In this document: positions 1 to 64,000 of the stretch, in pieces | Position numbering within the stretch: the first letter of the stretch is position 1 | Layout of the letters: every line of letters starts with the position of its first letter | DNA from: Nonomuraea sp. NBC_00507 | GTDB taxonomy: Bacteria; Actinomycetota; Actinomycetes; Streptosporangiales; Streptosporangiaceae | Assembly: GCF_036013525.1 (NCBI RefSeq) | Contig: NZ_CP107853.1 | Coordinates: 1,116,001 to 1,180,000 of the forward strand | Direction: 5' to 3' | DNA: 64,000 bases | The notes under the pieces: generated by a model | Told to the model about the DNA's origin: nothing | Seen by the model: the letters and a program-made list of their open reading frames with translations, nothing else | The model's database searches: none | Translations under genes and position numbers: made by a program

Positions 1-2
1 CG

Positions 3-608
3 CTGGAGGCTGCTGCCGGTCGTCCTCCCTAGGCGGGACGGCGCACTGCCCCAGTCCCGCTCTACCACCTGGTGACCACGCGCGGCCTGCGCGGTGGCGA
101 GGTGTGCGGCATCCGGTGGGAGGATTCCGACCTGGCCGTCAGCAAGACCATCATGGTTCTGGAGACCGACGACGAGGAAGACGACGGTCTGAAGTCCGAG
201 TGGAGCTGGCGGACGGTCGCGGTCGACGGCGAGAACGCCGCCCTGCTGTCGAGCTGGCGGGCGCGCCAGATGCGGGAGCGGCTGGCCGCCGGCACCGCCT
301 GGGTGGACTCCGGACTGATCTTCACCGCATCCGACGGGAGCGCGCTACGGGAGGAGTACGTCTCGGAGCGGTTCGCGGCGATCGTCGCCGCGGAAGGGCT
401 GCCGCCGATCCGGTTCCACGATCTCCGGCACTGCGCGGCCACGATCATGCTGGCGGCCCGCATCAACATGAAAGTGATCAGTGCGACTCTGGGACACAGC
501 CGGCACGGATTCACCGCCGATGTCTACACGAGCGTCGTGCCGGACGTCGCCCAGGACGCGGCCGAGGCGACGGTCGCGATGATCCCTCGGGCCGCCCGGA
601 AAGCATGA
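3..608 (+). pseudogene. Tyrosine recombinase (phage-type integrase), catalytic part, 5' end broken
   Basis: The reading frame encodes the catalytic domain of a tyrosine recombinase, which cuts and rejoins DNA through a covalent 3'-phosphotyrosine. Visible active-site elements are the first Arg in LRGGE, the HDLRH box, the GHS histidine and the Tyr in DVYTSV near the end. The longest open stretch starts at GTG 72 (178 residues), but the upstream codons 3-29 read LEAAAGRPP, which resembles the helix before the catalytic domain, and are separated from it by an in-frame TAG at 30-32. I therefore read it as an interrupted gene whose N-terminal arm-binding domain lies outside the window. It runs toward the 3' end of tRNA-Ser(GCT), as integrases of tRNA-targeting elements do. 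A genuine short ORF from GTG 72 is the alternative. Confidence 0.6.
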
Positions 609-660
609 TCATTAGCGGAACGGTCCGGCAATGGTCCGGCATGCGTCAACTAAAGATCAA

Positions 661-694
661 AGAGCCCTTCCCCTGATCATGGGGGAAGGGCTCT
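661..694. terminator. Bidirectional hairpin between integrase and tRNA-Ser
   Basis: A perfect 13-bp stem (agagcccttcccc pairing with ggggaagggctct) closes an 8-base loop. It lies between the integrase stop and the 3' end of the minus-strand tRNA and can end both transcripts. There is only a weak T-rich tail on either side. Confidence 0.7.
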
Positions 695-700
695 CACCTG

Positions 701-789
701 CGGAGGATCGGGGATTTGAACCCCGGATGGTGTTGCCACCAAACCGCATTAGCAGTGCGGCGCCATAGACCTGACTAGGCGAATCCTCC
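701..789 (-). tRNA. tRNA-Ser(GCT)
   Basis: Read on the minus strand, the 89-nt sequence folds as a class II tRNA with a long variable arm. The acceptor stem is GGAGGAT/ATCCTCC with discriminator G. The anticodon loop sits in CACTGCTAATG, giving anticodon GCT (serine AGC/AGU codons), and the T-loop is GGTTCAAATCC. CCA is not encoded. Its 3' end faces the integrase remnant, so the 3' half is the probable integration site; no second copy of the tRNA end is visible in the window. Confidence 0.95.
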
Positions 790-859
790 CGGAAGCCGTT
801 GTGGCTCAGCACAGCGTACCGGCCTTCTGGCGAGGCGGCAAAGCGATTCCGCTCCCCAC

Positions 860-959
860 CTATCCACAGCGCTCACCAAGAGTTATCAACAGGCTGTGGG
901 TAACTGGTTGTGGATGAAGCCCGCCCAGAGCGTGGGCGGGCTTCACGGGCTGTGGATAA
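860..959. other. Cluster of five DnaA-box-like 9-mers
   Basis: Within 100 bp there are five matches or near matches to the DnaA box TTATCCACA: CTATCCACA at 860-868, TTATCAACA at 883-891, and on the minus strand TTACCCACA at 895-903, TCATCCACA at 909-917 and a perfect TTATCCACA at 951-959. The replication initiator gene is not here, so this is not obviously oriC. A DnaA-titration or regulatory cluster is possible. The yceI terminator hairpin sits inside the cluster. Confidence 0.4.
916..944 (-). terminator. Terminator downstream of yceI-like gene
   Basis: A perfect 12-bp GC-rich stem (gaagcccgccca / tgggcgggcttc) with a 5-base loop lies 38 bp beyond the stop of the minus-strand YceI gene. No strong T tract follows. 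Confidence 0.6.
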
Positions 960-982
960 CCGTAGCCGGACAGAGCATGGGC

Positions 983-1546
983 TCAGGCGGCGGGGTTGGC
1001 CTCGCCCTCGATCTCGATCTTGATCTTCTTGCCCACCAGCACGCCGCCGGTCTCCAGGGCCTGGTTCCAGGTCAGGCCGAAGTCCTCGCGGTCGATCTCG
1101 GCGCTGATCGAGTAGCCCCACACCTCGGCACCCCACGGGTTCGTGCCCGCGCCGCCGTACTCGACGGTGAGCTCGACCTGCTTGGTGACGTCACGGACCG
1201 TGAGGTCGCCGACCACGGTGAACTCGTCGCCGGAGTGGCTGACCACGCGGGCGCTCTTGAAGGTGATCTCCGGGAACTTCTCGACGGACAGGAAGTCGTC
1301 GCTGCGCAGGTGGCCGTCGCGGTCGGCGACGCCGGTGTGGATGCTGGCGGTCTTGATCGTGAGCTCGGCGGTGGACTCCAGGGGGTTCTCGGCAATCGTG
1401 ACCGAGCCACTGAAGTCGCCGAAGTGGCCGCGGACCTTGCTGACCATCATGTGCTTGACCGAGAAGCCGATGGTGGTGTGGGCGGCGTCCAGGTTGTAGG
1501 TGCCGGCGGCGGGGATGGCCAGGGCCTCCCAGGTGCGGGTGGTCAT
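983..1546 (-). CDS. YceI family lipid-binding-like protein
   Basis: This 187-residue protein matches the YceI family, an extended lipocalin-like beta-barrel that binds polyisoprenoid or other amphiphilic molecules. Family features are the opening GTYNLDAAHTTIGFSVKHMMVSKV, cut here into GTYNLDAAHTTIGF followed by SVKHMMVSKVRGHF, then SIHTGVADRDGHLRSDDFL and the closing VLVGKKIKIEIE strand. No signal peptide is visible, so a cytoplasmic role is likely, as for many actinobacterial copies. The ATG at 1546 has AAGGAG just upstream. The gene is divergent from a MarR regulator, which probably controls it: a palindrome lies in the spacer of its predicted promoter. Such pairs often respond to oxidative or solvent stress (inference). 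Confidence 0.9.
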   Translation of the reverse strand: MTTRTWEALAIPAAGTYNLDAAHTTIGFSVKHMMVSKVRGHFGDFSGSVTIAENPLESTAELTIKTASIHTGVADRDGHLRSDDFLSVEKFPEITFKSARVVSHSGDEFTVVGDLTVRDVTKQVELTVEYGGAGTNPWGAEVWGYSISAEIDREDFGLTWNQALETGGVLVGKKIKIEIEGEANPAA

Positions 1547-1596
1547 GGGGTTCTCCTTATTAGGAAGGTTGCACTGCGGATGTCTGCGGCAACAAA

Positions 1597-1626
1597 TGTC
1601 TACACGAGGAATATTCCACTCGTCAA
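1597..1626 (-). promoter_or_regulatory. Predicted yceI promoter with embedded palindromic operator
   Basis: On the minus strand TTGACG (1626-1621) and TAGACA (1602-1597) are separated by 18 bp, a plausible -35/-10 pair for the YceI gene. The spacer holds the palindrome ggaatattcc (1608-1617), flanked by acgag (1604-1608) and ctcgt (1619-1623). A repressor bound there would block polymerase, so it is a good candidate site for the adjacent MarR protein. Confidence 0.5.
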
Positions 1627-1643
1627 CTATCGTCGGTTAAGGT

Positions 1644-2270
1644 ATGAACGTGATGAACTTTGACGACCCCCGGCTGACGGCTGTCGGGCTGCTGGCGGAA
1701 GTGCATGCCGGTCTCATGGCCAGGCTCCAGCCGGCGATCGCGGCGGCGAGGTTGTCGGAGATCGACTTCGAGGCTGTCCTGCGGCTGGCCCGGTCCCCAG
1801 GGGAGCAGCTGCGGATGAGCGATCTCGCGGCGCAGACCGGGCTGTCCACGAGTGGCGTGACCCGCGTCGTCGACCGGCTCGAGCGCGAAGGGGTGGTGAG
1901 GAGGCGGGCGTGTCCCAGTGACCGCCGAGCGTCCTACGCCGTGCTGACCGATGCCGGGCGCGAGCGGCTGCAGTCCGTGCTGCCACAGCACCTGCAGGAC
2001 ATCGACGACACCTTCACGAGCCTGCTCGACGCGGAGGAGCTGGAGGCGTTTCTGGCTACTTTGCGGAAGATCCGGGATGTGGTGCGGCCCTGCGCCACCG
2101 CCGGCGCGGGAGAGGCCGGAATGGAGGGCGGGGTGGAGGCCTGCGTGGAGGCTCTGAAGGCAGGTTCGCCGGACCAAAGGGCCCAAAGGGCCCAAAGGCC
2201 CCACGTCCCCGCCCCGACCCCCGCCGAGCCCGAGGTCGCGGTCGACTCTGCTTCGTCCTCCGCCTCCTGA
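1644..2270 (+). CDS. MarR family transcriptional regulator
   Basis: The 208-residue protein has the MarR winged helix: a helix-turn-helix around residues 50-75 (RMSDLAAQTGLSTSGVTRVV) and the wing RRACPSDRRASYAVLT with the conserved DxR. Residues after about 150 form an Ala/Gly/Pro/Ser-rich tail not needed for the fold, which is unusual for the family. MarR proteins are dimeric repressors released by small ligands or oxidation. The gene is divergent from yceI with 97 bp between starts. ATG 1644 is used here, but AAGG at 1639-1642 is better spaced for ATG 1653. Its target is inferred to be the shared intergenic palindrome. Confidence 0.88.
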   Translation: MNVMNFDDPRLTAVGLLAEVHAGLMARLQPAIAAARLSEIDFEAVLRLARSPGEQLRMSDLAAQTGLSTSGVTRVVDRLEREGVVRRRACPSDRRASYAVLTDAGRERLQSVLPQHLQDIDDTFTSLLDAEELEAFLATLRKIRDVVRPCATAGAGEAGMEGGVEACVEALKAGSPDQRAQRAQRPHVPAPTPAEPEVAVDSASSSAS

Positions 2271-2315
2271 CCACGCCCAGGCTTGGAACGAGCTAACCCC
2301 CAGGCCCGAAGCGGA

Positions 2316-2807
2316 TCATCCTCCCAGTCCCAAAGCGGTCCGCAGCTTGGCCATCCCCCGCGACACCGTGCTCTTGACCGTGCCGACGCTGATCCCGAGC
2401 TTCCTGGCGATCTCCGGCTCCGTCATGTCCTCGTAATACCGCAGCACGATCGCCGCCCGCATCCGCTCCGGCAGCTCCTCCAGAGCCTGCTCCAGCCGTT
2501 CGTGCACCTCCCCCCACACCACGGGGTCGGTGACGATCTCCGGCAGCTCGTCGGAGGGATACTCCTCCAGCTTGCGCCGCCGCCACTGCGAGATGTTGAT
2601 GTTCACCATCGCCCGCCGCACGTACCCGTCCAGCGCGCCCCGGTCCTCGATGCGCTCCCACGCCAGGTACGTCTTGGTCAGCGCGTTCTGGAGCAAATCC
2701 TCCGCGTCCAGCGGGTGCCCGGTGAGCTGGTGAGCGGCGCGCAGCAACGCCGGACCGCGGGTCCTGACGTACTCGCGGAACTCTTCCTCCCAACCGGTGG
2801 TCTGCAT
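2316..2807 (-). CDS. ECF RNA polymerase sigma factor, SigE family
   Basis: This 163-residue protein is a compact extracytoplasmic-function sigma factor of the streptomycete SigE type. Region 2 contains AEDLLQNALTKTYLAWERI, which contacts core polymerase and the -10 element. Region 4 (LPERMRAAIVLRYYEDMTE followed by IARKLGISVGTVKSTVSRG) binds the -35 element. The chosen start MQTTGW (ATG 2807) gives the family's normal length; the frame stays open upstream only because of high GC. No anti-sigma gene is adjacent. The upstream 215 bp to the divergent barrel-protein gene must hold its promoter. Confidence 0.9.
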   Translation of the reverse strand: MQTTGWEEEFREYVRTRGPALLRAAHQLTGHPLDAEDLLQNALTKTYLAWERIEDRGALDGYVRRAMVNINISQWRRRKLEEYPSDELPEIVTDPVVWGEVHERLEQALEELPERMRAAIVLRYYEDMTEPEIARKLGISVGTVKSTVSRGMAKLRTALGLGG

Positions 2808-3023
2808 CGTGGCCAGAATCGCAGCCTCATGCCCTATTAGGCATGAACCGGAATTCAGGTTTCGGCCCGCCGACGATAAAGGTAAGCCAAGGTCGGTGGC
2901 GGATTCTCCGCCGAGGGATGTCAACTCCTTCTCCAGGGGATGCGTATTTTGCTCTCTTCTGCGCCACCCGGCTTGAGCGGTCCCCGAGTCGTGTGAACCT
3001 AGTACCGAGCGAGGGAGGGGCGG

Positions 3024-3971
3024 ATGGGCTATCCGAGCGTCGAGCGCCGCCGGGTGCTCGCCGCGGCCGCGCTCGGCCGCGATCCGGGCATACCAGGTCC
3101 TGACCCCAGCGATGGACAACCCATCAACGCGGTCACCGGGGAGGTCCTTGACGTCAGCCCGCATCTCATCATCATCGAGACCCCGGACGGCACGGAGGAG
3201 CGACTCGTCATCGCGCCGTGGGCCACCGCCTGGCACGGCGGCGACACCGCACCCGCCGATCTGCCCGTGGGCTCCATGGTCATGATGCGGGCCCTGCGCG
3301 ACGGGCGCGTGGTCGAGCGGATCTGGGCGGACACCACGCGCATCACCGGCACGATCCTGTCGATCAGCGGGCGTAAGGACCTGACGGTGGAGCTCGACTG
3401 CGGGCCGCATCGCGGGCACCGTACGATCGTCATCCCCTACCGGGCGTCGGGCCGGCTGCAGGTGCGGCATCCCAAGTTCGAGCCCGGCTACCTGTTCGAC
3501 GCGATCGGCGTCAGGCGCGACGGCGCGGGATTGGCCCTGCTGCCGGCGACCTCGCAGCCGGCGTACCCGGCGCGGGCCGTGCCGGACCCGCCGCCCGCGT
3601 ACGCGGGCCTGCAGTCGCGGGTCTCGGGCACCGCGACGTGGTCGGACACGTTCGACGAGGAAGAGCGGGGGGCGGCCTATCCCATGCTGGAGCGGGCCGA
3701 CACCGGCTGCCCGGACGTCGGCGCGTCGTGCGCGGGCCTGCCCTACCTCGCCCTCGGCTCCCTCCTGCAGATCAGGAACGTCTGCTCCAACCGCTCCGCC
3801 AACGTGCCGGTGGTGGCGTGCGGGTGCGTGGCCGGGCGGTTCTGTGACCGCTGCGTTGAGTGCGACACCTCGCCACGCGGGCGGATCGCGGAGTTGTCGC
3901 CGTTCGCCTATGTGGAACTCGGCGGCGATTTGGTGAAAGGCTGCTTCAACGCTCAGATCGGATTGGGGTGA
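3024..3971 (+). CDS. Cysteine-rich protein with C-terminal RlpA/expansin-like double-psi barrel
   Basis: The 315-residue protein has no recognised N-terminal domain; residues 35-165 look like beta-rich repeats. The C-terminal third resembles a double-psi beta-barrel of the RlpA/expansin type: an LPY start near residue 239, LLQIRN, then GRIAELSPFAYVELGG and a final KGCFNAQI strand. It is very rich in cysteine, with nine of ten Cys between residues 229 and 307, including CGC and CDRCVEC, which suggests disulfides or metal binding. No signal peptide is evident. Its stop overlaps the start of the MauE-like gene (GTGA at 3968-3971), so the two are co-translated. Assignment of the barrel is by pattern only. 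Confidence 0.6.
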   Translation: MGYPSVERRRVLAAAALGRDPGIPGPDPSDGQPINAVTGEVLDVSPHLIIIETPDGTEERLVIAPWATAWHGGDTAPADLPVGSMVMMRALRDGRVVERIWADTTRITGTILSISGRKDLTVELDCGPHRGHRTIVIPYRASGRLQVRHPKFEPGYLFDAIGVRRDGAGLALLPATSQPAYPARAVPDPPPAYAGLQSRVSGTATWSDTFDEEERGAAYPMLERADTGCPDVGASCAGLPYLALGSLLQIRNVCSNRSANVPVVACGCVAGRFCDRCVECDTSPRGRIAELSPFAYVELGGDLVKGCFNAQIGLG

Positions 3972-4768
3972 CACGCGTGCTGGAATCGCAGTTGCCGATC
4001 CTGATCGTGCTACTCGTCCTGGGCACGGTGGCCAAGGTGAGCACGGCGCGATCCGGAGGTGAGCCTGGGGCGCTGTCCAGGCTGGGGCCGGCGGTCCTGG
4101 TGCCGGGCCGCATGCAGGCGCCCGCGCTGCTGGTCTGCGCGGGCGGTGAGATGGTGCTGGCCGTCGGGCTGCTGCTGAGCACGCATGAGATCTTCCGGTG
4201 GGGTACGCTCGCGTTCTTCGCGCTGTCCACGTACGTGCTGCTGGAGCTGCGCAGACGGCGGCCCGATGCGGGCTGCGGCTGCTTCGGCGAGGTGAGCTCG
4301 GCGCCGGTCGGACTGCGCTCGATCGCCCGGACGGTCGTGCTGACCGGGATGGCCGCGCTGTCGCTGTGGGCGCCGGTGACGGGCTGGGCGGCTGCGACGC
4401 GGCCGTCGTGGCTGACGGCCGCCGGGCTGCTCGTCCTCCTCGTGTTGTCGCCGGAGATCGAGGAGATGATCGATCGGGTACGATACCGCGCGCCGTGCGA
4501 GCAGCGCCGCGGCCCCGCCGAGTCGGTCACCCTCGCCCTGCTCCGGACAAGCGGCACCTGGCGGGCTCATCGGGACGAGCTGACCTCGGCCGAGCCGTAC
4601 GACAGCTGGCGCGAGCTGTGCTGGCGCTTCTTCGCCTTCCGCAACCACGAGCAGGACGACGTCGTCTTCGCGGTCTATCTCAGCGGGCGGCGCCCGGCGG
4701 TGCGGATGGCCGTGGTGAGCGCGCAGGACAGCGGCAGTCTGCCGGAATATACGCCAGTATCGGCCTGA
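3968..4768 (+). CDS. MauE/DoxX-like redox-associated membrane protein
   Basis: The 266-residue protein has about four hydrophobic helices and the CGCFG motif at residues 103-107 typical of MauE-type proteins, which are relatives of VKOR/DsbB-like membrane redox partners needed for disulfide formation in methylamine dehydrogenase. A soluble C-terminal part of about 90 residues follows. The GTG start at 3968 overlaps the stop of the upstream cysteine-rich gene by four bases, indicating translational coupling. The context suggests that it oxidises or reduces the cysteines of that partner (inference). No mau genes are nearby, so methylamine use is not implied. Confidence 0.75.
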   Translation: MTRVLESQLPILIVLLVLGTVAKVSTARSGGEPGALSRLGPAVLVPGRMQAPALLVCAGGEMVLAVGLLLSTHEIFRWGTLAFFALSTYVLLELRRRRPDAGCGCFGEVSSAPVGLRSIARTVVLTGMAALSLWAPVTGWAAATRPSWLTAAGLLVLLVLSPEIEEMIDRVRYRAPCEQRRGPAESVTLALLRTSGTWRAHRDELTSAEPYDSWRELCWRFFAFRNHEQDDVVFAVYLSGRRPAVRMAVVSAQDSGSLPEYTPVSA

Positions 4769-4821
4769 CGCTAGAGAGCCGTAGATTTCTCTCGACAACG
4801 CAGGTAGGCATGGTCATATGG

Positions 4822-4865
4822 CTCTATTGGGCTGTCTAGCTTCCCCACTAGACAGCCCAATAGAG
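4822..4865. terminator. Strong bidirectional terminator
   Basis: A perfect 18-bp stem (ctctattgggctgtctag and its complement) with an 8-base loop sits between the convergent MauE-like and AAA ATPase genes. It is less GC-rich than its surroundings. Confidence 0.8.
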
Positions 4866-4880
4866 GTCTAGGGGCGCCGC

Positions 4881-6053
4881 TCAGACCGGTTGAGCGCGCA
4901 GGAACTTCCCGAAATGCGGCACCGTGAACGCGATCAGCCCGCGTTCGGCACTGTAGATGAGCCCTTTCTTGATGAGGCTGTCACGGGCGGGCGAGAGGCT
5001 GGACGGCTTGCGCCCAAGGGCGTCGGCCACGTCAGCGGTGGCGACCGGCTCGTCGCCGATGTGCGCCATGGCGTGCATGTAGTCGCGCTCGGCCGGGGTC
5101 GCCCGCTCGTAGCGGCTGCCGAAGAAGCCGACCGCGAGCTCTTCCTCGGCCTCGGGCGCGGAGACCTTGACGTCCTCGATGGTGATCGGGCTGCGTGGCG
5201 CGAGGTCCCAGGCGACCTTGCCGTAGGCCTGGACGAAGTAGGGATAGCCGTCGGCCGCCTCGTAGAGCGCATCCAGGGCGTCCTGGGTGAACTCCACCTC
5301 CTCCTCCCGGGCCGGCAGGATCAACGCGAGATCGGCCGCGTCCCGGTCGAGCTTGTCGATGCGCGCGTAGCGGAAGAGCCGTTCGGAATAGCTCTTGCTG
5401 GCCGACAACACGCTGGGCAGGTGCGGCAGCCCGGCGCCCACCACGATCAGCGGCCCGCCCGTCTGCGACAGCTCGTGACAGGCGGCGCAGAGCGCGGAGA
5501 CGTCGGCGGCCGGCACGTCCTGCATCTCGTCGATGAACAACGCGATGCCGACGGCCAGGTCGGTGGCCACACTGGCGGCGTCGACGAACAGCTCGGTGAG
5601 GTCGATCTCCAGGTCGCCCGAGTCGGCGCGCCCGCGGCTGGCAGGCACCTCGATGCCGGGCGACCAGTGCGAGGTGCCCTTGGCGGCCCCGGGATCGCGC
5701 ATCGCGAACGCCTTGAGCACGCCGAGGAACTCCTCGATCCGCTCGGGCGCGCGGTGCCGCGGGGCCAGCTCCCTGATCGCCATGTGCAGCGCGGCCGCGA
5801 CCGGCCGCCTGATCGACTGGTCGGGCCTGGCCTCGATCTTGCCCGTGCCCCACAGCCGTTGCATGGCCATGGACTTGAACGTGTTGAGCAGGACGGTCTT
5901 GCCGACGCCCCGAAGACCGGTGACGACCATGCTCCGCTCGGGGCGGCCACGGGCCACACGCTCGAGCACGACCTCGAACTGCTGCAGCTCTCGGTCACGC
6001 CCGGCGAGCTCCGGGGGACGCTGTCCGGCTCCGGGGGCGTAAGGGTTTCGCAC
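4881..6053 (-). CDS. AAA family ATPase with C-terminal winged helix
   Basis: This protein of about 390 residues is a single-domain AAA/STAND-like ATPase. Walker A is GLRGVGKT, Walker B is ALFIDEMQD, and a sensor-like region VVGAGLP follows. The last 80 residues form a probable winged helix (ATADVADALGRKPSSLSPAR). Such stand-alone ATPases are common in actinomycetes and lack a known partner. I place the start at GTG 6053 (VRNPYAPGAG), just ahead of the conserved NPYxPG opening; GTG 6062 or the far ATG 6167 are alternatives. The strong hairpin at 4822-4865 ends its transcript. Its cellular function is unknown. Confidence 0.8.
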   Translation of the reverse strand: MRNPYAPGAGQRPPELAGRDRELQQFEVVLERVARGRPERSMVVTGLRGVGKTVLLNTFKSMAMQRLWGTGKIEARPDQSIRRPVAAALHMAIRELAPRHRAPERIEEFLGVLKAFAMRDPGAAKGTSHWSPGIEVPASRGRADSGDLEIDLTELFVDAASVATDLAVGIALFIDEMQDVPAADVSALCAACHELSQTGGPLIVVGAGLPHLPSVLSASKSYSERLFRYARIDKLDRDAADLALILPAREEEVEFTQDALDALYEAADGYPYFVQAYGKVAWDLAPRSPITIEDVKVSAPEAEEELAVGFFGSRYERATPAERDYMHAMAHIGDEPVATADVADALGRKPSSLSPARDSLIKKGLIYSAERGLIAFTVPHFGKFLRAQPV

Positions 6054-6240
6054 AGGGTCCACGCTCTCGGACTTTATTGCCGGATATAGCGGCCGTCTTA
6101 GATTTGGGAAGAAAGTGCTACGGCGTGTCCGAGCAGGGGCGGGCGCGAGCACCGTCACCGGACACACCCCCTCTCACCAGGCCGAACCCTTGTTCGATTG
6201 CGGTACCTAAGACTGTAGCGCGGACTCGAACACTTATGCG

Positions 6241-6768
6241 ATGGTTTCGAGTAAAGATCTTTGCAACAGCGCGGACCCTCTGGTGCGTCTTGGTGATGTG
6301 GAGTTCGAGGATTTCGTCCGCGCGCGCGGCACGGCCCTGCTGCGGTACGGCTACGTGCTCTCCGGCAACGCCGATGACGCGGCCGACCTGGTCCAGGAGG
6401 CGTTGCTCAAGCTGAGCGGAGCCTGGCGCAGAGTCCGCAACAAGGACAACCCGGAGTCCTACGTGCGCACGATCATGGCCCGCCAGCACATCAGCTGGTG
6501 GCGCAGGCGACGCAGGGAGCACGTGACGGACGAGGTGCCCGAGGGCTCCTACACCGACGACCACTCCTTCGGCGAGCTGTGGAAGGAACTGGCCACGCTG
6601 CCGCGCAAGCAGCGGGTCGTCCTGGTGCTGCGTTACTACGAGGACCTGCCGGACAAGGAGATCGCCGAGATCCTCGGCATCTCCCGCGGCACCGTGAGAA
6701 GTCAGGCATTCCACGCGCTCAACGCACTGCGCGTCAAGCCGTCGGTGCTCGAAAGGGAACGGACATGA
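6241..6768 (+). CDS. ECF RNA polymerase sigma factor, SigE family
   Basis: This is a second SigE-type sigma factor, up to 175 residues. Region 2 shows ADDAADLVQEALLKLSGAW and the WWRRRRRE segment; region 4 shows LPRKQRVVLVLRYYEDLPD followed by IAEILGISRGTVRSQAFHA. The first 19 codons do not match the family, and GTG 6298 (VEFEDFVRARG) is the more family-like start, although neither has a good ribosome binding site. The stop overlaps the next gene by ATGA (6765-6768), so the membrane protein downstream is co-translated and is probably its partner or anti-sigma factor. Confidence 0.9.
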   Translation: MVSSKDLCNSADPLVRLGDVEFEDFVRARGTALLRYGYVLSGNADDAADLVQEALLKLSGAWRRVRNKDNPESYVRTIMARQHISWWRRRRREHVTDEVPEGSYTDDHSFGELWKELATLPRKQRVVLVLRYYEDLPDKEIAEILGISRGTVRSQAFHALNALRVKPSVLERERT

Positions 6769-7994
6769 GGACAGAGGACGAACTGGCAGGCGCGCTGCGA
6801 GCGGCTGCCACGCGTGCTCCCGAGGCAGGCGACCTGCTGAAGGCGGTCGCGATGCGCAAGCGCCGCAGGCAGCGGCGGCGCACGCAAGCAATGGCGATCG
6901 CGTGCGCGGCGGCGGTGATCGGAGTGGGGCTGGCGACCAGGAGTCTCTTCTCCGGCTGGGCCGCGGATCCCGTGATCGCTCCCCCTTCGAACGTCCTTCC
7001 CACCCCCATCAGAACGGTGACGGTCACCCCTGAAGCCCTTCGCCCGGCCCCGAACGCGATGGCGGCGGACAAGGTCTGGCCCAAGGCGGTCTTCACCATG
7101 CCCGCCAAGAATGCCGACGGCTGGCGCTATCGCCCGATCACCTCCCTCAGCGCCACGAAGGTCCTGCTCTCGGCGGAGTCGTCGTTCGAGCGGGCAGGCA
7201 AGATCGAGGTGTACGACTTCGCCACCAGGAAGTCCCGCGTGGTCACCGAAGTTCCGAGGACACCGGGCCTGAAGGACTACATACCGCAGACCATGACGAC
7301 CGACGGCAAGACCATCGCCTGGTTCTCCTTCGGCAGGAAGAACGGCATGAAGCTGCGGGAGATCTGGACGGTTCCGCTGACCGGCGGCAAGCCCAGACTG
7401 GTCACCACGCTGACCGGCGAGCGGGCGGAAATCGACGCGATCGCGATCGACGGGGACCGGATCGTCTGGTCGGAGCCGGGCGGCGTCTGGGAGATCCCCA
7501 TCGCGAGCGGCGTCCCCGAACAGATTCCCGGCGGCGCCGGCCTGCACCTGCTGACCTGGCCCTGGGCTGGTGACGTGGCCGCCGGGCCCGGCATCGGCGA
7601 CCGCAACCAGACCAAGATGGTCGATCTGTCCTCCGGAACCGCGCTGGAGATCGCGGTACGCCCAGGCACGAAAGGGCTGCGCTGCGGACCGTCCTGGTGC
7701 TTCGGGCGGAACCCGAAAGGCGGCTTCGTCCATCGGGTCGACGGCACGGAGACACGCGCGGTAAAGGGTTCCGGTTTTGGGCACCCGATGTCGCTGATCC
7801 CGATTCTCGACCGGTTCGTCCCGCTCTCCAGCAGCGTGTACGACATCGCAACCGGAAAAATGGCCACCGTCGGCATGGGCAGCTCGTGGATGGGCATCGG
7901 CACGTCGTCCGAGCCCAGCACGATCATCTACTGGGAAGGCAGGCCCGGCACGTTCCGGGTGCTCAACTTGGCAGCCGTACCACCCGGGCAATAG
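6765..7994 (+). CDS. Membrane-anchored beta-propeller protein, likely partner of the ECF sigma factor
   Basis: The 409-residue protein starts with a short cytoplasmic part (about 40 residues, ending in the basic RKRRRQRRR), one transmembrane helix at about 41-58, and a large extracellular region. That region carries repeated Tyr/Trp- and Asp-rich strands of TolB/WD40-like propeller character, such as KIEVYDFATRKSRVV, IWTVPLTGGKPRLV and VWEIPIASGVPEQI. The ATGA overlap with the sigma gene implies fixed stoichiometry. By analogy with other SigE-type pairs it may act as a membrane anti-sigma or sensor; no zinc anti-sigma motif is seen, so this role is inference. Confidence 0.75.
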   Translation: MRTEDELAGALRAAATRAPEAGDLLKAVAMRKRRRQRRRTQAMAIACAAAVIGVGLATRSLFSGWAADPVIAPPSNVLPTPIRTVTVTPEALRPAPNAMAADKVWPKAVFTMPAKNADGWRYRPITSLSATKVLLSAESSFERAGKIEVYDFATRKSRVVTEVPRTPGLKDYIPQTMTTDGKTIAWFSFGRKNGMKLREIWTVPLTGGKPRLVTTLTGERAEIDAIAIDGDRIVWSEPGGVWEIPIASGVPEQIPGGAGLHLLTWPWAGDVAAGPGIGDRNQTKMVDLSSGTALEIAVRPGTKGLRCGPSWCFGRNPKGGFVHRVDGTETRAVKGSGFGHPMSLIPILDRFVPLSSSVYDIATGKMATVGMGSSWMGIGTSSEPSTIIYWEGRPGTFRVLNLAAVPPGQ

Positions 7995-8004
7995 CGTTCG
8001 CACC

Positions 8005-8463
8005 ATGCGGACCTTCGCGAATGTTCAGGAGCTCAAGGCGGCCGTCGGCGAGACGTTCGGCCCGACCGAGTGGCGCACCGTCACTCAGGAACAGGTCAAT
8101 CTCTTCGCCGAGGCCACCGACGACCACCAGTGGATCCACGTGGACGTGGAGCGGGCCAAGGAAGGGCCGTTCGGCGGGACGATCGCGCACGGCTATCTGA
8201 CCCTGTCGCTGCTGCCGGCGTTCATGTTCGAGATGGTCAAGGTCGAGGGCATCGCGATGGGCGTCAACTACGGCCTGAACAAGGTCCGCTTCCCCAGGCC
8301 GGTGCCCGTGGGCGCGCGGATCAGGGCGGTGGGCGAGCTCACGGACGTCAAGGGCACCCCGGCCGGCTATCTGTCCAATCTGAAGCTGACGGTCGAGATC
8401 GAGGGCGAGAGGCGCCCTGCCTGTGTGGCCGAGACCCTGAGCTTGTACGTTCCCGCCGAATAA
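8005..8463 (+). CDS. MaoC family dehydratase / R-specific enoyl-CoA hydratase
   Basis: This 152-residue single hot-dog domain protein belongs to the MaoC/PhaJ family, which hydrates trans-2-enoyl-CoA to (R)-3-hydroxyacyl-CoA. The hydratase motif is present: Asp40 and His45 in DDHQWIHVD, followed by FGGTIAHGYLTLSL, the conserved overhang. Length and layout match the family. It begins 10 bp after the propeller gene and may be read from the same transcript, but functional linkage is unlikely. The substrate is unknown. Confidence 0.92.
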   Translation: MRTFANVQELKAAVGETFGPTEWRTVTQEQVNLFAEATDDHQWIHVDVERAKEGPFGGTIAHGYLTLSLLPAFMFEMVKVEGIAMGVNYGLNKVRFPRPVPVGARIRAVGELTDVKGTPAGYLSNLKLTVEIEGERRPACVAETLSLYVPAE

Positions 8464-8551
8464 CCCGGCGTTTCACGTGTAACAGTGACGACGGTACGGC
8501 TGCGTGCTGCCCGGCCATTCCGAGGACGTCGTGGCGCTGTCGATGCGGTCG

Positions 8552-8824
8552 TCACACGATGATCGCGACGACGGCCACGACGGCGAGGAGGCCGAGGTAG
8601 GCCAGCACCAGCCGGGTGTCCCTGAGCAGGCACTTGCTTCGGGTCAGCCCGGCTCGCCGCGCCTTCCAGTAGCCCGCGAACCCGAGCACCGCGAACCCCA
8701 GCACCGCCCACGGCCCGAGCAGCCAGGCCAGGAGCGCGACGGTCGCGTACACGCACAACCTGAGCGGGTCGTACGGCTGGCCCTTCGCCGATGTCTCGCC
8801 AGAGCGAGGATCGTCCGCCGTCAC
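8552..8824 (-). CDS. Small membrane protein in the Lgt-like/radical SAM operon
   Basis: This 90-residue protein has two hydrophobic segments (LCVYATVALLAWLLGPWAV onward, and LVLAYLGLLAVVAVVAIIV at the very C-terminus), with a basic KARRAGLTRSK loop between. GTG 8824 overlaps the stop of the radical SAM gene by four bases (GTGA on the minus strand), so it is the third gene of a tightly coupled operon. I recognise no family. Its location suggests that it anchors or assists the radical SAM enzyme at the membrane (inference). Confidence 0.65.
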   Translation of the reverse strand: MTADDPRSGETSAKGQPYDPLRLCVYATVALLAWLLGPWAVLGFAVLGFAGYWKARRAGLTRSKCLLRDTRLVLAYLGLLAVVAVVAIIV

Positions 8825-10338
8825 GACGTCACCGCCGACAGTCGTTGACGGGAGAGTTGCGGCCAGGCCTGTACGGCGCAGAACGGCGCGCACTGGTCCT
8901 GCTCGGCCCGGGTGCCCACATGCACGCAGCACTGGGTGAGCCGCTCCTCGATCATCGTGGAGATGTCCATGAACGGTTTGATCGTGATGCGTACCACCCG
9001 CTCCCCTAGCATCCTGCGCAGCTTCCTACGCCGGCCCGGGAGCGCCGAGGAGGCGAGGGTGAGGAGGGTGGAGACGCCGAGGTCGCAGTTCTCGCAGATG
9101 TTCCGCCACAGGTCGCCGATCTGCGGGTGAGACAGCGACGACTGCTCGGACAGGAGTCCGAGCAGAGATTCCTGTACGGCAAGCCGCAGTTCCTTCGGGA
9201 TCTCGCTGTCGGCGATGCGGTTGGAGACCAGGCCCAGGTTCTCCTTGAGCCGGTCGTGGCCGATCAGCGCGGTGAGGGAGCGCCAGTGCTGGGCGTCGTC
9301 GCGGATCAGGTAGCCGACCGAGCAGCAGTGGGGGTGGGAGCAGGGCAGGGCGGTGAGGTCGCGCCAGGTCACCAGGCCGCCGGTCTGCGGGCCGAGGCGT
9401 TTGAGCACGCCGGTGTGGGTGAGCCGGTTCATCGGGTCGATGGTGCCGGATCGGCCTGAACCGAACTGGGGTTGCAGGGAGACGCCTCCGACGTACGGGG
9501 TGTCGAGCGCGACGCGTACGACGTCGCCGATCTCGCCGTCGTTGACGCCCAGCGCGGCCGTCATGACCAGGGTGGTGAAGATCTCGCGCGCCGACAGGCG
9601 CTCGAGGGCCGAGGCCTTGAGCCGGCGCAGGTCGCCGCCTCGGTGGTGCCTCGAGGCGTGCTCGGAGGAGCCGTCGTACTGCAGATAGACCTCCACCCGC
9701 TCCCTGTGCTCGGTGAGGAGGTCGAGGAGAGAATCGTCCCTGGCGATGAGGACGCCGTTGGTGTTGATCAGGATGCGGGTGATCGGGCGCTGTTCGAGCT
9801 CGGTCAGCAGGGTTTTGAGCTCGGGGTGGAGGGTGGGCTCGCCGCCGCTCAGCATGAGGACGTCGAGGCGGCCGTTCTCCCTTTCGAGACGTTGGTCCAC
9901 GTTCGCGAGGATGTCGGGGACGGGGACGACGCCGGCGAGGTCAGGGGAGCTGTCGGCGAAGCAGGTGGGGCAGCGCAGGTTGCAGGTCTCGGCGATGTCC
10001 TCGAGAAGAATGCAGGTGTGCTGGGTCTGCATCTCGGGGAGGCCGTTGAGGTACGCGAGGGGGATCGGAGCAAAGTTTCCCGACAGATCCGGTACATGGT
10101 GCTTGGTCGGTGCGGTCCATTCCTCCAGGTATTTGAGGATTTCTGGGTCTTCGTCGTACAAAGTCCGGATCAGGCCGTGTTCGCGGCAGCCCCGCTCCAG
10201 CCATACGCGGCCGTCGCGTTCGGCCAGGTAGCCGCTCAGGCGCTCGACCTTGTCCAGGTCCTGGCCGTGGCAGTGCGGGCAGAACGCGTTGACGTACCTG
10301 AGGATGCGGTCGCCCCGCAGACCCATCCCAGTGTTCAT
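8821..10338 (-). CDS. Radical SAM protein, MJ0619/Tes-like architecture
   Basis: The 505-residue enzyme has the radical SAM cluster motif CNLRCPTC (Cys119, Cys123, Cys126), the GGEP SAM-binding motif (MLSGGEPTLHPE), and additional cysteines before it (CPHC at 20-23 and Cys51 in RGCREHG) and toward the C-terminus. This layout, with an N-terminal Cys-rich segment and the TQHTCILLEDIAETC run-in, fits the group containing MJ0619 methyltransferase and archaeal tetraether lipid synthase; the exact reaction is not determinable. ATG 10338 overlaps the stop of the Lgt-like gene (ATGA) and its own stop overlaps the next gene, so all three are co-translated. A lipid or lipoprotein substrate is plausible from context. 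Confidence 0.8.
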   Translation of the reverse strand: MNTGMGLRGDRILRYVNAFCPHCHGQDLDKVERLSGYLAERDGRVWLERGCREHGLIRTLYDEDPEILKYLEEWTAPTKHHVPDLSGNFAPIPLAYLNGLPEMQTQHTCILLEDIAETCNLRCPTCFADSSPDLAGVVPVPDILANVDQRLERENGRLDVLMLSGGEPTLHPELKTLLTELEQRPITRILINTNGVLIARDDSLLDLLTEHRERVEVYLQYDGSSEHASRHHRGGDLRRLKASALERLSAREIFTTLVMTAALGVNDGEIGDVVRVALDTPYVGGVSLQPQFGSGRSGTIDPMNRLTHTGVLKRLGPQTGGLVTWRDLTALPCSHPHCCSVGYLIRDDAQHWRSLTALIGHDRLKENLGLVSNRIADSEIPKELRLAVQESLLGLLSEQSSLSHPQIGDLWRNICENCDLGVSTLLTLASSALPGRRRKLRRMLGERVVRITIKPFMDISTMIEERLTQCCVHVGTRAEQDQCAPFCAVQAWPQLSRQRLSAVTS

Positions 10339-11069
10339 GCCATGACCTTCCGCTGGAAAAGGGGATCGTAATAACCGCGCCGCCAGCCGTACGCGAGCCG
10401 GAGCGCGAGCAGCGGCAACCCGACGAGCAGGAAACACTGTGGCCCGGTCAGTCCGAGCCAGAGCGTGTCGTTGGCTCTGGTGAACTCGACGATGAAACGG
10501 AAGGCGGCGTACCCGGCGAGGTAGAGGGTGAGCAGCTCGCCGGGCTGTGTGAGCCGCTTTCGGGCCCACATGAGCGCTGCGAATGCGGCGAGCTGGAAGA
10601 TGATCTCGTAGATGAACGACGGGTGCATGGCCTGGCCGGCCAGGCAGCCGGGGCATTCGGGGGTCGTCGCCGGGGCGTGCACGCCCCAGGGCAGGCCGGT
10701 GGGCCGGCCCGGGGCCTCGGTGAGATGGCAGCCGATCCTGCCCACCGCCATGCCGAGCGCCACGGCCGGGGCGAACAGGTCGCCGGTGCGTTCCTTGTAG
10801 CCGATGATCTTCTTGGCGGCGAGCACGCCGACGTACGCGCCGGTCAGGCCGCCGAGGATGCTGCGGGAGCCGTACAGCCAGAGGTTCTGGAGGTCCAGCG
10901 TCTCCAGCCAGCCGGCCAGGCGCATGCCGATGGCGCCGCCGACCAGGGCGCCGGTGACGGCTATCAGCGACTGTTCGTTGAGCGCGCCGCGTCTTCTCGC
11001 CTCGCGTACGAAGACGACGGAGGCCACGAAGACGCCCAGGCCGACGAATATCTCGTGAAGGGGAAGCAT
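10335..11069 (-). CDS. Prolipoprotein diacylglyceryl transferase (Lgt)-like membrane protein
   Basis: The 244-residue protein has about seven membrane helices and the Lgt fold signature AVGRIGCHLTEAPGRPTGLPWGV, split here as AVGRIGCHLTEA and GRPTGLPWGV. It also has MHPSFIYE and the conserved RFIVEF near residues 191-196. Lgt moves diacylglycerol from phosphatidylglycerol to the lipobox cysteine. In the canonical motif GRIGN the Asn is essential in E. coli; here it is Cys113, as in Lgt-like paralogues. It is therefore probably not the housekeeping enzyme. It starts the operon with the radical SAM protein, pointing to a modified lipid-transfer reaction. Confidence 0.8.
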   Translation of the reverse strand: MLPLHEIFVGLGVFVASVVFVREARRRGALNEQSLIAVTGALVGGAIGMRLAGWLETLDLQNLWLYGSRSILGGLTGAYVGVLAAKKIIGYKERTGDLFAPAVALGMAVGRIGCHLTEAPGRPTGLPWGVHAPATTPECPGCLAGQAMHPSFIYEIIFQLAAFAALMWARKRLTQPGELLTLYLAGYAAFRFIVEFTRANDTLWLGLTGPQCFLLVGLPLLALRLAYGWRRGYYDPLFQRKVMA

Positions 11070-11070
11070 G

Positions 11071-11451
11071 TCAGGCGTACAGACCCGGGTTCAGGCCGGT
11101 GCAGATCCCGGCGGACAGGATCGACCACAGCGCCCACCCGATCATGAGCCCGAGGCCGAGGCCCCGGGTCCAGGGTTTGCGGATGATCACGAGGGCTATG
11201 CCGGCGCCCAGGCCGACGAGGGCGAGGACCGCCGTGCCCACCGCCACGGGGAGGATGTTGGAGCCGTTCGAGCCCATGGCCGCGGCGAAGAAGACGAAGA
11301 AGCCGACGATGACGTTGACCACGCTGTAGAGCGCCAGGCCGGCGAACGCGAGCGCGACGACGACGCCGGTGGAGGACCCGCTGGACGGAGGCGGCGGTGG
11401 TCCGTACGGGGGCTGCCAACGGTGGTTCGGGTCGGGCGGCGGCATGCTCAT
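11071..11451 (-). CDS. Small four-helix membrane protein, paralogue of the next gene
   Basis: The 126-residue protein has a proline-rich N-terminus (about 30 residues) followed by three or four hydrophobic helices, and ends in CTGLNPGLYA. The start ATG 11451 (MSMPPPDPN) has GGGGGAGAA eight bases upstream, better than ATG 11469. Its stop is one base from the Lgt-like start, so it may head that operon. It shares the proline-rich head, helix order and identical C-terminal tail with the upstream gene at 11532-11876, so the pair arose by tandem duplication. Family and function are unknown. Confidence 0.7.
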   Translation of the reverse strand: MSMPPPDPNHRWQPPYGPPPPPSSGSSTGVVVALAFAGLALYSVVNVIVGFFVFFAAAMGSNGSNILPVAVGTAVLALVGLGAGIALVIIRKPWTRGLGLGLMIGWALWSILSAGICTGLNPGLYA

Positions 11452-11531
11452 CGGTCGGTTCTCCCCCACGTCGCCATCGGGCTGGAGGCCAGGCTACGGG
11501 CGGGCGATTGCCATCGGATCACAACGTCCAT

Positions 11532-11876
11532 CTACGCGTACAGGCCCGGGTTGAGCCCCGTGCACCAGCCGGCCGTGACGATCGACGTGAGCGCCCAGCC
11601 GATCATCAGACCCAGCCCCAGCCCTAGGGACCACGATCTCCGCATCAGCACGAACACCAGCCCCACACCGATGCCGACGAGCGCCAGGAACCCGGCCCCC
11701 ACCCCGAACGCCACCTCCGACTCGAACGCAATGGCGACGAAGCCGGTGATCACGTTGACGACGAGATAGCCGAAGAACCCGGCGAACGCCAGCCCGACGA
11801 TGAGCCCCGTACGACGAGGCGGCTCCTGCTGTGGCCCTTGAGGTGGCCCCTGAGGCGGCTCAGGCGGCGGCGGCAT
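11532..11876 (-). CDS. Small four-helix membrane protein, paralogue of the previous gene
   Basis: The protein of about 114 residues is organised like its neighbour: a proline/glutamine-rich head, then three or four helices, then the shared ending CTGLNPGLYA. GTG 11882 and ATG 11876 are both possible starts; neither has a strong ribosome binding site. The 80-bp gap to the second copy and same orientation suggest a duplicated pair under one promoter. No enzymatic motif is seen. Confidence 0.65.
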   Translation of the reverse strand: MPPPPEPPQGPPQGPQQEPPRRTGLIVGLAFAGFFGYLVVNVITGFVAIAFESEVAFGVGAGFLALVGIGVGLVFVLMRRSWSLGLGLGLMIGWALTSIVTAGWCTGLNPGLYA

Positions 11877-11900
11877 GCTCACGTCGCACACATTACGGCG

Positions 11901-12536
11901 CTAAGTGCCGCCTGAGTAGTAAATCGCCGCCTGTACCCGGCTCTTCAGTCCCAGCTTGTTGAGCACCCGGCTGACATGCGTCTTCGTCGTGGCCTCCGCC
12001 ATGTCCAGCTCTCTGGCGATCTCGGCGTTGGACATGCCGCGCCCGATGCAGGCCAGCACCTCCCGCTCGCGCGGCGTCAGGCTGTCCGGACCGGCCGCCG
12101 GCTCCCGCCGCGACGGCGTCACCTCCCCGGCGAAGGCCGCGATCAACCTCCGCGTGACCGCCGGCGAGATCAGCCCATCACCACGCGCCACCAGCCGGAC
12201 CGCCTCCACCAGGGACTCGGCGTCGGTGTTCTTCAGCAGGAAACCGGCCGCACCCGCGCGCAGGGCGCCGAAAACGTACTCGTCGACATCGAACGTCGTC
12301 AGGATCAGCACGTCGCTGATCCCCGCCAGCTCCCTGGTGGCCGAGATGCCGTCGAGGCGTGGCATGCGTACGTCCATCAGCACCACATCGGGTCGGAGCT
12401 GCTTGGCCATGGCCACAGCCTGCTCCCCGTCACCCGCCTCGCCGATCACCTCGATGTCCGGCACGCCGCCGAGGATCAAGGCGATCCCGGCCCGGACCGC
12501 CGCGTGATCGTCCGCGACCAACACCTTGATCGTCAC
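11901..12536 (-). CDS. NarL/LuxR-family response regulator
   Basis: The 211-residue protein has a receiver domain with the acidic pair DD at 9-10, phospho-acceptor Asp55 in VLMDVRMP, Thr in ILTTFD and Lys in FLLKN. A LuxR-type helix-turn-helix follows (LTPREREVLACIGRGMSNAE, KTHVSRVLNKL). It starts with GTG 12536, three bases after the histidine kinase stop, and is co-transcribed with it. It presumably activates nearby or distant promoters; the inverted repeat at 13796-13827 upstream of the operon is a possible autoregulatory site. Confidence 0.93.
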   Translation of the reverse strand: MTIKVLVADDHAAVRAGIALILGGVPDIEVIGEAGDGEQAVAMAKQLRPDVVLMDVRMPRLDGISATRELAGISDVLILTTFDVDEYVFGALRAGAAGFLLKNTDAESLVEAVRLVARGDGLISPAVTRRLIAAFAGEVTPSRREPAAGPDSLTPREREVLACIGRGMSNAEIARELDMAEATTKTHVSRVLNKLGLKSRVQAAIYYSGGT

Positions 12537-12539
12537 CTG

Positions 12540-13745
12540 TCACGCACCTTCCTGCCGTACGTTGACCGCAATCGGCCCCGCCCCATTCCCGTGGAAAGTC
12601 TGATGGTCAGAGGTAGGCAGCACGGCGAGCACCCGCCACCGGCCCCGCCCCATGCCGTCCTGCCCACCAGGTCCGGCATCGAGGGAACCTCCGACCAACG
12701 AGGCCCGCTCCCGCATGCCGATCACGCCGGCCCTCGCCCCCGGCAACCGCGCCGCGCCTGCCCCTCCCACGACGTTGTCAACGGTCACCACGACACGCCC
12801 GGCCTCATAGGAAACCACGACGTCAACCGGCGAGTCCCCATGCTTGAGCGCGTTGGTCAACGCCTCCTGCAGAATCCGATAGCCGGCCAGGTCAACGGAG
12901 GCAGGCACCTCACGGACATCCCCGTCGACCCGCAATCCGGCAACGAGCCCCGCCCGCCTGACCCGCTCCACCAAGGTCTCCGCATCGGCCAGGCGCGGCC
13001 GAGTGGCCTCAGGCTCCTCCCCTTCCTGCCGCAACAGTCCGATCATGGACCGCATTTCGGCCATCCCCTTGACGCTGTTCTCCCGTACGGACTCCATGAC
13101 CTTCCGAACCGTCTCCGGATCGAGGTCCTTACGAGAGAGCGCAGCCGTGGACTGGATGGCGATCGCGCTGAAGTGATTGGCGATCATGTCATGCAGCTCG
13201 CGCGCCATACGCGTACGCTCCGCGGCGATGGCCGCCTGCCGATCGAGCTCCGCCAGGTGCGCCACCTGCTCCGCCCGCAGCCGCTCGGCCGCCGCCCGAT
13301 CTCGCTGCTCCCGCAGCACCAGCGCAGTCGTGACCGGCGTGACCAGCACCAACCCCGCCTGGATCCCCATCACGGCCAGCGCTCGCCAGTCCTGGGCGAT
13401 GAACCCGGCCACCGCCCCACCCACCACCGCCAGCGTGGCCGTCACCCCGAGCAGCACCCGAGCAAACCGGGCCGGCCCGTAGAGCACTGCCGCGTACAGG
13501 TTGTCGGTGAACACGAGCACGGTCCCCAAGGACGGCCCCACGAACCCGTCCACGGTGACCGCGACCACCCCGAGCCCCAGGGACAAGAGAGGCGCCCGTT
13601 GCCGCACGAGAACCCCAGCACAAGTGATCGCCAAGGGCACGACGAGCAGCCACTCGGGCACCCCGCGCTCGACATAGGCGCCACCCGCGATCAGCACCAC
13701 ACCCGCCGCGAAGGCCACCACAGCCCCGAACACGACCCACTTCAT
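12540..13745 (-). CDS. Sensor histidine kinase (HisKA_3 type)
   Basis: This is a kinase of about 401 residues with five or six N-terminal membrane helices, a short linker and the HisKA_3 phosphorylation helix ERTRMARELHDMIANHFSAI with His185. An HATPase domain follows, with the N box EALTNALKHG and the G box GVIGMRERA. This architecture is typical of actinobacterial NarL-type systems that sense envelope or drug stress. ATG 13745 (MKWVVFG) is preferred because it begins at the first membrane helix; the frame is open back to 13808. It pairs with the response regulator directly downstream. Confidence 0.9.
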   Translation of the reverse strand: MKWVVFGAVVAFAAGVVLIAGGAYVERGVPEWLLVVPLAITCAGVLVRQRAPLLSLGLGVVAVTVDGFVGPSLGTVLVFTDNLYAAVLYGPARFARVLLGVTATLAVVGGAVAGFIAQDWRALAVMGIQAGLVLVTPVTTALVLREQRDRAAAERLRAEQVAHLAELDRQAAIAAERTRMARELHDMIANHFSAIAIQSTAALSRKDLDPETVRKVMESVRENSVKGMAEMRSMIGLLRQEGEEPEATRPRLADAETLVERVRRAGLVAGLRVDGDVREVPASVDLAGYRILQEALTNALKHGDSPVDVVVSYEAGRVVVTVDNVVGGAGAARLPGARAGVIGMRERASLVGGSLDAGPGGQDGMGRGRWRVLAVLPTSDHQTFHGNGAGPIAVNVRQEGA

Positions 13746-13795
13746 GCTCCTATCCCACCACCCCAGCCCCCTGCCGCCCTCCTGCGAGGGACCTG

Positions 13796-13827
13796 CCTGT
13801 GGATACACACTTCGATGTATCCACAGG
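13796..13827. repeat. Inverted repeat upstream of the two-component operon
   Basis: A perfect 12-bp inverted repeat (cctgtggataca and its complement) surrounds an 8-base centre. Each arm contains GTATCCACA, one base from the DnaA box. It may be an operator of the adjacent operon or a pair of DnaA sites. Confidence 0.45.
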
Positions 13828-13913
13828 CGCGGGGGAACCAGGCGCGGGGGCCATGATTGCGTTAACTGGTTCGAGGCACTCCCTAGAACCCGCTATGCTG
13901 GCTTACGCAACGA

Positions 13914-13986
13914 GCGGCCGTAGCTCAATGGATAGAGCATCTGACTACGGATCAGAAGGTTACGGGTTCGACTCCTGTCGGCCGCG
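13914..13986 (+). tRNA. tRNA-Arg(ACG)
   Basis: The 73-nt cloverleaf has acceptor stem GCGGCCG/CGGCCGC, D-arm TAGCTCAATGGATAGAGC, anticodon stem TCTGA/TCAGA with loop CTACGGA (anticodon ACG, arginine CGN codons) and T-arm ACGGGTTCGACTCCTGT. A TATGCT box at 13894-13899 lies at a suitable distance upstream for its promoter. CCA is not encoded. Confidence 0.97.
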
Positions 13987-13994
13987 CTCACTCG

Positions 13995-14037
13995 AAGGCC
14001 CGCCACCAGGCACATCCTGGAGCGGGCCTTTATGTTT
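13995..14037 (+). terminator. tRNA-Arg terminator
   Basis: Stem aaggcccgc/gcgggcctt with an inner ccagg/cctgg helix is followed by a T-rich tail (tatgttt). It lies nine bases after the tRNA. Confidence 0.8.
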
Positions 14038-14176
14038 GTCAGGACAATCTCGGGATCTTGCTAACACCTTTCACCGTTGCATCGGCTGAGCACGTCAGGC
14101 CTCCACGATTGCCCGGCGGGGGGCCCAACCGTGGGTACGGTATGCGGCGGAATAGCGGCCGATGTCCACGGCGCGA

Positions 14177-14218
14177 AAATGTTGACAGCCGAGTCGGAAA
14201 TGTTGACAGCTGAGTCGG
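14177..14218 (+). repeat. Two tandem 21-bp repeats containing TTGACA
   Basis: Units 14177-14197 and 14198-14218 read aaatgttgacagcYgagtcgg, differing at one base. Each contains a perfect -35-like TTGACA, spaced exactly two helical turns apart, about 40 bp before the alginate-lyase-like gene. No good -10 box is visible at the right distance, so they may be regulator sites rather than twin promoters. Confidence 0.55.
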
Positions 14219-14257
14219 TGGCTGGCTGAATGGACGTCCGCGCCTGGAAGGAAACCC

Positions 14258-15409
14258 TTGCGTCTCGCTCGCCCTTTCGCCGCCACCATGCTCGTGGCCG
14301 CCGCCTTATCCGCCCCGCAGCCCGCGCAGGCGGCCGCCTTCAAGCATCCCGGCGTCCTGGTCAGCCGCGCTCAGCTCGACTTCGTCAAAGCCAACCTCGG
14401 CAAGGAACCGTGGAAGTCTGCCTGGGAAGCCCTGCAACGCAGTTCCTATGCCTCGCTGTCCTACACGGCCAAGCCCCGCGCCGTCGTGGAGTGCGGTATG
14501 TACGGGAACCCCGACCACGGCTGCTCGGACGAGCGTGAGGACGCCAATGCGGCCTACACACACGCCCTGCGGTGGTACCTCACCAAGGACTCCCGCTACG
14601 CCAAGAAGGCGATCCAGATCATGGACGCCTGGTCAGCCGTGATCACCGAACACACCGGGAGCAACGCGCCGCTGCAGACTGGCTTTGCGGGCGCCAACTT
14701 CTCCCGCGCCGCCGAACTCATCAAGCACACCTACACCGGCTGGACCCAGGCCGGCCGGTTCGCCGACAAGCTGCGCACCGTTTACCTTCCGACCGTGATC
14801 GCCGGAAAGCCCAACAACCAGGGCAACTGGGAACTGATCATGACCGACGCCGCCATCGGCATCGCCGTGCACCTCGACGACCGCGCCTCCTTCGACCGGG
14901 CGGTCACGACCTGGCGCGGCAGGCTGCCCGCCTACATCTACCTCACGACGGACGGCTCGCTACCCAAGGCGCCGCCGAACAGCAAGCACGACACCGAAGC
15001 CGAGATCATCGACTACTGGCACGGGCAGACCAAGTTCGTGAACGGCCTGGCCCAGGAAACCTGCCGCGACTTCGGGCACACCGGATGGGGCATCGCGGCC
15101 ATCTCCCACGTCGCAGAGACGGCCCGCCACCAGGGCGTGGACCTGTACGCCGAGGCCAAGCACCGGCTGCGATTCGCGATGGAGTTCCACGCTCGCCTGC
15201 AACTGGGCGCGACGGTGCCATCGTGGCTGTGCGGCGGCAAGGTCACCCTCGGCCTCGGGCCGAACCTCGAAGTCGGCTACAACGCGCTGCACCAGCGTTT
15301 CGGATACGACATGCCCCATGCCGTGAAGTGGGTGAAGCAGAAGCGCCCGGTCGGTGCCTCGCGCTTCCTGGCCTGGGAGACCCTCACCCACGCGAAGAAC
15401 CCGCGCTGA
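14258..15409 (+). CDS. Secreted alginate lyase family protein
   Basis: This 383-residue protein begins at TTG 14258 with GGAAGGAAA just upstream. A Sec signal peptide (RLARPFAATMLVAAALSAPQ ending in AQA/A) precedes the mature domain. The helical toroid resembles the alginate lyase family (PL5-like fold): HPGVLVSRAQLDFVKANL, AYTHALRWYLTKDSRYAKKA and NNQGNWELIMTDAAIGIAV, split here as NNQGNWELIM and TDAAIGIAV. A conserved His sits in the EIIDYWHGQ segment. It would cleave an extracellular acidic polysaccharide by beta-elimination; the substrate is not known. Downstream DNA is decayed, so it may be a survivor of a larger carbohydrate locus. Confidence 0.8.
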   Translation: MRLARPFAATMLVAAALSAPQPAQAAAFKHPGVLVSRAQLDFVKANLGKEPWKSAWEALQRSSYASLSYTAKPRAVVECGMYGNPDHGCSDEREDANAAYTHALRWYLTKDSRYAKKAIQIMDAWSAVITEHTGSNAPLQTGFAGANFSRAAELIKHTYTGWTQAGRFADKLRTVYLPTVIAGKPNNQGNWELIMTDAAIGIAVHLDDRASFDRAVTTWRGRLPAYIYLTTDGSLPKAPPNSKHDTEAEIIDYWHGQTKFVNGLAQETCRDFGHTGWGIAAISHVAETARHQGVDLYAEAKHRLRFAMEFHARLQLGATVPSWLCGGKVTLGLGPNLEVGYNALHQRFGYDMPHAVKWVKQKRPVGASRFLAWETLTHAKNPR

Positions 15410-15430
15410 GCCGCGATGAGTGGATCGGAC

Positions 15431-15537
15431 ACGCCGGACTTCACTCCGACGGCGTGGCCGACATCTTCTCGGCCGCCACCGGAACGCTGACTGTCTGGAA
15501 CAGCGAAGGCGGCAACCCATTCGGCCCGGCCTTTTGA
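15431..15537 (+). pseudogene. Remnant of an FG-GAP/VCBS repeat protein
   Basis: In a frame different from the upstream gene, the DNA encodes SDGVADIFSAATGTLTVW followed by NSEGGNPFGPAF and a stop. This matches one blade of FG-GAP/VCBS repeats found in secreted peptidases and glycosidases of these bacteria. Only one blade remains and there is no start, so it is a gene fragment, probably of a deleted secreted hydrolase. Confidence 0.5.
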
Positions 15538-16040
15538 TCTCCGTACAGCAGCGTTGTATAGCAACGCGGCCTACACGGCCGATCTTCTACAGTGGGTACG
15601 CGCCATGTCCGGGGCACGCAGAAGACGCAGTTGGTGCGAGACCGAGGAACGCCAAGGCCGGCTCGCCAAGCGGCCTGGCTCAGGCACCGCCGAGTTCGCC
15701 CCGGAGGCGGCGGATCCTTTCTTTGGGGAAGACCTGCTCAAGTCATTCTTTGCTGATCTCCAACATGCGCTCCTTCGCCAGGGGAAGGAGCGCGCCGTTC
15801 TGAACCGCCGCGTGATTTTTGGGAGCGGGGCAGATCAGGACGGCGAGGATCCGACACGTCCGTTGCAGGGCCTCGATCCCGCCAGTTGGATCGTGCTCTT
15901 GATGGGCTTCCGCGCTGTCCGTACGGCAAGAGTTATCAGTGCTTCGAGGAGAGGGCTGCGATGCTCGACATCTCTGGACTTGACGATGGCCGTCGCGCGA
16001 GCGGGGACCGCGACGCGTTGCGCCGCCCAAAGGCCGATAA
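15538..16040. other. Gene-poor stretch with no convincing coding sequence
   Basis: About 500 bp between two gene remnants. Open frames exist on both strands because of the GC bias, but none has family features or a ribosome binding site. Base composition is less biased than in the neighbouring genes, in keeping with decayed DNA. Confidence 0.5.
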
Positions 16041-16334
16041 GTCGGGGGGCGGATCCTGCGTCGCCGGCCGGTCGCCGCGCGACTGCTGGTCGCGGCGTTC
16101 TTCTTCAACTTCTTCTACTTGCCGATAGAGGTGGCGCTCCCCCTGTACGTGCGCGGGACGCTGGGCGTCGACGCGTCGGCGCTCGGCCTGCTGTGGGGCG
16201 CGCTGGGTGTGGGCGCGTTCATCGGCGCCTCGCTGGTCAACCAGTTGCGCGACCTGCCGCAGCGGCACGTGCTGATTGCGATCACCGGCTGTGGGCGCTG
16301 TGCCCGATCGTCCTCCCCCCAGCCGGGCAGGTAG
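16041..16334 (+). pseudogene. Remnant of an MFS transporter
   Basis: The frame encodes a stretch typical of the start of the second half of a 12-helix MFS exporter: LLVAAFFFNFFYLPIEVALP, then YVRGTLGVDASALGLLWGAL and GVGAFIGASL. It is cut off upstream by an in-frame TAA at 16038. Downstream, after AIT-G near 16290, the expected continuation LWALCPIVLPPAG is found in another frame, consistent with a 1-bp loss. Both halves of the protein are otherwise missing, so it is a pseudogene. Confidence 0.6.
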
Positions 16335-16443
16335 GACGCGCTCCACCACTGTGATCACGAGCGCACAACCATGCGTTTGGCGGGTATCTGCGGCAACGCG
16401 TTTTCGCGCCGTCTGGGCTCCGCCGGTCTACTCTTGCGACGTG

Positions 16444-17229
16444 ATGCATGAGGTGTGGGCCCGCGGCGACGCCTACGGGTTCTTCATGGGCCGCTGGAGC
16501 CGGCGGGTGGCCGCGTCGTTCGTGCCCTGGCTCGGCGTGCCGCCCGGCCGGCGGTGGCTGGACGCCGGCTGCGGCACCGGCGCGCTCTCCGCCGCCGTGC
16601 TCGCTGCCGCGGATCCCGCCGAGGTGACGGGCGTCGATCCGGCGGAAGGCTTCATCGGGCATGCCCGCGCCCAGATCGCCGATGCGCGGGCCCGGTTCGA
16701 GGTCGGCGACGCCACCTCGCTGTCCTCCCCCGCCGACCGGTTCGATGCGGTGGTCAGCGGGCTGGTGCTCAACTTCGTGCCCGAGCCGGCCCGCGCCGTG
16801 GCCGAGTTCGCACGCGTGGCCGCTCCCGGCGCGACGGTCGCCGCCTATGTCTGGGACTACGCCGAGGGCATGGCGATGCTGCGGTACTTCTGGGATGCGG
16901 CCACCGTCCTCGACCCCGCCGCCGCGACGCTGGACGAGGGCGCGCGCTTCCCGCTGTGCCGGCCGGAGCGGCTGGGCGAGCTGTGGACGGGAACGGGGCT
17001 GAGCGGCGTAGTGGTCGAGTCGATCGAGGTGCCGACCGTGTTCGCGGACTTCGACGACTACTGGACGCCGTTCCTCGGCGGCCAGGGACCTGCGCCTGGG
17101 TACGTCATGGCGCTCGCGGAGGACCACAGGACAGCCCTGCGGGACACGCTGCGCCGCCGCCTGCCCACGGGTCCGGACGGCTCGATCGCGCTCACCGCCA
17201 GGGGGTGGGCGGTACGCGGATACGCCTAG
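16444..17229 (+). CDS. Class I SAM-dependent methyltransferase
   Basis: The 261-residue protein has the SAM-binding motif I WLDAGCGTGALSAAVL, the acidic end of strand 2 (TGVDPAEGF), motif DATSLSS and VVSGLVLNFVPEPARA, all in normal order for the methyltransferase-11/25 type. The substrate-recognition part is the C-terminal region from about 150. GTG 16441 immediately precedes ATG 16444. No operon partner is visible, so the substrate cannot be inferred. Confidence 0.88.
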   Translation: MHEVWARGDAYGFFMGRWSRRVAASFVPWLGVPPGRRWLDAGCGTGALSAAVLAAADPAEVTGVDPAEGFIGHARAQIADARARFEVGDATSLSSPADRFDAVVSGLVLNFVPEPARAVAEFARVAAPGATVAAYVWDYAEGMAMLRYFWDAATVLDPAAATLDEGARFPLCRPERLGELWTGTGLSGVVVESIEVPTVFADFDDYWTPFLGGQGPAPGYVMALAEDHRTALRDTLRRRLPTGPDGSIALTARGWAVRGYA

Positions 17230-17414
17230 CGATCCTTGGTCTCGCTAGGACTCTCAGGGCGGAACCACCGCTGGCGCAGGTGAAGCCGACATCTCTTGCG
17301 ACCGCCTGATCTGCCTACTCTCAACCTTTGCCTGTCCCGTTCATAGTGCTCACCGTTCCACATGCGTGCATGCTAGAAGCGGGAGTTCGCCCGTGATCTG
17401 GGAAGGCGGCGTTC

Positions 17415-18539
17415 GTGAGGATCGGGTCCGGAAAGCGGCCTGAACGTGTTGCTGTCATCGGAGTGGGCATCCTCGGAGCCAGCGTGGGCTGGAACCTGTC
17501 CCGGCACGGCGCCAAGGTGGTCTTCATCGACGCGGGTCAGCCGGGCGAAGGCGTCACCAACTGGTCTTTCTCGTGGGTCAATGCCAGCAACAAGACCGCG
17601 CGCAAGTCCTACTTCGACCTGAACGTCGCGGGCATGGCGGCGTACCGTGAGCTTGCCATGACCATCGGGCCAGACTCATGGTGGTATCCCAGCGGCCATC
17701 TGCGCTGGACAGACGATCCCGCAGCAGAGGCGAAGGTCCTGGAAACAGCCGCACTGCTGGCTGGCTGGGACTACCGGGTCGAGGTGTGGACGGGGGCCGA
17801 GGTGCGCCGACGCCTTGAACCTGCTCTCACGATGCCCGGCGAGGTTCCCGTCGTGTTCTACACCGACGAAGCCTGGGTGCACGGACGTCATCTCGTCGGC
17901 CGCCTGGTCGGCCAGGCCGTTGCAGCCGGCGCCGAGCACCGGTTCGGCACCGCGGTCTGTGACATCGGCACCGGTGCAGACGGGAGCATCCGGACAGTTG
18001 CTCTATCCGATGGGAGTCGTCTCGACGTCGACATCGTCGTGAACGCAGCAGGTCCCAGCGCCTCCCACGTCGCCGGGCTCATCGCACGGCACTTGCCGAT
18101 GCGCCGGGAACCCGGCGTCATCACCCGGATCAGCTGTGCTCAGGTCCCGGTTCACCGGGTCATGCACGCGCCCCATATCGAGATCCGTCCCGACGGAGAC
18201 GCTTCAGTGGTTCTCCACAGCCGCGAGATCGACGCACTCATCGACACAGGCGAAGATCCAGCGGAACTCGCACGGCTGCTCCACGAATCGGCGCGGCACG
18301 TCGTTCCCGAGCTCGGCAACTCCCGCATCGTACAGACGCGGGTAGTCGAGCGGCCCATCCCAGTCGACGGATTTCCCTCGGTGGGAGCGGTGCCGTCTGT
18401 GCCGGGCTACTACGAGGCCGTTTCCCACAGCGGCATCACGCTCGGGCCGGTCATCGGCCGACTGCTTGCTTCGGAGATCCTCAGCGGGAAGAGAGATGGG
18501 ATGCTTGCGGACTTCCGCCCGGAGCGGTTCCCCTCGTGA
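17415..18539 (+). CDS. FAD-dependent amino acid oxidase/dehydrogenase family protein (DAO)
   Basis: This 374-residue DAO-family flavoprotein has the N-terminal dinucleotide motif VAVIGVGILGASVGWNLSRH and the acidic FIDAG that binds the FAD ribose. A central VNAAGPSASHVAG segment and a C-terminal flavin-contact region (VSHSGITLGPVIGRLLASEI) follow. Members oxidise the C-N bond of D-amino acids, glycine or sarcosine-like substrates. GTG 17415 is preceded by GGGAAGG. The gene stands alone and ends at a strong hairpin. Confidence 0.88.
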   Translation: MRIGSGKRPERVAVIGVGILGASVGWNLSRHGAKVVFIDAGQPGEGVTNWSFSWVNASNKTARKSYFDLNVAGMAAYRELAMTIGPDSWWYPSGHLRWTDDPAAEAKVLETAALLAGWDYRVEVWTGAEVRRRLEPALTMPGEVPVVFYTDEAWVHGRHLVGRLVGQAVAAGAEHRFGTAVCDIGTGADGSIRTVALSDGSRLDVDIVVNAAGPSASHVAGLIARHLPMRREPGVITRISCAQVPVHRVMHAPHIEIRPDGDASVVLHSREIDALIDTGEDPAELARLLHESARHVVPELGNSRIVQTRVVERPIPVDGFPSVGAVPSVPGYYEAVSHSGITLGPVIGRLLASEILSGKRDGMLADFRPERFPS

Positions 18540-18576
18540 CAGCCCGCGCACGAGTTACCCGCGTCTCGCGGTTGGC

Positions 18577-18607
18577 AGTGGGGCCATCTGCGAAGGATGG
18601 CCCCACT
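18577..18607 (+). terminator. Terminator after DAO-like gene
   Basis: A perfect 12-bp stem (agtggggccatc and its complement) with a 7-base loop lies 38 bp after the stop codon. Confidence 0.8.
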
Positions 18608-18758
18608 TGATCTATCTCCACAGGCACGCGCTCTTGAGCGGGGCCCTCACGTGTTTGTAGCTGCCGACACGCGCTCGGCCGCCTGAGGCCAGTCGTCGAT
18701 CTCCAGGGACTCGGCACCTGTTAAACGATCAATGATCGCAACGGCTGGCTCACCCGGG

Positions 18759-19175
18759 CTAGCGGTATCGTCTGGTGCACTGATAGGCGATCCAGCGGCC
18801 GCCGCCCGCGTTGGCGATGGCGTTCCTCTTCGCTCTGGCGGGTGTGCTCCCCCTGCCGCCCCAGTAGACGTTTCTCCTGGCGTTGTAGGCGACAGCGCCA
18901 CAACCGTTGACAAAGGTGGTGAGGACTTTGCAGCTGGAGCGGCCGCATTCCCTCAGTGCCCGCTTTTTGGCGGCAGTCGCTGTTCTGTAGTCCCAGGACC
19001 TGCCGACACGGCCGTCCCGCGACACGGCGATGGCGCCGTAGTAGTAACGTGCTGCACTTTCCCCCGCCGTAGCCGCAGTAGCTGCACTAGCTGCTGCGGG
19101 GGTCGCCGTGGCCAGCACCCCGGTCGCCATGATGGCGCAAGCGGCGATGGCAGTGAGCTTCTTGCCAAACTGCAT
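18759..19175 (-). CDS. Secreted DUF4189 domain protein
   Basis: The 138-residue product has a signal peptide (MQFGKKLTAIAACAIMATGV, cleavage after the Ala-rich stretch near residue 30) and a C-terminal DUF4189 domain. Seen there are YYGAIAVSRDGRVGRSWDY, AKKRALRECG, CKVLTTFVNGCGAVAYN and WGGRGSTPARAKRNAIANA. Its paired cysteines probably form disulfides. The family is secreted by many actinobacteria and its function is unknown. ATG 19175 is chosen because AAGGGGAAA lies seven bases before it, rather than ATG 19196. Confidence 0.85.
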   Translation of the reverse strand: MQFGKKLTAIAACAIMATGVLATATPAAASAATAATAGESAARYYYGAIAVSRDGRVGRSWDYRTATAAKKRALRECGRSSCKVLTTFVNGCGAVAYNARRNVYWGGRGSTPARAKRNAIANAGGGRWIAYQCTRRYR

Positions 19176-19336
19176 GGTGTTTCCCCTTCGTGCCATCCAA
19201 GCGGACGGCAGCGTTGCGCTGATGAGGAGAGCCTGCCGTGTGCCACTTGCAGATCACTTAAACCGGTAAATGAGTATAAAGGATCAAGGGAGGGGGTTTG
19301 GCAGTACGAGCTTCTTCGCGCACCCGCTCAGATCGG

Positions 19337-19864
19337 TCATCGGCGCACCCGATAGCGCAGGTGGAGTACCCGGTTGCCCTGGATCACCACGTCAGGATCC
19401 TCCAGCAGGTGCTGTGCGTCGACGGACCCGAAGTAGCGCTTGCCGGACCCGAACACCACGGGCGCGACGTCCATGGCGACCTCGATCGTGCGTTCGCCCG
19501 CAAGCTCCTGTGCCTTGGCCATGGCGGCCTCGACGCCGTCGACGAAGTGGTACGGCGCCTCGGGGTCCCAGCCCTCGGGCATCGGCCGGTGCGACACGAC
19601 GACCACGTGGTCGATTCCGGCCGGTGGCTTGCCGCCCCAGCCGTCCGTCAGGTCGAAGACGTGGCGGCCGACGACCGTCACTCCGATCTGGTCCCAGTAC
19701 GGCCGGGTGTAATCGTGGGACGTCTGCGACACCTTCACCTCCCCCGTCTCGTCCAACGGGACGTCACCGCTGGACATCCAGTCGAACAGCGGTCCGACCT
19801 GGTCGTTGTCGTCCGCGATGAAGCCGTCCACCGACACCGTGCTGTACATGACGACCTTGCTCAT
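19337..19864 (-). CDS. Dihydrofolate reductase-like (RibD C-terminal fold) protein with internal deletion
   Basis: The 175-residue protein is of the DHFR/RibD-C family: MSKVVMYSTVSVDGFIADDN at the start, TVVGRHVFDLTDGWGGKPP, HVVVVSHRP and the ending VVFGSGKRYFGSVDAQHLLE. Family members have about 18 more residues after the RTIEV strand, carrying a glycine-rich NADPH-binding loop (usually GDVGGQ). Here EVA runs directly into MDVAPVVFG near 19472-19480, so the loop is missing. An in-frame deletion between two copies of an EVA-coding repeat would explain this. The protein is probably unable to bind NADPH normally. Confidence 0.85.
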   Translation of the reverse strand: MSKVVMYSTVSVDGFIADDNDQVGPLFDWMSSGDVPLDETGEVKVSQTSHDYTRPYWDQIGVTVVGRHVFDLTDGWGGKPPAGIDHVVVVSHRPMPEGWDPEAPYHFVDGVEAAMAKAQELAGERTIEVAMDVAPVVFGSGKRYFGSVDAQHLLEDPDVVIQGNRVLHLRYRVRR

Positions 19865-19930
19865 GGGCTCTCTCCTTTGCTGGGGAAGTCCTATGGTGGC
19901 GTGCCGGGAGTTGCCGGCTCTTGTGAGAAA

Positions 19931-20656
19931 TCAATCGGCGGGCAGCGGCCCGACGTCGAGCGCATGGCCGGGATGTTCGCGGAGGAAGCGCCGCCGGACG
20001 TCGACGTACCGGGTCGGTGTAAGCCCCGTGAACGTCCGGAACTCGTGGCCGAAGTGGGCCTGGTCGAAGTAGCCGGCACGACCGGCGAGGTCGACCCAGT
20101 TGACCGGTCCGGCCGCCACGCTCAGGTCGCCGATCGCCAACGCTCCCGTGGCCGCCGCGATGACGCTGCTCGTGTGGCGGACCAGCCCCAAGCCGGCGGT
20201 CTCGCAGAGCCGTCGCGTCAACTCGTCCTCGAGGAGCGTCAGCATCTCGTGCGGCCCGGCCGCCGTGGCCAGCCGGTCTCGCAGCTCGGCGATGGTGGCG
20301 CAGCCCCAGACCTGCTCCACCGTCACCGGCCGGTCACACAGCTCGGCCGCGGGCATCGGCAGGAACGGCGCCAGCCCCCACGGCTTGAAGTGCACGCCGA
20401 CCGACCGGGTCCCCGCTGGGTAGCCGAACTCGAACGCGCGGGTGGGTGTGGTGACTACGCAGCCGTCGGCGTACTCGGCCGGCTCGAGGTCGGTGCCGGC
20501 GCGGATGCGGAACGGCGCCCCGAGGTTGAGGATGAGGACCGCCGACGGCATCGGCGGCAGCGTCAGGCGGGGGTACGGCGGCGTGCCCTCCAGGTAGTAG
20601 AGGTCGTCGATCAGCCCGGCCAGCGGCGGTCGTGGCGCTCTGGACACGTACTCCAC
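19931..20656 (-). CDS. AraC family regulator with a shortened DNA-binding domain
   Basis: The 241-residue protein has a normal N-terminal sensing part and the C-terminal end of an AraC domain (GYFDQAHFGHEFRTFTGLTP then TRYVDVRRRFLREHPGH). The first helix-turn-helix is absent: after AIGDLSVAAG the sequence jumps to PVNWVDLAGRAGYFDQ, near 20105-20116, leaving out about 40 residues expected in this family. The deletion is in frame. It can scarcely bind DNA as a normal AraC protein does. It lies 66 bp upstream of the DHFR-like gene in the same orientation, and that gene is similarly scarred. Confidence 0.8.
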   Translation of the reverse strand: MEYVSRAPRPPLAGLIDDLYYLEGTPPYPRLTLPPMPSAVLILNLGAPFRIRAGTDLEPAEYADGCVVTTPTRAFEFGYPAGTRSVGVHFKPWGLAPFLPMPAAELCDRPVTVEQVWGCATIAELRDRLATAAGPHEMLTLLEDELTRRLCETAGLGLVRHTSSVIAAATGALAIGDLSVAAGPVNWVDLAGRAGYFDQAHFGHEFRTFTGLTPTRYVDVRRRFLREHPGHALDVGPLPAD

Positions 20657-20772
20657 GTGTCACAGCATCGTCGATGCACGGGCGGGCCGCCAGGTCGTCG
20701 TACGCCGTCGGTCACGGAACTGCGGCGGGCGCTTGTCCTTGCGCCCGAAGCCCGAAGCGCAGCACCGCCACC

Positions 20773-21387
20773 TCACGGCCGCACACCTCCGGGGAACCCG
20801 GTCCAGCGCAGGTCGGCCGAGAGGTGGCTCATGTCGTTGAACATCACGATCGTGGGCGGCAGACCGGTACGGTACTCGATGACCGTCAGCGCGGTGTTGG
20901 CGCTGTTCAGTCCGAGCCACCGGGACGGCGGCGCGTCCAGTGCGTGCCGCACCAGCCACGCGATCGGGTAGGCGTGCGTCACCAGGACCTCGTGCGTGTC
21001 GGGTTGGATCCCCTTCGCGGTCGTGTCGGGGACCTTCGCGAACCGGGCGACCAGGGCATCGGCGAGCCTTTGGCCCGAGGCTGCCTCGGCGTCGTCGTAG
21101 CCGTCGAAGAAGCCGGCCCAGGACGGGGGCGTTTCGGCCGCGCTGGGGACATAGGGCACGTAGTCGATGAGTTCGGCGGCCTCGGTCACGGGCACGTTCG
21201 GCAGATGCCGGGCGAGTTCGTGCGCGCTCGCTACGGCGCGGGGCAGCGGAGAGTGCCACACGGCGTCGACCGGTATGCCGGCGAGCCGTTCGCCCAGCAG
21301 GCCCACCTGCCGCCGCCCGATGGCGGTGAGTTCCCCGAACGCGTCGGCCGCCCCGTGGCGTGCCAGGTAGAGGTGTCGCGTTGTCAT
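20773..21387 (-). CDS. Histidine phosphatase superfamily protein
   Basis: This 204-residue protein is a phosphoglycerate-mutase-like phosphatase. The catalytic LYLARHGAAD motif contains the phospho-accepting His. Also present are HSPLPRAVASAHELA with the second Arg, and VLVTHAYPIAWLVRH with the second catalytic His. The acceptor substrate is unknown. ATG 21387 (MTTRHLYLARHG) gives the standard start; the frame stays open upstream. It is followed at 20657-20772 by a short gap with nothing recognisable. Confidence 0.88.
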   Translation of the reverse strand: MTTRHLYLARHGAADAFGELTAIGRRQVGLLGERLAGIPVDAVWHSPLPRAVASAHELARHLPNVPVTEAAELIDYVPYVPSAAETPPSWAGFFDGYDDAEAASGQRLADALVARFAKVPDTTAKGIQPDTHEVLVTHAYPIAWLVRHALDAPPSRWLGLNSANTALTVIEYRTGLPPTIVMFNDMSHLSADLRWTGFPGGVRP

Positions 21388-21460
21388 CAGCCGTTGGGGG
21401 CGCGAGGCCCGTGTGGACCCGCTTCCCCTTCTCCTTTCGATCCGTAGGGGAAGTGATCGG

Positions 21461-22690
21461 TCACGCGTTGGTCGCCGCAACGGTGCCGGTGGTGCCGTCG
21501 ATGGTGATGAGGGTGTCGTCGTGGAGCCTGCTTGTCGCGTTCGCGACGCCGAGGACGGCGGGGATGGCGTGCTCGCGGGCGACGATCGCGGCGTGGGACA
21601 GCACGCCTCCGGTTTCGGTGACGACGCCGGCGGCGATGCGCAGCAGCGGTGTCCAAGCGGGGTCGGTGAAGGGGCAGATGAGGATGTCGCCCGGGTGCAC
21701 GCGCGCGAAGTCGCCGGGACCGCGGACGATCCTCGCGGGTCCGGTCACGGTCCCGCGGCTGCCCGGTGTTCCGGTGAGTGTGGTGGCCGGGATGTCCGAG
21801 GCGCCGGAAGGCGAAGGGCGCTCTGGGGGTGCGGCGGTGATCGGCCGTGCTTGCAGAACCCAGGTGCGACCGTCGACGATCGCCCACTCGATGTCCTGCG
21901 GTCCGCCGAGTGCGCCGGCAATCTCCCTGCCCAGCTCGGCGAGCTGCGTGGCGGTCGCGTCGTCGATCGCCGGTTGATGCCGGGCATGGGCGGGCACGTC
22001 GCGAACGACGAGTTGCGTGCCACGCCGGTCAAGGCGGGTCCGTTTGTCGGCGATGGTGCGGGTGACCGTCCCGTCCTCGGCGACGCGGTAGGCGTCAGGG
22101 GTGACCGTGCCTCCGACGATGCTGGGGCCCAGGCCCCAGGACGCCTCGATCTCGGTTGCGTCGTCCGGGCCTGCGGGTGTGAACATGACCCCGGATACCT
22201 CGGCATCCAGATGACGTTGGACGATGACGGCCATCACAAGATCGGCGGACGGCCGGCCATCGCGGCCGGAGGCATCTCGGTAGGCGATGGCGCGGGGAGA
22301 CAACAGCGAGGCCCAGCAGGCACGTACGGCATCGGCGACGTCGCTGATCCCGTGCACGGCGAGAAAGCTCTCGAACTGACCGGCCGCCGATGCCTGACCG
22401 GTGTCCTCGTCCGCCGCAGATGATCTCACCGCCACGGGCGGATCGCCGAGTTCGTCGAGCGCGCGTCCCAGTGCGTCGATCACGGTGGCGTGGAGTGGGC
22501 GGGCCACAGCAAGATCGTCTGACTCCCCGGCGAACCGTCCGAGGTCCAGGTCGCGGACAGCGGCGAGGTAGGCGGCGAACGAGACGACGAAGCCGTCAGG
22601 AACCGGCAGACCCGCGCGCAGCAATGCGCCAAGTGTGCCGGCCTTGCCCCCGCAGGTATCGGCGACAGCCTCCCGGAGAGGTACGATCAT
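21461..22690 (-). CDS. PEP/pyruvate-binding and PEP-utilising domain protein, short form
   Basis: The 409-residue protein fuses a pyruvate-phosphate-dikinase-type ATP-grasp domain (GGKAGTLGALLRAGLPVPDG, PPVAVRSSAADEDTGQASAA, QDIEWAIVDGRTWVLQARPI) to a swivelling phosphohistidine domain (GGVLSHAAIVAREHAIPAVL, with the phospho-accepting His). Rifampin phosphotransferase and PEP synthase share this plan but are roughly twice as long, so the substrate differs. It is divergent from a two-gene regulator operon, with operator-like repeats between. It probably phosphorylates a small molecule or drug using ATP; this is inference. Confidence 0.75.
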   Translation of the reverse strand: MIVPLREAVADTCGGKAGTLGALLRAGLPVPDGFVVSFAAYLAAVRDLDLGRFAGESDDLAVARPLHATVIDALGRALDELGDPPVAVRSSAADEDTGQASAAGQFESFLAVHGISDVADAVRACWASLLSPRAIAYRDASGRDGRPSADLVMAVIVQRHLDAEVSGVMFTPAGPDDATEIEASWGLGPSIVGGTVTPDAYRVAEDGTVTRTIADKRTRLDRRGTQLVVRDVPAHARHQPAIDDATATQLAELGREIAGALGGPQDIEWAIVDGRTWVLQARPITAAPPERPSPSGASDIPATTLTGTPGSRGTVTGPARIVRGPGDFARVHPGDILICPFTDPAWTPLLRIAAGVVTETGGVLSHAAIVAREHAIPAVLGVANATSRLHDDTLITIDGTTGTVAATNA

Positions 22691-22703
22691 CCGCCCTCGC
22701 TTT

Positions 22704-22721
22704 CAACAGATTGTTGACAAT
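22704..22721. promoter_or_regulatory. Operator-like palindromes between PEP-utilising enzyme and regulator genes
   Basis: Overlapping inverted repeats CAACA-gat-TGTTG (22704-22716) and ATTGT-tg-ACAAT (22710-22721) include a TTGACA hexamer at 22714-22719. The AT-rich dyads stand out from the GC-rich surroundings and lie between divergent starts. Confidence 0.5.
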
Positions 22722-22749
22722 ATTTCGTTGATTGTGCATGGTGAGTCGC

Positions 22750-23145
22750 ATGGCACGCAAGCAGGACATCGCTCACAGTGCGCACGCCGACCACGCTCAG
22801 GCCCAACGTGAGCAGGACGCGCGGCAGCGTCTCCTGAGCCTGGGCGCGGACGCGCTCGACGCCCGTCCGTGGCGACCCCCGCCCGCCCCGCCGTCAGCGG
22901 TCGACCTTGTGCAGTTCGCCGTCTGGCGCAACACCGACCTGAACCCGGAGGACATCCTGAGCGCGCTCACCTTCCTGCCCGCCGCACGCGCCGAGGTCGA
23001 AGGACTTGAATCAGCCCTGCTGTTCATGGCCCGGAGCGCAGGCCTGACCTGGGCGCAGATGGCGCAGGCGATGGGATTCAACTCCCCGCAGGCCTGCCAG
23101 CAGCACTACACCCGCCTCACAGCACGACAGGACGCCGACTCATGA
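22750..23145 (+). CDS. Predicted DNA-binding protein, first gene of regulator pair
   Basis: The 131-residue protein is helical. Its C-terminal part (ALLFMARSAGLTWAQMAQAM and SPQACQQHYTRL) looks like a helix-turn-helix. ATG 22750 has GGTGAG nearby; GTG 22741 is an alternative. Its stop overlaps the next start (ATGA at 23142-23145), so the two proteins are made together and may act as a pair. Divergent placement suggests that they control the PEP-utilising enzyme. I do not recognise a named family. Confidence 0.65.
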   Translation: MARKQDIAHSAHADHAQAQREQDARQRLLSLGADALDARPWRPPPAPPSAVDLVQFAVWRNTDLNPEDILSALTFLPAARAEVEGLESALLFMARSAGLTWAQMAQAMGFNSPQACQQHYTRLTARQDADS

Positions 23146-23777
23146 CGCCAGACTCTCCGCCCGCCCTCCTGGTCCTGCATGCCGTGCGCATCACGGGGTT
23201 CGCGGACACCCCGGTGCTCGCACACCGGTACGGCCTCAGCGCGGCCGAGACGAAAGAGGTGCTCCTCGACGCCGAGGCATGTGGCTGGGTCGAACACACC
23301 GCCTTCGCCGGCACCGGAGGCTGGTCGCTGACCGGATCGGGCCGGGTCGAGAACGAACGCCAGCTCGCGGCCGAGCTCGCTCGCGTCGACGGTGCGGACG
23401 AGGTCCATGGCGTCTACCGCGCATTCCTCCCGCTGAACGCCCTCCTGCTACGAGCCTGCACCGACTGGCAGCTCCGGCCCACCGCCGGCGATCGGCTCGC
23501 CGTCAACGACCACTCCGATACCGCCTGGGACGCCAGAATCCTCCACGAGCTCGCCGACATCGACCGCGCACTCCGGCCGCTCGCAGACCGGCTCGGGAGC
23601 GTCCTGACACGGTTTCGCGGATACGACACCCGATTCACCACAGCCCTCGCGCGCGCCCGAGCCGGGGAGGGCGGCTGGGTCGACCGCACCGACATCGACT
23701 CCTGCCATCGTGTCTGGTTCGAGCTCCACGAAGACCTCATCGCCACGCTCGGCCTCGACCGGCACGCGGAACCCTGA
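23142..23777 (+). CDS. Predicted winged-helix regulator, second gene of pair
   Basis: The 211-residue protein starts with a probable winged helix (AHRYGLSAAETKEVLLDAEA then CGWVEHTAFAGTGGWSLTGSG, which looks like helix, turn and wing). A helical effector domain with many Arg and Trp follows (LLRACTDWQLRP, DIDRALRPLADRLGSVLTRF). It is translationally coupled to the gene upstream. The combination suggests a ligand-responsive regulator, but no family is assigned with confidence. Confidence 0.65.
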   Translation: MTPDSPPALLVLHAVRITGFADTPVLAHRYGLSAAETKEVLLDAEACGWVEHTAFAGTGGWSLTGSGRVENERQLAAELARVDGADEVHGVYRAFLPLNALLLRACTDWQLRPTAGDRLAVNDHSDTAWDARILHELADIDRALRPLADRLGSVLTRFRGYDTRFTTALARARAGEGGWVDRTDIDSCHRVWFELHEDLIATLGLDRHAEP

Positions 23778-23814
23778 ACCCCGCACCGGCCGTTCCCCGC
23801 GGATCACATGGTGA

Positions 23815-23835
23815 GGCGGGCATCCCGTGCCCGCC
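23815..23835. terminator. Terminator between convergent genes
   Basis: An 8-bp stem ggcgggca/tgcccgcc with loop tcccg, followed by ccttctgtt, separates the regulator gene from the kinase gene. Confidence 0.65.
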
Positions 23836-23842
23836 CCTTCTG

Positions 23843-26800
23843 TTAGGGGCAGACGTTCTGGTACGGCGCTCCGCCCAGGTACCGCTCCCACTCGGCGGGC
23901 GACAGCGAGCGCCTGACCCGCGCGCACACCTCCCGCGCGACCCGTTCTCCGCCAACGGAAACCGTGCGGACGGCCTCGCCCATCCCGACGTACACGGCCG
24001 CCCCATCGGCGCTGAACGCGAGCGACCACGGCTGGCCCTCCTGCAGCAGGTACGACCCGCCGAGCCGCCGCCTGGCCTCGACGTCCCAGAGCTGGAGCAC
24101 GCCGCTCATCGAGGCGGTGGCGAGCGTCCTGCCGTCGGGTGAGAAGGCCAGGAAACCGACTGCCGCGGCGGCCCGGGGCAGGGCGGGGCGCAGTGCCTTC
24201 GGCCCGTCGACGTTCCACAGCCCGACCCGCCCGGTGGTGCTCTCGTACGCGGCGAGGAGCCCTCCCTTGCTGATCGCGACCGCTTCGGTGGGCACGAACC
24301 CGGCACCTACCGGCTTGCCGGTGCCGACGTCGATGAACCTGCCGCCATCCGGCGACACGTACGCCGTGCCGCCCGGCAGGAACGGCCCGCCTCGGGAACT
24401 CGTGTCGAACGAGCTCAGCACGTGCCCGTCGGCGGCGTCGAGCACCACTTTCTTGAACACCGGGACCCGCCCGTACATGACGGTCATCGCGAGCCGCCGC
24501 CCGTCCGGGGCGAAGTGCACGTCGACGGGGGCGCCGTTCTTCCCGGGCATCCGCACCGACCAGAGCTTCGCCCGGGTACGCAGGTCCCAGAGCGTGACCG
24601 TGCCGTTGACGTCCATGACGGCCAGCTTCGTACCGGAGAAGTCGGCGGGCACCGCATTCTCCGTATCGACGGGCAGGCGGCCGGTCTCCTTGCCCGCGCC
24701 CACGTCCCAGATCCGAAGCTGCTTGCCGGCTCTGACGACGGCCCACTTGCCGTCTCCACTGAGGTAGGGCAATCCCGGCACGGCCGTCGCCTGGGTGCGC
24801 GGCCGCAGGTCCAGGCTGACGACGGCGTCGTCCACGATGTACCGGAGCGTGACGCCGTCGGGGTCGAACGCGACGTCGGTCAGATCGCCCTCGGCGCGGT
24901 GGTCGAGCACGAGGTTCCGGGTGCGCAGGTCCCAGACCTGCACATCCCTCTTGAGGAAGGAGGCGAGGTACCGGCCGTCCGAGCTGAAGCGCAACTGGCC
25001 GTCGGTCCCGCAGGCGTGGCAGGACAGCGAGACGCGGCGGGCGCGGCCCGAGGCGGCGTCGACGAGGGCGATATCCGTGCTGTTGCCGCAGGCGAGCGTC
25101 CTGCCGTCCGGGCTGAACGCCACCTCCTTGGGATGGTCCGCACAGGCGGGGAACGGCCGCTCCATCCGCCACCCGGGCAGCGCGACCTGGTCGAGGCGCT
25201 CTCCCGGCAGTAACAGACGCTTGCCCGCGAGGTCCACGAGCGGCCGGTTCACCGCCTTCTCCCCGCGGAGCTCGAAGACGCCCTTGCCGAACTGCTCGCC
25301 GGTCGAGACGTCGAGCAGGTAGTGGATGTCATGCATGCTGTACAGCACCGTGAGCATGGTCTCGTGCTCGCCGAACACGGCGCTGTAGTGGAACATGGAC
25401 GGTGATGGAAGCGGCCGTTCGAGCAGCTTCCTGCCGGTCTTCAGGTCCCAGACACCGAGCCTCTCGGTAGTGGTCGCGGCCAGCAGCCGCCCGCTGCGGC
25501 TCAGCGCCGGCGGATACTCGATGGTCCCGCTCAGGGTCATCCGGGGCCAGCTCGCCGTACGCCTGCCGGTGCGCACGTCGTACACGTTGACCCCGCCTTC
25601 GCTGACGCTGACCAGCGTGCGGCCGTCGCGGCTGAGCAGCCGCCGTGCCACGCCCGTGACCGGCGGGTCGCGGAAGACGGCCGTCTCATGCTGCTGGAGT
25701 GAGGCCGTCAGGCTGGAGCGGGCCTCCGGCTGCGCCGGCGAGACCCGCCAGGCCGCCACGCTCAGCAGCATCGCCAGGGACGGGTCGATGGTCCGCTGCC
25801 GGTCCGCCTCGGCGGCCGCCTGCTTGGCGGCCAGGATGTCGCGTTGCCGCGCCGTCTCCTGGCGCTGCCAGACAGCCAGCCCGCCGGCCACGAGCGACAC
25901 CACCAGCAGCCCGGCCAGCGCGACCGTGGTCAGCGTCCTGCGCCTGGCCCGCCGTCTGGTGAGGTCGGTGCCGGCACGCAGGAAGTCTCGTTCGAACGGG
26001 GTCAGCGTGACGTGCCGGCGACCGGTCGCGGCCCAGCTCAGCACCTGCTCCAGGCGGCTGCCCTGGAGCACGTCGGCATCGCGCCTGCCGTTCTCGGCCC
26101 AGCGGCGGGCGGCGGCGTTGATGCCGTTCAGCATGGCCAGCCCGTCGCGGTCGGCGTCCACCCACATGCGCAGCCTCGGCCAGGCACGCAGCAGGCCGGG
26201 CCGGGACAGGGACAGCGTGCCGTCGCCGCTGACGATCACGTACGAGAACGCGGCCAGCACCCGCCTGACCGCCGCCGACTCCCGCTCGGAGCGCCCCTCG
26301 AACAGCTCGTCATATCCGGCCGACCGTCCGGACTCGTGCCCGTCCTCCCCGACGGCCACCAGCCGCAGGAACACCTCGGCCGCCACCTCCCGCTCCTCGG
26401 GGCTCAGCGACTCGTAGGCGTCCTCGGCGATCGTCCCCAGAGCGGGATCGCCCTGCTCCGGCCCGTACACGCCCCGCGCGGTCCTGCTGCCCTCCGCCAG
26501 CAGCCCCTTGGTGTCGGCGCCGTTCCCGCTGACCAGCGCCAGCAGCAGGTCGCGGGCCGTGGGACGGGCCGCCGGGTCCTTGGCCATGGCCGCCTCGACC
26601 AGCGGGGCCAGGCGTGGCGGCAGGGCGCTCAGGTCGGGTCGGTGCGACAGCACCCGGTGCATGACGGCGCCCAGGTTGTCGGCGGCGAACGGCTCGCGCC
26701 CCGTGGCGGCGAACACCATGATCACGCCCCACGCGAACACGTCGGCCGGCCCGCCCGCCCGCTCCCCCGTGAACACCTCGGGCGCCATGTACGCCGGTGT

Positions 26801-27313
26801 GCCCGACACCTCGCCGGTCCTGGTGAGCGACATGTCGAGCGTGCGGGCTATGCCGAAGTCGATCACCCGTGGGCCGTCGGGACCGAGCAGCACGTTGTCC
26901 GGTTTGAGGTCACGGTGCACGACTCCCGCGTCGTGGATCGCCGTCAGCGCGGTGGCCACCGCCGTGGCCAGCCGGTAGAGGTCGTCACCGGTGAACCGGC
27001 GTCCGTCCCGCACGGCCGCACCCAGGCTCGGCCCCGGCACGTACTCGGAGACCAGATACGGCCTGCGCCCGTCCAGATCGGCGGCCAGCACGCGCGCCGT
27101 GCAGAACGACGACACCCGCCGCGCGGCCGTCGTCTCCTTCGCGAACCTGTCGCGGATCGCACGATCGCCGGCCGCGTGCAGGACCTTGACCGCGACCCGG
27201 TTGCCGTCGGCGTCGTAGGCGTCGTACACGATGCCCTGTCCGCCCGAACCGAGCCGTCCGGCGAGCCAGTAGTTCCCGATGCGCTGGGGATCCCCCGCGC
27301 TCAGCGCTTCCAT
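23843..27313 (-). CDS. Serine/threonine protein kinase with C-terminal WD40 propeller
   Basis: The 1156-residue protein begins with a complete Ser/Thr kinase domain: glycine loop GSGGQGIVY, Lys43 in VAVKVL, catalytic HRDLKPDNVL, DFGIA, and APE in GTPAYMAPE. Residues about 300-450 resemble the helical C-terminal part of nSTAND modules, but no P-loop is present. A transmembrane helix follows (TVALAGLLVVSLVAGGLAVW, near 465-485), then a coiled segment and about 600 residues of WD40 repeats (for example VAFSPDGRTLACGNSTDIAL and LAFSPDGRTLATASMSGVLQ) that would lie outside the cell. It may sense an external ligand and phosphorylate cytoplasmic targets; no substrate gene is adjacent. Confidence 0.9.
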   Translation of the reverse strand: MEALSAGDPQRIGNYWLAGRLGSGGQGIVYDAYDADGNRVAVKVLHAAGDRAIRDRFAKETTAARRVSSFCTARVLAADLDGRRPYLVSEYVPGPSLGAAVRDGRRFTGDDLYRLATAVATALTAIHDAGVVHRDLKPDNVLLGPDGPRVIDFGIARTLDMSLTRTGEVSGTPAYMAPEVFTGERAGGPADVFAWGVIMVFAATGREPFAADNLGAVMHRVLSHRPDLSALPPRLAPLVEAAMAKDPAARPTARDLLLALVSGNGADTKGLLAEGSRTARGVYGPEQGDPALGTIAEDAYESLSPEEREVAAEVFLRLVAVGEDGHESGRSAGYDELFEGRSERESAAVRRVLAAFSYVIVSGDGTLSLSRPGLLRAWPRLRMWVDADRDGLAMLNGINAAARRWAENGRRDADVLQGSRLEQVLSWAATGRRHVTLTPFERDFLRAGTDLTRRRARRRTLTTVALAGLLVVSLVAGGLAVWQRQETARQRDILAAKQAAAEADRQRTIDPSLAMLLSVAAWRVSPAQPEARSSLTASLQQHETAVFRDPPVTGVARRLLSRDGRTLVSVSEGGVNVYDVRTGRRTASWPRMTLSGTIEYPPALSRSGRLLAATTTERLGVWDLKTGRKLLERPLPSPSMFHYSAVFGEHETMLTVLYSMHDIHYLLDVSTGEQFGKGVFELRGEKAVNRPLVDLAGKRLLLPGERLDQVALPGWRMERPFPACADHPKEVAFSPDGRTLACGNSTDIALVDAASGRARRVSLSCHACGTDGQLRFSSDGRYLASFLKRDVQVWDLRTRNLVLDHRAEGDLTDVAFDPDGVTLRYIVDDAVVSLDLRPRTQATAVPGLPYLSGDGKWAVVRAGKQLRIWDVGAGKETGRLPVDTENAVPADFSGTKLAVMDVNGTVTLWDLRTRAKLWSVRMPGKNGAPVDVHFAPDGRRLAMTVMYGRVPVFKKVVLDAADGHVLSSFDTSSRGGPFLPGGTAYVSPDGGRFIDVGTGKPVGAGFVPTEAVAISKGGLLAAYESTTGRVGLWNVDGPKALRPALPRAAAAVGFLAFSPDGRTLATASMSGVLQLWDVEARRRLGGSYLLQEGQPWSLAFSADGAAVYVGMGEAVRTVSVGGERVAREVCARVRRSLSPAEWERYLGGAPYQNVCP

Positions 27314-27418
27314 GGCGGGTTAGATGCCATCTTCTTCGCGAAGGTTGTCACAGTAAGGCTGGCCGTGGAGCGGTGCTCGCGGTCACGCTCCTCAGTGGCT
27401 CGTCCGTAAGCTGAGGGT

Positions 27419-30400
27419 GTGTCCCCCACACTGGTCCTGCTCGACGGCGTCCGCTGGCGCGGTGTGCGCGTGGTCGGGGATCGCGCGCAGACCCTGCTGG
27501 CCGTGCTCGCCCTGCACGGGCGTGCAGGCGTCAGTGACGAGCGCCTGGTCGAGGAGTTGTGGCCCGACGAGGCGCCGGCCAACCCGACGAAGGCGCTGCA
27601 GGTGGTCGTCTCGCGGACCAGGTCGGCGACGTGCGCCGACGTCGTGGTACGGATGCCGCGTGGTTACCGGCTCGGGCTGCCCGCCGGCCAGGTGGACGCG
27701 CTGCTGCTCGGCGCTCTGGTGGAGCAGGCACGTGCCGCACTCGGCGACGACGACATGGCGCTCGCGGAGCGCCGCGCCGAAGAGGCCATGGGACTCGTGG
27801 GCGGCTTGGACGGCGCGACGGGCGCACTCGCCGAGCTGAGGAGCGTCGCAGCAGGGCAGGTGGCCGAGGCGCGACGGGTGGCGGCGATCGCGCGGAGCCG
27901 GAGCGGCGCTCACGAAGGTGCGCTGCCGCTGCTGGAGGAGGCCGCGGCCGATCGGCCGCACGACGAGGAGCTGCTCGCCTGCCTGCTGCGCAGCGAGGCC
28001 GCCGTACGCGGTGCCGGCGCCGCTCTGGAGCGCTACGAGCGTTATCGCGCGGGCCTGGTCGAGCGGCTCGGCACCGACCCAGGGCCTGAGCTCGCCCGCG
28101 TGTATGCCGAGCTCCTCGTCGCGGATCGGCCGGTGCGTGAGGGCATCCTGTTCGACGGTTCCTCGCTGCTCGGCCGCGACGGCGACATCCGCGCGGTGCA
28201 CGCCCTGTTGCAGACGAACCGCGTGGTCTCCATCGTCGGCCCCGGCGGGCTGGGCAAGACGCGGCTGGCTCATGTCGTCGGCAGGAACGCCACGCAGCAC
28301 GTCGCTCACTTCATCGAACTCGTCAGCGTCTCCTCGCCGGAGGGCGTGGTGGGCGAGGTGGGCTCGGCGCTCGGGGTTCGGGACTCGGTCAGTGGGCGTC
28401 GTGCCCTGACCGCCGAGCAACGCTCCGACGTTCGCGCCCGGATCGCCCAGCATCTCGACCAGGCTCCGGCACTGCTGATCCTGGACAACTGCGAGCACGT
28501 GATCGAGGCCGTCGCCGACCTTGTGGCGTTCCTGACCGTGACGACCCGCGACCTGCGGGTGCTCATCACCTCGCGCGCCGCCTTGTCGATCCCCGCCGAA
28601 CGCGTCTACCTGCTCGGCGAGCTGCCCGCGGGCGACGCCGTGGAGTTGTTCCGCCAGCGCGCCACGGCCGCCCGCCCGGGTGTGCGGATCGACGAGGCAG
28701 CGGTCGAGGAGGTCGTCGCCCGCCTCGACGGGCTGCCGCTCGCGATCGAGCTGGCCGCGGCCAAGGTGCGGGTGATGGCGGTGGAGGACATCGCGCGGCG
28801 CCTGGCGGACCGGTTCGCCCTGCTGCGCGGCGGAAACCGTACGGCCCCGGACCGGCACCAGACGTTGCTCGCGGTCATCGACTGGTCGTGGAATCTGCTG
28901 GATGAGCCGGAACGACGGGCGTTGCGCTGGTTGTCGCTGTTCGGCGACGGTTGCACGCTGGCCGCGGCCGAGCACGTCCTCGGTCCGGACGCCCTGCGCG
29001 TCGTGGACGCGCTGACCGAGCAGTCGATGCTGAGCGTCCGCGAGACCACGTACGGCCTGCGCTACCGGATGCTGGAGACGGTCAGGGAGTTCGGGCGGAT
29101 GCGGCTGAAGGAGGCCGGCGAGGAGGCGCCCGCTCGGGCGGCGCAGCGGGAGTGGGCGACTGCCTACGCCCTCGGTCACGCCACCCAGCTGTTCGGCCCG
29201 GCGCAGTTCGCCGCGGCCGACGCGTTGCGCGCCGAAGAGAGCAACCTCGCCGATCTGCTCCGGCAGGCTCTCGGCGAGCCCGATCCCGTCACGGCGATCC
29301 AGTTGCTGGCCGGCGTCGGCGCGCTGTGGTCGATCCGCGGCGACCATCCCCGGATCCTCGCGCACCGGGACGCCATCACCCAGGTGATCACCGGCTGGAT
29401 GCCGCCACCGCACCTCGTCGAGGCGACCAGGGCCGCCACGTTGATCATGCTCATGAACGTCATGATCATCACCGACCGCCGGGACGATCCGCTGCGCGAT
29501 CTTCTCGGCGCGCTGCCCACCAGTGACGCGACGGATTCCCGCGTGGCGGCGATGGCCACGGTGGCGCTCGCGGCCGACGGCCCCGACCTGCGACGCGTGC
29601 TGTCGGAGTTGCGCCGGAGCCCCGACGATGACGTGGCCTTGGCGGCGACGCACACGAGCGTTCACGTCCTGGAGAACGCGGGAGACGTGGCCGGGGCGAT
29701 CGAGGCCGCGGAGCAGACGCTGACGATGCTCCGCGAGGACGACGGGCCGTGGTTCCCCGCGATCCTGCATGCCGTGCTGGCCCACCTGGTCATGCGTCTC
29801 GGCGACCGGCGGCGGGCGGTCGGACACGCGCGAACCGCCATTCCCGTGCTGAGCAGGCTCGGCGCCGCCGACGACGAGACCCAGCTCCGCGCGCTGCTGC
29901 TGACCTCCGCGATCATCGACGGCGACCTCGGCTCCGCGGAGGCCGAACTCGCCGCGATCGGCCGGATCAACGACAACGAGGCAGTGCTCGGCGGAATGGC
30001 GATGGTCTCGTTGTGCGCGGCCGAGCTCGCTCTGGCCCGCGGCGAGACGGCCGCCGCGCTCACGGAATACCGCCGGGCCGTCCAGCGGGCGCGTGACCTG
30101 CGCCTGCCGGGGATACTGAACGGGGGGTCCCTGCCGTGGACGATCGTCGCGGAGTCGGTCACCCTGACGGCGTACGCGTACCACGCCCCGCCGGAAGGCG
30201 TCCGGTACGGCGAGGAGCTGTTCTCCATCCTCGGCGGCCACGACGTGCTGTCCGCGGAAAGCCCCGTCATCGACTACCCGTTGTGCGGCTGCATGCTCTT
30301 CGCGCTCGGCGCCTGGGGGCTGCTGCGGGGTGCCATGGCTCCCGGCGACGCGATCCGGTTGCTCGTGCTGGCCGATCGGTTCGCGTACAACGGCCTCATG

Positions 30401-30700
30401 CCGAGCATGGCCTTCGAGAGGATCGAGCCCTACGCCGAGCGGGCCGCGCCGGGGATGATCGCCACCGTGCGAGCCGAGTACGGCGATCGACGCGGCTCCG
30501 ACCTGCTCGGCGAGGCGCGGAGTCTCGTCGAGCAGGTCTCCGGTCGTGACGGGCGGGGATCACATGTGCCGCTTGTAGCTGCGTACCGACAGCGGCGCGA
30601 AGATCGCGATGACGATCAGGCACGCCAGGAGCGTCCAGGCCACCTCTCCGCTGACGACGCCGCTGTTGGCGAGGTCGCGGGCGGCCGTGACCAGGTGTGA
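27419..30700 (+). CDS. BTAD-type regulator with NB-ARC-like ATPase and helical repeats
   Basis: This very large regulator (1093 residues) has an N-terminal winged helix (SDERLVEELWPDEAPANPTK), a BTAD helical domain, a P-loop ATPase (SIVGPGGLGKTRLAHVV, Walker B LLILDNCEH, then LRVLITSR and GLPLAIELAA) and a long TPR-like tail. Such proteins activate secondary-metabolite and stress genes in response to nucleotides or ligands. GTG 27419 is divergent from the kinase. The frame does not stop until 30698-30700, so the last 46 or so codons overlap the 3' end of the convergent ABC permease gene by 141 bp. The tail is rich in Arg and Asp and unlike the rest. Confidence 0.88.
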   Translation: MSPTLVLLDGVRWRGVRVVGDRAQTLLAVLALHGRAGVSDERLVEELWPDEAPANPTKALQVVVSRTRSATCADVVVRMPRGYRLGLPAGQVDALLLGALVEQARAALGDDDMALAERRAEEAMGLVGGLDGATGALAELRSVAAGQVAEARRVAAIARSRSGAHEGALPLLEEAAADRPHDEELLACLLRSEAAVRGAGAALERYERYRAGLVERLGTDPGPELARVYAELLVADRPVREGILFDGSSLLGRDGDIRAVHALLQTNRVVSIVGPGGLGKTRLAHVVGRNATQHVAHFIELVSVSSPEGVVGEVGSALGVRDSVSGRRALTAEQRSDVRARIAQHLDQAPALLILDNCEHVIEAVADLVAFLTVTTRDLRVLITSRAALSIPAERVYLLGELPAGDAVELFRQRATAARPGVRIDEAAVEEVVARLDGLPLAIELAAAKVRVMAVEDIARRLADRFALLRGGNRTAPDRHQTLLAVIDWSWNLLDEPERRALRWLSLFGDGCTLAAAEHVLGPDALRVVDALTEQSMLSVRETTYGLRYRMLETVREFGRMRLKEAGEEAPARAAQREWATAYALGHATQLFGPAQFAAADALRAEESNLADLLRQALGEPDPVTAIQLLAGVGALWSIRGDHPRILAHRDAITQVITGWMPPPHLVEATRAATLIMLMNVMIITDRRDDPLRDLLGALPTSDATDSRVAAMATVALAADGPDLRRVLSELRRSPDDDVALAATHTSVHVLENAGDVAGAIEAAEQTLTMLREDDGPWFPAILHAVLAHLVMRLGDRRRAVGHARTAIPVLSRLGAADDETQLRALLLTSAIIDGDLGSAEAELAAIGRINDNEAVLGGMAMVSLCAAELALARGETAAALTEYRRAVQRARDLRLPGILNGGSLPWTIVAESVTLTAYAYHAPPEGVRYGEELFSILGGHDVLSAESPVIDYPLCGCMLFALGAWGLLRGAMAPGDAIRLLVLADRFAYNGLMPSMAFERIEPYAERAAPGMIATVRAEYGDRRGSDLLGEARSLVEQVSGRDGRGSHVPLVAAYRQRREDRDDDQARQERPGHLSADDAAVGEVAGGRDQV

Positions 30701-31396
30701 GACCGGGTTGACCCGGACGAACGCGGCCAGCCAGCCGGGCAGGGTCTCGACGGGAACGAACGCGTTCGACAGGAACGTCAGCGGAAACAAGATCATCATG
30801 GAGATGCCCTGCACGGCCTGGGCGCTGCGGGCGATCGTGCCGACCCAGGTGAAGACCCACGCCAGCGACCAGCCCGTGAAGATCGCCAGCAGGATCGCGG
30901 CGAGCACGCCGCCCGCTCCGCCGCCCGGGCGGTAGCCCATCAGCAGGCCCATGGCGAACGTCAGCGTGGCCGCGATCGTGTAGCGCAGCAGGTCGGCCAC
31001 CATCGGGCCGGCGAGCGGCGCGATCCGGGCGATCGGCAACGACTTGAACCGGTCGAAGACGCCCTTCTCCATGTCCTCGCGGAGTTGCGTGCCCGTGGCC
31101 ATGCAGGTGGTCAGCACGGTCTGGGCGATGATGCCGGGGATCATCAGGGGGAGGTAGCTCTCCACGTCGCCGGCGATGGCGCCGCCGAAGATGAAGGCGA
31201 ACATCGCGGTGAACAGGAGGGGCTGCAACGCCACGTCGAAGAACTGCTCCGGGTTGCGGCGCATCTTCTTGAGCGCCCGCCACGCCATCGTCAGGGTCTG
31301 GGCGAGCGTCTCCCCCATGGAGACGCGCCGCCGGGCGGCCGCTACGCGGTCTGCGGCCCGCACCGCCTCGCGGGCGGGTGCGATCATGGTGCTCAT
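30560..31396 (-). CDS. ABC-2 type exporter permease, DrrB-like
   Basis: The 278-residue protein has six membrane helices and the ABC-2 family layout: FFDVALQPLLFTAMFAFIFG, EDMEKGVFDRFKSLPIAR (the ATPase-contact loop), then GISMMILFPLTFLSNAFVPV and NPVSHLVTAARDL. It is the membrane half of a drug exporter with the upstream ATPase; start and stop overlap by ATGA (31393-31396). DrrAB systems export anthracyclines and similar compounds and give self-resistance. The 3' end overlaps antisense with the BTAD regulator. Confidence 0.92.
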   Translation of the reverse strand: MSTMIAPAREAVRAADRVAAARRRVSMGETLAQTLTMAWRALKKMRRNPEQFFDVALQPLLFTAMFAFIFGGAIAGDVESYLPLMIPGIIAQTVLTTCMATGTQLREDMEKGVFDRFKSLPIARIAPLAGPMVADLLRYTIAATLTFAMGLLMGYRPGGGAGGVLAAILLAIFTGWSLAWVFTWVGTIARSAQAVQGISMMILFPLTFLSNAFVPVETLPGWLAAFVRVNPVSHLVTAARDLANSGVVSGEVAWTLLACLIVIAIFAPLSVRSYKRHM

Positions 31397-32418
31397 CGGT
31401 TCTCCTCCGTGCCGGTCTCGTCGTCCCTGTCCGTCTCGTGGCCGGTGAGGGCGAGGAACACCTCGTCCAGGCTGGGCTTGGCCACGCTGACCGAGGAGAT
31501 CGACACCCCTGCGGTGCGCAGCGCGATCAGTACGTCCGCCGCCAGGTCCGCCTGGTCGAGGGCGACGTTGAGGCGGCCCTGCTCCGGGCTGAGGACCGGG
31601 TCGGAGCCGAGGACACGCCGCATGACCTCCACGGCGGCGGGCACCTCGCCCGGGTCGGCGAGCAGCAGCTGGAGAGTGGAGTTGCCGACGGCGGTCTTCA
31701 ACTCGTCGGGAGTGCCTTCGGCGACCTTGCGGCCGTGGTCGATGACGGCGACGCGGTCGGCGAGCTGGTCGGCCTCGTCCAGGTATTGCGTGGTCAGCAG
31801 CACCGTGCAGCCGTCGGCGACCAGACCGCGGATGGTGTCCCACATCTGACCGCGGGTGCGCGGATCGAGACCGGTCGTCGGCTCATCGAGGAAGATGAGC
31901 GGCGGCCTGGTGATCAGGCTGGCCGCCAGGTCGAGGCGCCGGCGCATGCCGCCGGAGAACTGCGCGATCGGTCTGTCGGCGGCCTCCTCCAGGCCGAACT
32001 GGCCCAGCAGCTCGATGGCGATGCGCCGGGCGCGCGGCGCGGCGATGCCCTGTAGGCGGCTGAAGAGCCAGAGGTTCTCGCGGGCGGTCAGGTTCTCGTC
32101 GACCGACGCGTACTGTCCGGTGACGCCGACCAGTTGGCGGATCACGTGCGGGTTGCCGGCCACGTCGACCCCGAAGATCTCGGCACGGCCCGCGTCGATC
32201 TTCAACAGGGTGGCCAGCATCCGCAGCGTGGTGGTCTTGCCCGCTCCGTTGGGGCCGAGGACGCCGAAGATCTCACCGGGGCGTACGTCCAGGTCGATCC
32301 CGTCGACGGCACGGTGCTCGCCGAACGTCTTCACCAGCCCTTCCGCACGTACGGCCAGATCGGCGCCACCTGCGTGGGCCGGGCCGCCCCCGGTACGTTT
32401 GAGTTCTGTGATGCTCAT
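31393..32418 (-). CDS. ABC exporter ATP-binding protein, DrrA-like
   Basis: The 341-residue protein is a drug-export ATPase. Walker A is GPNGAGKTTT, the Q-loop GVTGQYASVDE, signature FSGGMRRRLDLA, Walker B LIFLDEPTTGLDPRTR and the switch region TVLLTTQYLDEADQLAD. It carries the C-terminal extension with SVAKPSLDEVFLALTG seen in DrrA. ATG 32418 is chosen. Upstream lies a dyad (32428-32459) and repeats of GGTTTCAC that could bind a regulator. It is translationally coupled to the permease. Confidence 0.94.
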   Translation of the reverse strand: MSITELKRTGGGPAHAGGADLAVRAEGLVKTFGEHRAVDGIDLDVRPGEIFGVLGPNGAGKTTTLRMLATLLKIDAGRAEIFGVDVAGNPHVIRQLVGVTGQYASVDENLTARENLWLFSRLQGIAAPRARRIAIELLGQFGLEEAADRPIAQFSGGMRRRLDLAASLITRPPLIFLDEPTTGLDPRTRGQMWDTIRGLVADGCTVLLTTQYLDEADQLADRVAVIDHGRKVAEGTPDELKTAVGNSTLQLLLADPGEVPAAVEVMRRVLGSDPVLSPEQGRLNVALDQADLAADVLIALRTAGVSISSVSVAKPSLDEVFLALTGHETDRDDETGTEENR

Positions 32419-32427
32419 GGCTTCACT

Positions 32428-32459
32428 GTCGAGGGTGCCGGTTTCACGGCGCCCTCGAC
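32428..32459. promoter_or_regulatory. Dyad in the leader of the DrrAB-like operon
   Basis: gtcgagggtgcc and ggcgccctcgac (one mismatch) flank an 8-base spacer ending 10 bp upstream of the ATPase start codon. The motif ggtttcac occurs in the spacer and again near 32462, and its inverse near 32549. This may be an operator or a leader hairpin. Up to the MFS start the remaining 250 bp show no gene. Confidence 0.4.
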
Positions 32460-32716
32460 CGGGTTTCACCGGTTGCCGCTGCCTCGATGGCCGACGCCGA
32501 TGAGGTGACCTCGAGCGCATCCGGCCCGGCCTGGTCGTCGTCCGCCGTCGGTGAAAACCGGGTGACATTTCGCATCGCTTGCCGGAATCCTGGGGCGGGG
32601 CGATGAGTTTTGTCGGTGGTGGCGGTCAGTCTTGCATGACCACAACTTCTTGTGAGACCCAGGGCTGCGACGCCAGCCATCACCCTGTCTTGTCCGACAA
32701 CCCAGATCGAGGTGCC

Positions 32717-34171
32717 GTGTCCAGCCCACAGCTCGACTCACCTGCCCAATTGGCGACCCCCGCAGGTCGCACCCCAGCCGTGGTCCGGCTGCTGGTGCTC
32801 GCCACATTCGTGGTCATCCTCAACGAGACGATCATGATCAACGCGATCCCGCGGCTGATGGGCGCGCTCAACATCACTGAGCAGACCGCTCAGTGGCTCT
32901 CGACCGCCTTCATGCTGACGATGGCCGCGGTCATCCCCATCACCGGATGGTTCCTGCAGCGGGTGTCCACCCGCCGCGCCTATTCCACCGCGATGGGTTT
33001 GTTCCTGCTCGGCACGGCGTTGGCCGCCGTCGCGCCGTCGTTCGAGGTGTTGCTGGGCGCCCGCATCATCCAGGCGTCCGGGACGGCCGTGATGATGCCG
33101 CTGTTGATGACCACGTTGATGCAGGTCGTGCCCGAGGAGGACCGGGGCCGGGTGATGGGCAACGTCACCCTGGCCATCTCGGTCGCGCCCGCGATGGGCC
33201 CGACGGTCTCGGGAGTGATCCTCCAATTCGGGTCCTGGCGGCTGCTGTTCGCCGTGGTGCTCCCCATCGCCGCTCTGATCACTTGGGGCGGCCTGAAGCA
33301 GCTCAAGAACGTCGGAGAGCCCAAGTTCAGCACCATCGACTGGCTGAGTGTGGTGACCGCGGGTGCGGGCTTCGGCGGCCTGGTCTACGGGCTCAGCCAG
33401 TTCGAGGGCGGTGACATCCGCGTCGCGGCCGCGATCGTGGCGGCCGGCCTGGCCGCCATCGTCGTCTTCGTCGTGCGCCAGCTGTCGTTGCAGAAGCGCG
33501 GTGTGCCGCTGATGGACCTGCGCACGCTGCGCCACCGCACCTATACGGTCGCGCTGATCCTGATGTCGGTGGCCTTCATGGCGATGCTCGGCTCGATGAT
33601 CTTGCTGCCGCTCTACCTGCAGAACGTCCGCGGGCTCAGCGCCCTGGAGACCGGACTCCTCGTGATGCCGGGCGGCCTCGCGATGGGACTGCTGGGCCCG
33701 ACGGTCGGCCGGCTGTTCGACAAGTTCGGCGGCCGGGTCCTGGTCATCCCCGGCGCCATCGGGATCACGCTCTCGCTCGCCGGCTTCACCCAGGTCACGA
33801 TGACCATGCCGTTCTGGCAGTTGCTCGGTCTGCACGCGCTGATGATGGTGAGTCTGGCCGCGACCTTCACCCCGGTGTTCACTCTTGGGCTCGGAGCGGT
33901 TCCCCCGAGGCTCTACTCCCACGGCAGCTCGATCCTGAGCACGCTGCAGCAGGTCGCGGCGGCCTTCGGCACCGCGCTCGTGATCACCGTGATGAGCGCG
34001 CGAGCCGATGCCCTGAGGTCGGCGGGAGTCACGGAGGTGCTCGCCAACCTCGACGGCATGCGGCTGGCCTTCATCATCGGCGCGGTGCTGTCCGTGGCTG
34101 TGGTCATCACCGCCCTGCTTCTGCCGGCCCGGGCGGACAACACCGCCGAGTTCCAGGGAGCCGGTCACTGA
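32717..34171 (+). CDS. DHA2 family MFS drug exporter
   Basis: The 484-residue transporter has 14 predicted helices. DHA2/EmrB features are AVIPITGWFLQRVSTRRAYS (motif A-like), LGARIIQASGTAVMMPLLMT, and PEEDRGRVMGNVTLAISVAP with motif C GPTVSG, GSWRLLF. GTG 32717 is preferred, with GAGG upstream and a normal N-terminus; the frame is open back to 32579. Exporters of this group use the proton gradient to expel lipophilic drugs. It is divergent from the DrrAB-like operon, so the two pumps may share control. Confidence 0.9.
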   Translation: MSSPQLDSPAQLATPAGRTPAVVRLLVLATFVVILNETIMINAIPRLMGALNITEQTAQWLSTAFMLTMAAVIPITGWFLQRVSTRRAYSTAMGLFLLGTALAAVAPSFEVLLGARIIQASGTAVMMPLLMTTLMQVVPEEDRGRVMGNVTLAISVAPAMGPTVSGVILQFGSWRLLFAVVLPIAALITWGGLKQLKNVGEPKFSTIDWLSVVTAGAGFGGLVYGLSQFEGGDIRVAAAIVAAGLAAIVVFVVRQLSLQKRGVPLMDLRTLRHRTYTVALILMSVAFMAMLGSMILLPLYLQNVRGLSALETGLLVMPGGLAMGLLGPTVGRLFDKFGGRVLVIPGAIGITLSLAGFTQVTMTMPFWQLLGLHALMMVSLAATFTPVFTLGLGAVPPRLYSHGSSILSTLQQVAAAFGTALVITVMSARADALRSAGVTEVLANLDGMRLAFIIGAVLSVAVVITALLLPARADNTAEFQGAGH

Positions 34172-34186
34172 AGCCGAGGTGACGGG

Positions 34187-34223
34187 GGGCCGGCGTTCGC
34201 GTACAAGCGGGCTTGTCCGGCCC
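34187..34223. terminator. Terminator between convergent MFS and AICAR transformylase genes
   Basis: Outer stem gggccgg/ccggccc encloses an inner acaag-cggg-cttgt hairpin in the 67 bp between two convergent stops. Confidence 0.6.
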
Positions 34224-34238
34224 GGCCAGGAATGACGC

Positions 34239-35396
34239 TCAGTGGTGGAACAGCCGTAGGCCGGTGCGGGCCAGCGTGATCCCGTGCTCGCGGCAGGCGT
34301 CCGCGATCTCGTCGGACCGGATGGATCCGCCCGGCTCGGCGATGTAGGTGACACCGTGGTGCTGGGCATGATCGATGTTGTCGCGGAACGGCAGGTAGCC
34401 GTCGGAGACGAACGCGACTTCCCTAAGACGGCGGCTCCACTCGGCACGCTGGTCGGGCGTCAGCTCGTCGACCGGTCCTGTCAGGGCTTGGGCGAAGTGG
34501 CGCCGCTCGAGCGGGGTGAGGCCGCCCTCGATGAAGCGAACCTGCCAGTTGATCTTCTCCTGGTTCCGCAACCCGGGCACGAAGGCAAGGGCACGCACCG
34601 TCGGGTGACGACGGAGCCACCAGGTGTCGACCTTGGCGCCGGCCAGGCGGGTGCAGTCCACCCGGGACTGCTGGCCCGCGCCTATGCCAAGGGTCATGCC
34701 GTTGCGCACGTAACAGACTGAGTTCGACTGGGTGTAGCGCAGGACGATCAGGCCCAGCACCAGGTCGTCGGCGGCCGTCTCGGGCAACGGCGCGCCTACG
34801 ACGAGGTCGAGCAGGTCTCGGGAGATCGGGACCTGCTCGCCGTCCTGGGTCAGGCGCACGCCGAAGACCTCCCGCGACTCCTGCGGCGGAGGGGTGAACG
34901 CCGGGTCCGCTTCCAGGATGAGGAATCGGCCGTTCTTCTTGGTGCTGAGCCGTTCGACGGTGCCGGGCTCGAATCCAGGGGCAATGATGCCGTCGCAGAC
35001 CATTCCGGTCAGGAGTTCGGCGAGGTCGGCGTCGACGGGGTGGGAGACGGCGGCGATGTCGCCGTAGGAGGACTTGGGGTCGGCGTCGCGAGCGCGCAGG
35101 TAGGCGCTGGTCAGGTCGGTGATGCGCGAGCCGGCGATGCCATGGAGCTGCTCGGTGACCTCGTCGATGGGCCCGGACAGGGCCGCGCCCGCGGGTGAGA
35201 CGTGTTTGAACGAGGCGGCGGCGGGCCTGCCCAGCGCCTGGGCGGCCTCGTGCACGAGTTGCCAGGCATTCAGGGCGTCCAGCAGGTTGGTGAACGACGG
35301 TTGTCCGTGCAGAATCCGGACCGGCCAGCGGTCCGGCGTCGTCGGGATGGCGTGCGCTTGTGTTTGCTGCGGGTTGATTCCGTAGCGCAACTGCAC
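34239..35396 (-). CDS. Stand-alone AICAR transformylase (PurH C-terminal domain)
   Basis: The 385-residue enzyme corresponds to the formyltransferase half of PurH, which transfers a formyl group from 10-formyl-THF to AICAR. It opens LRYGINPQQ and has the catalytic Lys64-His65 in ASFKHVSPAGAAL. It also has NSVCYVRNGMTLGIGAGQQS (the substrate loop), RVDCTRLAGAKVDTWWLRRH and SDGYLPFRDNIDHAQHHG. The IMP cyclohydrolase domain is absent. GTG 35396 has GGAGG seven bases upstream. It is not in a purine operon but is divergent from an AfsR-type regulator, so it may serve a specialised pathway or a back-up purine step. Confidence 0.88.
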   Translation of the reverse strand: MQLRYGINPQQTQAHAIPTTPDRWPVRILHGQPSFTNLLDALNAWQLVHEAAQALGRPAAASFKHVSPAGAALSGPIDEVTEQLHGIAGSRITDLTSAYLRARDADPKSSYGDIAAVSHPVDADLAELLTGMVCDGIIAPGFEPGTVERLSTKKNGRFLILEADPAFTPPPQESREVFGVRLTQDGEQVPISRDLLDLVVGAPLPETAADDLVLGLIVLRYTQSNSVCYVRNGMTLGIGAGQQSRVDCTRLAGAKVDTWWLRRHPTVRALAFVPGLRNQEKINWQVRFIEGGLTPLERRHFAQALTGPVDELTPDQRAEWSRRLREVAFVSDGYLPFRDNIDHAQHHGVTYIAEPGGSIRSDEIADACREHGITLARTGLRLFHH

Positions 35397-35643
35397 GTTC
35401 TGGCCTCCTCAGCGGGACTTCGCTGATGGAGGCGCCCAGGCGGTCGACGCTCGCATCGGGACACGGCCGCTCCCCGGTGGTGGCCCACCTGCGCCAGTCG
35501 CGGCCGGGCACTAGTGTACTCAGCCGGTGCCGAACGTTGCTGCCGACGAGATCGCCGTGGACGCGCGGGTGACCACGAGGTCGCCTTGCGTGGCCTCGAC
35601 GGCCCGGTGTACAACGTGTCTCGACAATGATCGGGAGCCGCCT

Positions 35644-38600
35644 GTGACCGTGTACGGAATCCTCGGTCCTGTTCAGGCCCTCTCCGCAGACGGGCCCGTG
35701 CACCTTTCGGGAAAACAGCGGTCCGTGCTTGGCGTGTTACTGCTCTTTTCCAATACGTCGGTCTCCCTGGAGCGGCTGATCGACTGCCTGTGGGAAGAGC
35801 CGCCCGCGTCCGCCGTGTCGAACATCCACAGCTACGTCACCCGCCTCCGCCGAACGGTCGTCCCTCACCTCGTCACCCACGACCACGGCTATCTTCTGAA
35901 TCTCGAGCGGACCCAGCTCGACCTGCTCGTCTTCGAGGACCTGCTGAGCACGGCCCGCCGCCACGCGAACGCTGGAGACCTGGCCGCGGCCAACGACGCA
36001 TACCGGACCGCCCTGTCGCTGTGGCGCGGCCGACCTGCCGAGGACGCGCTGCTCACCTCCGCCGTGACGCCTCGCGTCGCTGTTCTGGAGGAATCGGCGC
36101 TTTCCGCCCGGTCCGACTGGGCCGACGTCCGCTTGCGGCTGGGCCTGCACGAAGAGCTGATCGGCGAGTTACGGGCGCTCGCCGAAGCCAACTCGCTCAA
36201 CGAACGCGTCTGGCGGCAGCTCATACTGGCACTCCACCGGTCCGGCAGGCGGGCCGAGGCCCTGGAGATCTACGGCCGGGTCCGGACAGTGTTGGCGGGT
36301 GAGCTGGGCGTCGAACCGGGCACCGAACTCCAGCGCCTGCACGCGGCGATCCTGGGGAACGACGAGGCGCTCACCCTGCCCGAGCGCCAGACTGTACGCC
36401 GCCTCGTTCCCCGGCAGCTCCCGCCGGCGGTGGGCCGGCTGATCGGCAGGCGGGCGGAGCTCGGACAACTGGACGAGGTGTCAGCCGCGCAGGTGATCCT
36501 CGTGGTCGGGGGCGCCGGAGTCGGCAAGACCACGCTCGCCGTCCACTGGGCGCATCACGTGGCGGAGCGCTTCCCCGACGGGCAGCTCTTCCTCGACCTG
36601 CGGGGGTTCGACCAGGCGCCGCCGATGAGCACAGCCGAGGCGCTGCCGCGCCTGATCCAGGCGCTCGGCTGGCCCACGGAGGACATCCCCGTGGAGCTGG
36701 AGGCCCAGATCGGCCTGTACCGGTCGATCCTGGCCGGACAGCGTGTTCTCGTGGTGCTCGACAACGCCGCCGAGCCGGACCAGATCCGTTCGCTGATACC
36801 CCCCGACACCGGATCCCGGATCCTGGTCACCAGCCGGGATCGGCTGAGCGGCCTGGTGGCGCTGGAGTCCGCCGGGCGGGTCACGCTGGACGTGCTTGAT
36901 CCGGACGAAGCCGTCGAACTGCTCGCCGACACCGTGGGACCGGACAAGGTCCGCAGGGAACCGCACGCCGCCGCGCGCCTGGCTGAACTCTGCGCGCGCC
37001 TGCCGCTGGCCCTGCGGGTCTCGGGCGCCAGGGTGGCGAGCAGCCCGCACAAGACGCTCGCACAGTACATGGCCGAGTTCGGCGATCATGACCTTCTTTC
37101 CCACCTGGAGGTCGCGGGCGATCGGCGCACGGCGGTGCGCGGCGCGGTCGGACGATCCCACGAGGCGCTGGCCCCGGCGGGACGGCGGCTGTTCCGGCTG
37201 ATCGGGCTGGTGCCGAACACCGGCATCACCGTCGCGGGCGCGGTGGCGCTGGCAGGCTACTCCCCGACGGACACGGCCACGCTCCTGGACGACTTGGCGC
37301 GGGTCCATCTGATGAACGCGGGACCGGACCGCTATACCTGTCACGACCTGCTGGTCACGTACGCCGCGGAGCGGGCCGAGGCGGAGGACCCGCCCGCCGA
37401 GCGCGAGACCGCCATCAACCGGTACTTGGACTTCTACCTGCGGACCATCGTCTCCGCGGGAGAGCACGTCGATGTACGCGTGGTCGGACCGGCGCCGGAC
37501 GGACCGGTCACGGACGTGACCCCCCTCTCCTTCAGCAGCACGGCTGACGCGGAGAACTGGCTCGACCGGGAGTGGGACACCATCGCCGCGCTGATCGCCC
37601 ACGCGGCCGAGCGCGGCCCCCACGCCTTGGCCTGGCGGCTGGCCGATGCCCTGAGAGATGTCCTGCCCTGGAAACGGCCCGTCACCGAGTGCCTGCGCAT
37701 CGCCGAACTCGGGCTCAAGGCCGCCCGCATCGAGCAGGACAGCATGGGGCAGGGCGCGATGCTGATGTCCATCGGCTACATACGGTGGCGGATCGCCGAC
37801 CTGGACGCCGCCATGGACGCCTACCGCCAGGCGCTGCCTTTCCTGCGCCGCGCGGGCTGGAGCGCGGGAGAATCGGCCGTGCTGCGAGCCAGCGGGGTCG
37901 CTCTCGCGCAGGCCGGGGCGCCCGAGCACGCCATCGGCCGGTTCCGGCGCGCCCTTGCCATCGACCGCGAGCTCGGCAACCGTGCGGGCGAGACGTCCAG
38001 CCTCGGCAACCTGGCGGCTCTGTATCTTGACCTCGGCCGCTTGCGGGATGCTGAAGAGCGCCACCGGCAGGCGCTCGCCGCGGCCATCGAGATCGGCAAG
38101 CGCCAGCTCGAGGCCGTCGTGCGCACCAACCTCGGAGTGGTTCAGCGGGAGATGGGCCGGCTCGAGGACGCCTTCGCCACGCTCAGCGGGTCATTGTCCG
38201 TCGGGCGCGAGATCGGATCCCCGTACGTGGAGGCCATGGCGCTGGAATCCCTCGGCGGCGTGCATCTGGAGGCCGGTCGCTACGACTCCGCGCTCCAAGC
38301 CCTGTCGGAGGCGATATCCGTGGCCAAGAGCGTCGAGAACCACGAAATCGAGGTGCGCGCGCTGATCGGACTGGCGCTGGTGAGCCTCCGGTGCAGGGAT
38401 GCCGGAGACGCCGACGACCGCCTCGCCGCGGCTGCGGCCATCGCCGAACACAGCAGTCATCGGCCGAACCAGGTGGAGCTGCTGCTGGCGCGATCGGAGC
38501 TGGCCCGATTCCGAGGTCTTCACACCGAGGCGCTGAGCCTCGCCGACTGTGCCCGGCACCTGGCAGGCAATGGGTACGCCTTGGCGCTGGGCAAGGCACA

Positions 38601-38859
38601 CGGCGCTCTCTCGGCCGCGTGCCTTGGTCTGGGCGAGCTGGTCTCCTGCGAGGAGCACTGTGAGGAGGCGCTGCGGATCTTCCGGCGCACCGGGCAGCGG
38701 CTCGCCCAGGCCAGAACGCTGATCACTCTGGGGCATGTGTTTCAGGGGACGGGGAGAGAGGGCGCGGCCCGGTCGGCTTGGCGACGCGCGCACGCCATCC
38801 TGACGAAAGCGGGCGCACCTGAACAGAGGGAGACGTTCGCCTTGCTATACCGGCCCTAG
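35644..38859 (+). CDS. AfsR/SARP family regulator with NB-ARC and TPR domains
   Basis: The 1071-residue protein has an N-terminal OmpR-type winged helix and BTAD (YGILGPVQALSADGPVHLSG, LWRGRPAEDALL), an NB-ARC ATPase (VVGGAGVGKTTLAVHWAHHV with Walker A; VLVVLDNAAEPDQIRSLIPP with Walker B; ILVTSRDRL) and a C-terminal run of TPRs (for example ALQALSEAISVAK). It is built like AfsR, which binds direct repeats upstream of secondary-metabolite activators. GTG 35644 (VTVYGILGP) has GGGAG upstream; the 35527 start is less likely. Its stop overlaps that of the convergent GxGD membrane protein by four bases. Targets are unknown, but it flanks an unusual locus. Confidence 0.9.
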   Translation: MTVYGILGPVQALSADGPVHLSGKQRSVLGVLLLFSNTSVSLERLIDCLWEEPPASAVSNIHSYVTRLRRTVVPHLVTHDHGYLLNLERTQLDLLVFEDLLSTARRHANAGDLAAANDAYRTALSLWRGRPAEDALLTSAVTPRVAVLEESALSARSDWADVRLRLGLHEELIGELRALAEANSLNERVWRQLILALHRSGRRAEALEIYGRVRTVLAGELGVEPGTELQRLHAAILGNDEALTLPERQTVRRLVPRQLPPAVGRLIGRRAELGQLDEVSAAQVILVVGGAGVGKTTLAVHWAHHVAERFPDGQLFLDLRGFDQAPPMSTAEALPRLIQALGWPTEDIPVELEAQIGLYRSILAGQRVLVVLDNAAEPDQIRSLIPPDTGSRILVTSRDRLSGLVALESAGRVTLDVLDPDEAVELLADTVGPDKVRREPHAAARLAELCARLPLALRVSGARVASSPHKTLAQYMAEFGDHDLLSHLEVAGDRRTAVRGAVGRSHEALAPAGRRLFRLIGLVPNTGITVAGAVALAGYSPTDTATLLDDLARVHLMNAGPDRYTCHDLLVTYAAERAEAEDPPAERETAINRYLDFYLRTIVSAGEHVDVRVVGPAPDGPVTDVTPLSFSSTADAENWLDREWDTIAALIAHAAERGPHALAWRLADALRDVLPWKRPVTECLRIAELGLKAARIEQDSMGQGAMLMSIGYIRWRIADLDAAMDAYRQALPFLRRAGWSAGESAVLRASGVALAQAGAPEHAIGRFRRALAIDRELGNRAGETSSLGNLAALYLDLGRLRDAEERHRQALAAAIEIGKRQLEAVVRTNLGVVQREMGRLEDAFATLSGSLSVGREIGSPYVEAMALESLGGVHLEAGRYDSALQALSEAISVAKSVENHEIEVRALIGLALVSLRCRDAGDADDRLAAAAAIAEHSSHRPNQVELLLARSELARFRGLHTEALSLADCARHLAGNGYALALGKAHGALSAACLGLGELVSCEEHCEEALRIFRRTGQRLAQARTLITLGHVFQGTGREGAARSAWRRAHAILTKAGAPEQRETFALLYRP

Positions 38860-39884
38860 ATCTGCCTGATGAACGGGACGTTCTGGTAACCGGCGCGGCG
38901 TGCGGCTCGTAGCGCCGTCCCAGGTGTCGGTCCCTGTGCGATGACCGCATCGTCGTCAACGGCCGCCCAGGTGCCGGCCGGCAGGTCGGTCGCGGATCGG
39001 ACGGTGCGCAGGGCGCTCACCATCTGGTCGATTCGGCCGGACGTGTCGACCGCTGACGTCGGCACACCGAGCCATTGGTGGGTGCGGCGTTCCGCCCCGC
39101 GGATCCTGCGCCAGAGCAGATACTGAACAAGGATCGCCGGCCCCAGCACGGTGAGGAACGCCATGCCTGAGTGGAGCACGCCGGTGGCGAATCCGATCTG
39201 CACCACGATGATCAGGCCGATGCCGGTGGCCGCCCCGATCCATCCCGCGGGCTTGCCGTACGCCTTGGTCGCCACCATCGGCCACAGCGCCAGGATCAGA
39301 CAGTCGCCGAGGCCCGCCGCGACCGGTATGGCTCCGCTCGTCACGGCGAGGAGCGGCGCGAACGGATAGCCCTCCACCTGAGCCAGGAACCGATCGGTCA
39401 TGTCGCCAAGGCCGGTGGCGAACAGGTCGTACACCGCCAGCGCGGTGGCGAACGCCGCGACGTGCCCGGCTGTCATCCCGGTCTGCGTCCACAGACTTGT
39501 CACACCGATCACGGCGATCATGATGAGGACGGCATTGAGCACCAGCACCAAGGTGCCGTACCCGGCGATGGCGGCTCCGGCCGCGGTGGCGACGAGCAGG
39601 ACGGCGGCGACCGTCGCCGGTCGTCCCCCCAGCAACGACGCGAGCGCGAGCTGGACGCTGGCGAGGAACATGACGCCGAATACCGCGGAGACGGCCTGTG
39701 CCGGCATGGCGAGATACGTGATGGGCATCACGACCACCAGACAGCTCATGATGAGCACGTCGGAGGTGGTGAAACGCCCTACCGGCGGTCGCGGCAGCCG
39801 GAACCGGTGCGCGTAGCCGAGGCCGAGCAGCACGATCAGAGCGATGAGGAGGTCGAGTAACGCGAAGTTCTGCAAGGTGAACAT
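38856..39884 (-). CDS. Predicted GxGD intramembrane aspartyl protease (presenilin/signal peptide peptidase-like)
   Basis: This 342-residue protein has nine hydrophobic helices and all three signatures of the A22 family. YD is in helix 6 (ALAVYDLFATG, Asp153). GLGD is in helix 7 (VAAGLGDCLILALW, Asp194). A PAL-like PAIL is in helix 9 (LGPAILVQYLLW, 249-252). A22 proteases cleave transmembrane segments such as leftover signal peptides using these two aspartates. A soluble tail of about 80 residues with a small alpha/beta segment (TWAAVDDDAVIAQG) follows. Start ATG 39884 has GGAGA upstream and lies 34 bp after the PaaK-like stop, so the two form an operon. The assignment rests on motif and topology, not on a search. 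Confidence 0.72.
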   Translation of the reverse strand: MFTLQNFALLDLLIALIVLLGLGYAHRFRLPRPPVGRFTTSDVLIMSCLVVVMPITYLAMPAQAVSAVFGVMFLASVQLALASLLGGRPATVAAVLLVATAAGAAIAGYGTLVLVLNAVLIMIAVIGVTSLWTQTGMTAGHVAAFATALAVYDLFATGLGDMTDRFLAQVEGYPFAPLLAVTSGAIPVAAGLGDCLILALWPMVATKAYGKPAGWIGAATGIGLIIVVQIGFATGVLHSGMAFLTVLGPAILVQYLLWRRIRGAERRTHQWLGVPTSAVDTSGRIDQMVSALRTVRSATDLPAGTWAAVDDDAVIAQGPTPGTALRAARRAGYQNVPFIRQI

Positions 39885-39918
39885 GGGGTCTCCGGGCCGG
39901 CGAGAGAGGTGATCGCCG

Positions 39919-41352
39919 CTATGAAGGCGACGTCTCGAAACTGTGCTCGTACAGGTCCGCGCGCACTCGGCACGGCTCGGGAAGATCCCGGGCTTCTTCG
40001 ACGAGCACGATGTCGGCGACCTGCAGTGACCGAGCCGCCGCTCGCTCCTCGATCCGGCCGGCAAGACCGCCGCCGCGTGGTGCGACGACATGAAGATCGG
40101 GCTTGAGCGGATCGCCGGTCAGCGCGTACCGGGTGGGCAGCGGGACCTCCCTCACTCCCTGCAGCACCTCCAGGATGTCGCGGGCGGTCGGACCTCCGGT
40201 GAAGTGTTTGGCCCGCCCGACGATCGGTGAGGTGGCCGGGAGCTGAGCCAGCTCGCAGCCATAGGGTTCGTCCGGGAGCCGGCGGACGAGATCGCCCGTT
40301 CTGTACCGGACGAGCAGTGTCGTGTCTCGGTAGGGAACGTACGGCGTGGCCACGAGTTCGCCGATCTCACCCACCGGCGCCGGGGTGTCGGCGTTCCGGT
40401 CGAGGACCTCGAAGTGGGCCTGCTCGGATGCCAGATGAAGGTGCTGCTGCGTGCAGACCAGTCCCGTGGTCGGCACGAGCTCCGTCATTCCGTACACGTC
40501 GGAGACCGGCACGTCGAACACCTCGCGTACCCGCTCGCGCAGCGCGTCGGTCAGGATTTCCGCTCCGGTCAGGATCTGGCGCAGCCCGAAGTCTCTGGCC
40601 TGCCAGCCGTCCTGCTCGGCGCGCTGCACGAGCGCCCCCAGGTACGAGGGAACCGTGTACAGGTCGGTGATGTGCGGCGCCTTTCCTGGCAGGTGCAGCG
40701 GCGTGGCCAGCCGGTCCAGCGCGATGCCCGGGTCGACCAGTCCTTGCGCGACAAAACCGGCGCCGACGAGGCCCAGCGCCCGCTGCACCGAGATCAGGCC
40801 CACGGTCGCTCGCGAGCTGACACACGACATGCTGACGTGGTGTTCCCGCACGCCACCGACCATGAGGTAGGAGATCGCGGACAGTACCGCGGACAGCTCC
40901 AGCTCGTAGCGCGAAAACCAGACGACGGTCGGCGTCCCGGTGGTGCCGGTGGTCTGTGCCATCAGGACCGGTTCGCTCTGGTCGGACACGAACGCCGGAC
41001 CGGCGCCGCGCAAGGCCGACTTGGGCGTGGACGCGACCTGGTCCAGTTGATCGAGACCGATGCGACTCGGATCGACCCCGTGCTCCTTGAACCAGAGCCG
41101 ATAGTAGGCAGTGTGCTCGGCAGCCTGGCGGATCGCCTGGCGCAGGCGCCGGTCCGCCATCGACCGCCGGATCTCCGGGTCATCGACACCGCCGCCGGGC
41201 AGCAGCTCATTGGCGCCCTCACCCGGCTCGCCGAACTCGTCAAGCGTCTGACGGAGGTCGGTCACCATTTTCCGTAGTGCGTCAACGTCGAATCGGCCGC
41301 CGCGGAGCACGGTGGCGACATAGCGGAGCTGTCGAGCGGCTGTGGCAAGCAT
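39919..41352 (-). CDS. PaaK/CapK-like adenylate-forming enzyme
   Basis: The 477-residue protein is an ANL-superfamily member of the phenylacetate-CoA ligase type: phosphate-binding TTGTTGTP at 134-141, VSDVYGMTELVPTTGL (motif with the adenine-stacking Tyr), VRYRTGDLVRRL and SPIVGRAKHF. Such enzymes activate a carboxylate as an acyl-AMP, then usually transfer it to CoA or another nucleophile. The first 60 residues are not typical and may mark a subfamily. ATG 41352 has GAGG four bases upstream. It follows a 26-codon ORF and precedes the GxGD protease, so its substrate might be a peptide, fatty or aromatic acid (inference). Confidence 0.85.
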   Translation of the reverse strand: MLATAARQLRYVATVLRGGRFDVDALRKMVTDLRQTLDEFGEPGEGANELLPGGGVDDPEIRRSMADRRLRQAIRQAAEHTAYYRLWFKEHGVDPSRIGLDQLDQVASTPKSALRGAGPAFVSDQSEPVLMAQTTGTTGTPTVVWFSRYELELSAVLSAISYLMVGGVREHHVSMSCVSSRATVGLISVQRALGLVGAGFVAQGLVDPGIALDRLATPLHLPGKAPHITDLYTVPSYLGALVQRAEQDGWQARDFGLRQILTGAEILTDALRERVREVFDVPVSDVYGMTELVPTTGLVCTQQHLHLASEQAHFEVLDRNADTPAPVGEIGELVATPYVPYRDTTLLVRYRTGDLVRRLPDEPYGCELAQLPATSPIVGRAKHFTGGPTARDILEVLQGVREVPLPTRYALTGDPLKPDLHVVAPRGGGLAGRIEERAAARSLQVADIVLVEEARDLPEPCRVRADLYEHSFETSPS

Positions 41353-41423
41353 GGGGCCTCAATTCATCTGACGGCACAGACTGGCCGGTCGGCCGGTCCG
41401 TAGACCGGCCGACCGTGTTTCCA

Positions 41424-41504
41424 TTAGCTGCAGGGCAGCTGGAACAGTGCAGTCGTCAGGGTGCTGAGTGCGTACCTGGCATAGCGCAGGCTCATTCTGA
41501 CCAC
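41424..41504 (-). CDS. Candidate 26-residue peptide gene upstream of the PaaK-like/GxGD operon
   Basis: On the minus strand a GTG at 41504 lies five bases after a perfect GGAGG (41514-41510) and opens a 26-codon frame ending in TAA. The peptide has a basic start (VRMSLRYARY), a hydrophobic core (ALSTLTTALF) and the end QLPCS. ATG 41495 is an internal alternative start without its own binding site. The shape, a charged head plus a membrane-length hydrophobic segment with a short C-terminal tail, resembles a signal peptide or pheromone precursor. It lies 71 bp before the adenylating enzyme. It could be a leader peptide or, with the downstream protease, a substrate. It is too short to prove by composition. 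Confidence 0.45.
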   Translation of the reverse strand: MVRMSLRYARYALSTLTTALFQLPCS

Positions 41505-41579
41505 AGGTTCCTCCATTCGACACTCGCCCCGGCCTGTCCGCAGCGAGGCATATGGGTGGCGTGGTGAACAGGAGCCGTA

Positions 41580-41630
41580 TTTGGGGGACAACGCGCGGCC
41601 ATGGCATCAAAACGCTTGACATCCCCCAAA
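41580..41630. promoter_or_regulatory. Inverted repeat upstream of the peptide/PaaK/GxGD operon
   Basis: Perfect 9-bp arms TTTGGGGGA (41580-41588) and TCCCCCAAA (41622-41630) are centred 42 bp apart, with partly matching flanks. A further inverted pair ggccgtct/agacggcc lies at 41633-41640 and 41670-41677, and an exact palindrome agagccggctct at 41683-41694. The remaining DNA to 41873 contains no convincing gene. These are likely binding sites for a regulator of the operon. Confidence 0.5.
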
Positions 41631-41873
41631 CCGGCCGTCTCCCACACGATCAGCGGTTACCGGACTGATAGACGGCCTAGGTAGAGCCGGCTCTCCCGGT
41701 GCGATCGCCTCATGGCCAACGATTGCGTCGGACCCCATAAAGCCTCCATATGAGCACCACATGCGAGAGCCCCTTGGCGATCGCCGCCCTGGCCGGCGCC
41801 CTGGCTGCGCGTTCCGCGCCCAGGCGGCCGACGCTCGCATCCCGGCGCACGAGCCGACAGCGCTCGTTCAAGG

Positions 41874-42779
41874 TCAAGCGAACACGCAGGGCGCTGATCG
41901 GCCGGTGTCCGCGTTGTCCGGGTCGGGGGCGGTTACGGTGTCCCGCGTCGTGCCACCGCCTCGGGCGGGCGCGGCGGCGTCACCGGCCGGAGTGTGTGCG
42001 GCCAGGCCGATGACGCCGCCTGCGGTGACGACGACCGCGCCCAAGGCGAGGACCACTCCCGTCCCGCCCATGCGGACGCCGTCTCCCAGCAGCAGGATCC
42101 CGATCGCGCCGGCGACGACCGGGTTCGCGACACTGACCATGGCCAGCGGGGCCGCCAGGCCGCCACCTCGGTAGGAATGCTGGCTGAGCAGTTGTCCGGC
42201 CACGGCCAGGACGCCGATCGTGACCAGAGAAGGCAGCGAGGCGCCGGTGATGCCGGTGGGCAGGTCGATCATCACGGTCTTGGTCAGGACCGATGACACG
42301 GCGAACGCCGTACCTGCGGCCCCTGCGAGCAGGAGGCTTCTGGCCATGGGAGAGGTGGCGCGGCGTGCGGTGACGGCGAGGGCGACGATCGCGATCACGG
42401 CGATGGCGGACAGCCACTGCGCCGAGGCCGCGATGAGGGTGCCGGGGCCGCCAGTGGTCAGGGCGAGCAGTGCGGCCAGGCCGGTGACGGTCAGCCAGGA
42501 GTGCTGCCAGGCGGCGCGGGTGACGCTGCGGCCTCGTACGGCGGCCATCGGCAGGGCGAAGATGAGGGTGAGCGCACCGAGGGCTTGCACCACGCCGACG
42601 GCGCCGTACTGGAGCGCGATGACGTGAAGTCCGCCGCCGGCCGCGTTGAGCAGGAGCGGCAGCACCCAGCGGAGCTTCCCCTGTCGTACGCCGGCGAAGT
42701 GGTCCTGGGCGACGGCGGCCGCCGCGTAGCAGATCGCCGAGAGCACGGACAGGGCGATGGCCCAGGACAAGGCGGTCAT
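41874..42779 (-). CDS. DMT superfamily (EamA-like) transporter
   Basis: The 301-residue membrane protein has nine or ten helices in two repeats. Seen are AICYAAAAVAQDHFAG, LQYGAVGVVQALGALTLIFA and, in the second half, AVSSVLTKTVMIDLPTG and NPVVAGAIGILLLGDG. DMT carriers export amino acids, sugars or metabolites; the substrate is unknown. A polar Ala/Gly/Asp-rich tail follows the last helix. ATG 42779 is chosen. It is read in the same direction as the peptide/PaaK/GxGD operon, 370 bp upstream of it, but a separate transcript is likely. Confidence 0.8.
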   Translation of the reverse strand: MTALSWAIALSVLSAICYAAAAVAQDHFAGVRQGKLRWVLPLLLNAAGGGLHVIALQYGAVGVVQALGALTLIFALPMAAVRGRSVTRAAWQHSWLTVTGLAALLALTTGGPGTLIAASAQWLSAIAVIAIVALAVTARRATSPMARSLLLAGAAGTAFAVSSVLTKTVMIDLPTGITGASLPSLVTIGVLAVAGQLLSQHSYRGGGLAAPLAMVSVANPVVAGAIGILLLGDGVRMGGTGVVLALGAVVVTAGGVIGLAAHTPAGDAAAPARGGGTTRDTVTAPDPDNADTGRSAPCVFA

Positions 42780-42873
42780 GGGTGGCTCCGCCGGCCAGGG
42801 GTCGCAATCATGCACCAAGGGTGGCCGATCGACCCCTTTCAGGGCGTCGTGCCAGCGCAGACATCTTCCCGTA

Positions 42874-43566
42874 CTACATGCGTGGTAGCGGACTGCCGTC
42901 GCCCGGGCGGACGAGGCCGGTCTCGTAGGCGATGATGACCAGCTGGGCGCGGTCACGGACGCCGAGTTTGGTCATGGCCCGGTTGATGTGCGTCTTGGCG
43001 GTCAGCGGCGACACGTAGAGCCGGCTCGCGATCTCGTCGTTGGACAACCCGGCGGCCACGAGGGCCAGGACTTCCCGCTCCCGCTCGGTCAGCACATCCA
43101 GCGCGGGTGGCGCGCGGCGCCCGGCGGGCGGCTCGGGCTCGTTGAGGAAGCGGGTGATGAGGGTGCGGGTGGCGCCCGGCGAGAGCAGCGCCTCACCGGC
43201 GGCGACGGTACGGATGGCGTCGAGCAGGGCACGGGGGTCGACGCCCTTGTTCAGGAAGCCGCTGGCGCCTGCGCGCAGCGCCAGCAGCACGTTTTCATCC
43301 ATCTCGAAGGTGGTGAGGATGAGGACGCGTACCCCGGCGAGTGAGTCGTCGGCGGTGATGCGGCGCGTGGCCTCCAGGCCGTCGGTCTCCGGCATCCGGA
43401 TGTCCATCAGCACGACGTCGGCACGGGTGGTGCGGACCAAATCCACGACCTCGTGCCCATTCGCGGCCTCGCCGACGACCTCCAGATCGTCCGCCGATTC
43501 GATCAAGGCGCGGAACCCCGCCCGGATAAGGGCCTGGTCGTCGGCCAGCACTACCCGAATCTTCAT
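42874..43566 (-). CDS. NarL/LuxR-family response regulator
   Basis: This 230-residue protein has a receiver with DD at 9-10, phospho-acceptor Asp55 in VLMDIRMP, Thr in ILTTFE and Lys in GFLNKG. The LuxR helix-turn-helix follows (LTEREREVLALVAAGLSNDE, KTHINRAMTKLGV). Its start overlaps the kinase stop by ATGA (43563-43566). The ABC exporter operon beginning at 44924 on the other strand is its likely target. Confidence 0.93.
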   Translation of the reverse strand: MKIRVVLADDQALIRAGFRALIESADDLEVVGEAANGHEVVDLVRTTRADVVLMDIRMPETDGLEATRRITADDSLAGVRVLILTTFEMDENVLLALRAGASGFLNKGVDPRALLDAIRTVAAGEALLSPGATRTLITRFLNEPEPPAGRRAPPALDVLTEREREVLALVAAGLSNDEIASRLYVSPLTAKTHINRAMTKLGVRDRAQLVIIAYETGLVRPGDGSPLPRM

Positions 43567-44858
43567 GGCTGTTCTCCCCTTGGTGCGGGTAGGAAGGCGC
43601 GCACGGCGAAGGTATTGCTCGCTTGCGGGCCGGCGCGCAGGGTTCCGCCGACCGCGGCGGCGCGTTCGCGCATGCCGATCAACCCGTGTCCGGTGCCTGG
43701 TCCGGTGCCGGGACCCGATGGGTTGGCGATCTCGATGGCGAGGCCGTCGTCGGTGTAGGTGAGGTGCAGGTCAGTAGTGTCGCCGGTGCCGTGTTTGTGG
43801 GCATTGGTGAGCGACTCCTGAATGATCCGGTACGCGGCCAGGTCTGCCGCCGCGGGCAGGACCCTAACCTGTCCAGCCTGCCGGCAGCGCACCCGCAGCC
43901 CGGCGGCACCCACAGTGTCCAGCAGCGTGGGCAAGGCGGTCAGACCGGGCACCGGCTCGGTGGTCCTGTCCGGGTCGCCGTCCTGGCGCAGCACACTGAG
44001 GACGGTGCCGAGCTCCGCGACCGCGGTGTTGGCGGCCTGCCGGACATGCTCCAACGCCGCGGCGGCCTGATCCGGCCGGCTCTGCATCAAGTGGCCGGCC
44101 ACCCCCGCCTGCACGCTGATCAGCGCCAGGTTGTGCGCCACGACGTCGTGCAACTCCCGCGCGATGCGCAGCCGCTCCTCGATCACCCGCCGGCGCGCTT
44201 CCTCCTCGCGGGACTCCTCGGCCCGGCGTGCCCGCTCCTCCACCTCCATCAGGTACGCCCGCCGGGTGCGGATGGCGTCGCCCACCGCCACGGCCATCCC
44301 GACCAAGGCCAGAACGGCGACGTTGCCCCGCTCCCACCAGGTGGTTCCGGCCAGTGCCGGATGCGGCCACACCAGCCCGGCCCCGTACAGCAGCACCGCC
44401 GCCGAGCCTCCGGCCGCCCAGGCGACCCGCCGGCTGTTCAGCGTGGCCACCGTGTACGCCGCGATCGCCGTCGCGGGGATCCCCGCCGCCCGCGGCTCAC
44501 CGAGCACCATGCTCGTCACCGTCGCCGCCACCGCGAGGCCGAGCACCGTCAGCGGCAACCGCCGCCGCACCGCGATCAACACGAAGGTGACGACCGCCGC
44601 CACGACGTCCAGACCGTTCAGGCCACGGGCCGGAATCGGGCCTCGATCGGCACCCGCGCCGATCGAGAGCAGATAGCCCACCGCGATGAACGCGGCAAGG
44701 CCCAGGTCGACGGCCCGCGGATGCCGGGCCGCCAGACGTCCGACGCACAACAGCGACATTCCCGAGACCGCCATGAAGACAGACGTTATGCGACCTCTCG
44801 CCCGGGTCGCGTCGTCCAGTGGCGGTAGGTTGCCCACCGTGCCGGCTACCACGGCCAT
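43563..44858 (-). CDS. Sensor histidine kinase (HisKA_3 type)
   Basis: The 431-residue kinase has six N-terminal helices, a coiled linker (VEERARRAEESREEEARRRV), His237 in RIARELHDVVAHNLALISVQ, the N box ESLTNAHKHG and the G box GHGLIGMRERA. It belongs to the same group as the kinase at 12540-13745 and works with the co-translated response regulator. ATG 44858 is used; GTG 44852 also fits. Divergence from an ABC exporter by 65 bp suggests that it senses the exporter's substrate. Confidence 0.9.
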   Translation of the reverse strand: MAVVAGTVGNLPPLDDATRARGRITSVFMAVSGMSLLCVGRLAARHPRAVDLGLAAFIAVGYLLSIGAGADRGPIPARGLNGLDVVAAVVTFVLIAVRRRLPLTVLGLAVAATVTSMVLGEPRAAGIPATAIAAYTVATLNSRRVAWAAGGSAAVLLYGAGLVWPHPALAGTTWWERGNVAVLALVGMAVAVGDAIRTRRAYLMEVEERARRAEESREEEARRRVIEERLRIARELHDVVAHNLALISVQAGVAGHLMQSRPDQAAAALEHVRQAANTAVAELGTVLSVLRQDGDPDRTTEPVPGLTALPTLLDTVGAAGLRVRCRQAGQVRVLPAAADLAAYRIIQESLTNAHKHGTGDTTDLHLTYTDDGLAIEIANPSGPGTGPGTGHGLIGMRERAAAVGGTLRAGPQASNTFAVRAFLPAPRGEQP

Positions 44859-44923
44859 GGTAGGGGCAGATGTCCGCGGCTGGAGGACGCGGAGCAGACG
44901 CTTGCCAGGCGATCGTTGACGGC

Positions 44924-45853
44924 ATGATCCAGGTTCACGAACTCACCAAACGCTACGGAGCGAAGACCGTCGTCGACGGGCTGTCGTTCACCGTCAAACC
45001 AGGCATCGTCACCGGATTCCTCGGCCCGAACGGAGCGGGCAAGTCCACCACGATGCGCATGATCCTGGGACTCGACCGGCCGACCTCCGGCACCGCGACG
45101 ATCAACGGCCGCCCCTACGCCAAGCACGTCGCGCCGCTGCGGCAGGCGGGCGCCCTGCTGGACGCCAAAGCGGTGCACACCGGGCGATCGGCGTACCACC
45201 ACCTGCTGGCGATGGCCGCCACCACCGGCGTCCCGCGCTCCCGCGTGGAGGAGGTGATCGAGATCGTCGGCCTGCGCGAGGTGGCCCGCAAGCGCGCCGG
45301 GGCGTTCTCCCTCGGCATGGGCCAGCGGCTCGGCATCGCCTCGGCCTTGCTCGCCGACCCCAATGTGCTCATCCTCGACGAGCCGGTCAACGGCCTCGAC
45401 CCCGATGGCGTGTTGTGGATCCGCAATCTGATGCGCGACTTCGCCGCCCAGGGCCGCACCGTCTTCGTCTCCTCGCACCTGATGAGCGAGATGGCGCTGA
45501 CCGCGGAGCACCTGATCGTCATCGGCCGCGGCCGGCTCATCGCCGACACGTCGGTCAGCGCGTTCATCGAGCAGGCTGCTCTCGATTCCGTACGGGTGCG
45601 CTCTCCACGCGCGGCCGAGTTGTACCACCTGATCGCCGGTGCCGGGATCACCGTCACCAGCATCGAGCCCGGCCTGTTCGAGGTCGCCGGTCTCACCGCC
45701 GAGCAGATCGGCGACCGCGCGGCCGCCGCCGGCATCACCCTGCACGAGCTCAGCCCGCAGCGTCCCTCACTCGAGCAGGCGTTCATGGAGCTCACCCGAG
45801 ACGCCGTCGAATACCAGGCCACCGAACTCACCGCGGCAGGAGCGACCCGATGA
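44924..45853 (+). CDS. ABC transporter ATP-binding protein
   Basis: The 309-residue ATPase has Walker A GPNGAGKST, the signature FSLGMGQRLGIAS (LGMGQ, as in many drug or bacitracin-type exporters), Walker B VLILDEPVNGLDPDG and the switch VFVSSHLMSEM. A C-terminal extension with PSLEQAFMELTRD follows. ATG 44924 (MIQVHELTKRYG) is the natural domain start. Its stop overlaps the permease start by ATGA (45850-45853). It is divergent from a two-component system that probably controls it. Confidence 0.93.
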   Translation: MIQVHELTKRYGAKTVVDGLSFTVKPGIVTGFLGPNGAGKSTTMRMILGLDRPTSGTATINGRPYAKHVAPLRQAGALLDAKAVHTGRSAYHHLLAMAATTGVPRSRVEEVIEIVGLREVARKRAGAFSLGMGQRLGIASALLADPNVLILDEPVNGLDPDGVLWIRNLMRDFAAQGRTVFVSSHLMSEMALTAEHLIVIGRGRLIADTSVSAFIEQAALDSVRVRSPRAAELYHLIAGAGITVTSIEPGLFEVAGLTAEQIGDRAAAAGITLHELSPQRPSLEQAFMELTRDAVEYQATELTAAGATR

Positions 45854-46650
45854 CCGCCACCACCATTGCCATGCGCCGGCTGCGGGTCACCCCTGCCCGC
45901 GTGGTCACCTCTGAATGGATCAAGTTCTGGTCCCTGCGCTCGACGATCACCACGCTGGGCGTCGCCCTCGCCCTGCTCGTCGGCATCGGCCTCATGGCCT
46001 CTTCGATCATGAGCGGCGGTCAGCCCGGCCCCGGCGGCCAGGCGGGGCCGCAGAGCCCCGTCGACATCAGCCTCACCGGGCTGAACTTCGCACAGCTGGC
46101 CCTCGGCACGCTCGGCGTGCTGTTCATGGCGAGCGAATATGCCACGGGGATGATCCGGTCATCCCTGACCGCCGTGCCGAAACGGCTGCCCGTGTTGTGG
46201 GGGAAGATCGCCGTCTTCGCCGGGGTCGCGTTCGTCGTGGGGCTCGCCGGGGCCGCGATCGCGTTCAGCGGTGGCCAAGCGATCATTGGTGACGCCGGCG
46301 CCTCATGGTCCGATCCGGGGGTGGCGCGCGCAGTCGTCGGCTCGGCGGTCGTACTCGCCGGGTCGGGCGTGCTCGGTGTCGCACTCGGCGGGCTCCTACG
46401 CTCCACCCCCGCGGCCATCACCACGCTGTTCGGCGTCATGTTCCTGCTCAGCGGGGTCGCCTCGCTGCTGCTGCCGGCGAGTTGGGCCGACGTCACCCAG
46501 TACCTGCCTGCCGACGCCGCCGCCGCGTTCACCGCCGTCTCACCCGGCGAGGGCATGCTTGCACCGTGGGGCGGGCTCGCCGTCTTCGTGTCCTACATCG
46601 CGGTGACCGTCATCGCCGCCGCCTGGCGGCTCAAGCGCACCGACGTCTGA
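45850..46650 (+). CDS. ABC exporter permease
   Basis: The 266-residue protein has six helices of the ABC-2 type: SEWIKFWSLRSTITTLGVAL at the start, then LGTLGVLFMASEYATGMIRS (the ATPase-contact region) and GVLGVALGGLLRSTPAAITT. It forms the membrane half of the exporter with the upstream ATPase. A hairpin at 46670-46693 ends the transcript. Substrate unknown. Confidence 0.88.
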   Translation: MTATTIAMRRLRVTPARVVTSEWIKFWSLRSTITTLGVALALLVGIGLMASSIMSGGQPGPGGQAGPQSPVDISLTGLNFAQLALGTLGVLFMASEYATGMIRSSLTAVPKRLPVLWGKIAVFAGVAFVVGLAGAAIAFSGGQAIIGDAGASWSDPGVARAVVGSAVVLAGSGVLGVALGGLLRSTPAAITTLFGVMFLLSGVASLLLPASWADVTQYLPADAAAAFTAVSPGEGMLAPWGGLAVFVSYIAVTVIAAAWRLKRTDV

Positions 46651-46669
46651 CAGCCGCACGCTCCGGACG

Positions 46670-46693
46670 CGTCGGCACGACCCGGTGCCGACG
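46670..46693. terminator. Terminator between convergent genes
   Basis: A 9-bp stem cgtcggcac/gtgccgacg with a 6-base loop lies between the ABC permease and the minus-strand DUF1579-like gene. Confidence 0.7.
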
Positions 46694-46699
46694 AGCCGG

Positions 46700-47167
46700 T
46701 CATGAACGTGCGGGCGCGATGCGCGAGTACGTGAGCTCGAAGTCGAGATCCCAGTTCACGCCGTCCTTCGACTGCTCCCAGCGTGCCTCTATGGTGGCGC
46801 CGTCCGGGCTCAGCGTGCCGATGAAACGCTGGTTGAAGCCGGGGGCGTCGCGCCAGATCCGCCACTCGCCGTCGGTGAGCATCATCTGGTACACCCGGTG
46901 CACGCCGCGGGCGTCGGCGTACAACATCGTGAACTGCTCGGTCGCGTCGTCGAGGCCGATCAGGGCGGTGGTCGGGAACGGGGCATTGTCCCGCCACGCC
47001 TGCGGGGCCGTGTCCGGCATCGCGTCGATGTCGGACACCTGGCGCAGGTAAGCGCCTTCGTCCTGCCAGGCGAAATCCGCCCATGAGCTGCCCACGCCGG
47101 GGACGTGTACGGTCCACCGGCCGACGAGCACATCGAGCCGGGAGAGCGCGGGATGCCTGCTTTCCAT
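46700..47167 (-). CDS. DUF1579-like small barrel protein
   Basis: The 155-residue protein has the layout of small calycin-like proteins: RLDVLVGRWTVH at the start, FAWQDEGAYLRQVSD, ATEQFTMLYADARGVHRVYQ, then the WRIWRDAPGFNQRFIGTL segment and DGATIEARWEQSKDGVNWDL at the end. Members are probably ligand-binding and of unknown role. ATG 47167 (MESRHPALS) has AAGGA eight bases upstream, better than ATG 47173 or 47185. No operon partner is evident. Confidence 0.75.
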   Translation of the reverse strand: MESRHPALSRLDVLVGRWTVHVPGVGSSWADFAWQDEGAYLRQVSDIDAMPDTAPQAWRDNAPFPTTALIGLDDATEQFTMLYADARGVHRVYQMMLTDGEWRIWRDAPGFNQRFIGTLSPDGATIEARWEQSKDGVNWDLDFELTYSRIAPARS

Positions 47168-47312
47168 GGACATGTTCCTTCTCATCGACGTGGTCACCAG
47201 TCCGTCATACAGCGGGACATCCACGTTGGCGAGAGACCCCGGCCACGATCTGCCACAGATCGGTTACGTCTTTCTCAGGTGATCACATGGTGCCGGTGGC
47301 ATACTCCCCCGC

Positions 47313-47699
47313 GTGCCATCCTGTGTCCCTCGTGAGGATGCCCGTTATTTCGGCGGCGCACTACCGACGCTGGTCCTCTACTCGGCCGAACCCATCGTGC
47401 AACTTCCCACGTTCCGGCTCGTTTCGGGCAGGCCGTCCACCTGCGTCGGGTGGGAGTTCATCCCCGGTGTGACCTTCTCGATGGTCGAAGGGCCGGGGCG
47501 GTTTCGGCTCATGGTCGAAGGGATCACGCACCGGGACGAGGCCGATGAGCGTTTCGCGTGGTTGTGTGCCGTGGATCGTGCCGGTGGGGCCGTGGTGGCG
47601 GCGGTCGACGGGCACAACGAGACGTTCAGCTGGGCAGCTCTGGCTGAGAGCGGGCGGGCGCGAGGTGGATATATGCCGGTCATCCGGCGTTCCGGCTGA
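47313..47699 (+). CDS. Hypothetical protein
   Basis: A 128-residue open frame from GTG 47313 with no recognisable domain. A CATACT box at 47300-47305 would allow a leaderless transcript beginning at the GTG. Sequence features include a strand-rich middle (TCVGWEFIPGVTFSMVEG) and WLCAVDRAGGAVVAAVDGHN. Codon use is fairly typical of the window, but with no family match it could be spurious. Confidence 0.5.
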   Translation: MPSCVPREDARYFGGALPTLVLYSAEPIVQLPTFRLVSGRPSTCVGWEFIPGVTFSMVEGPGRFRLMVEGITHRDEADERFAWLCAVDRAGGAVVAAVDGHNETFSWAALAESGRARGGYMPVIRRSG

Positions 47700-47751
47700 C
47701 CCCATTGAGTAACGGCCAAGGATTCACCCTTACAGAGCTAACGATGTGCAT

Positions 47752-47757
47752 TAATCT
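47752..47757 (+). promoter_or_regulatory. Possible -10 box giving a leaderless PAS transcript
   Basis: TAATCT ends seven bases before GTG 47765; TTACAG at 47730-47735 could serve as -35 with a 16-bp spacer. No Shine-Dalgarno precedes the GTG. Confidence 0.35.
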
Positions 47758-47764
47758 TGCCACT

Positions 47765-48532
47765 GTGAGTAACGACGCCGTGGCACGGGTGATGCGCCGC
47801 ATCGGACGACGCGGCGCGTCTCTCGCGTTCGTCGGACTACTCAGCCTGGCCATCGCCGCCTCCCTGGCGTTCGCGCCGGCCGACCAGCGCGCCGCCCCCG
47901 GCTACGCCATGCTGGCCTCCTTCGCCCCGCTGACCGTCTGGGCCGCGGCCTGGTGCGTGATCGGCGCCCTGTGCCTGGTGCAGACGTTCATGCGCTCCGA
48001 CCGGGTCGCGTTCGCCGCCGCCACGGCCCTGCTCGTACTCTACGGCCTGGTCTATCTGGTCTCGACCTTCACCGGCGACAATCCACGCGGCTGGGTCGGC
48101 GGGGCGGTCTGGCTGGCGTTCGGTGGCTGGATCGCGCTGATCGCCACCTGGCCGGAGGCCGTCAGCGTGGACCGGCTCCCGGGCACGGGGTCCACGGCCG
48201 TCGTCGTCGCCGACGCGTCCGGGATCATCCTGTCGTGGAACCCGCAGGCCGCGGCCTTGTTCGGCTGGAGCACGGACGAGGCCGTCGGGCGGCCGTTGAC
48301 GGTGCTGATGCCGTCCCGCTTCCGCGACCAGCACGCCGCCGGGCTGGCCCGGGTACGCGCCAGCGGCGAGTCGGAGCTGGACGGCCGGATCATCCCCCTG
48401 GTGGGCCTGCGTCGCGACGGCAGCGAATTTCCGATCGCGCTGACCGTCAACGCCTGGCACAGCGACGACGGCATCACCTATACGGGCGTGATCCGGCCAG
48501 TGGGAGGAGGCCGTGATGCCCGGGCTGACTGA
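47765..48532 (+). CDS. Membrane-anchored PAS domain sensor protein
   Basis: The 255-residue protein has four N-terminal helices (about residues 15-125) and a C-terminal PAS domain: VVVADASGIILSWNPQAAAL, FGWSTDEAVGRPLTVLMPSR, LRRDGSEFPIALTV and TYTGVIRPVG. It has no kinase or cyclase output domain, so it must signal through a partner. The gene that follows overlaps its end and encodes a coiled-coil membrane protein. GTG 47765 lies seven bases after a TAATCT box and may be leaderless; ATG 47744 is an alternative. Confidence 0.8.
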   Translation: MSNDAVARVMRRIGRRGASLAFVGLLSLAIAASLAFAPADQRAAPGYAMLASFAPLTVWAAAWCVIGALCLVQTFMRSDRVAFAAATALLVLYGLVYLVSTFTGDNPRGWVGGAVWLAFGGWIALIATWPEAVSVDRLPGTGSTAVVVADASGIILSWNPQAAALFGWSTDEAVGRPLTVLMPSRFRDQHAAGLARVRASGESELDGRIIPLVGLRRDGSEFPIALTVNAWHSDDGITYTGVIRPVGGGRDARAD

Positions 48533-48968
48533 CATCCTCATCCAGGTCGGCGTGGGCGTGGTCCCGCTCGGCGTGGCGTACCTGGCCTTCAAGTCGGCCA
48601 CCGACGCCAACAAGAAGACCCAGCAGACCGCGCTGGCGCAGGCCGAGCATCAGGCCGAGATAGAACGGTCCAAAGTGGACGCCGAGGCGTTCCTCCGAGC
48701 GAAGACGATCTACGAGGACGCGCTGAGCCAGATGGAGCGGCAGATGAGCCGGGTGCATAGCCAGGCCACCCAGCTCAGCACCGATCTGATCACCGAGCAG
48801 AGCACCTCGACCGCGATGCGCGACCAGATCCGGCGGCTCCAGGCGCAGATCAGGGCGCTGGAGCGGACGGTGATGACGTTGCGGACCCAGCTGGTCTCGG
48901 CAGGGCTGTCCCCTTTGCCGGCCTCCGAGACCACCGGGCCTTACGTGATCGGCCCGCACCACGAATAG
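48516..48968 (+). CDS. Membrane-anchored coiled-coil protein coupled to PAS sensor
   Basis: The 150-residue protein has one N-terminal helix (LIQVGVGVVPLGVAYLAFKS) and then a long alpha-helical coiled coil of about 100 residues rich in Gln, Glu, Arg and Leu (AQAEHQAEIERSKVD onward). ATG 48516 is five bases after a strong GGAGG within the end of the PAS gene, so translation is coupled. The pair, a PAS sensor and a tethered coiled coil, has no catalytic output and may act as a scaffold or signal relay. A phage spanin-like origin is also possible but not supported by neighbours. Confidence 0.7.
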   Translation: MPGLTDILIQVGVGVVPLGVAYLAFKSATDANKKTQQTALAQAEHQAEIERSKVDAEAFLRAKTIYEDALSQMERQMSRVHSQATQLSTDLITEQSTSTAMRDQIRRLQAQIRALERTVMTLRTQLVSAGLSPLPASETTGPYVIGPHHE

Positions 48969-48972
48969 CCGC

Positions 48973-49953
48973 CTAGAGCCCGTACGCCTGGGCCAGCAGC
49001 TCCGCCGACCGCAGCCACGCCTTCCTGTCGGGCGCGGAGAACACGACGATGAGCTCGTCGGCCTGGGCGTGCTCGGCGAAACGGTCAACGTAGTCCTTCA
49101 CCTCGCCCGGGTCCCCGACGGCCGAATACTTGGCCATCTGCAGGAGCTGCTGCCCGGCCGGCGAGTCGAGGATCAGGTCGGCCTCTTCCGGCGTGAACGT
49201 GCGCCCGCGCCCGAGGAACCTGCTCACCCGCAGCCGCTTGGCCGCCAGGAACTGCTCCTGCGCCTCCTCGGCCGTGTCCGCCGCGATCACGTTGAGCGCC
49301 GCCATCACGTACGGCTGCGCCAGCTGCTCGGACGGCTTGAACTCGCGCCGATAGAGCGCCACGGCCTCCTCCAGCGCTGTCGGGGCGAAGTGCGAGGCGA
49401 ACGCGTACGGCAGCCCCAGCATGGCGGCCAGCTGGGCCCCGAACAGGGACGACCCGAGGATGTACAGCGGCACGTCGGTCCCCTTGCCGGGGGTCGCGTT
49501 GACGCCGGGGATCCGCGACTGGCCCGTCAGGTATCCCTGCAGCTCCAGCACGTCCTCGGGGAAGGTGTCCGCGGCGGCCGGGGTGCGGCGTAGCGCCCGC
49601 ATGGTCTGCTGGTCGCTGCCGGGCGCGCGGCCCAGGCCCAGGTCGATGCGCCCGGGATGCAGGGTTTCGAGCGTGCCGAACTGCTCGGCGATGGTCAGCG
49701 GGGAGTGGTTCGGGAGCATCACGCCGCCCGCTCCGAGGCGGATCGTCCGGGTGTGCGCGGCCACGTGGGCGATGAGCACACTGGTCGCCGAGGAGGCGAT
49801 GCTGTCCATGTTGTGGTGCTCTGCGTACCAGATCCGCTGGTATCCGAGCTCCTCCGCCCGCTGGGCCAGGGCCACGCTGGCGGTGAAGCTGTCACTCGCC
49901 GTCTCGCCCTCGCCGATGTGCGCCAGATCCAGGATGGACAGCGGCAAAGCCAT
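48973..49953 (-). CDS. LLM class flavin-dependent oxidoreductase (luciferase-like)
   Basis: The 326-residue protein is a TIM-barrel of the bacterial luciferase family, group MsnO8-like: [12 protein letters not shown] at the start, [58 protein letters not shown] and [20 protein letters not shown]. It uses FMN or F420 to oxidise an organic substrate. The ORF starts at ATG 49953. No partner gene is adjacent; its stop lies four bases from the coiled-coil stop. Confidence 0.92.
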
Positions 49954-50023
49954 GGGTACGCGCCTTTCGCAGAGCCGGCATAGATGACCTGGCTCGTTGC
50001 AACAGCAATGAAGGCGCGGTTAT

Positions 50024-50057
50024 TTCGCCGGGCCCCCGGGATCGAGGGCCCGGCGAA
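50024..50057 (-). terminator. Terminator of the GH6 cellulase gene
   Basis: A perfect 12-bp stem (ttcgccgggccc/gggcccggcgaa) with a 10-base loop begins four bases beyond the stop of the minus-strand cellulase gene. Confidence 0.8.
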
Positions 50058-50061
50058 TCTG

Positions 50062-51462
<1,401 letters not shown>

Positions 51463-51528
51463 TCAAAGACATCGGATCGCTTCCCACCGCATATCCCCTG
51501 GCCAGGAGGTCCTTGGGGGGTGAAAGTT

Positions 51529-52086
51529 TCACTCGGCCAGGCACGCCTGGAAGATCGCGGTCAGCCGGTCCACGTCGGCCGGCGTCGGCGTCTCCGGGCC
51601 GAGCCGGCGGCGCATGGCGCCGATGCCCAGGAAGACCGCCGCCACCATGCGGGCTCTGGCCAGAGCGTCCGGGCCGCCGCCGAGCTGAGCCTGCAACGGA
51701 TCGAGCACGGCGGCGATCAGACGCTCGCGGGCCACTTCCTGGACCTCGGGGTGGCGGGCGGAGCGTTCGAGCGTGCGCAGGATCGGGCTGTCCGGCGGGT
51801 GCTGCATGCGCTCGGCGGCGTAAACCGCCAGCCGCCTCGCCAGCCCCTCCTCCGGGCCCTGGAACAGCGCGCTGATGGTCGGCTCGCCCTCCAGCACCGC
51901 GCCGAACAGCCCGGCCTTCGAGCCGAAATAGCGGCCGACCAGCGCGATGTTGGCGTCCGCCGCGGCGGCGATCATGCGGATGGTCACCTGCTCGTAGCCG
52001 TGCTCGCCGAACAACGTCCGGGCGGCCTGCAGGATCCGTTCACGGGTGGCCTCCCTGCCGCGGGGCCGGGTCACCTCGGCGTTCAT
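51529..52086 (-). CDS. TetR family transcriptional regulator
   Basis: The 185-residue protein has an N-terminal TetR helix-turn-helix (RERILQAARTLFGEHGYEQV then TIRMIAAAADANIALVGRYF) and a helical ligand-binding region. It is divergent from a DHA2 pump with 99 bp between, the typical arrangement for repression of a drug exporter. ATG 52086 is chosen; the frame is open to 52104. Confidence 0.9.
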   Translation of the reverse strand: MNAEVTRPRGREATRERILQAARTLFGEHGYEQVTIRMIAAAADANIALVGRYFGSKAGLFGAVLEGEPTISALFQGPEEGLARRLAVYAAERMQHPPDSPILRTLERSARHPEVQEVARERLIAAVLDPLQAQLGGGPDALARARMVAAVFLGIGAMRRRLGPETPTPADVDRLTAIFQACLAE

Positions 52087-52131
52087 GACCCGAACTCTAC
52101 TCAAGACCCGACCCCACTTGCCGCTCGGCTA

Positions 52132-52147
52132 GTAAACACGCGTATAC
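52132..52147. promoter_or_regulatory. Possible TetR operator
   Basis: gtaaac-acgc-gtatac is an inverted repeat with one mismatch in the tetR/pump intergenic region. It is AT-rich compared with neighbours and may overlap the promoters of both genes. Confidence 0.4.
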
Positions 52148-52185
52148 TCGAGTCGGATAAATCTGTATGAAGGGGATGTGGTGTC

Positions 52186-53984
52186 GTGGTAGCCCAGGCG
52201 CAGCCCGCCTCCCCCACGAAGCGGACGTACACCCACCGCGAGATCCTCGAGATCATGTCCGGGCTGATGCTCGCGATGCTCACATCGATGATCTCGACCT
52301 CGGTTGTGGGCACGGCTCTGCCGACGATCGTGGGGGAGCTCGGCGGTCAGGACCAGTACTCATGGGTCGCCTCCGCGACCATGCTGACGATGACGGTGTC
52401 CACGCCGTTGTGGGGCAAGCTGTCCGACCTCTTCGGGCGCAAGCTGCTCTTCCAGTCGGCGCTGGCGTTGTTCGTCGCGTCGTCGGTGGTGGCCGGCCTG
52501 TCGCAGAACATGGGGCAGCTGATCACGGCGCGGGCCGTGCAGGGCCTGGGTGTGGGCGGTTTGTCGGCACTCTCCCAGGTGATCCTGGGTGACATCGTCT
52601 CGCCGCGCGAGCGTGGCCGGTACTCGGGCTACATGGGCGCGGTCTTCGGGATCTCCACGGTGGCGGGGCCGCTGCTCGGCGGGTTCATCGTGGACACCGA
52701 CTGGCTCGGCTGGCGCTGGTGCTTCTACGTCGTGGTGCCGTTCGCGCTGGTGTCGTTCCTGGTGATCCAGAAGGTGCTGCGGCTGCCGACGGTCAAGCGG
52801 AACACCTCGATCGACATCTGGGGTGCGACGACGATCACGGCCAGCGCGAGCGGGCTCATGCTGCTGCTGACACTTGGTGGCACGGAGTTCGCGTGGAACT
52901 CGGGCTGGACGTACTTCCTGGCCGCGTTCACCCTGCTCATGCTGGCGCTCGCGGTGCTGTCCGAGCGGACGGCGGGCAACCCGATCCTGCCGCCGCGGCT
53001 GTTCCGCAACCGTACGTTCGTGCTCACCAGCCTGGCCTCGTCGGCATGGCGATGTTCGGCGCGATGATCTACCTGCCGCAGTACCTGCAGATCGTCAAGG
53101 GCCTCAGCCCGACGAACTCGGGTCTGATGACGCTGCCCATGGTGCTGGCGCTCTTCCTGGCCGGCGTGATCTCCGGCAAGATCGTCACCCAGACCGGCAA
53201 GTGGAAGATCTTCCCGGTCGCGGGCCTGCTCATCGTGGCCGTGGGGCTGTTCCTGCTCTCCCGGCTGCACGTGGACTCCAGCGAGTGGCTCATCGGCTTC
53301 GACGTGGCGGTTCTCGGCGTCGGCCTCGGCCTGTCCATGCAGATGCTCATCCTGGCCGCCCAGAACGGCGCCGAACCACGCGATATGGCCTCCACCACGT
53401 CGGGCGTGTCGTTCTTCCGCTCGCTGGGCGGCGCCGTCGGCGTGGCCGCGTTCGGCGCGATCCTGACGAACCGGCTCAAGGACGAAATGGCCGAGATGCT
53501 CAAGGCGGCAGGTATCTCGCTGCCCGGCGGCTCGGACGTCAAGCTCGGCAGCCCCAGTGCCATTCAGCAGCTGCCCGGGCCGATCAAGAACATCGTGCTG
53601 GAGTCGTTCACGCGCGGCCTGGAGACCGTGTTCATGGTGGGCGTGCCCATTGCGCTGCTCGGCTTCGTGGCCACGATCTTCCTCAAGGAGCTCCCGCTGC
53701 GCGGTCCCGCGACGGCGCCCCCGGCGTCCGAGCCGCTCAGCAAGGACGACCTGGTCCTGGCCGGGCTGCTGCTGGAGCTCGTGGCCCAGCACGTCGAGCG
53801 GGCGAACGGCGAGCCGTCCGCGCTGCTCACCGCGGTCGCCAAGATGGCCCCGCCGGACGATCGCTCCGAACGCGAACGCGCCAGGGCGGTGGCGCGTACC
53901 GTACTGCGGCCCACCTCGCGTGCCCTGATCGCGCAGGCCACGCCCCCGCAGAAAGACCTCGTCTCTGGAGGAATCTCGCAATGA
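52186..53984 (+). pseudogene. DHA2 family MFS exporter, frameshifted
   Basis: The first 284 codons (GTG 52186, AAGGGGA upstream) encode seven or eight helices of a DHA2 pump, with ATMLTMTVSTPLWGKLSDLF, LITARAVQGLGVGGLSALSQ, SPRERGRYSGYMGAVFGIST and GWRWCFYVVVP. At 53037-53042 the expected continuation LVGMAMFGAMIYLPQYLQIV is found in the next frame, and from there the second half runs to the stop at 53984, including FRSLGGAVGVAAFGAI and a charged tail of about 90 residues. A 7-bp loss between CTCGT repeats would explain the shift (an inference from family sequence). It is either a pseudogene or a sequencing error. Confidence 0.85.
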
Positions 53985-54391
53985 TTCGCAAGTTCGTGGG
54001 CGCCGTCGCGGCGTCCCTGGCGGTCCTGGGCGGGCTGTGGTTGATGATCGCGCCCTTCGCCCTCGGCACCCAGCCGGAGAACGCCGACTGGACCGAGCCC
54101 ACGATCTCGGAGTTCTTCACCGGCCTCGGCGTGGCGGTCGTGGGGCTCGCAGGCGTGGTCAGCTTCGCCATGGCCCTGCACGAGGAGCTGGTGGCGCGGG
54201 GGGTGGTGGCCGTGCGCCCGCGCGTGACCGAGCCGGAGCCCGAGGCCGTGCCGAGCACGCCTCAGGCGTCGTCGGCCGAACTGGCCGCGTTGCTCGCCCC
54301 GCTCGTCGAGGCGCTGCGTGAGGACTTGAAGACGGGTGAGCACCGCAGGAACGGCACGGCTCCCCTGGTCGGAGTGGAGGAGAACCGATGA
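53981..54391 (+). CDS. Small membrane protein with SPW-like motif
   Basis: The 136-residue protein has two helices, the first beginning AASLAVLGGLWLMIAPFALG, and a charged C-terminal tail. ATG 53981 overlaps the DHA2 stop (ATGA), with GGAGGAA upstream, so it was translationally coupled to the pump. Together with its paralogue downstream it resembles SPW-type two-helix proteins. Its role next to an exporter is unknown. Confidence 0.7.
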   Translation: MIRKFVGAVAASLAVLGGLWLMIAPFALGTQPENADWTEPTISEFFTGLGVAVVGLAGVVSFAMALHEELVARGVVAVRPRVTEPEPEAVPSTPQASSAELAALLAPLVEALREDLKTGEHRRNGTAPLVGVEENR

Positions 54392-54621
54392 AGGCCAAGC
54401 TGGGCGTCTCCGCCCTGGTCCTGTTGTTCCTCGGCGGCCTGTGGCTGGTCGCGGCCCCGTTCGCGGTCGGCTACCAGCCGAGGGGCGCCGCGTACGTCGA
54501 CGCGACGGTCAACGACCTGTGGGTCGGCGGCTCGCTCGCCGCGCTCTCTTTCGTCGCCATCGTGATCTACACGGCGGACACCCTGCGTGAGCTGGCTCGT
54601 CGCGGCAAGCACGACAACTGA
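54388..54621 (+). CDS. Small membrane protein, paralogue of the previous gene
   Basis: This 77-residue protein shares GGLWLVAAPFAVGYQP with its neighbour (GGLWLMIAPFALGTQP there) and has the same two-helix plan, but lacks the long tail. ATGA overlap with the previous gene indicates co-translation and tandem duplication. Confidence 0.7.
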   Translation: MKAKLGVSALVLLFLGGLWLVAAPFAVGYQPRGAAYVDATVNDLWVGGSLAALSFVAIVIYTADTLRELARRGKHDN

Positions 54622-54650
54622 GCCATGTCCGGCGGAAGCACGGACCCGCG

Positions 54651-54874
54651 GTGGGAGCCGCCGTTGACGGGCAGGCTCCCGCGCTCAACGCCGCCGCCTT
54701 GTGGCGTGGCAGTTCGTCAGCGTACGGGGTGACACGGCGCGGGAGTTGGAGACGCTCGCCGGCGCCTACATGGCCGACGCCATCGTGGTGGGCCGCTCGC
54801 GTCATTCCTGGTGCGGCTCGGTGGCGGCCACACTGGCGAAGAGGGCTCGCCGTACGGTGCTGATAGTCCCCTGA
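54651..54874 (+). pseudogene. Universal stress protein remnant
   Basis: From GTG 54651 one frame encodes GAAVDGQAPALNAAALWR, the start of a Usp-like domain. At about 54700 a second frame takes over with VAWQFVSVRGDTARELETLA, GAYMADAIVVGRSRHSW and ATLAKRARRTVLIVP, the typical C-terminal half with the GRS(R)-type ATP-binding signature. The middle of the domain (about 70-80 residues) is missing. The gene has thus suffered an internal deletion with a frameshift. Confidence 0.6.
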
Positions 54875-54903
54875 CCTGGCGAGACGTCGCATATGGTGGG
54901 TGG

Positions 54904-55629
54904 ATGAAACGTGCTGCAACCATGGCGTTCGTGGTGCTCGCGTCCGTTTCGTGCGCCGCGACCGAACCGATCGCGTCGGTCGCTCCTGAGCCCACGACGT
55001 CCACTCCTGCATACGAGACACCCGGCTCGCCGACGGCCACGCCCACCAAACCGGCCTCGCCGCCCGAGTTCAGCGCCAAGGTGTCCAACGTAGCCCGCGA
55101 CCGCCTGCCGTACTCGTGGCGGCCCGGCTGCCCGGTCCACTACCGGGATCTGCGGCTGGTCACGCTGTCCTACTGGGGGTTCGACAACAAGCCGCACACC
55201 GGCGAGCTGGTCGTGCGCAAGACGGTGACCGACGACATCGTGACGGTCTTCAAGAAGCTGTACGGGTGGCGCTGGCCGGTCTACCAGATGAAGCTGGTGG
55301 ACGCGTACAAGGCTGACGACTTCGCCTCGATCGAGGCGAACAACACCTCTGCCTTCAACTGCCGCAAGGCGACCGGCTCCAGTAATTGGTCCAACCACGC
55401 CTACGGGGAAGCGATAGACATCAATCCCCAGCAGAACCCATATGTCACCGCAAGTGGCAGCACTGCACACGAAAATGCCGAGAAGTACACCGAGCGCCCA
55501 ATGAAGGGCAAAGGTGTGATTAATCCTGGCGACAAGGTGGTGAAGGCCTTCGCTCAGGTCGGCTGGGAGTGGGGCGGCTACTGGTCCGGTGCAAAGGACT
55601 ACCAGCATTTCTCCAAGGGCGGAGGCTGA
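54904..55629 (+). CDS. Secreted M15 family peptidase (VanY/LD- or DD-carboxypeptidase-like)
   Basis: The 241-residue protein has an N-terminal signal with a lipobox-like LASVSC17, a Pro/Thr/Ser-rich spacer to about 60, and an M15 domain. Zinc and catalytic residues are His165 and Asp172 in SNHAYGEAIDIN, and His235 in KDYQHFS. Such enzymes trim or hydrolyse cell-wall peptides. ATG 54904 was chosen because it gives a complete signal sequence. It lies alone between the Usp remnant and the NUDIX gene. Confidence 0.82.
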   Translation: MKRAATMAFVVLASVSCAATEPIASVAPEPTTSTPAYETPGSPTATPTKPASPPEFSAKVSNVARDRLPYSWRPGCPVHYRDLRLVTLSYWGFDNKPHTGELVVRKTVTDDIVTVFKKLYGWRWPVYQMKLVDAYKADDFASIEANNTSAFNCRKATGSSNWSNHAYGEAIDINPQQNPYVTASGSTAHENAEKYTERPMKGKGVINPGDKVVKAFAQVGWEWGGYWSGAKDYQHFSKGGG

Positions 55630-55641
55630 GACAATCCCACC

Positions 55642-56490
55642 ATGGCGGCTAAGGACGGCGATGGGTGGGCCGAGTGCTCTCTAGGCCACAGGCATTGGGG
55701 GGTGCATGGGGCCTCGGGGTTGCTCATCGTGCACCATGACGACGTGGGCGTGCCGTACGTGCTCATGCAGAAACGTTCATGGTGGAGCCACCATGGCGGC
55801 ACGTGGGGGCTGCCTGGCGGGGCGCGGGACAGCCACGAGGACGCCGTCACCAGTGCGTTGCGCGAGGCTCACGAGGAGGCCGCGCTTCGCGGCGAAGGGC
55901 TGCGAGTGCAGGGCGTCTACCTCGACGATCACGGCGGGTGGTCGTTCGAGACGGTGATCGCGGCGTCGGCCGAACGGCTGGCCGCGGCGCCGGCCAACCG
56001 CGAGAGCACCGAGCTGCGCTGGCTGGCCCTGGACGAGGTGGCCGGGCGGAAGCTGCATCCGGGGTTCGCGGCGACATGGGGCGAGATCCAGGGGGCGATC
56101 AGGCCGGAGACGATCGTGCTCGACGTGGCCAACATCGTCGGCGCGCGGGCCGAGCATGGCTGGTGGCGCGATCGCGCGGGGGCGGCGACGCGGCTGCTTG
56201 AGGACGTGGCGGGGCTCAGGCTGGGCCATCCTGTGCTGGCGCAGTGGTATCCGAGGGTGGTCGCGGTCGTCGAGGGGGCGGCCAAGAGCGTGCCCGCCGT
56301 TCCCGGGATCGAGGTGGTGGCGGCCGCCGGCAGCGGAGACGACGCGATCGTGGAGGTCGTGCGGGACAGCCGGCCGTGGGAGCGGGTGGTCGTGGTCACC
56401 GCGGATCGGGGGCTGCGGGAGCGGGTCAGCGAGCTGGGCGCGGAGATCGTGGGTCCCAGGTGGCTGCTTTCCCAGCTGGGCGACCGGTGA
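55642..56490 (+). CDS. NUDIX hydrolase fused to NYN/PIN-like nuclease domain
   Basis: The 282-residue protein has a complete NUDIX box at the N-terminus (GGARDSHEDAVTSALREAHE then EAAL) in the expected TWGLPGG context. It hydrolyses nucleoside diphosphate-linked compounds. From about residue 152 a second domain follows: ETIVLDVANIVGARAEHGWW, RVVAVVEGAAKS and VVVVTADRGLRERVSELGAE, which resembles a NYN/PIN-like nuclease with acidic residues at strand ends. Fusion of the two is seen in some actinobacteria and suggests RNA-end or nucleotide processing. ATG 55642 lies 12 bp after the M15 stop. Confidence 0.85.
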   Translation: MAAKDGDGWAECSLGHRHWGVHGASGLLIVHHDDVGVPYVLMQKRSWWSHHGGTWGLPGGARDSHEDAVTSALREAHEEAALRGEGLRVQGVYLDDHGGWSFETVIAASAERLAAAPANRESTELRWLALDEVAGRKLHPGFAATWGEIQGAIRPETIVLDVANIVGARAEHGWWRDRAGAATRLLEDVAGLRLGHPVLAQWYPRVVAVVEGAAKSVPAVPGIEVVAAAGSGDDAIVEVVRDSRPWERVVVVTADRGLRERVSELGAEIVGPRWLLSQLGDR

Positions 56491-56493
56491 CCC

Positions 56494-56844
56494 TCACAGC
56501 TCGGCCAGGACCACGCTGTCGAAGGCGGCCTTGAGGCCGGTCACGTCCAGGACGCGCTGCAGCACGCCGTGCACACCGACCAGACGTAAGCAGCCCGCCT
56601 GCGCTGCCACCCTGCGCTGGTGCTCGACCAGCACCCACAGGCCGCTCGAGTCGCAGAACTCGAGCCGCGTCGCGTCGACGACGATCTCGACCCGGCCGTC
56701 GGCGAAGAGCTTCAGCAGGCGTTCCTTGAGCAACGGCGCGGTGAGCTTGTCGAGATCGCCGACCAGGCGCACGATCGTGCCGGAGTCAGCACGCGCCACC
56801 TCGACGTTGAGATCCGCCACGTCCTGAACGTACACCCGCGTCAC
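56494..56844 (-). CDS. STAS domain anti-sigma factor antagonist
   Basis: The 116-residue protein is a single STAS domain, SpoIIAA/RsbV type: IVRLVGDLDKLTAPLLKERL, then VEIVVDATRLEFCDSSGLWV with Ser66/Ser67 at the phosphorylation site. It would bind a kinase anti-sigma factor when dephosphorylated, releasing a sigma factor. No anti-sigma kinase is adjacent. The last codons lie convergent with the NUDIX gene. Confidence 0.9.
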   Translation of the reverse strand: MTRVYVQDVADLNVEVARADSGTIVRLVGDLDKLTAPLLKERLLKLFADGRVEIVVDATRLEFCDSSGLWVLVEHQRRVAAQAGCLRLVGVHGVLQRVLDVTGLKAAFDSVVLAEL

Positions 56845-56871
56845 CGCAGCCGCTATCGTGGTTGGCGCACG

Positions 56872-56958
56872 GGAGGGTTCGCATAGTGGACGAGTGCAGC
56901 CGCCTTGAAAGCGGCCAGGTCAGCGATGGCCTCATGGGTTCGAATCCCATACCCTCCG
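56872..56958 (+). tRNA. tRNA-Ser(TGA)
   Basis: The 87-nt class II tRNA has acceptor stem GGAGGGT/ACCCTCC with G73, anticodon loop CTTGAAA within GCCGCCTTGAAAGCGGC (anticodon TGA, serine UCN codons), a long variable arm and T-arm ATGGGTTCGAATCCCAT. CCA is not encoded. It ends one base before the stop of the minus-strand MinD-like gene. Confidence 0.96.
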
Positions 56959-56959
56959 C

Positions 56960-58954
56960 TTAATCTCGGATCCCTGCGAATCCGTCGCCGACGCAGGCGG
57001 CGAGCTGGAGGTAGGCGTCCCTGGTGGACTCCTGCAGCCGGTCCAGGTCGATCTCCGCGCCCTCCTCCAGGTGCGGGTCGTACGGGACCCGAATCACGGC
57101 GCGGCACCTGGCGGCGAAGTGGGCCTCCAGCTTCTTGATGTCGACCGCCGACTTCGACCGGGGCCGGACGCTGCACAACACCACGGTCGCGTTCTTCACC
57201 AGGTCGGCGTAGTGGTGCGCCTCCAGCCAGTCGAGCGTGGCCGAGGCCGCCCTGGCGCCGTCCACCGACGGGGAGCTGACCAGGACGATCTGGTCGGCGA
57301 GCCCCAGCACACCGCCCATGGCCGAGTGGAGCAGCCCGGTGCCGCAGTCGGTGATGCAGATCGAGTAGAAGTTCTCCAGCACCTGGGAGACGGCCTGGTA
57401 GTCGGAGCCGCTGAACGCCTCGGAGACCGACGGGTCGCGGTCGGAGGCCAGCACCTCAAGGCGCGAGGGCGCCTGCGAGGTGAACGCCCTGATGTCGACG
57501 TACCGCTTGACCTGGTCGCGCTCGTTGAGCAGGTCGCGCACGGTGGCCGAGGTCTCCAGGACCAGCTTGTCCGAGAGCGTGCCGCGGTCCGGGTTGGCGT
57601 CCACGGCGATGACGCGGTCGCCGCGCATCTGCGCCAAGGTGGCGCCGAGGCCGACCGTGGTCGTGGTCTTGCCCACGCCGCCCTTCAGGCTCAGCACGGC
57701 CACGCGGTGGTGCCCCGTGGTCACGGGGGTGCGGGCACGGCCGATGAGCTGGCGGCGGCGGCGTACCTCCGGTGGCTCGCCCGGCTTGATCCAGCCTCCG
57801 GAGGCCTTGTAGACCAGGCGGCGCCAGCCCTTGGAAGGGGCGTTACGCCGTCCGCGTAGCAGGGACTCCGGGTCCAGGCTCTCGGCGGTGGGCCGGCCGG
57901 TGACCGGCGGCCTGGGCGGGGCGGTGAACACGGGGATGGGGGCCGGGCGGCGGCGCGGCTGTGGAGGCGGTGTGGGGATCTCGCGCTCCGCGGGCCGCCA
58001 TTCCTGCTGCTCGGTCCATTGAGGACGCTCCTGCTGCGGGGACGGCGGCTCGGGACGCCGCTCGACATGCTCGGCAGGCCGTTCCGTCGGCTCGGGACGC
58101 TGCTGGAGCGGGTCGGGACGCCGTTCCAGCGGCTCGGCTCGCTGCTGGGGCGGGTCGGGACGCGGCTCCACCGGCTCGGGACGCTGCTGGGCCGGATCAG
58201 GACGCCGCTCCACCGCCTCGGGACGGAGCTGGAGCGGATCGGGACGCCGTTCCAGCGGCTCGGCTCGCTCCTGAAGCGGCTCGGCTCGCTGCTGGAGCGG
58301 CTCAGAGTCCTGGGGAGGCACGTCCTTGAGCGGCGGGTCCGTCCACTGCGGGCGCTCGTTCCTGGGGAGGGTCTCCTCCCAGGCCTCGTCGTCGTCATCC
58401 GCCTCAGCGGGGCCGGGCTTGTCGCCCTCGGACTGCTTGGGCTGCTCGGCGGCCGGCGACTCCTCGGCCGGGCGTGACCAGTCGGCCGGCGGCCACGAGG
58501 CGTCCTTAGCCTCCTCCGCCACCTGCTCGGGCGTGCTGGTCTCCAGGGGCGGCGTGAACGACAACCTGAACGTGTCGGTGTCGTCCGGGCGCGGCAGCGG
58601 CTTGAGCGGGGCGTGGAACGGGTCGTCCGCACTCGGGCCGGCCGGGCTCGCGGGCTCCTCCCTGGTGGTCGCCTTGCCGAGCCACTCCCCGGCCTCGCTC
58701 TCGGCCTCGGGCAGATCCTCGGCCGCCGAGTGGCCGTAAACCGAGTCGACGGCGGCCCTGAACAGCGGCGGTGTCGGCGTCTCGTGCTGCGTCGGGACGA
58801 GCAGCCACGGGTCCTTGGGGTACGGCGAGGCGATGGGCTCGTCGGCAGAAGCACTCGAGGCGCTGACCGCGACCGGAGCTTCTTCCGTCTCCTTGATCGC
58901 GTCCAGCCAGGCGAGCTGTTCCTCGAGCGATTCTTCTCGATCGTGTCTTGCCAC
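56960..58954 (-). CDS. MinD/ParA-like ATPase with long proline-rich N-terminus (EspI-like)
   Basis: The 664-residue protein has a disordered first half rich in Pro, Glu, Arg and Gln. It includes tandem repeats such as RPDPLQQRPEPVERRPDP over residues about 225-330. A MinD/ParA-type P-loop ATPase follows from residue 418: LSLKGGVGKTTTTVGLGA, VIAVDANPDRG and SICITDCGTGLLHSAMGGVL. This architecture resembles EspI and related ATPases linked to type VII secretion in mycobacteria. No ESX genes are in the window, so a role in secretion or DNA/pole positioning remains open. ATG 58954 is the start. Confidence 0.88.
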   Translation of the reverse strand: MARHDREESLEEQLAWLDAIKETEEAPVAVSASSASADEPIASPYPKDPWLLVPTQHETPTPPLFRAAVDSVYGHSAAEDLPEAESEAGEWLGKATTREEPASPAGPSADDPFHAPLKPLPRPDDTDTFRLSFTPPLETSTPEQVAEEAKDASWPPADWSRPAEESPAAEQPKQSEGDKPGPAEADDDDEAWEETLPRNERPQWTDPPLKDVPPQDSEPLQQRAEPLQERAEPLERRPDPLQLRPEAVERRPDPAQQRPEPVEPRPDPPQQRAEPLERRPDPLQQRPEPTERPAEHVERRPEPPSPQQERPQWTEQQEWRPAEREIPTPPPQPRRRPAPIPVFTAPPRPPVTGRPTAESLDPESLLRGRRNAPSKGWRRLVYKASGGWIKPGEPPEVRRRRQLIGRARTPVTTGHHRVAVLSLKGGVGKTTTTVGLGATLAQMRGDRVIAVDANPDRGTLSDKLVLETSATVRDLLNERDQVKRYVDIRAFTSQAPSRLEVLASDRDPSVSEAFSGSDYQAVSQVLENFYSICITDCGTGLLHSAMGGVLGLADQIVLVSSPSVDGARAASATLDWLEAHHYADLVKNATVVLCSVRPRSKSAVDIKKLEAHFAARCRAVIRVPYDPHLEEGAEIDLDRLQESTRDAYLQLAACVGDGFAGIRD
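57964..58279. repeat. Degenerate tandem repeats encoding RPDP/RPEP units
   Basis: On the coding strand the pattern cgt/cga-cc(g/c)-gac/gag-ccg repeats every 21-24 bp, giving RPDP and RPEP units interspersed with QQ and ER. Such repeats are prone to slippage and vary among strains. Confidence 0.7.
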
Positions 58955-59068
58955 CGTGTTCCCCCTCGGGTGGGTCTAAAGGGGCAGCAAATATCTTGCA
59001 GGGTAACGCCACGCGTTGCCGTGCAGCCCGGCAACCCACAACTTCTTTGCCCGGCTACCGTGGTTCGC

Positions 59069-60025
59069 ATGCGAGCCATTGAGATCACCGAGCCCGGCGG
59101 CCCTGAGGTGCTGGAGTGGCGCGAGGTGCCGGAGCCACGTGTCGAGCGCGGAGACGTGCTCATCGACGTGGCGGCCTCGGCGGTGAACCGCGCCGACGTC
59201 CTGCAACGCAACGGATTCTATGACCCACCGCCCGGCACGCCGCCTTACCCGGGGCTCGAAGTCGCCGGCGTTGTGGCCGAGGTCGGCGCGGATGTGGAGC
59301 AGTTCCAGGTCGGGGACGAGGTGTGCGCACTGCTCGGCGGCGGCGGTTACGCCGAGCGCGTAGCCGTGCCCTGGCAGCATGTGATGCCGGTGCCGGACGG
59401 CGTGCCCCTGACGGTCGCGGCGGCGCTGCCGGAGGCGGCCTGCACGGTCTGGTCCAACGTGTTCATGGTCGGGCGGCTGCGCCGCGGCGAGACACTGCTG
59501 GTGCACGGCGGCGCCAGCGGCGTGGGCACGTTCGCCGTCCAGCTGGCCAAGGCGCTCGGCTCGCACGTGATCGCGACCGTCGGCACCGCGGAGAAGGCCG
59601 AGCAGGTCCTGCGCCTGGGCGCCGACGAGGTCGTCAACTACCGCGAGGAGGACTTCGCGGAAAAGATCAAGGCGGACGTGATCCTCGACATCATGGGCGC
59701 CAAATACCTCGCGGGCAACGTTCGGGCGTTGCGCACCGGCGGCCGGCTGGTGATCATCGGGATGCAGGGCGGCCGCAAGGCCGAGCTCGACATCGGCGCC
59801 CTCATGGCCAAGCGCGCCGCCGTCCACGGCACCACGCTGCGCTCGCGGCCGGTGGAGGAGAAGGGCGTCATCGTCCGGAGCGTCGTGGACAACGTCTGGC
59901 CGCTGGTGGCCGCGGGTGCGGTGCGTCCGGTGGTCTACGCCGAAGTTCCCCTGTCCGAGGCGGCCGAAGCACACCGTATGTTGGATTCGGGACAGCACGT
60001 CGGCAAGATCCTCCTAGTACGGTGA
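59069..60025 (+). CDS. NAD(P)H quinone oxidoreductase, PIG3-like MDR family
   Basis: The 318-residue protein is a zinc-independent medium-chain reductase: EVPEPRVERGDVLIDVAASA, NRADVLQRNGFYDPPPGTPP, the cofactor motif LLVHGGASGVGTFAVQLAKA and LGADEVVNYREEDFAEKIKA. It reduces quinones with NAD(P)H. ATG 59069 is chosen as the family-typical start; the frame is open back to 58613 because of GC bias. It lies five bases upstream of bpa and is probably co-transcribed with it. Confidence 0.93.
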   Translation: MRAIEITEPGGPEVLEWREVPEPRVERGDVLIDVAASAVNRADVLQRNGFYDPPPGTPPYPGLEVAGVVAEVGADVEQFQVGDEVCALLGGGGYAERVAVPWQHVMPVPDGVPLTVAAALPEAACTVWSNVFMVGRLRRGETLLVHGGASGVGTFAVQLAKALGSHVIATVGTAEKAEQVLRLGADEVVNYREEDFAEKIKADVILDIMGAKYLAGNVRALRTGGRLVIIGMQGGRKAELDIGALMAKRAAVHGTTLRSRPVEEKGVIVRSVVDNVWPLVAAGAVRPVVYAEVPLSEAAEAHRMLDSGQHVGKILLVR

Positions 60026-60030
60026 GTCAT

Positions 60031-60546
60031 ATGAATGCTGAGGACAACAACACCCCCCACATCGTGGTGGTGGGCCCGGACTTCCAAGGTCAGGGCGATA
60101 GCGGCGACGAGGACCGCTCGGTCACGCAGCTGGTCGAGCAGCCCGCCAAGGTGATGCGTATCGGCAGCATGATCAGGCAGCTCCTGGAGGAGGTCCGCGC
60201 CGCTCCCCTCGACGAGGCCAGCCGCAAGCGCTTGAAGGAGATCCACGCGTCCTCCATCAAGGAGCTCGAGGACGGTCTGGCGCCGGAGCTGGTCGACGAG
60301 CTGGAGCGGTTGTCGCTGCCGTTCACCGACGACAACGGCACGCCGCCGAGCGAGGCCGAGCTGCGCATCGCGCACGCTCAGCTGGTCGGCTGGCTCGAGG
60401 GGTTGTTCCACGGCATCCAGACCACGCTGTTCGCGCAGCAGATGGCGGCGCGCGCCCAGCTGGAGCAGATGCGCAGGGCGTTGCCCGGCGTGCCGCACGA
60501 CGAGCCGGGGCATCGGCCGCCCGGCGGCTCGGGGCCCTACCTCTAG
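60031..60546 (+). CDS. bpa: Bacterial proteasome activator Bpa
   Basis: The 171-residue protein belongs to the DUF2587 family (Mycobacterium Rv3780), which forms a ring on the 20S proteasome and opens it without ATP. Visible features are VTQLVEQPAKVMRIGSMIRQ, LLEEVRAAPLDEASRKRLKE, ELERLSLPF, AQLVGWLEGLFHGIQTTLFA and the C-terminal GPYL, matching the HbYX-like ending used to dock to the proteasome (GQYL in M. tuberculosis). It shows that the organism has a proteasome. ATG 60031 follows GGTGAG; GTG 60022 is possible. Its stop overlaps that of the convergent HAD gene by four bases. Confidence 0.95.
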   Translation: MNAEDNNTPHIVVVGPDFQGQGDSGDEDRSVTQLVEQPAKVMRIGSMIRQLLEEVRAAPLDEASRKRLKEIHASSIKELEDGLAPELVDELERLSLPFTDDNGTPPSEAELRIAHAQLVGWLEGLFHGIQTTLFAQQMAARAQLEQMRRALPGVPHDEPGHRPPGGSGPYL

Positions 60547-61340
60547 AACAGCTTCTCCAGGACCTGCGCGACCCCATCGTCGTCGTTCGCGGCGGTCACG
60601 TGATCGACCGCCGCGATCACGTCGGGGTGCGCGTTCGCGACCGCGTACGACGTGCCTGCCCAGCTCAGCATGGGCAGGTCGTTCGGCATGTCACCGAACG
60701 CGATGACCTGCGACGGCTTGATCTCGAGCTGCGCCGCGAGCGCCGCCAGGGCGGTCGCCTTCGTCACGCCCTGCGCGCTCATCTCGATCAGGCCCCTGCC
60801 GCTGGAGTGGGTGGCGGTCACCAGGTGCCCGACCAACTCGTGCACGACGGCCTGCAGCTCGTCCGGGCCCATGTGCGGGTGCAGGGCCAGCAGCTTGGCG
60901 CAAGGGTGGGCCGTCACCGACTCGGCACGAACCGCACCGGCGCCTACGCGGTCCAGGCCACCCAGCAGGAAATCGGACTCATGCGCAAAACCAGCTTCAT
61001 ACTCGACCGAAAATACGAGATCGGACACGTTCGCTCTTAGCTGAGCGACGACTTCCTCGAGTACCTCGACCGTGATGAGGTGAGATTCCACTATCCGCTC
61101 AGTATGGAGGTCGTAGATCAGCGCCCCATTCGCACAGATCGCGAGCCCGCGGTGACGTAGCGCATTCGCGACCCCGCCCATCCACCGCGGCGGCCGTCCG
61201 GTCACGAACACCAGCACAGCGCCCGATTCCTCGACCCGGCCGAAGGCCGCGACCGTACGGGGAGAGACCGTTCCGTCCGGACGCAACGCGGTGCCGTCGA
61301 GGTCGGTGGCCACGAGACGGGGCATGAGAAGGCTCTGCAT
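60543..61340 (-). CDS. HAD superfamily phosphatase, Cof subfamily
   Basis: This 265-residue protein has the HAD motifs VATDLDGTALRPDGTVSPRT (nucleophile Asp), LVFVTGRPP, the cap region, Lys in VTKATALAALA and FGDMPNDLPML. Members of the Cof group dephosphorylate sugar phosphates or pyridoxal phosphate. ATG 61340 is the start; it is followed downstream by overlap with bpa. Confidence 0.93.
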   Translation of the reverse strand: MQSLLMPRLVATDLDGTALRPDGTVSPRTVAAFGRVEESGAVLVFVTGRPPRWMGGVANALRHRGLAICANGALIYDLHTERIVESHLITVEVLEEVVAQLRANVSDLVFSVEYEAGFAHESDFLLGGLDRVGAGAVRAESVTAHPCAKLLALHPHMGPDELQAVVHELVGHLVTATHSSGRGLIEMSAQGVTKATALAALAAQLEIKPSQVIAFGDMPNDLPMLSWAGTSYAVANAHPDVIAAVDHVTAANDDDGVAQVLEKLF

Positions 61341-61511
61341 AACAGGTTCCAGTTTGCCCGGTCATGCTGCCCGAGAGAAATCTTCCATGGGAGGGGAACA
61401 CCAACGCGCCAGAATGGTGTTAGATGTGATGGCGTTGTATTAGCTGATCCCGTAGTGAAAACCAGCATGACTTTGTCTGAGCCACCCCGGGTGCTTGCTG
61501 TACGACACACC

Positions 61512-61534
61512 GGGACCCACGAGGTGTGGGTCCC
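61512..61534 (+). promoter_or_regulatory. 5'-UTR hairpin of the cold-shock gene
   Basis: gggacccac/gtgggtccc forms a 9-bp stem with loop gaggt, 29 bp before the start codon. Cold-shock mRNAs often have structured leaders that open at low temperature. Confidence 0.5.
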
Positions 61535-61563
61535 ATAGATTCACATCCTGAGGGAGAGCTTTT

Positions 61564-61767
61564 ATGGCTCAGGGAACCGTCAAGTGGTTCAACGCCGAGA
61601 AGGGCTTCGGCTTCATCGCCCCGGACGGCGGTGCGCCGGACGTGTTCGTGCACTTCTCCGAGATCGTCGGCAGTGGCTACCGCAGCCTTGAAGACGGGCA
61701 GCGGGTCGAGTTCGAGATCACGCAGGGTCAGAAGGGGCCGCAGGCCTCGCAGGTCCGCGCCGTCTGA
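61564..61767 (+). CDS. Cold-shock protein, CspA family
   Basis: The 67-residue protein is one cold-shock domain: [20 protein letters not shown] (RNP1 KGFGFI) and VFVHFSEI (RNP2). It binds single-stranded RNA and DNA as a chaperone. ATG 61564 has GGGAGAGC upstream. A long leader with a hairpin precedes it, and a T-rich terminator follows. Confidence 0.98.
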
Positions 61768-61779
61768 CCTGTAATCGGC

Positions 61780-61825
61780 AAGCAAGACCGGGGTTCGTTT
61801 CCAGCGGGCCTCGGTCTTTTGCTTG
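61780..61825 (+). terminator. Terminator of the cold-shock gene
   Basis: aagcaagaccg pairs with cggtcttttgctt, with two extra T residues bulged in the 3' arm, just after the stop codon of csp. Confidence 0.7.
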
Positions 61826-61890
61826 TGTCGGGTTGGTCACGGGTGGGGCCACACCTCAACCGCCGGGCCGTCCGCACCGTCCACACCTAT

Positions 61891-63315
61891 ATGAGGTACG
61901 CGTGGTTATGTCATCCCGTGACCGTTGCCGGGGTGATCGTGCTCTTGGTCAACGACCACCTGCTCAAGCAGGCCTGGCCCGGGTTCGTGACGGGCAAGCT
62001 CAGCGACGCGGCCGGCCTTGTCGTGGCGCCCGCGCTTCTGGCCCTGTTCTTCTGGCGGCGGGCCGACCTGGCCGCCACCGTGCTGACGGGAGTGCTGTTC
62101 GCGCTCGTGAAAACGACGGAGACGGGCGCTGAGGCCGCCTCCCAAGCTTGGACCCTCATAGCGGGCCCTTCGCGCGTCCTGGCCGATTCCACGGACCTTC
62201 TCGCCCTGCCGGCGCTCGCGCTGGCCTGGTGGGTACGTCGGCGCAGCCTCGCGGCAGGTTCCTCCCCACGCTGGCGGATCATCGTGACGATGCCGCTGGC
62301 CGTCCTTGCGGTCACCGCCACCTCCGCCGCGCCTGGCCCGCCCACAGCCGCTGCGGTCGAGGTGAAGGACGACCGGATCCTCGTGTACACCGACGACTTC
62401 ACCATCTGGGAGTCCGAGGACCATGCGGCCACCTGGTCGTCGAGCAGCGTCCCCTTCGACGACCTGCCTCCAGACATCCGCAGCCGACTCCAGGACGTCA
62501 AGTCGCCGCAGGCCGCCGCGTGTGTGCCCTACCAGGCGACGCGCTGCTATCGGGTGGTGCCCGGCCTGATGGCCGTGGAGCAGTCCGACGACGGCGGCGA
62601 CACCTGGCACCCCTCGTGGTCCCTGTCCGACGGCGACGAGCGAGAGCGCCTCGTCAGGACGTACGACGACGAGTCCGGGCTGCGCTCGATGGGGCTCGCC
62701 GTGCAGGCCTGGCGCGGCGGGCACGTCGTGGTCGTCGCGAACGGGCTGGACGGCATCGTGGTCCGCGACGAGGCGGGCACCTGGCGGCGGCTCGGCTGGC
62801 CGGGCAACGACCCGGAGAGCCCGTCGGTGGACCTCTCTCCCGAGATGCACGTGGCGATCTTCCTGGCCGCGTGCATGTTGTTCGGCTGCGCCGGAGCGGG
62901 GCTACGCCGATACCACCGCCTCTACCTGGGCTTCGCCGCAGCCGCCTGCCTGAGTTATCTGGCTGTGGTGAATGCGCCGCGCTTCGCCGGCCCGATCGCC
63001 GATCTCGACGTCGTGGTGCGGCTCCTCGGTCTGATGACCATCCCGGTGGGGTTCGCGGTGTGCATCGCGCTGCTCTTCACGGGGCGGGCGCGGCCGGCGC
63101 CCCTCGCCGTCGGGGTGCTGGGCGCGCCGCTGGTCTACCTGAGCGTCTACACGCCCTTCCACGGGTGGGCGGCGGGCACGCCTGCGGCCTACTGGGCGGC
63201 GGTCGTGCTCGCGGTGCTGCTGACCGCGCTGGTGCTGCTGCCCGCCCTCACCCTCATCAGGAGGGACGCCCGCCGGGCAAGCTCGCCGGCGGACAGTCCT
63301 CCCTGGACTCCTTGA
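61891..63315 (+). CDS. Membrane protein with extracellular BNR-like segment
   Basis: The 474-residue protein has N-terminal helices (LVVAPALLALFFW, VTMPLAVLAVTATSAAP), an extracellular part with BNR/sialidase-like Asp-box motifs (SDDGGDTWHPS, ESEDHAATWSSS, VRDEAGTWRRLG), and four or five C-terminal helices. The start ATG 61891 is the first in frame after the terminator; no ribosome binding site is seen, so it may be leaderless. I recognise no named family, and its function is unknown. Confidence 0.72.
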   Translation: MRYAWLCHPVTVAGVIVLLVNDHLLKQAWPGFVTGKLSDAAGLVVAPALLALFFWRRADLAATVLTGVLFALVKTTETGAEAASQAWTLIAGPSRVLADSTDLLALPALALAWWVRRRSLAAGSSPRWRIIVTMPLAVLAVTATSAAPGPPTAAAVEVKDDRILVYTDDFTIWESEDHAATWSSSSVPFDDLPPDIRSRLQDVKSPQAAACVPYQATRCYRVVPGLMAVEQSDDGGDTWHPSWSLSDGDERERLVRTYDDESGLRSMGLAVQAWRGGHVVVVANGLDGIVVRDEAGTWRRLGWPGNDPESPSVDLSPEMHVAIFLAACMLFGCAGAGLRRYHRLYLGFAAAACLSYLAVVNAPRFAGPIADLDVVVRLLGLMTIPVGFAVCIALLFTGRARPAPLAVGVLGAPLVYLSVYTPFHGWAAGTPAAYWAAVVLAVLLTALVLLPALTLIRRDARRASSPADSPPWTP

Positions 63316-63354
63316 GCCCTGCTTGGCCGACGTGGGCTGCTCGGCCGGCGAGGG

Positions 63355-64000
63355 CTACTTGGCCGGCGTGAGCACGTCGAGGCCCACGTAAGGGCGCAGC
63401 GCCTCGGGAACCACCACGGAGCCGTCGGCCTGCTGGTGGTTCTCGAGGATCGCCACGATCCAGCGGGTCGTGGCGAGCGTGCCGTTGAGCGTGGCCAGGT
63501 GGCGCGGCTTGCCGTCCTTGTCGCGGTAGCGGGTCCCGAGCCTGCGAGCCTGGAACTCGGTGCAGTTGGACGTGGAGGTCAGCTCCCGGTAGCGGCCCTG
63601 GGTGGGGATCCAGGCCTCGCAGTCGAACTTGCGGGCGGCCGACATGCCGAGATCGCCCGCCGCCGTGTCGATGATCCGGTAGGGGACCTCGATCTTGGCC
63701 AGCATCTCCTTCTCCCAGGCCAGCAGGCGCTGGTGCTCCTCGTGGGCATCCTCGGGGCGCACGTAGGAGAACATCTCGACCTTGTCGAACTGGTGGACCC
63801 GGATGATGCCCCTGGTGTCCTTGCCGTAGGAGCCCGCCTCGCGGCGGAAGCACGACGACCAGCCCGCGTAACGCAGCGGCAGCTCGCCGGCATCGATGAT
63901 CTCCTGGGCGTGGTAGCCGGCCAGCGAGACCTCCGAGGTGCCGACCAGGTAGAGGTCGTCCTCCGGCAGCCGGTAGATCTCCTTGTCGTGGGCCACGTGG
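63355..64000 (-). CDS. serS: Seryl-tRNA synthetase, C-terminal part
   Basis: The visible 214 residues are the class II core of SerRS: motif 2 ([28 protein letters not shown], given in two pieces of 20 and 8) and motif 3 ([18 protein letters not shown]), plus [17 protein letters not shown] with the serine-binding Thr-Ser-Glu. It attaches serine to tRNA-Ser. The N-terminal coiled coil and start lie beyond the window end. Stop codon TAG at 63357-63355. Confidence 0.98.

Follow-up and report, generated by a model that had tools for sequence, protein, structure and literature searches.

We propose that a micropeptide, a PaaK-like ligase and a presenilin/SPP-fold protease, encoded side by side in a Nonomuraea genome of 12.9 Mb, form a three-gene peptide-maturation cassette, a reading that we consider probable from the sequence comparisons set out below. 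The cassette points to an undescribed bacterial route to a small peptide product. In its widest form, to which we give somewhat less than an even chance, the proposal is that Actinomycetota and Chloroflexota harbour a new class of ribosomal peptide signals or natural products, whose maturation would combine a presenilin/SPP-type protease with a carrier-free PaaK-like ligase. The locus lies in the window, that is, the whole stretch of 64,000 nucleotides that was analysed, and its nearest homologues are found in Nonomuraea. Its features are as follows.

38856..39884, minus strand: protease-like gene, an ORF of 342 aa, at the coordinates originally predicted
38868..38978, minus strand: soluble domain at the C-terminus of this protein, residues 303-339, with weak likeness to DUF5678
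39919..41352, minus strand: gene for a PaaK-like adenylate-forming (ANL) enzyme of 477 aa
41386..41415, minus strand: GC-rich hairpin in the peptide-ligase spacer, 3' of the peptide ORF, found by folding
41424..41504, minus strand: micropeptide ORF MVRMSLRYARYALSTLTTALFQLPCS, 26 codons plus stop, GTG start; candidate precursor and substrate
41510..41514, minus strand: Shine-Dalgarno-like GGAGG of the micropeptide ORF
35527..38859, plus strand: SARP/AfsR-type regulator (BTAD, NB-ARC, TPR), convergent with the protease gene, 4 bp overlap

On the minus strand the order is micropeptide ORF, hairpin, PaaK-like gene and protease-like gene, the last two separated by 34 bp. The original prediction, drawn from this DNA alone, had described the protease-like ORF, its 34 bp coupling to a PaaK-like gene and a 26-codon ORF further upstream, and all three are in place, the last at 41424-41504 (-). 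The same gene set, which it proposed to look for elsewhere, recurs within and beyond the actinobacteria. A species-level scan with the protease alone (one genome per species) yielded 32 loci from Nonomuraea (one filed as [Actinomadura] parvosata), Streptomyces, Actinacidiphila, Actinomadura, one Streptosporangiaceae MAG and two Chloroflexota MAGs. In 32/32 a PaaK-like gene lies directly upstream of the protease and a peptide ORF nearby, and in most of these relatives the ligase and protease frames share a few bases. The peptide is a 22-29-codon ORF upstream of the ligase in 30 of the 32; the peptide profile located the other two, in L041 downstream of the protease (E 1.2e-7) and in L039 on the opposite strand and in duplicate (E about 0.02 each). 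Of 49 distinct ligase-protease pairs read in Actinomycetota and Chloroflexota, 48 come with the peptide, a count in which one species may appear twice under different assemblies. The 48 comprise the window (1), genome contigs (32), plasmids (2), Streptomyces (9, being 11 intact cassettes less L091 and L094, whose site is identical to that of L030 and L038) and Nonomuraea (4, being five less L104, identical to L034); L095 and L057 (no ligase found in either), two of four plasmid hits and short loci without added flank stand outside it. The single pair without a recognisable peptide, L056, was searched over the 569 bases before it and the 814 after it on a 3.8-kb contig.

Regions read later gave the same picture. 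The peptide was present in 5/5 regions from Nonomuraea and in 11 of 12 from Streptomyces, the twelfth (L095) being a broken cassette with a partial protease and neither ligase nor peptide. Five of the Streptomyces regions (L096-L100) form a second subfamily, with proteases 30-34% identical to the window protein and a peptide that carries Cys near its end, for example MSAIVSTLKHTKYVMGSLAAVLFTNCPS; within it, L097 came from reading small ORFs rather than from the profile, and L098 and L099 were detected only at E 0.04-0.05. Cys-containing ends of this subfamily (NCPS, TCSAS) recall the LPCS of the window peptide. In L105 the protease runs past the contig end. A more distant homologue, L057, shows neither ligase nor peptide on its contig, whose upstream flank of about 275 bases is too short to be informative either way; in one frame, positions 5180-5454 at this contig end encode residues similar to the last part of the ligase (RGVPLATLTLRDDP...), and L057 may accordingly be a cassette member too. 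Protease and ligase distances correlate over 34 loci with r 0.956, a value that is not a probability because the sequences are related.

Conservation of the peptide itself is concentrated in a short pattern. In an alignment of 36 peptides whose rows were anchored on [KR]Y[AVI], every row shows Phe at +10, Leu/Met at +5 and [KR]-Y at the anchor itself; the anchoring partly imposes conservation at its own positions, but has no such effect at +5 and +10. Before the anchor Tyr there are on average 2.7 basic residues, after it 34/36 peptides are without charge, and the C-terminal half is conserved, mostly uncharged, hydrophobic and rich in Ser/Thr/Ala. Scanning 543,707 bases on both strands and in all frames gave 38 matches to the peptide motif, or 37 distinct sites, as the L041 stretch was scanned twice. 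Every site lies in a cassette, 3-6 residues ahead of a stop, and the motif is absent from 11 ordinary SPP loci and from the rest of the 64-kb window. The motif was written after peptides had been seen and the count uses related sequences; the later loci provide an independent check, with strict matches in 5/5 Nonomuraea and 8/11 intact Streptomyces cassettes, the other three having Gln at the first motif position. Among 19 peptides of the Streptomyces type, pN/pS is 0.27 in the coding frame, against 0.63 and 1.36 in the two alternative frames, a pattern that indicates purifying selection on the peptide. One annotated record, whose gene table is incomplete, has no entry for the ORF. Both Chloroflexota cassettes contain two micropeptide genes of different sequence (4010-4216 in L040; 4554-5174 (-) in L039), and L039 holds a third possible relative, MKKLILDISSMLAWFRELWWKVVRFGRSLN.

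Could the ORF be a leader peptide, acting as a translational or transcriptional attenuator of the ligase-protease operon? Such a role would suit its usual position directly upstream and the strong hairpin that follows it in 19/19 folded spacers, a set drawn from the 31 available with an upstream peptide and folded as GC-rich DNA without a shuffle control. The hairpin sequences differ between clades. However, the downstream peptide of L041 and the two opposite-strand copies of L039 exclude cis-acting leader control for these two loci, and in L033 the peptide-ligase spacer extends to 291 nt; we regard attenuation as very unlikely. The hairpin is also what would be expected if a short precursor were made in excess over the enzymes. 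In the window it has a terminator-like T tail only if the stem is read on the plus strand; the promoter scan returned a single site, on the opposite strand within the protease gene, and Rfam at gathering cut-offs gave no match in 38500-42200.

The protease-like protein is almost certainly a GxGD-fold aspartyl protease. Its AF2 model has nine predicted transmembrane helices by DSSP; TM6 (139-159) contains Y152-D153, G191-L192-G193-D194 stands at the start of TM7 (192-209), and TM9 covers 244-262, in agreement with the nine helices, YD in TM6 and GLGD at TM7 originally read from the sequence. The Y, D, G, G and D of the two motifs are invariant in 52/52 homologues, and the counterparts of Gln134 and Asp42 are equally invariant. 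Both aspartates, whose loss from homologues had been named as grounds for abandoning the assignment, are thus kept throughout, and by homology Asp153 and Asp194 are the putative catalytic pair. This invariance, together with the cassette-specific peptide motif, places the observation beyond chance. The PAIL that the original prediction placed in helix 9 does lie within TM9, at 249-252, but its identity with the PAL motif is doubtful. At the start of TM9 a Pro occurs in 51/52 homologues, followed two residues on by Met/Leu in 50/52, and seven residues beyond that Pro come a G and a P, each in 51/52; PAIL belongs to this G-P pair and is probably not the PAL motif. The window protein, with Ala242, is the sole exception to the TM9-start Pro. 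In alignment A1 Ala242 is common to the window protein and its five closest relatives, and substrate gating may consequently differ in this clade.

Structure prediction and structural alignment support a presenilin/SPP fold and back the A22-like protease that had been predicted, with Foldseek matches of the model that include none at an E-value < 0.001. Sequence profiles have less to say. No A22 model of Pfam or NCBIfam was matched by the window protein or the 52 members in hmmscan, a PF06550 search of the window's genome at E 10 gave no hit, and the protease-family profiles A1 and A3 found no presenilin among PDB sequences. In hhalign against bacterial PF06550 proteins, A3 gave a weak alignment with YD and GxGD in register (E 0.0032, probability 9.9) and A1 a weak one that covers only YD (E 0.041, probability 1.3). 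The profile comparison with A22 that the original prediction suggested was therefore split between this motif register and a silent hmmscan, and the link to the family is one of predicted structure and weak profile-profile comparison only. Ordinary PF06550-type bacterial relatives of A22 occur in 11/301 Chloroflexota genomes, a weak point for the original reading, which placed known A22 enzymes mainly in eukaryotes and archaea. The extreme divergence from A22 and the missing TM9-start Pro of the window protein might speak for a presenilin fold that here serves binding or transport, for example, rather than proteolysis; this is highly improbable given that YD, GxGD and the Gln134 and Asp42 equivalents never vary among the 52. 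The C-terminal domain matches DUF5678 at E 0.0045, below Pfam's cut-off; similar matches occur in 8/52 members (best 7.2e-4), and the domain was not seen in L039, L040 or L041. In a 636-aa metagenomic protein (P0106) the protease is fused with a hydrolase domain of HAD type.

Predicted topology brings protease and peptide together. The loops on the two sides of the protease differ in Lys+Arg content, with averages of 13.4 and 2.6, and the bias has the same direction in 52/52 homologues; by the positive-inside rule the N-terminus would be outside and the C-terminus inside, the orientation of SPP. According to PMC7768045, SPP/SPPL enzymes cut type II and presenilins type I substrates. The peptide, basic at its N-terminus, would by charge lie N-in (type II), the orientation cut by SPP-type enzymes, and in its sequence it is shaped like an SPP substrate. 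Peptide charge, protease orientation and gene linkage fit a single model of a substrate cut in the membrane, and the peptide is likely to be the substrate of the protease. A membrane-type peptide that is highly conserved, has no hypervariable core and strictly co-occurs with the protease could also be a small subunit or regulator, PEN-2-like or inhibitor-like, with the true substrate elsewhere, for example among remnant signal peptides. We think this unlikely, as the peptide is duplicated in L039 and L040, with a separate start for each copy, the placement of the peptide gene varies (upstream, downstream, opposite strand), and the ligase would be left unexplained.

The second enzyme shows the PaaK fold in a predicted model of pLDDT 90, whose nearest solved structures are BT_0428, PaaK1, AjiA1 and NatL2. 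With these proteins and the AMP-ligase ClxA it shares, besides the predicted fold, TTGT[TS]G, TE and YxTGD-type motifs; NatL2, AjiA1 and ClxA are AMP-ligases of natural-product pathways. ANL enzymes keep the A10 catalytic lysine in their C-terminal domain. In contrast to PaaK-type ligases, the cassette enzyme is coupled to a protease and has no conserved C-terminal lysine: in an alignment of 20, no Lys column is conserved at >=90% after residue 362 of the window ligase (P0002), and we name it PaaK-like rather than PaaK for this reason. Its C-terminal domain ends in R-x-D-L-x-E-x-x-F. The ligase is probably responsible for activating an acid and for its direct transfer to the peptide, which is the least certain step of the model; that it acts on the peptide at all we hold to be an evenly balanced proposition.

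How might such a cassette operate? Under the maturation model the ribosome would produce the peptide in excess, the hairpin setting the peptide apart from the enzyme genes, and the peptide would enter the membrane as a free-standing, signal-peptide-like helix. The PaaK-like enzyme would then turn a carboxylate into an acyl-AMP and join it to the peptide as an acyl or aryl cap, or alternatively activate the peptide's own carboxylate. The mature product would be set free by protease cleavage within the hydrophobic half; the most plausible candidates are a small signal or antibiotic that is secreted or acts on membranes. We give a signal less than an even chance as the product, and an antibiotic or toxin-like function a lower one. 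The cassette has the gene arrangement of a RiPP or processed peptide pheromone system, with a precursor-like peptide next to genes for candidate enzymes of modification and cleavage.

The distribution of the cassette is patchy and includes some soil and environmental bacteria. Few candidates were scored per genome (7 in the scans of 298 and 296 genomes, up to 14 in that of 150, 10 in Streptomyces), so the frequencies are lower bounds. The cassette protease is present in at least 9/59 relatives, own genome included, and a match over the protease core in at least 13/199 Streptomyces, with the centre genome and a broken copy both counted. Among 296 sampled Actinomycetes the figure is at least one, the own genome; for the two classes to which the Chloroflexota finds belong it is at least 3/298 and at least 1/150, those finds included, and four further matches in the 298-genome scan cover the C-terminal part only. 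Four plasmid records carry the protease. On viral contigs none of 57 candidate stretches encodes a relative, which rules against a phage origin. This scatter, with its plasmid copies, and the small, hydrophobic nature of the peptide would agree with a toxin-antitoxin or phage-defence unit in which protease or ligase neutralises a toxic peptide. Such a unit is quite unlikely, since none of the viral stretches encodes a relative, the ligase and two proteases had no hit in PADLOC, and it would be unusual for an antitoxin to consist of a protease with nine helices and an adenylating enzyme. Subunit, toxin and non-proteolytic roles are possible but explain less than maturation does.

How does this system relate to those already described? 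Like SPP/SPPL, presenilin and archaeal PSH/MCMJR1, the cassette protease has nine helices, YD in TM6, GxGD at TM7 and the same predicted fold, and with SPP it shares the N-out/C-in charge pattern. It differs from these A22 enzymes in a TM9 that reads P-x-[ML] ... GP instead of PAL (Ala in the window protein), in being unmatched by the Pfam and NCBIfam A22 models, and in adjoining a ligase and a micropeptide. When MCMJR1 was described, it had no known physiological substrate (PMC2947513). Bacterial PF06550 proteins of Chloroflexota (L063-L073) belong to the same fold family; in contrast to the cassette protease they are found by PF06550, carry GGGD and P-A-x-P-P, and yield a profile (9 of the 11) that matches PSH at 5.7e-15. 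Their 11 loci, of about 3.6 kb each, contained no ligase match and no peptide motif. Two of these proteins, L063 and L064, are 525 aa long, with the PF06550 match in the C-terminal half, extra helices in front and, as we presume, an NfeD-like soluble part ahead of the PF06550 half. The site-2 proteases Eep and RseP, which process lipoprotein signal peptides into pheromones, offer a likeness in principle: a short peptide is liberated by an intramembrane protease from a precursor that resembles a signal peptide (PMC10202637). These two enzymes are metalloproteases, and the precursor is part of a lipoprotein; we know of no ligase and no dedicated cassette in that system. The fold, ordinary bacterial SPP proteins and pheromones freed by site-2 proteases are thus known already, and it is the system, not the fold, that we regard as new. 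In line with the original remark that no described system of this composition was known, no paper on the family or the trio was found in the open-access literature among the matches listed, and protease homologues, where named among the matches listed, are 'hypothetical' or 'uncharacterized' except for one HAD fusion. If the model is true, the protease would be, to our knowledge, the first of the presenilin fold in prokaryotes whose dedicated substrate is defined genetically. It would offer a single-peptide, single-protease model for intramembrane cleavage, and the cassette would represent a peptide-product pathway that annotation tends to overlook. As the candidate substrate has about 25 residues and occurs in two phyla and 48/49 loci, cleavage, site choice and orientation could be tested in a minimal two-component system.

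Clustering of neighbours over the 32 loci revealed no third enzyme, exporter or receptor widely shared beside the cassette; SARP-type genes appeared in 8/32 at varying positions, one unidentified cluster in 6/32 and others in 4 or fewer. Two apparent clusters, from 7 and 4 loci, were dismissed as shadow ORFs, their positions placing them antisense to the protease gene, and secreted proteins near L039 and L056, judged by eye, are probably unrelated to the cassette. One genome of the window's genus (G025) has two divergent cassette copies, L002 and L010/L101. The SARP/AfsR-type regulator of the window is outside the conserved cassette. A SARP/NB-ARC/TPR gene is convergent in 6/7 Nonomuraea-type loci among the 32, L026 being the exception, and a regulatory link may therefore exist in Nonomuraea. 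On its other side in the window, the SARP gene and an MFS-type protein adjoin a gene at 34239-35396 (-), whose 385-aa product we take to resemble the stand-alone AICAR transformylase half of PurH and which could be a member of a biosynthetic cluster.
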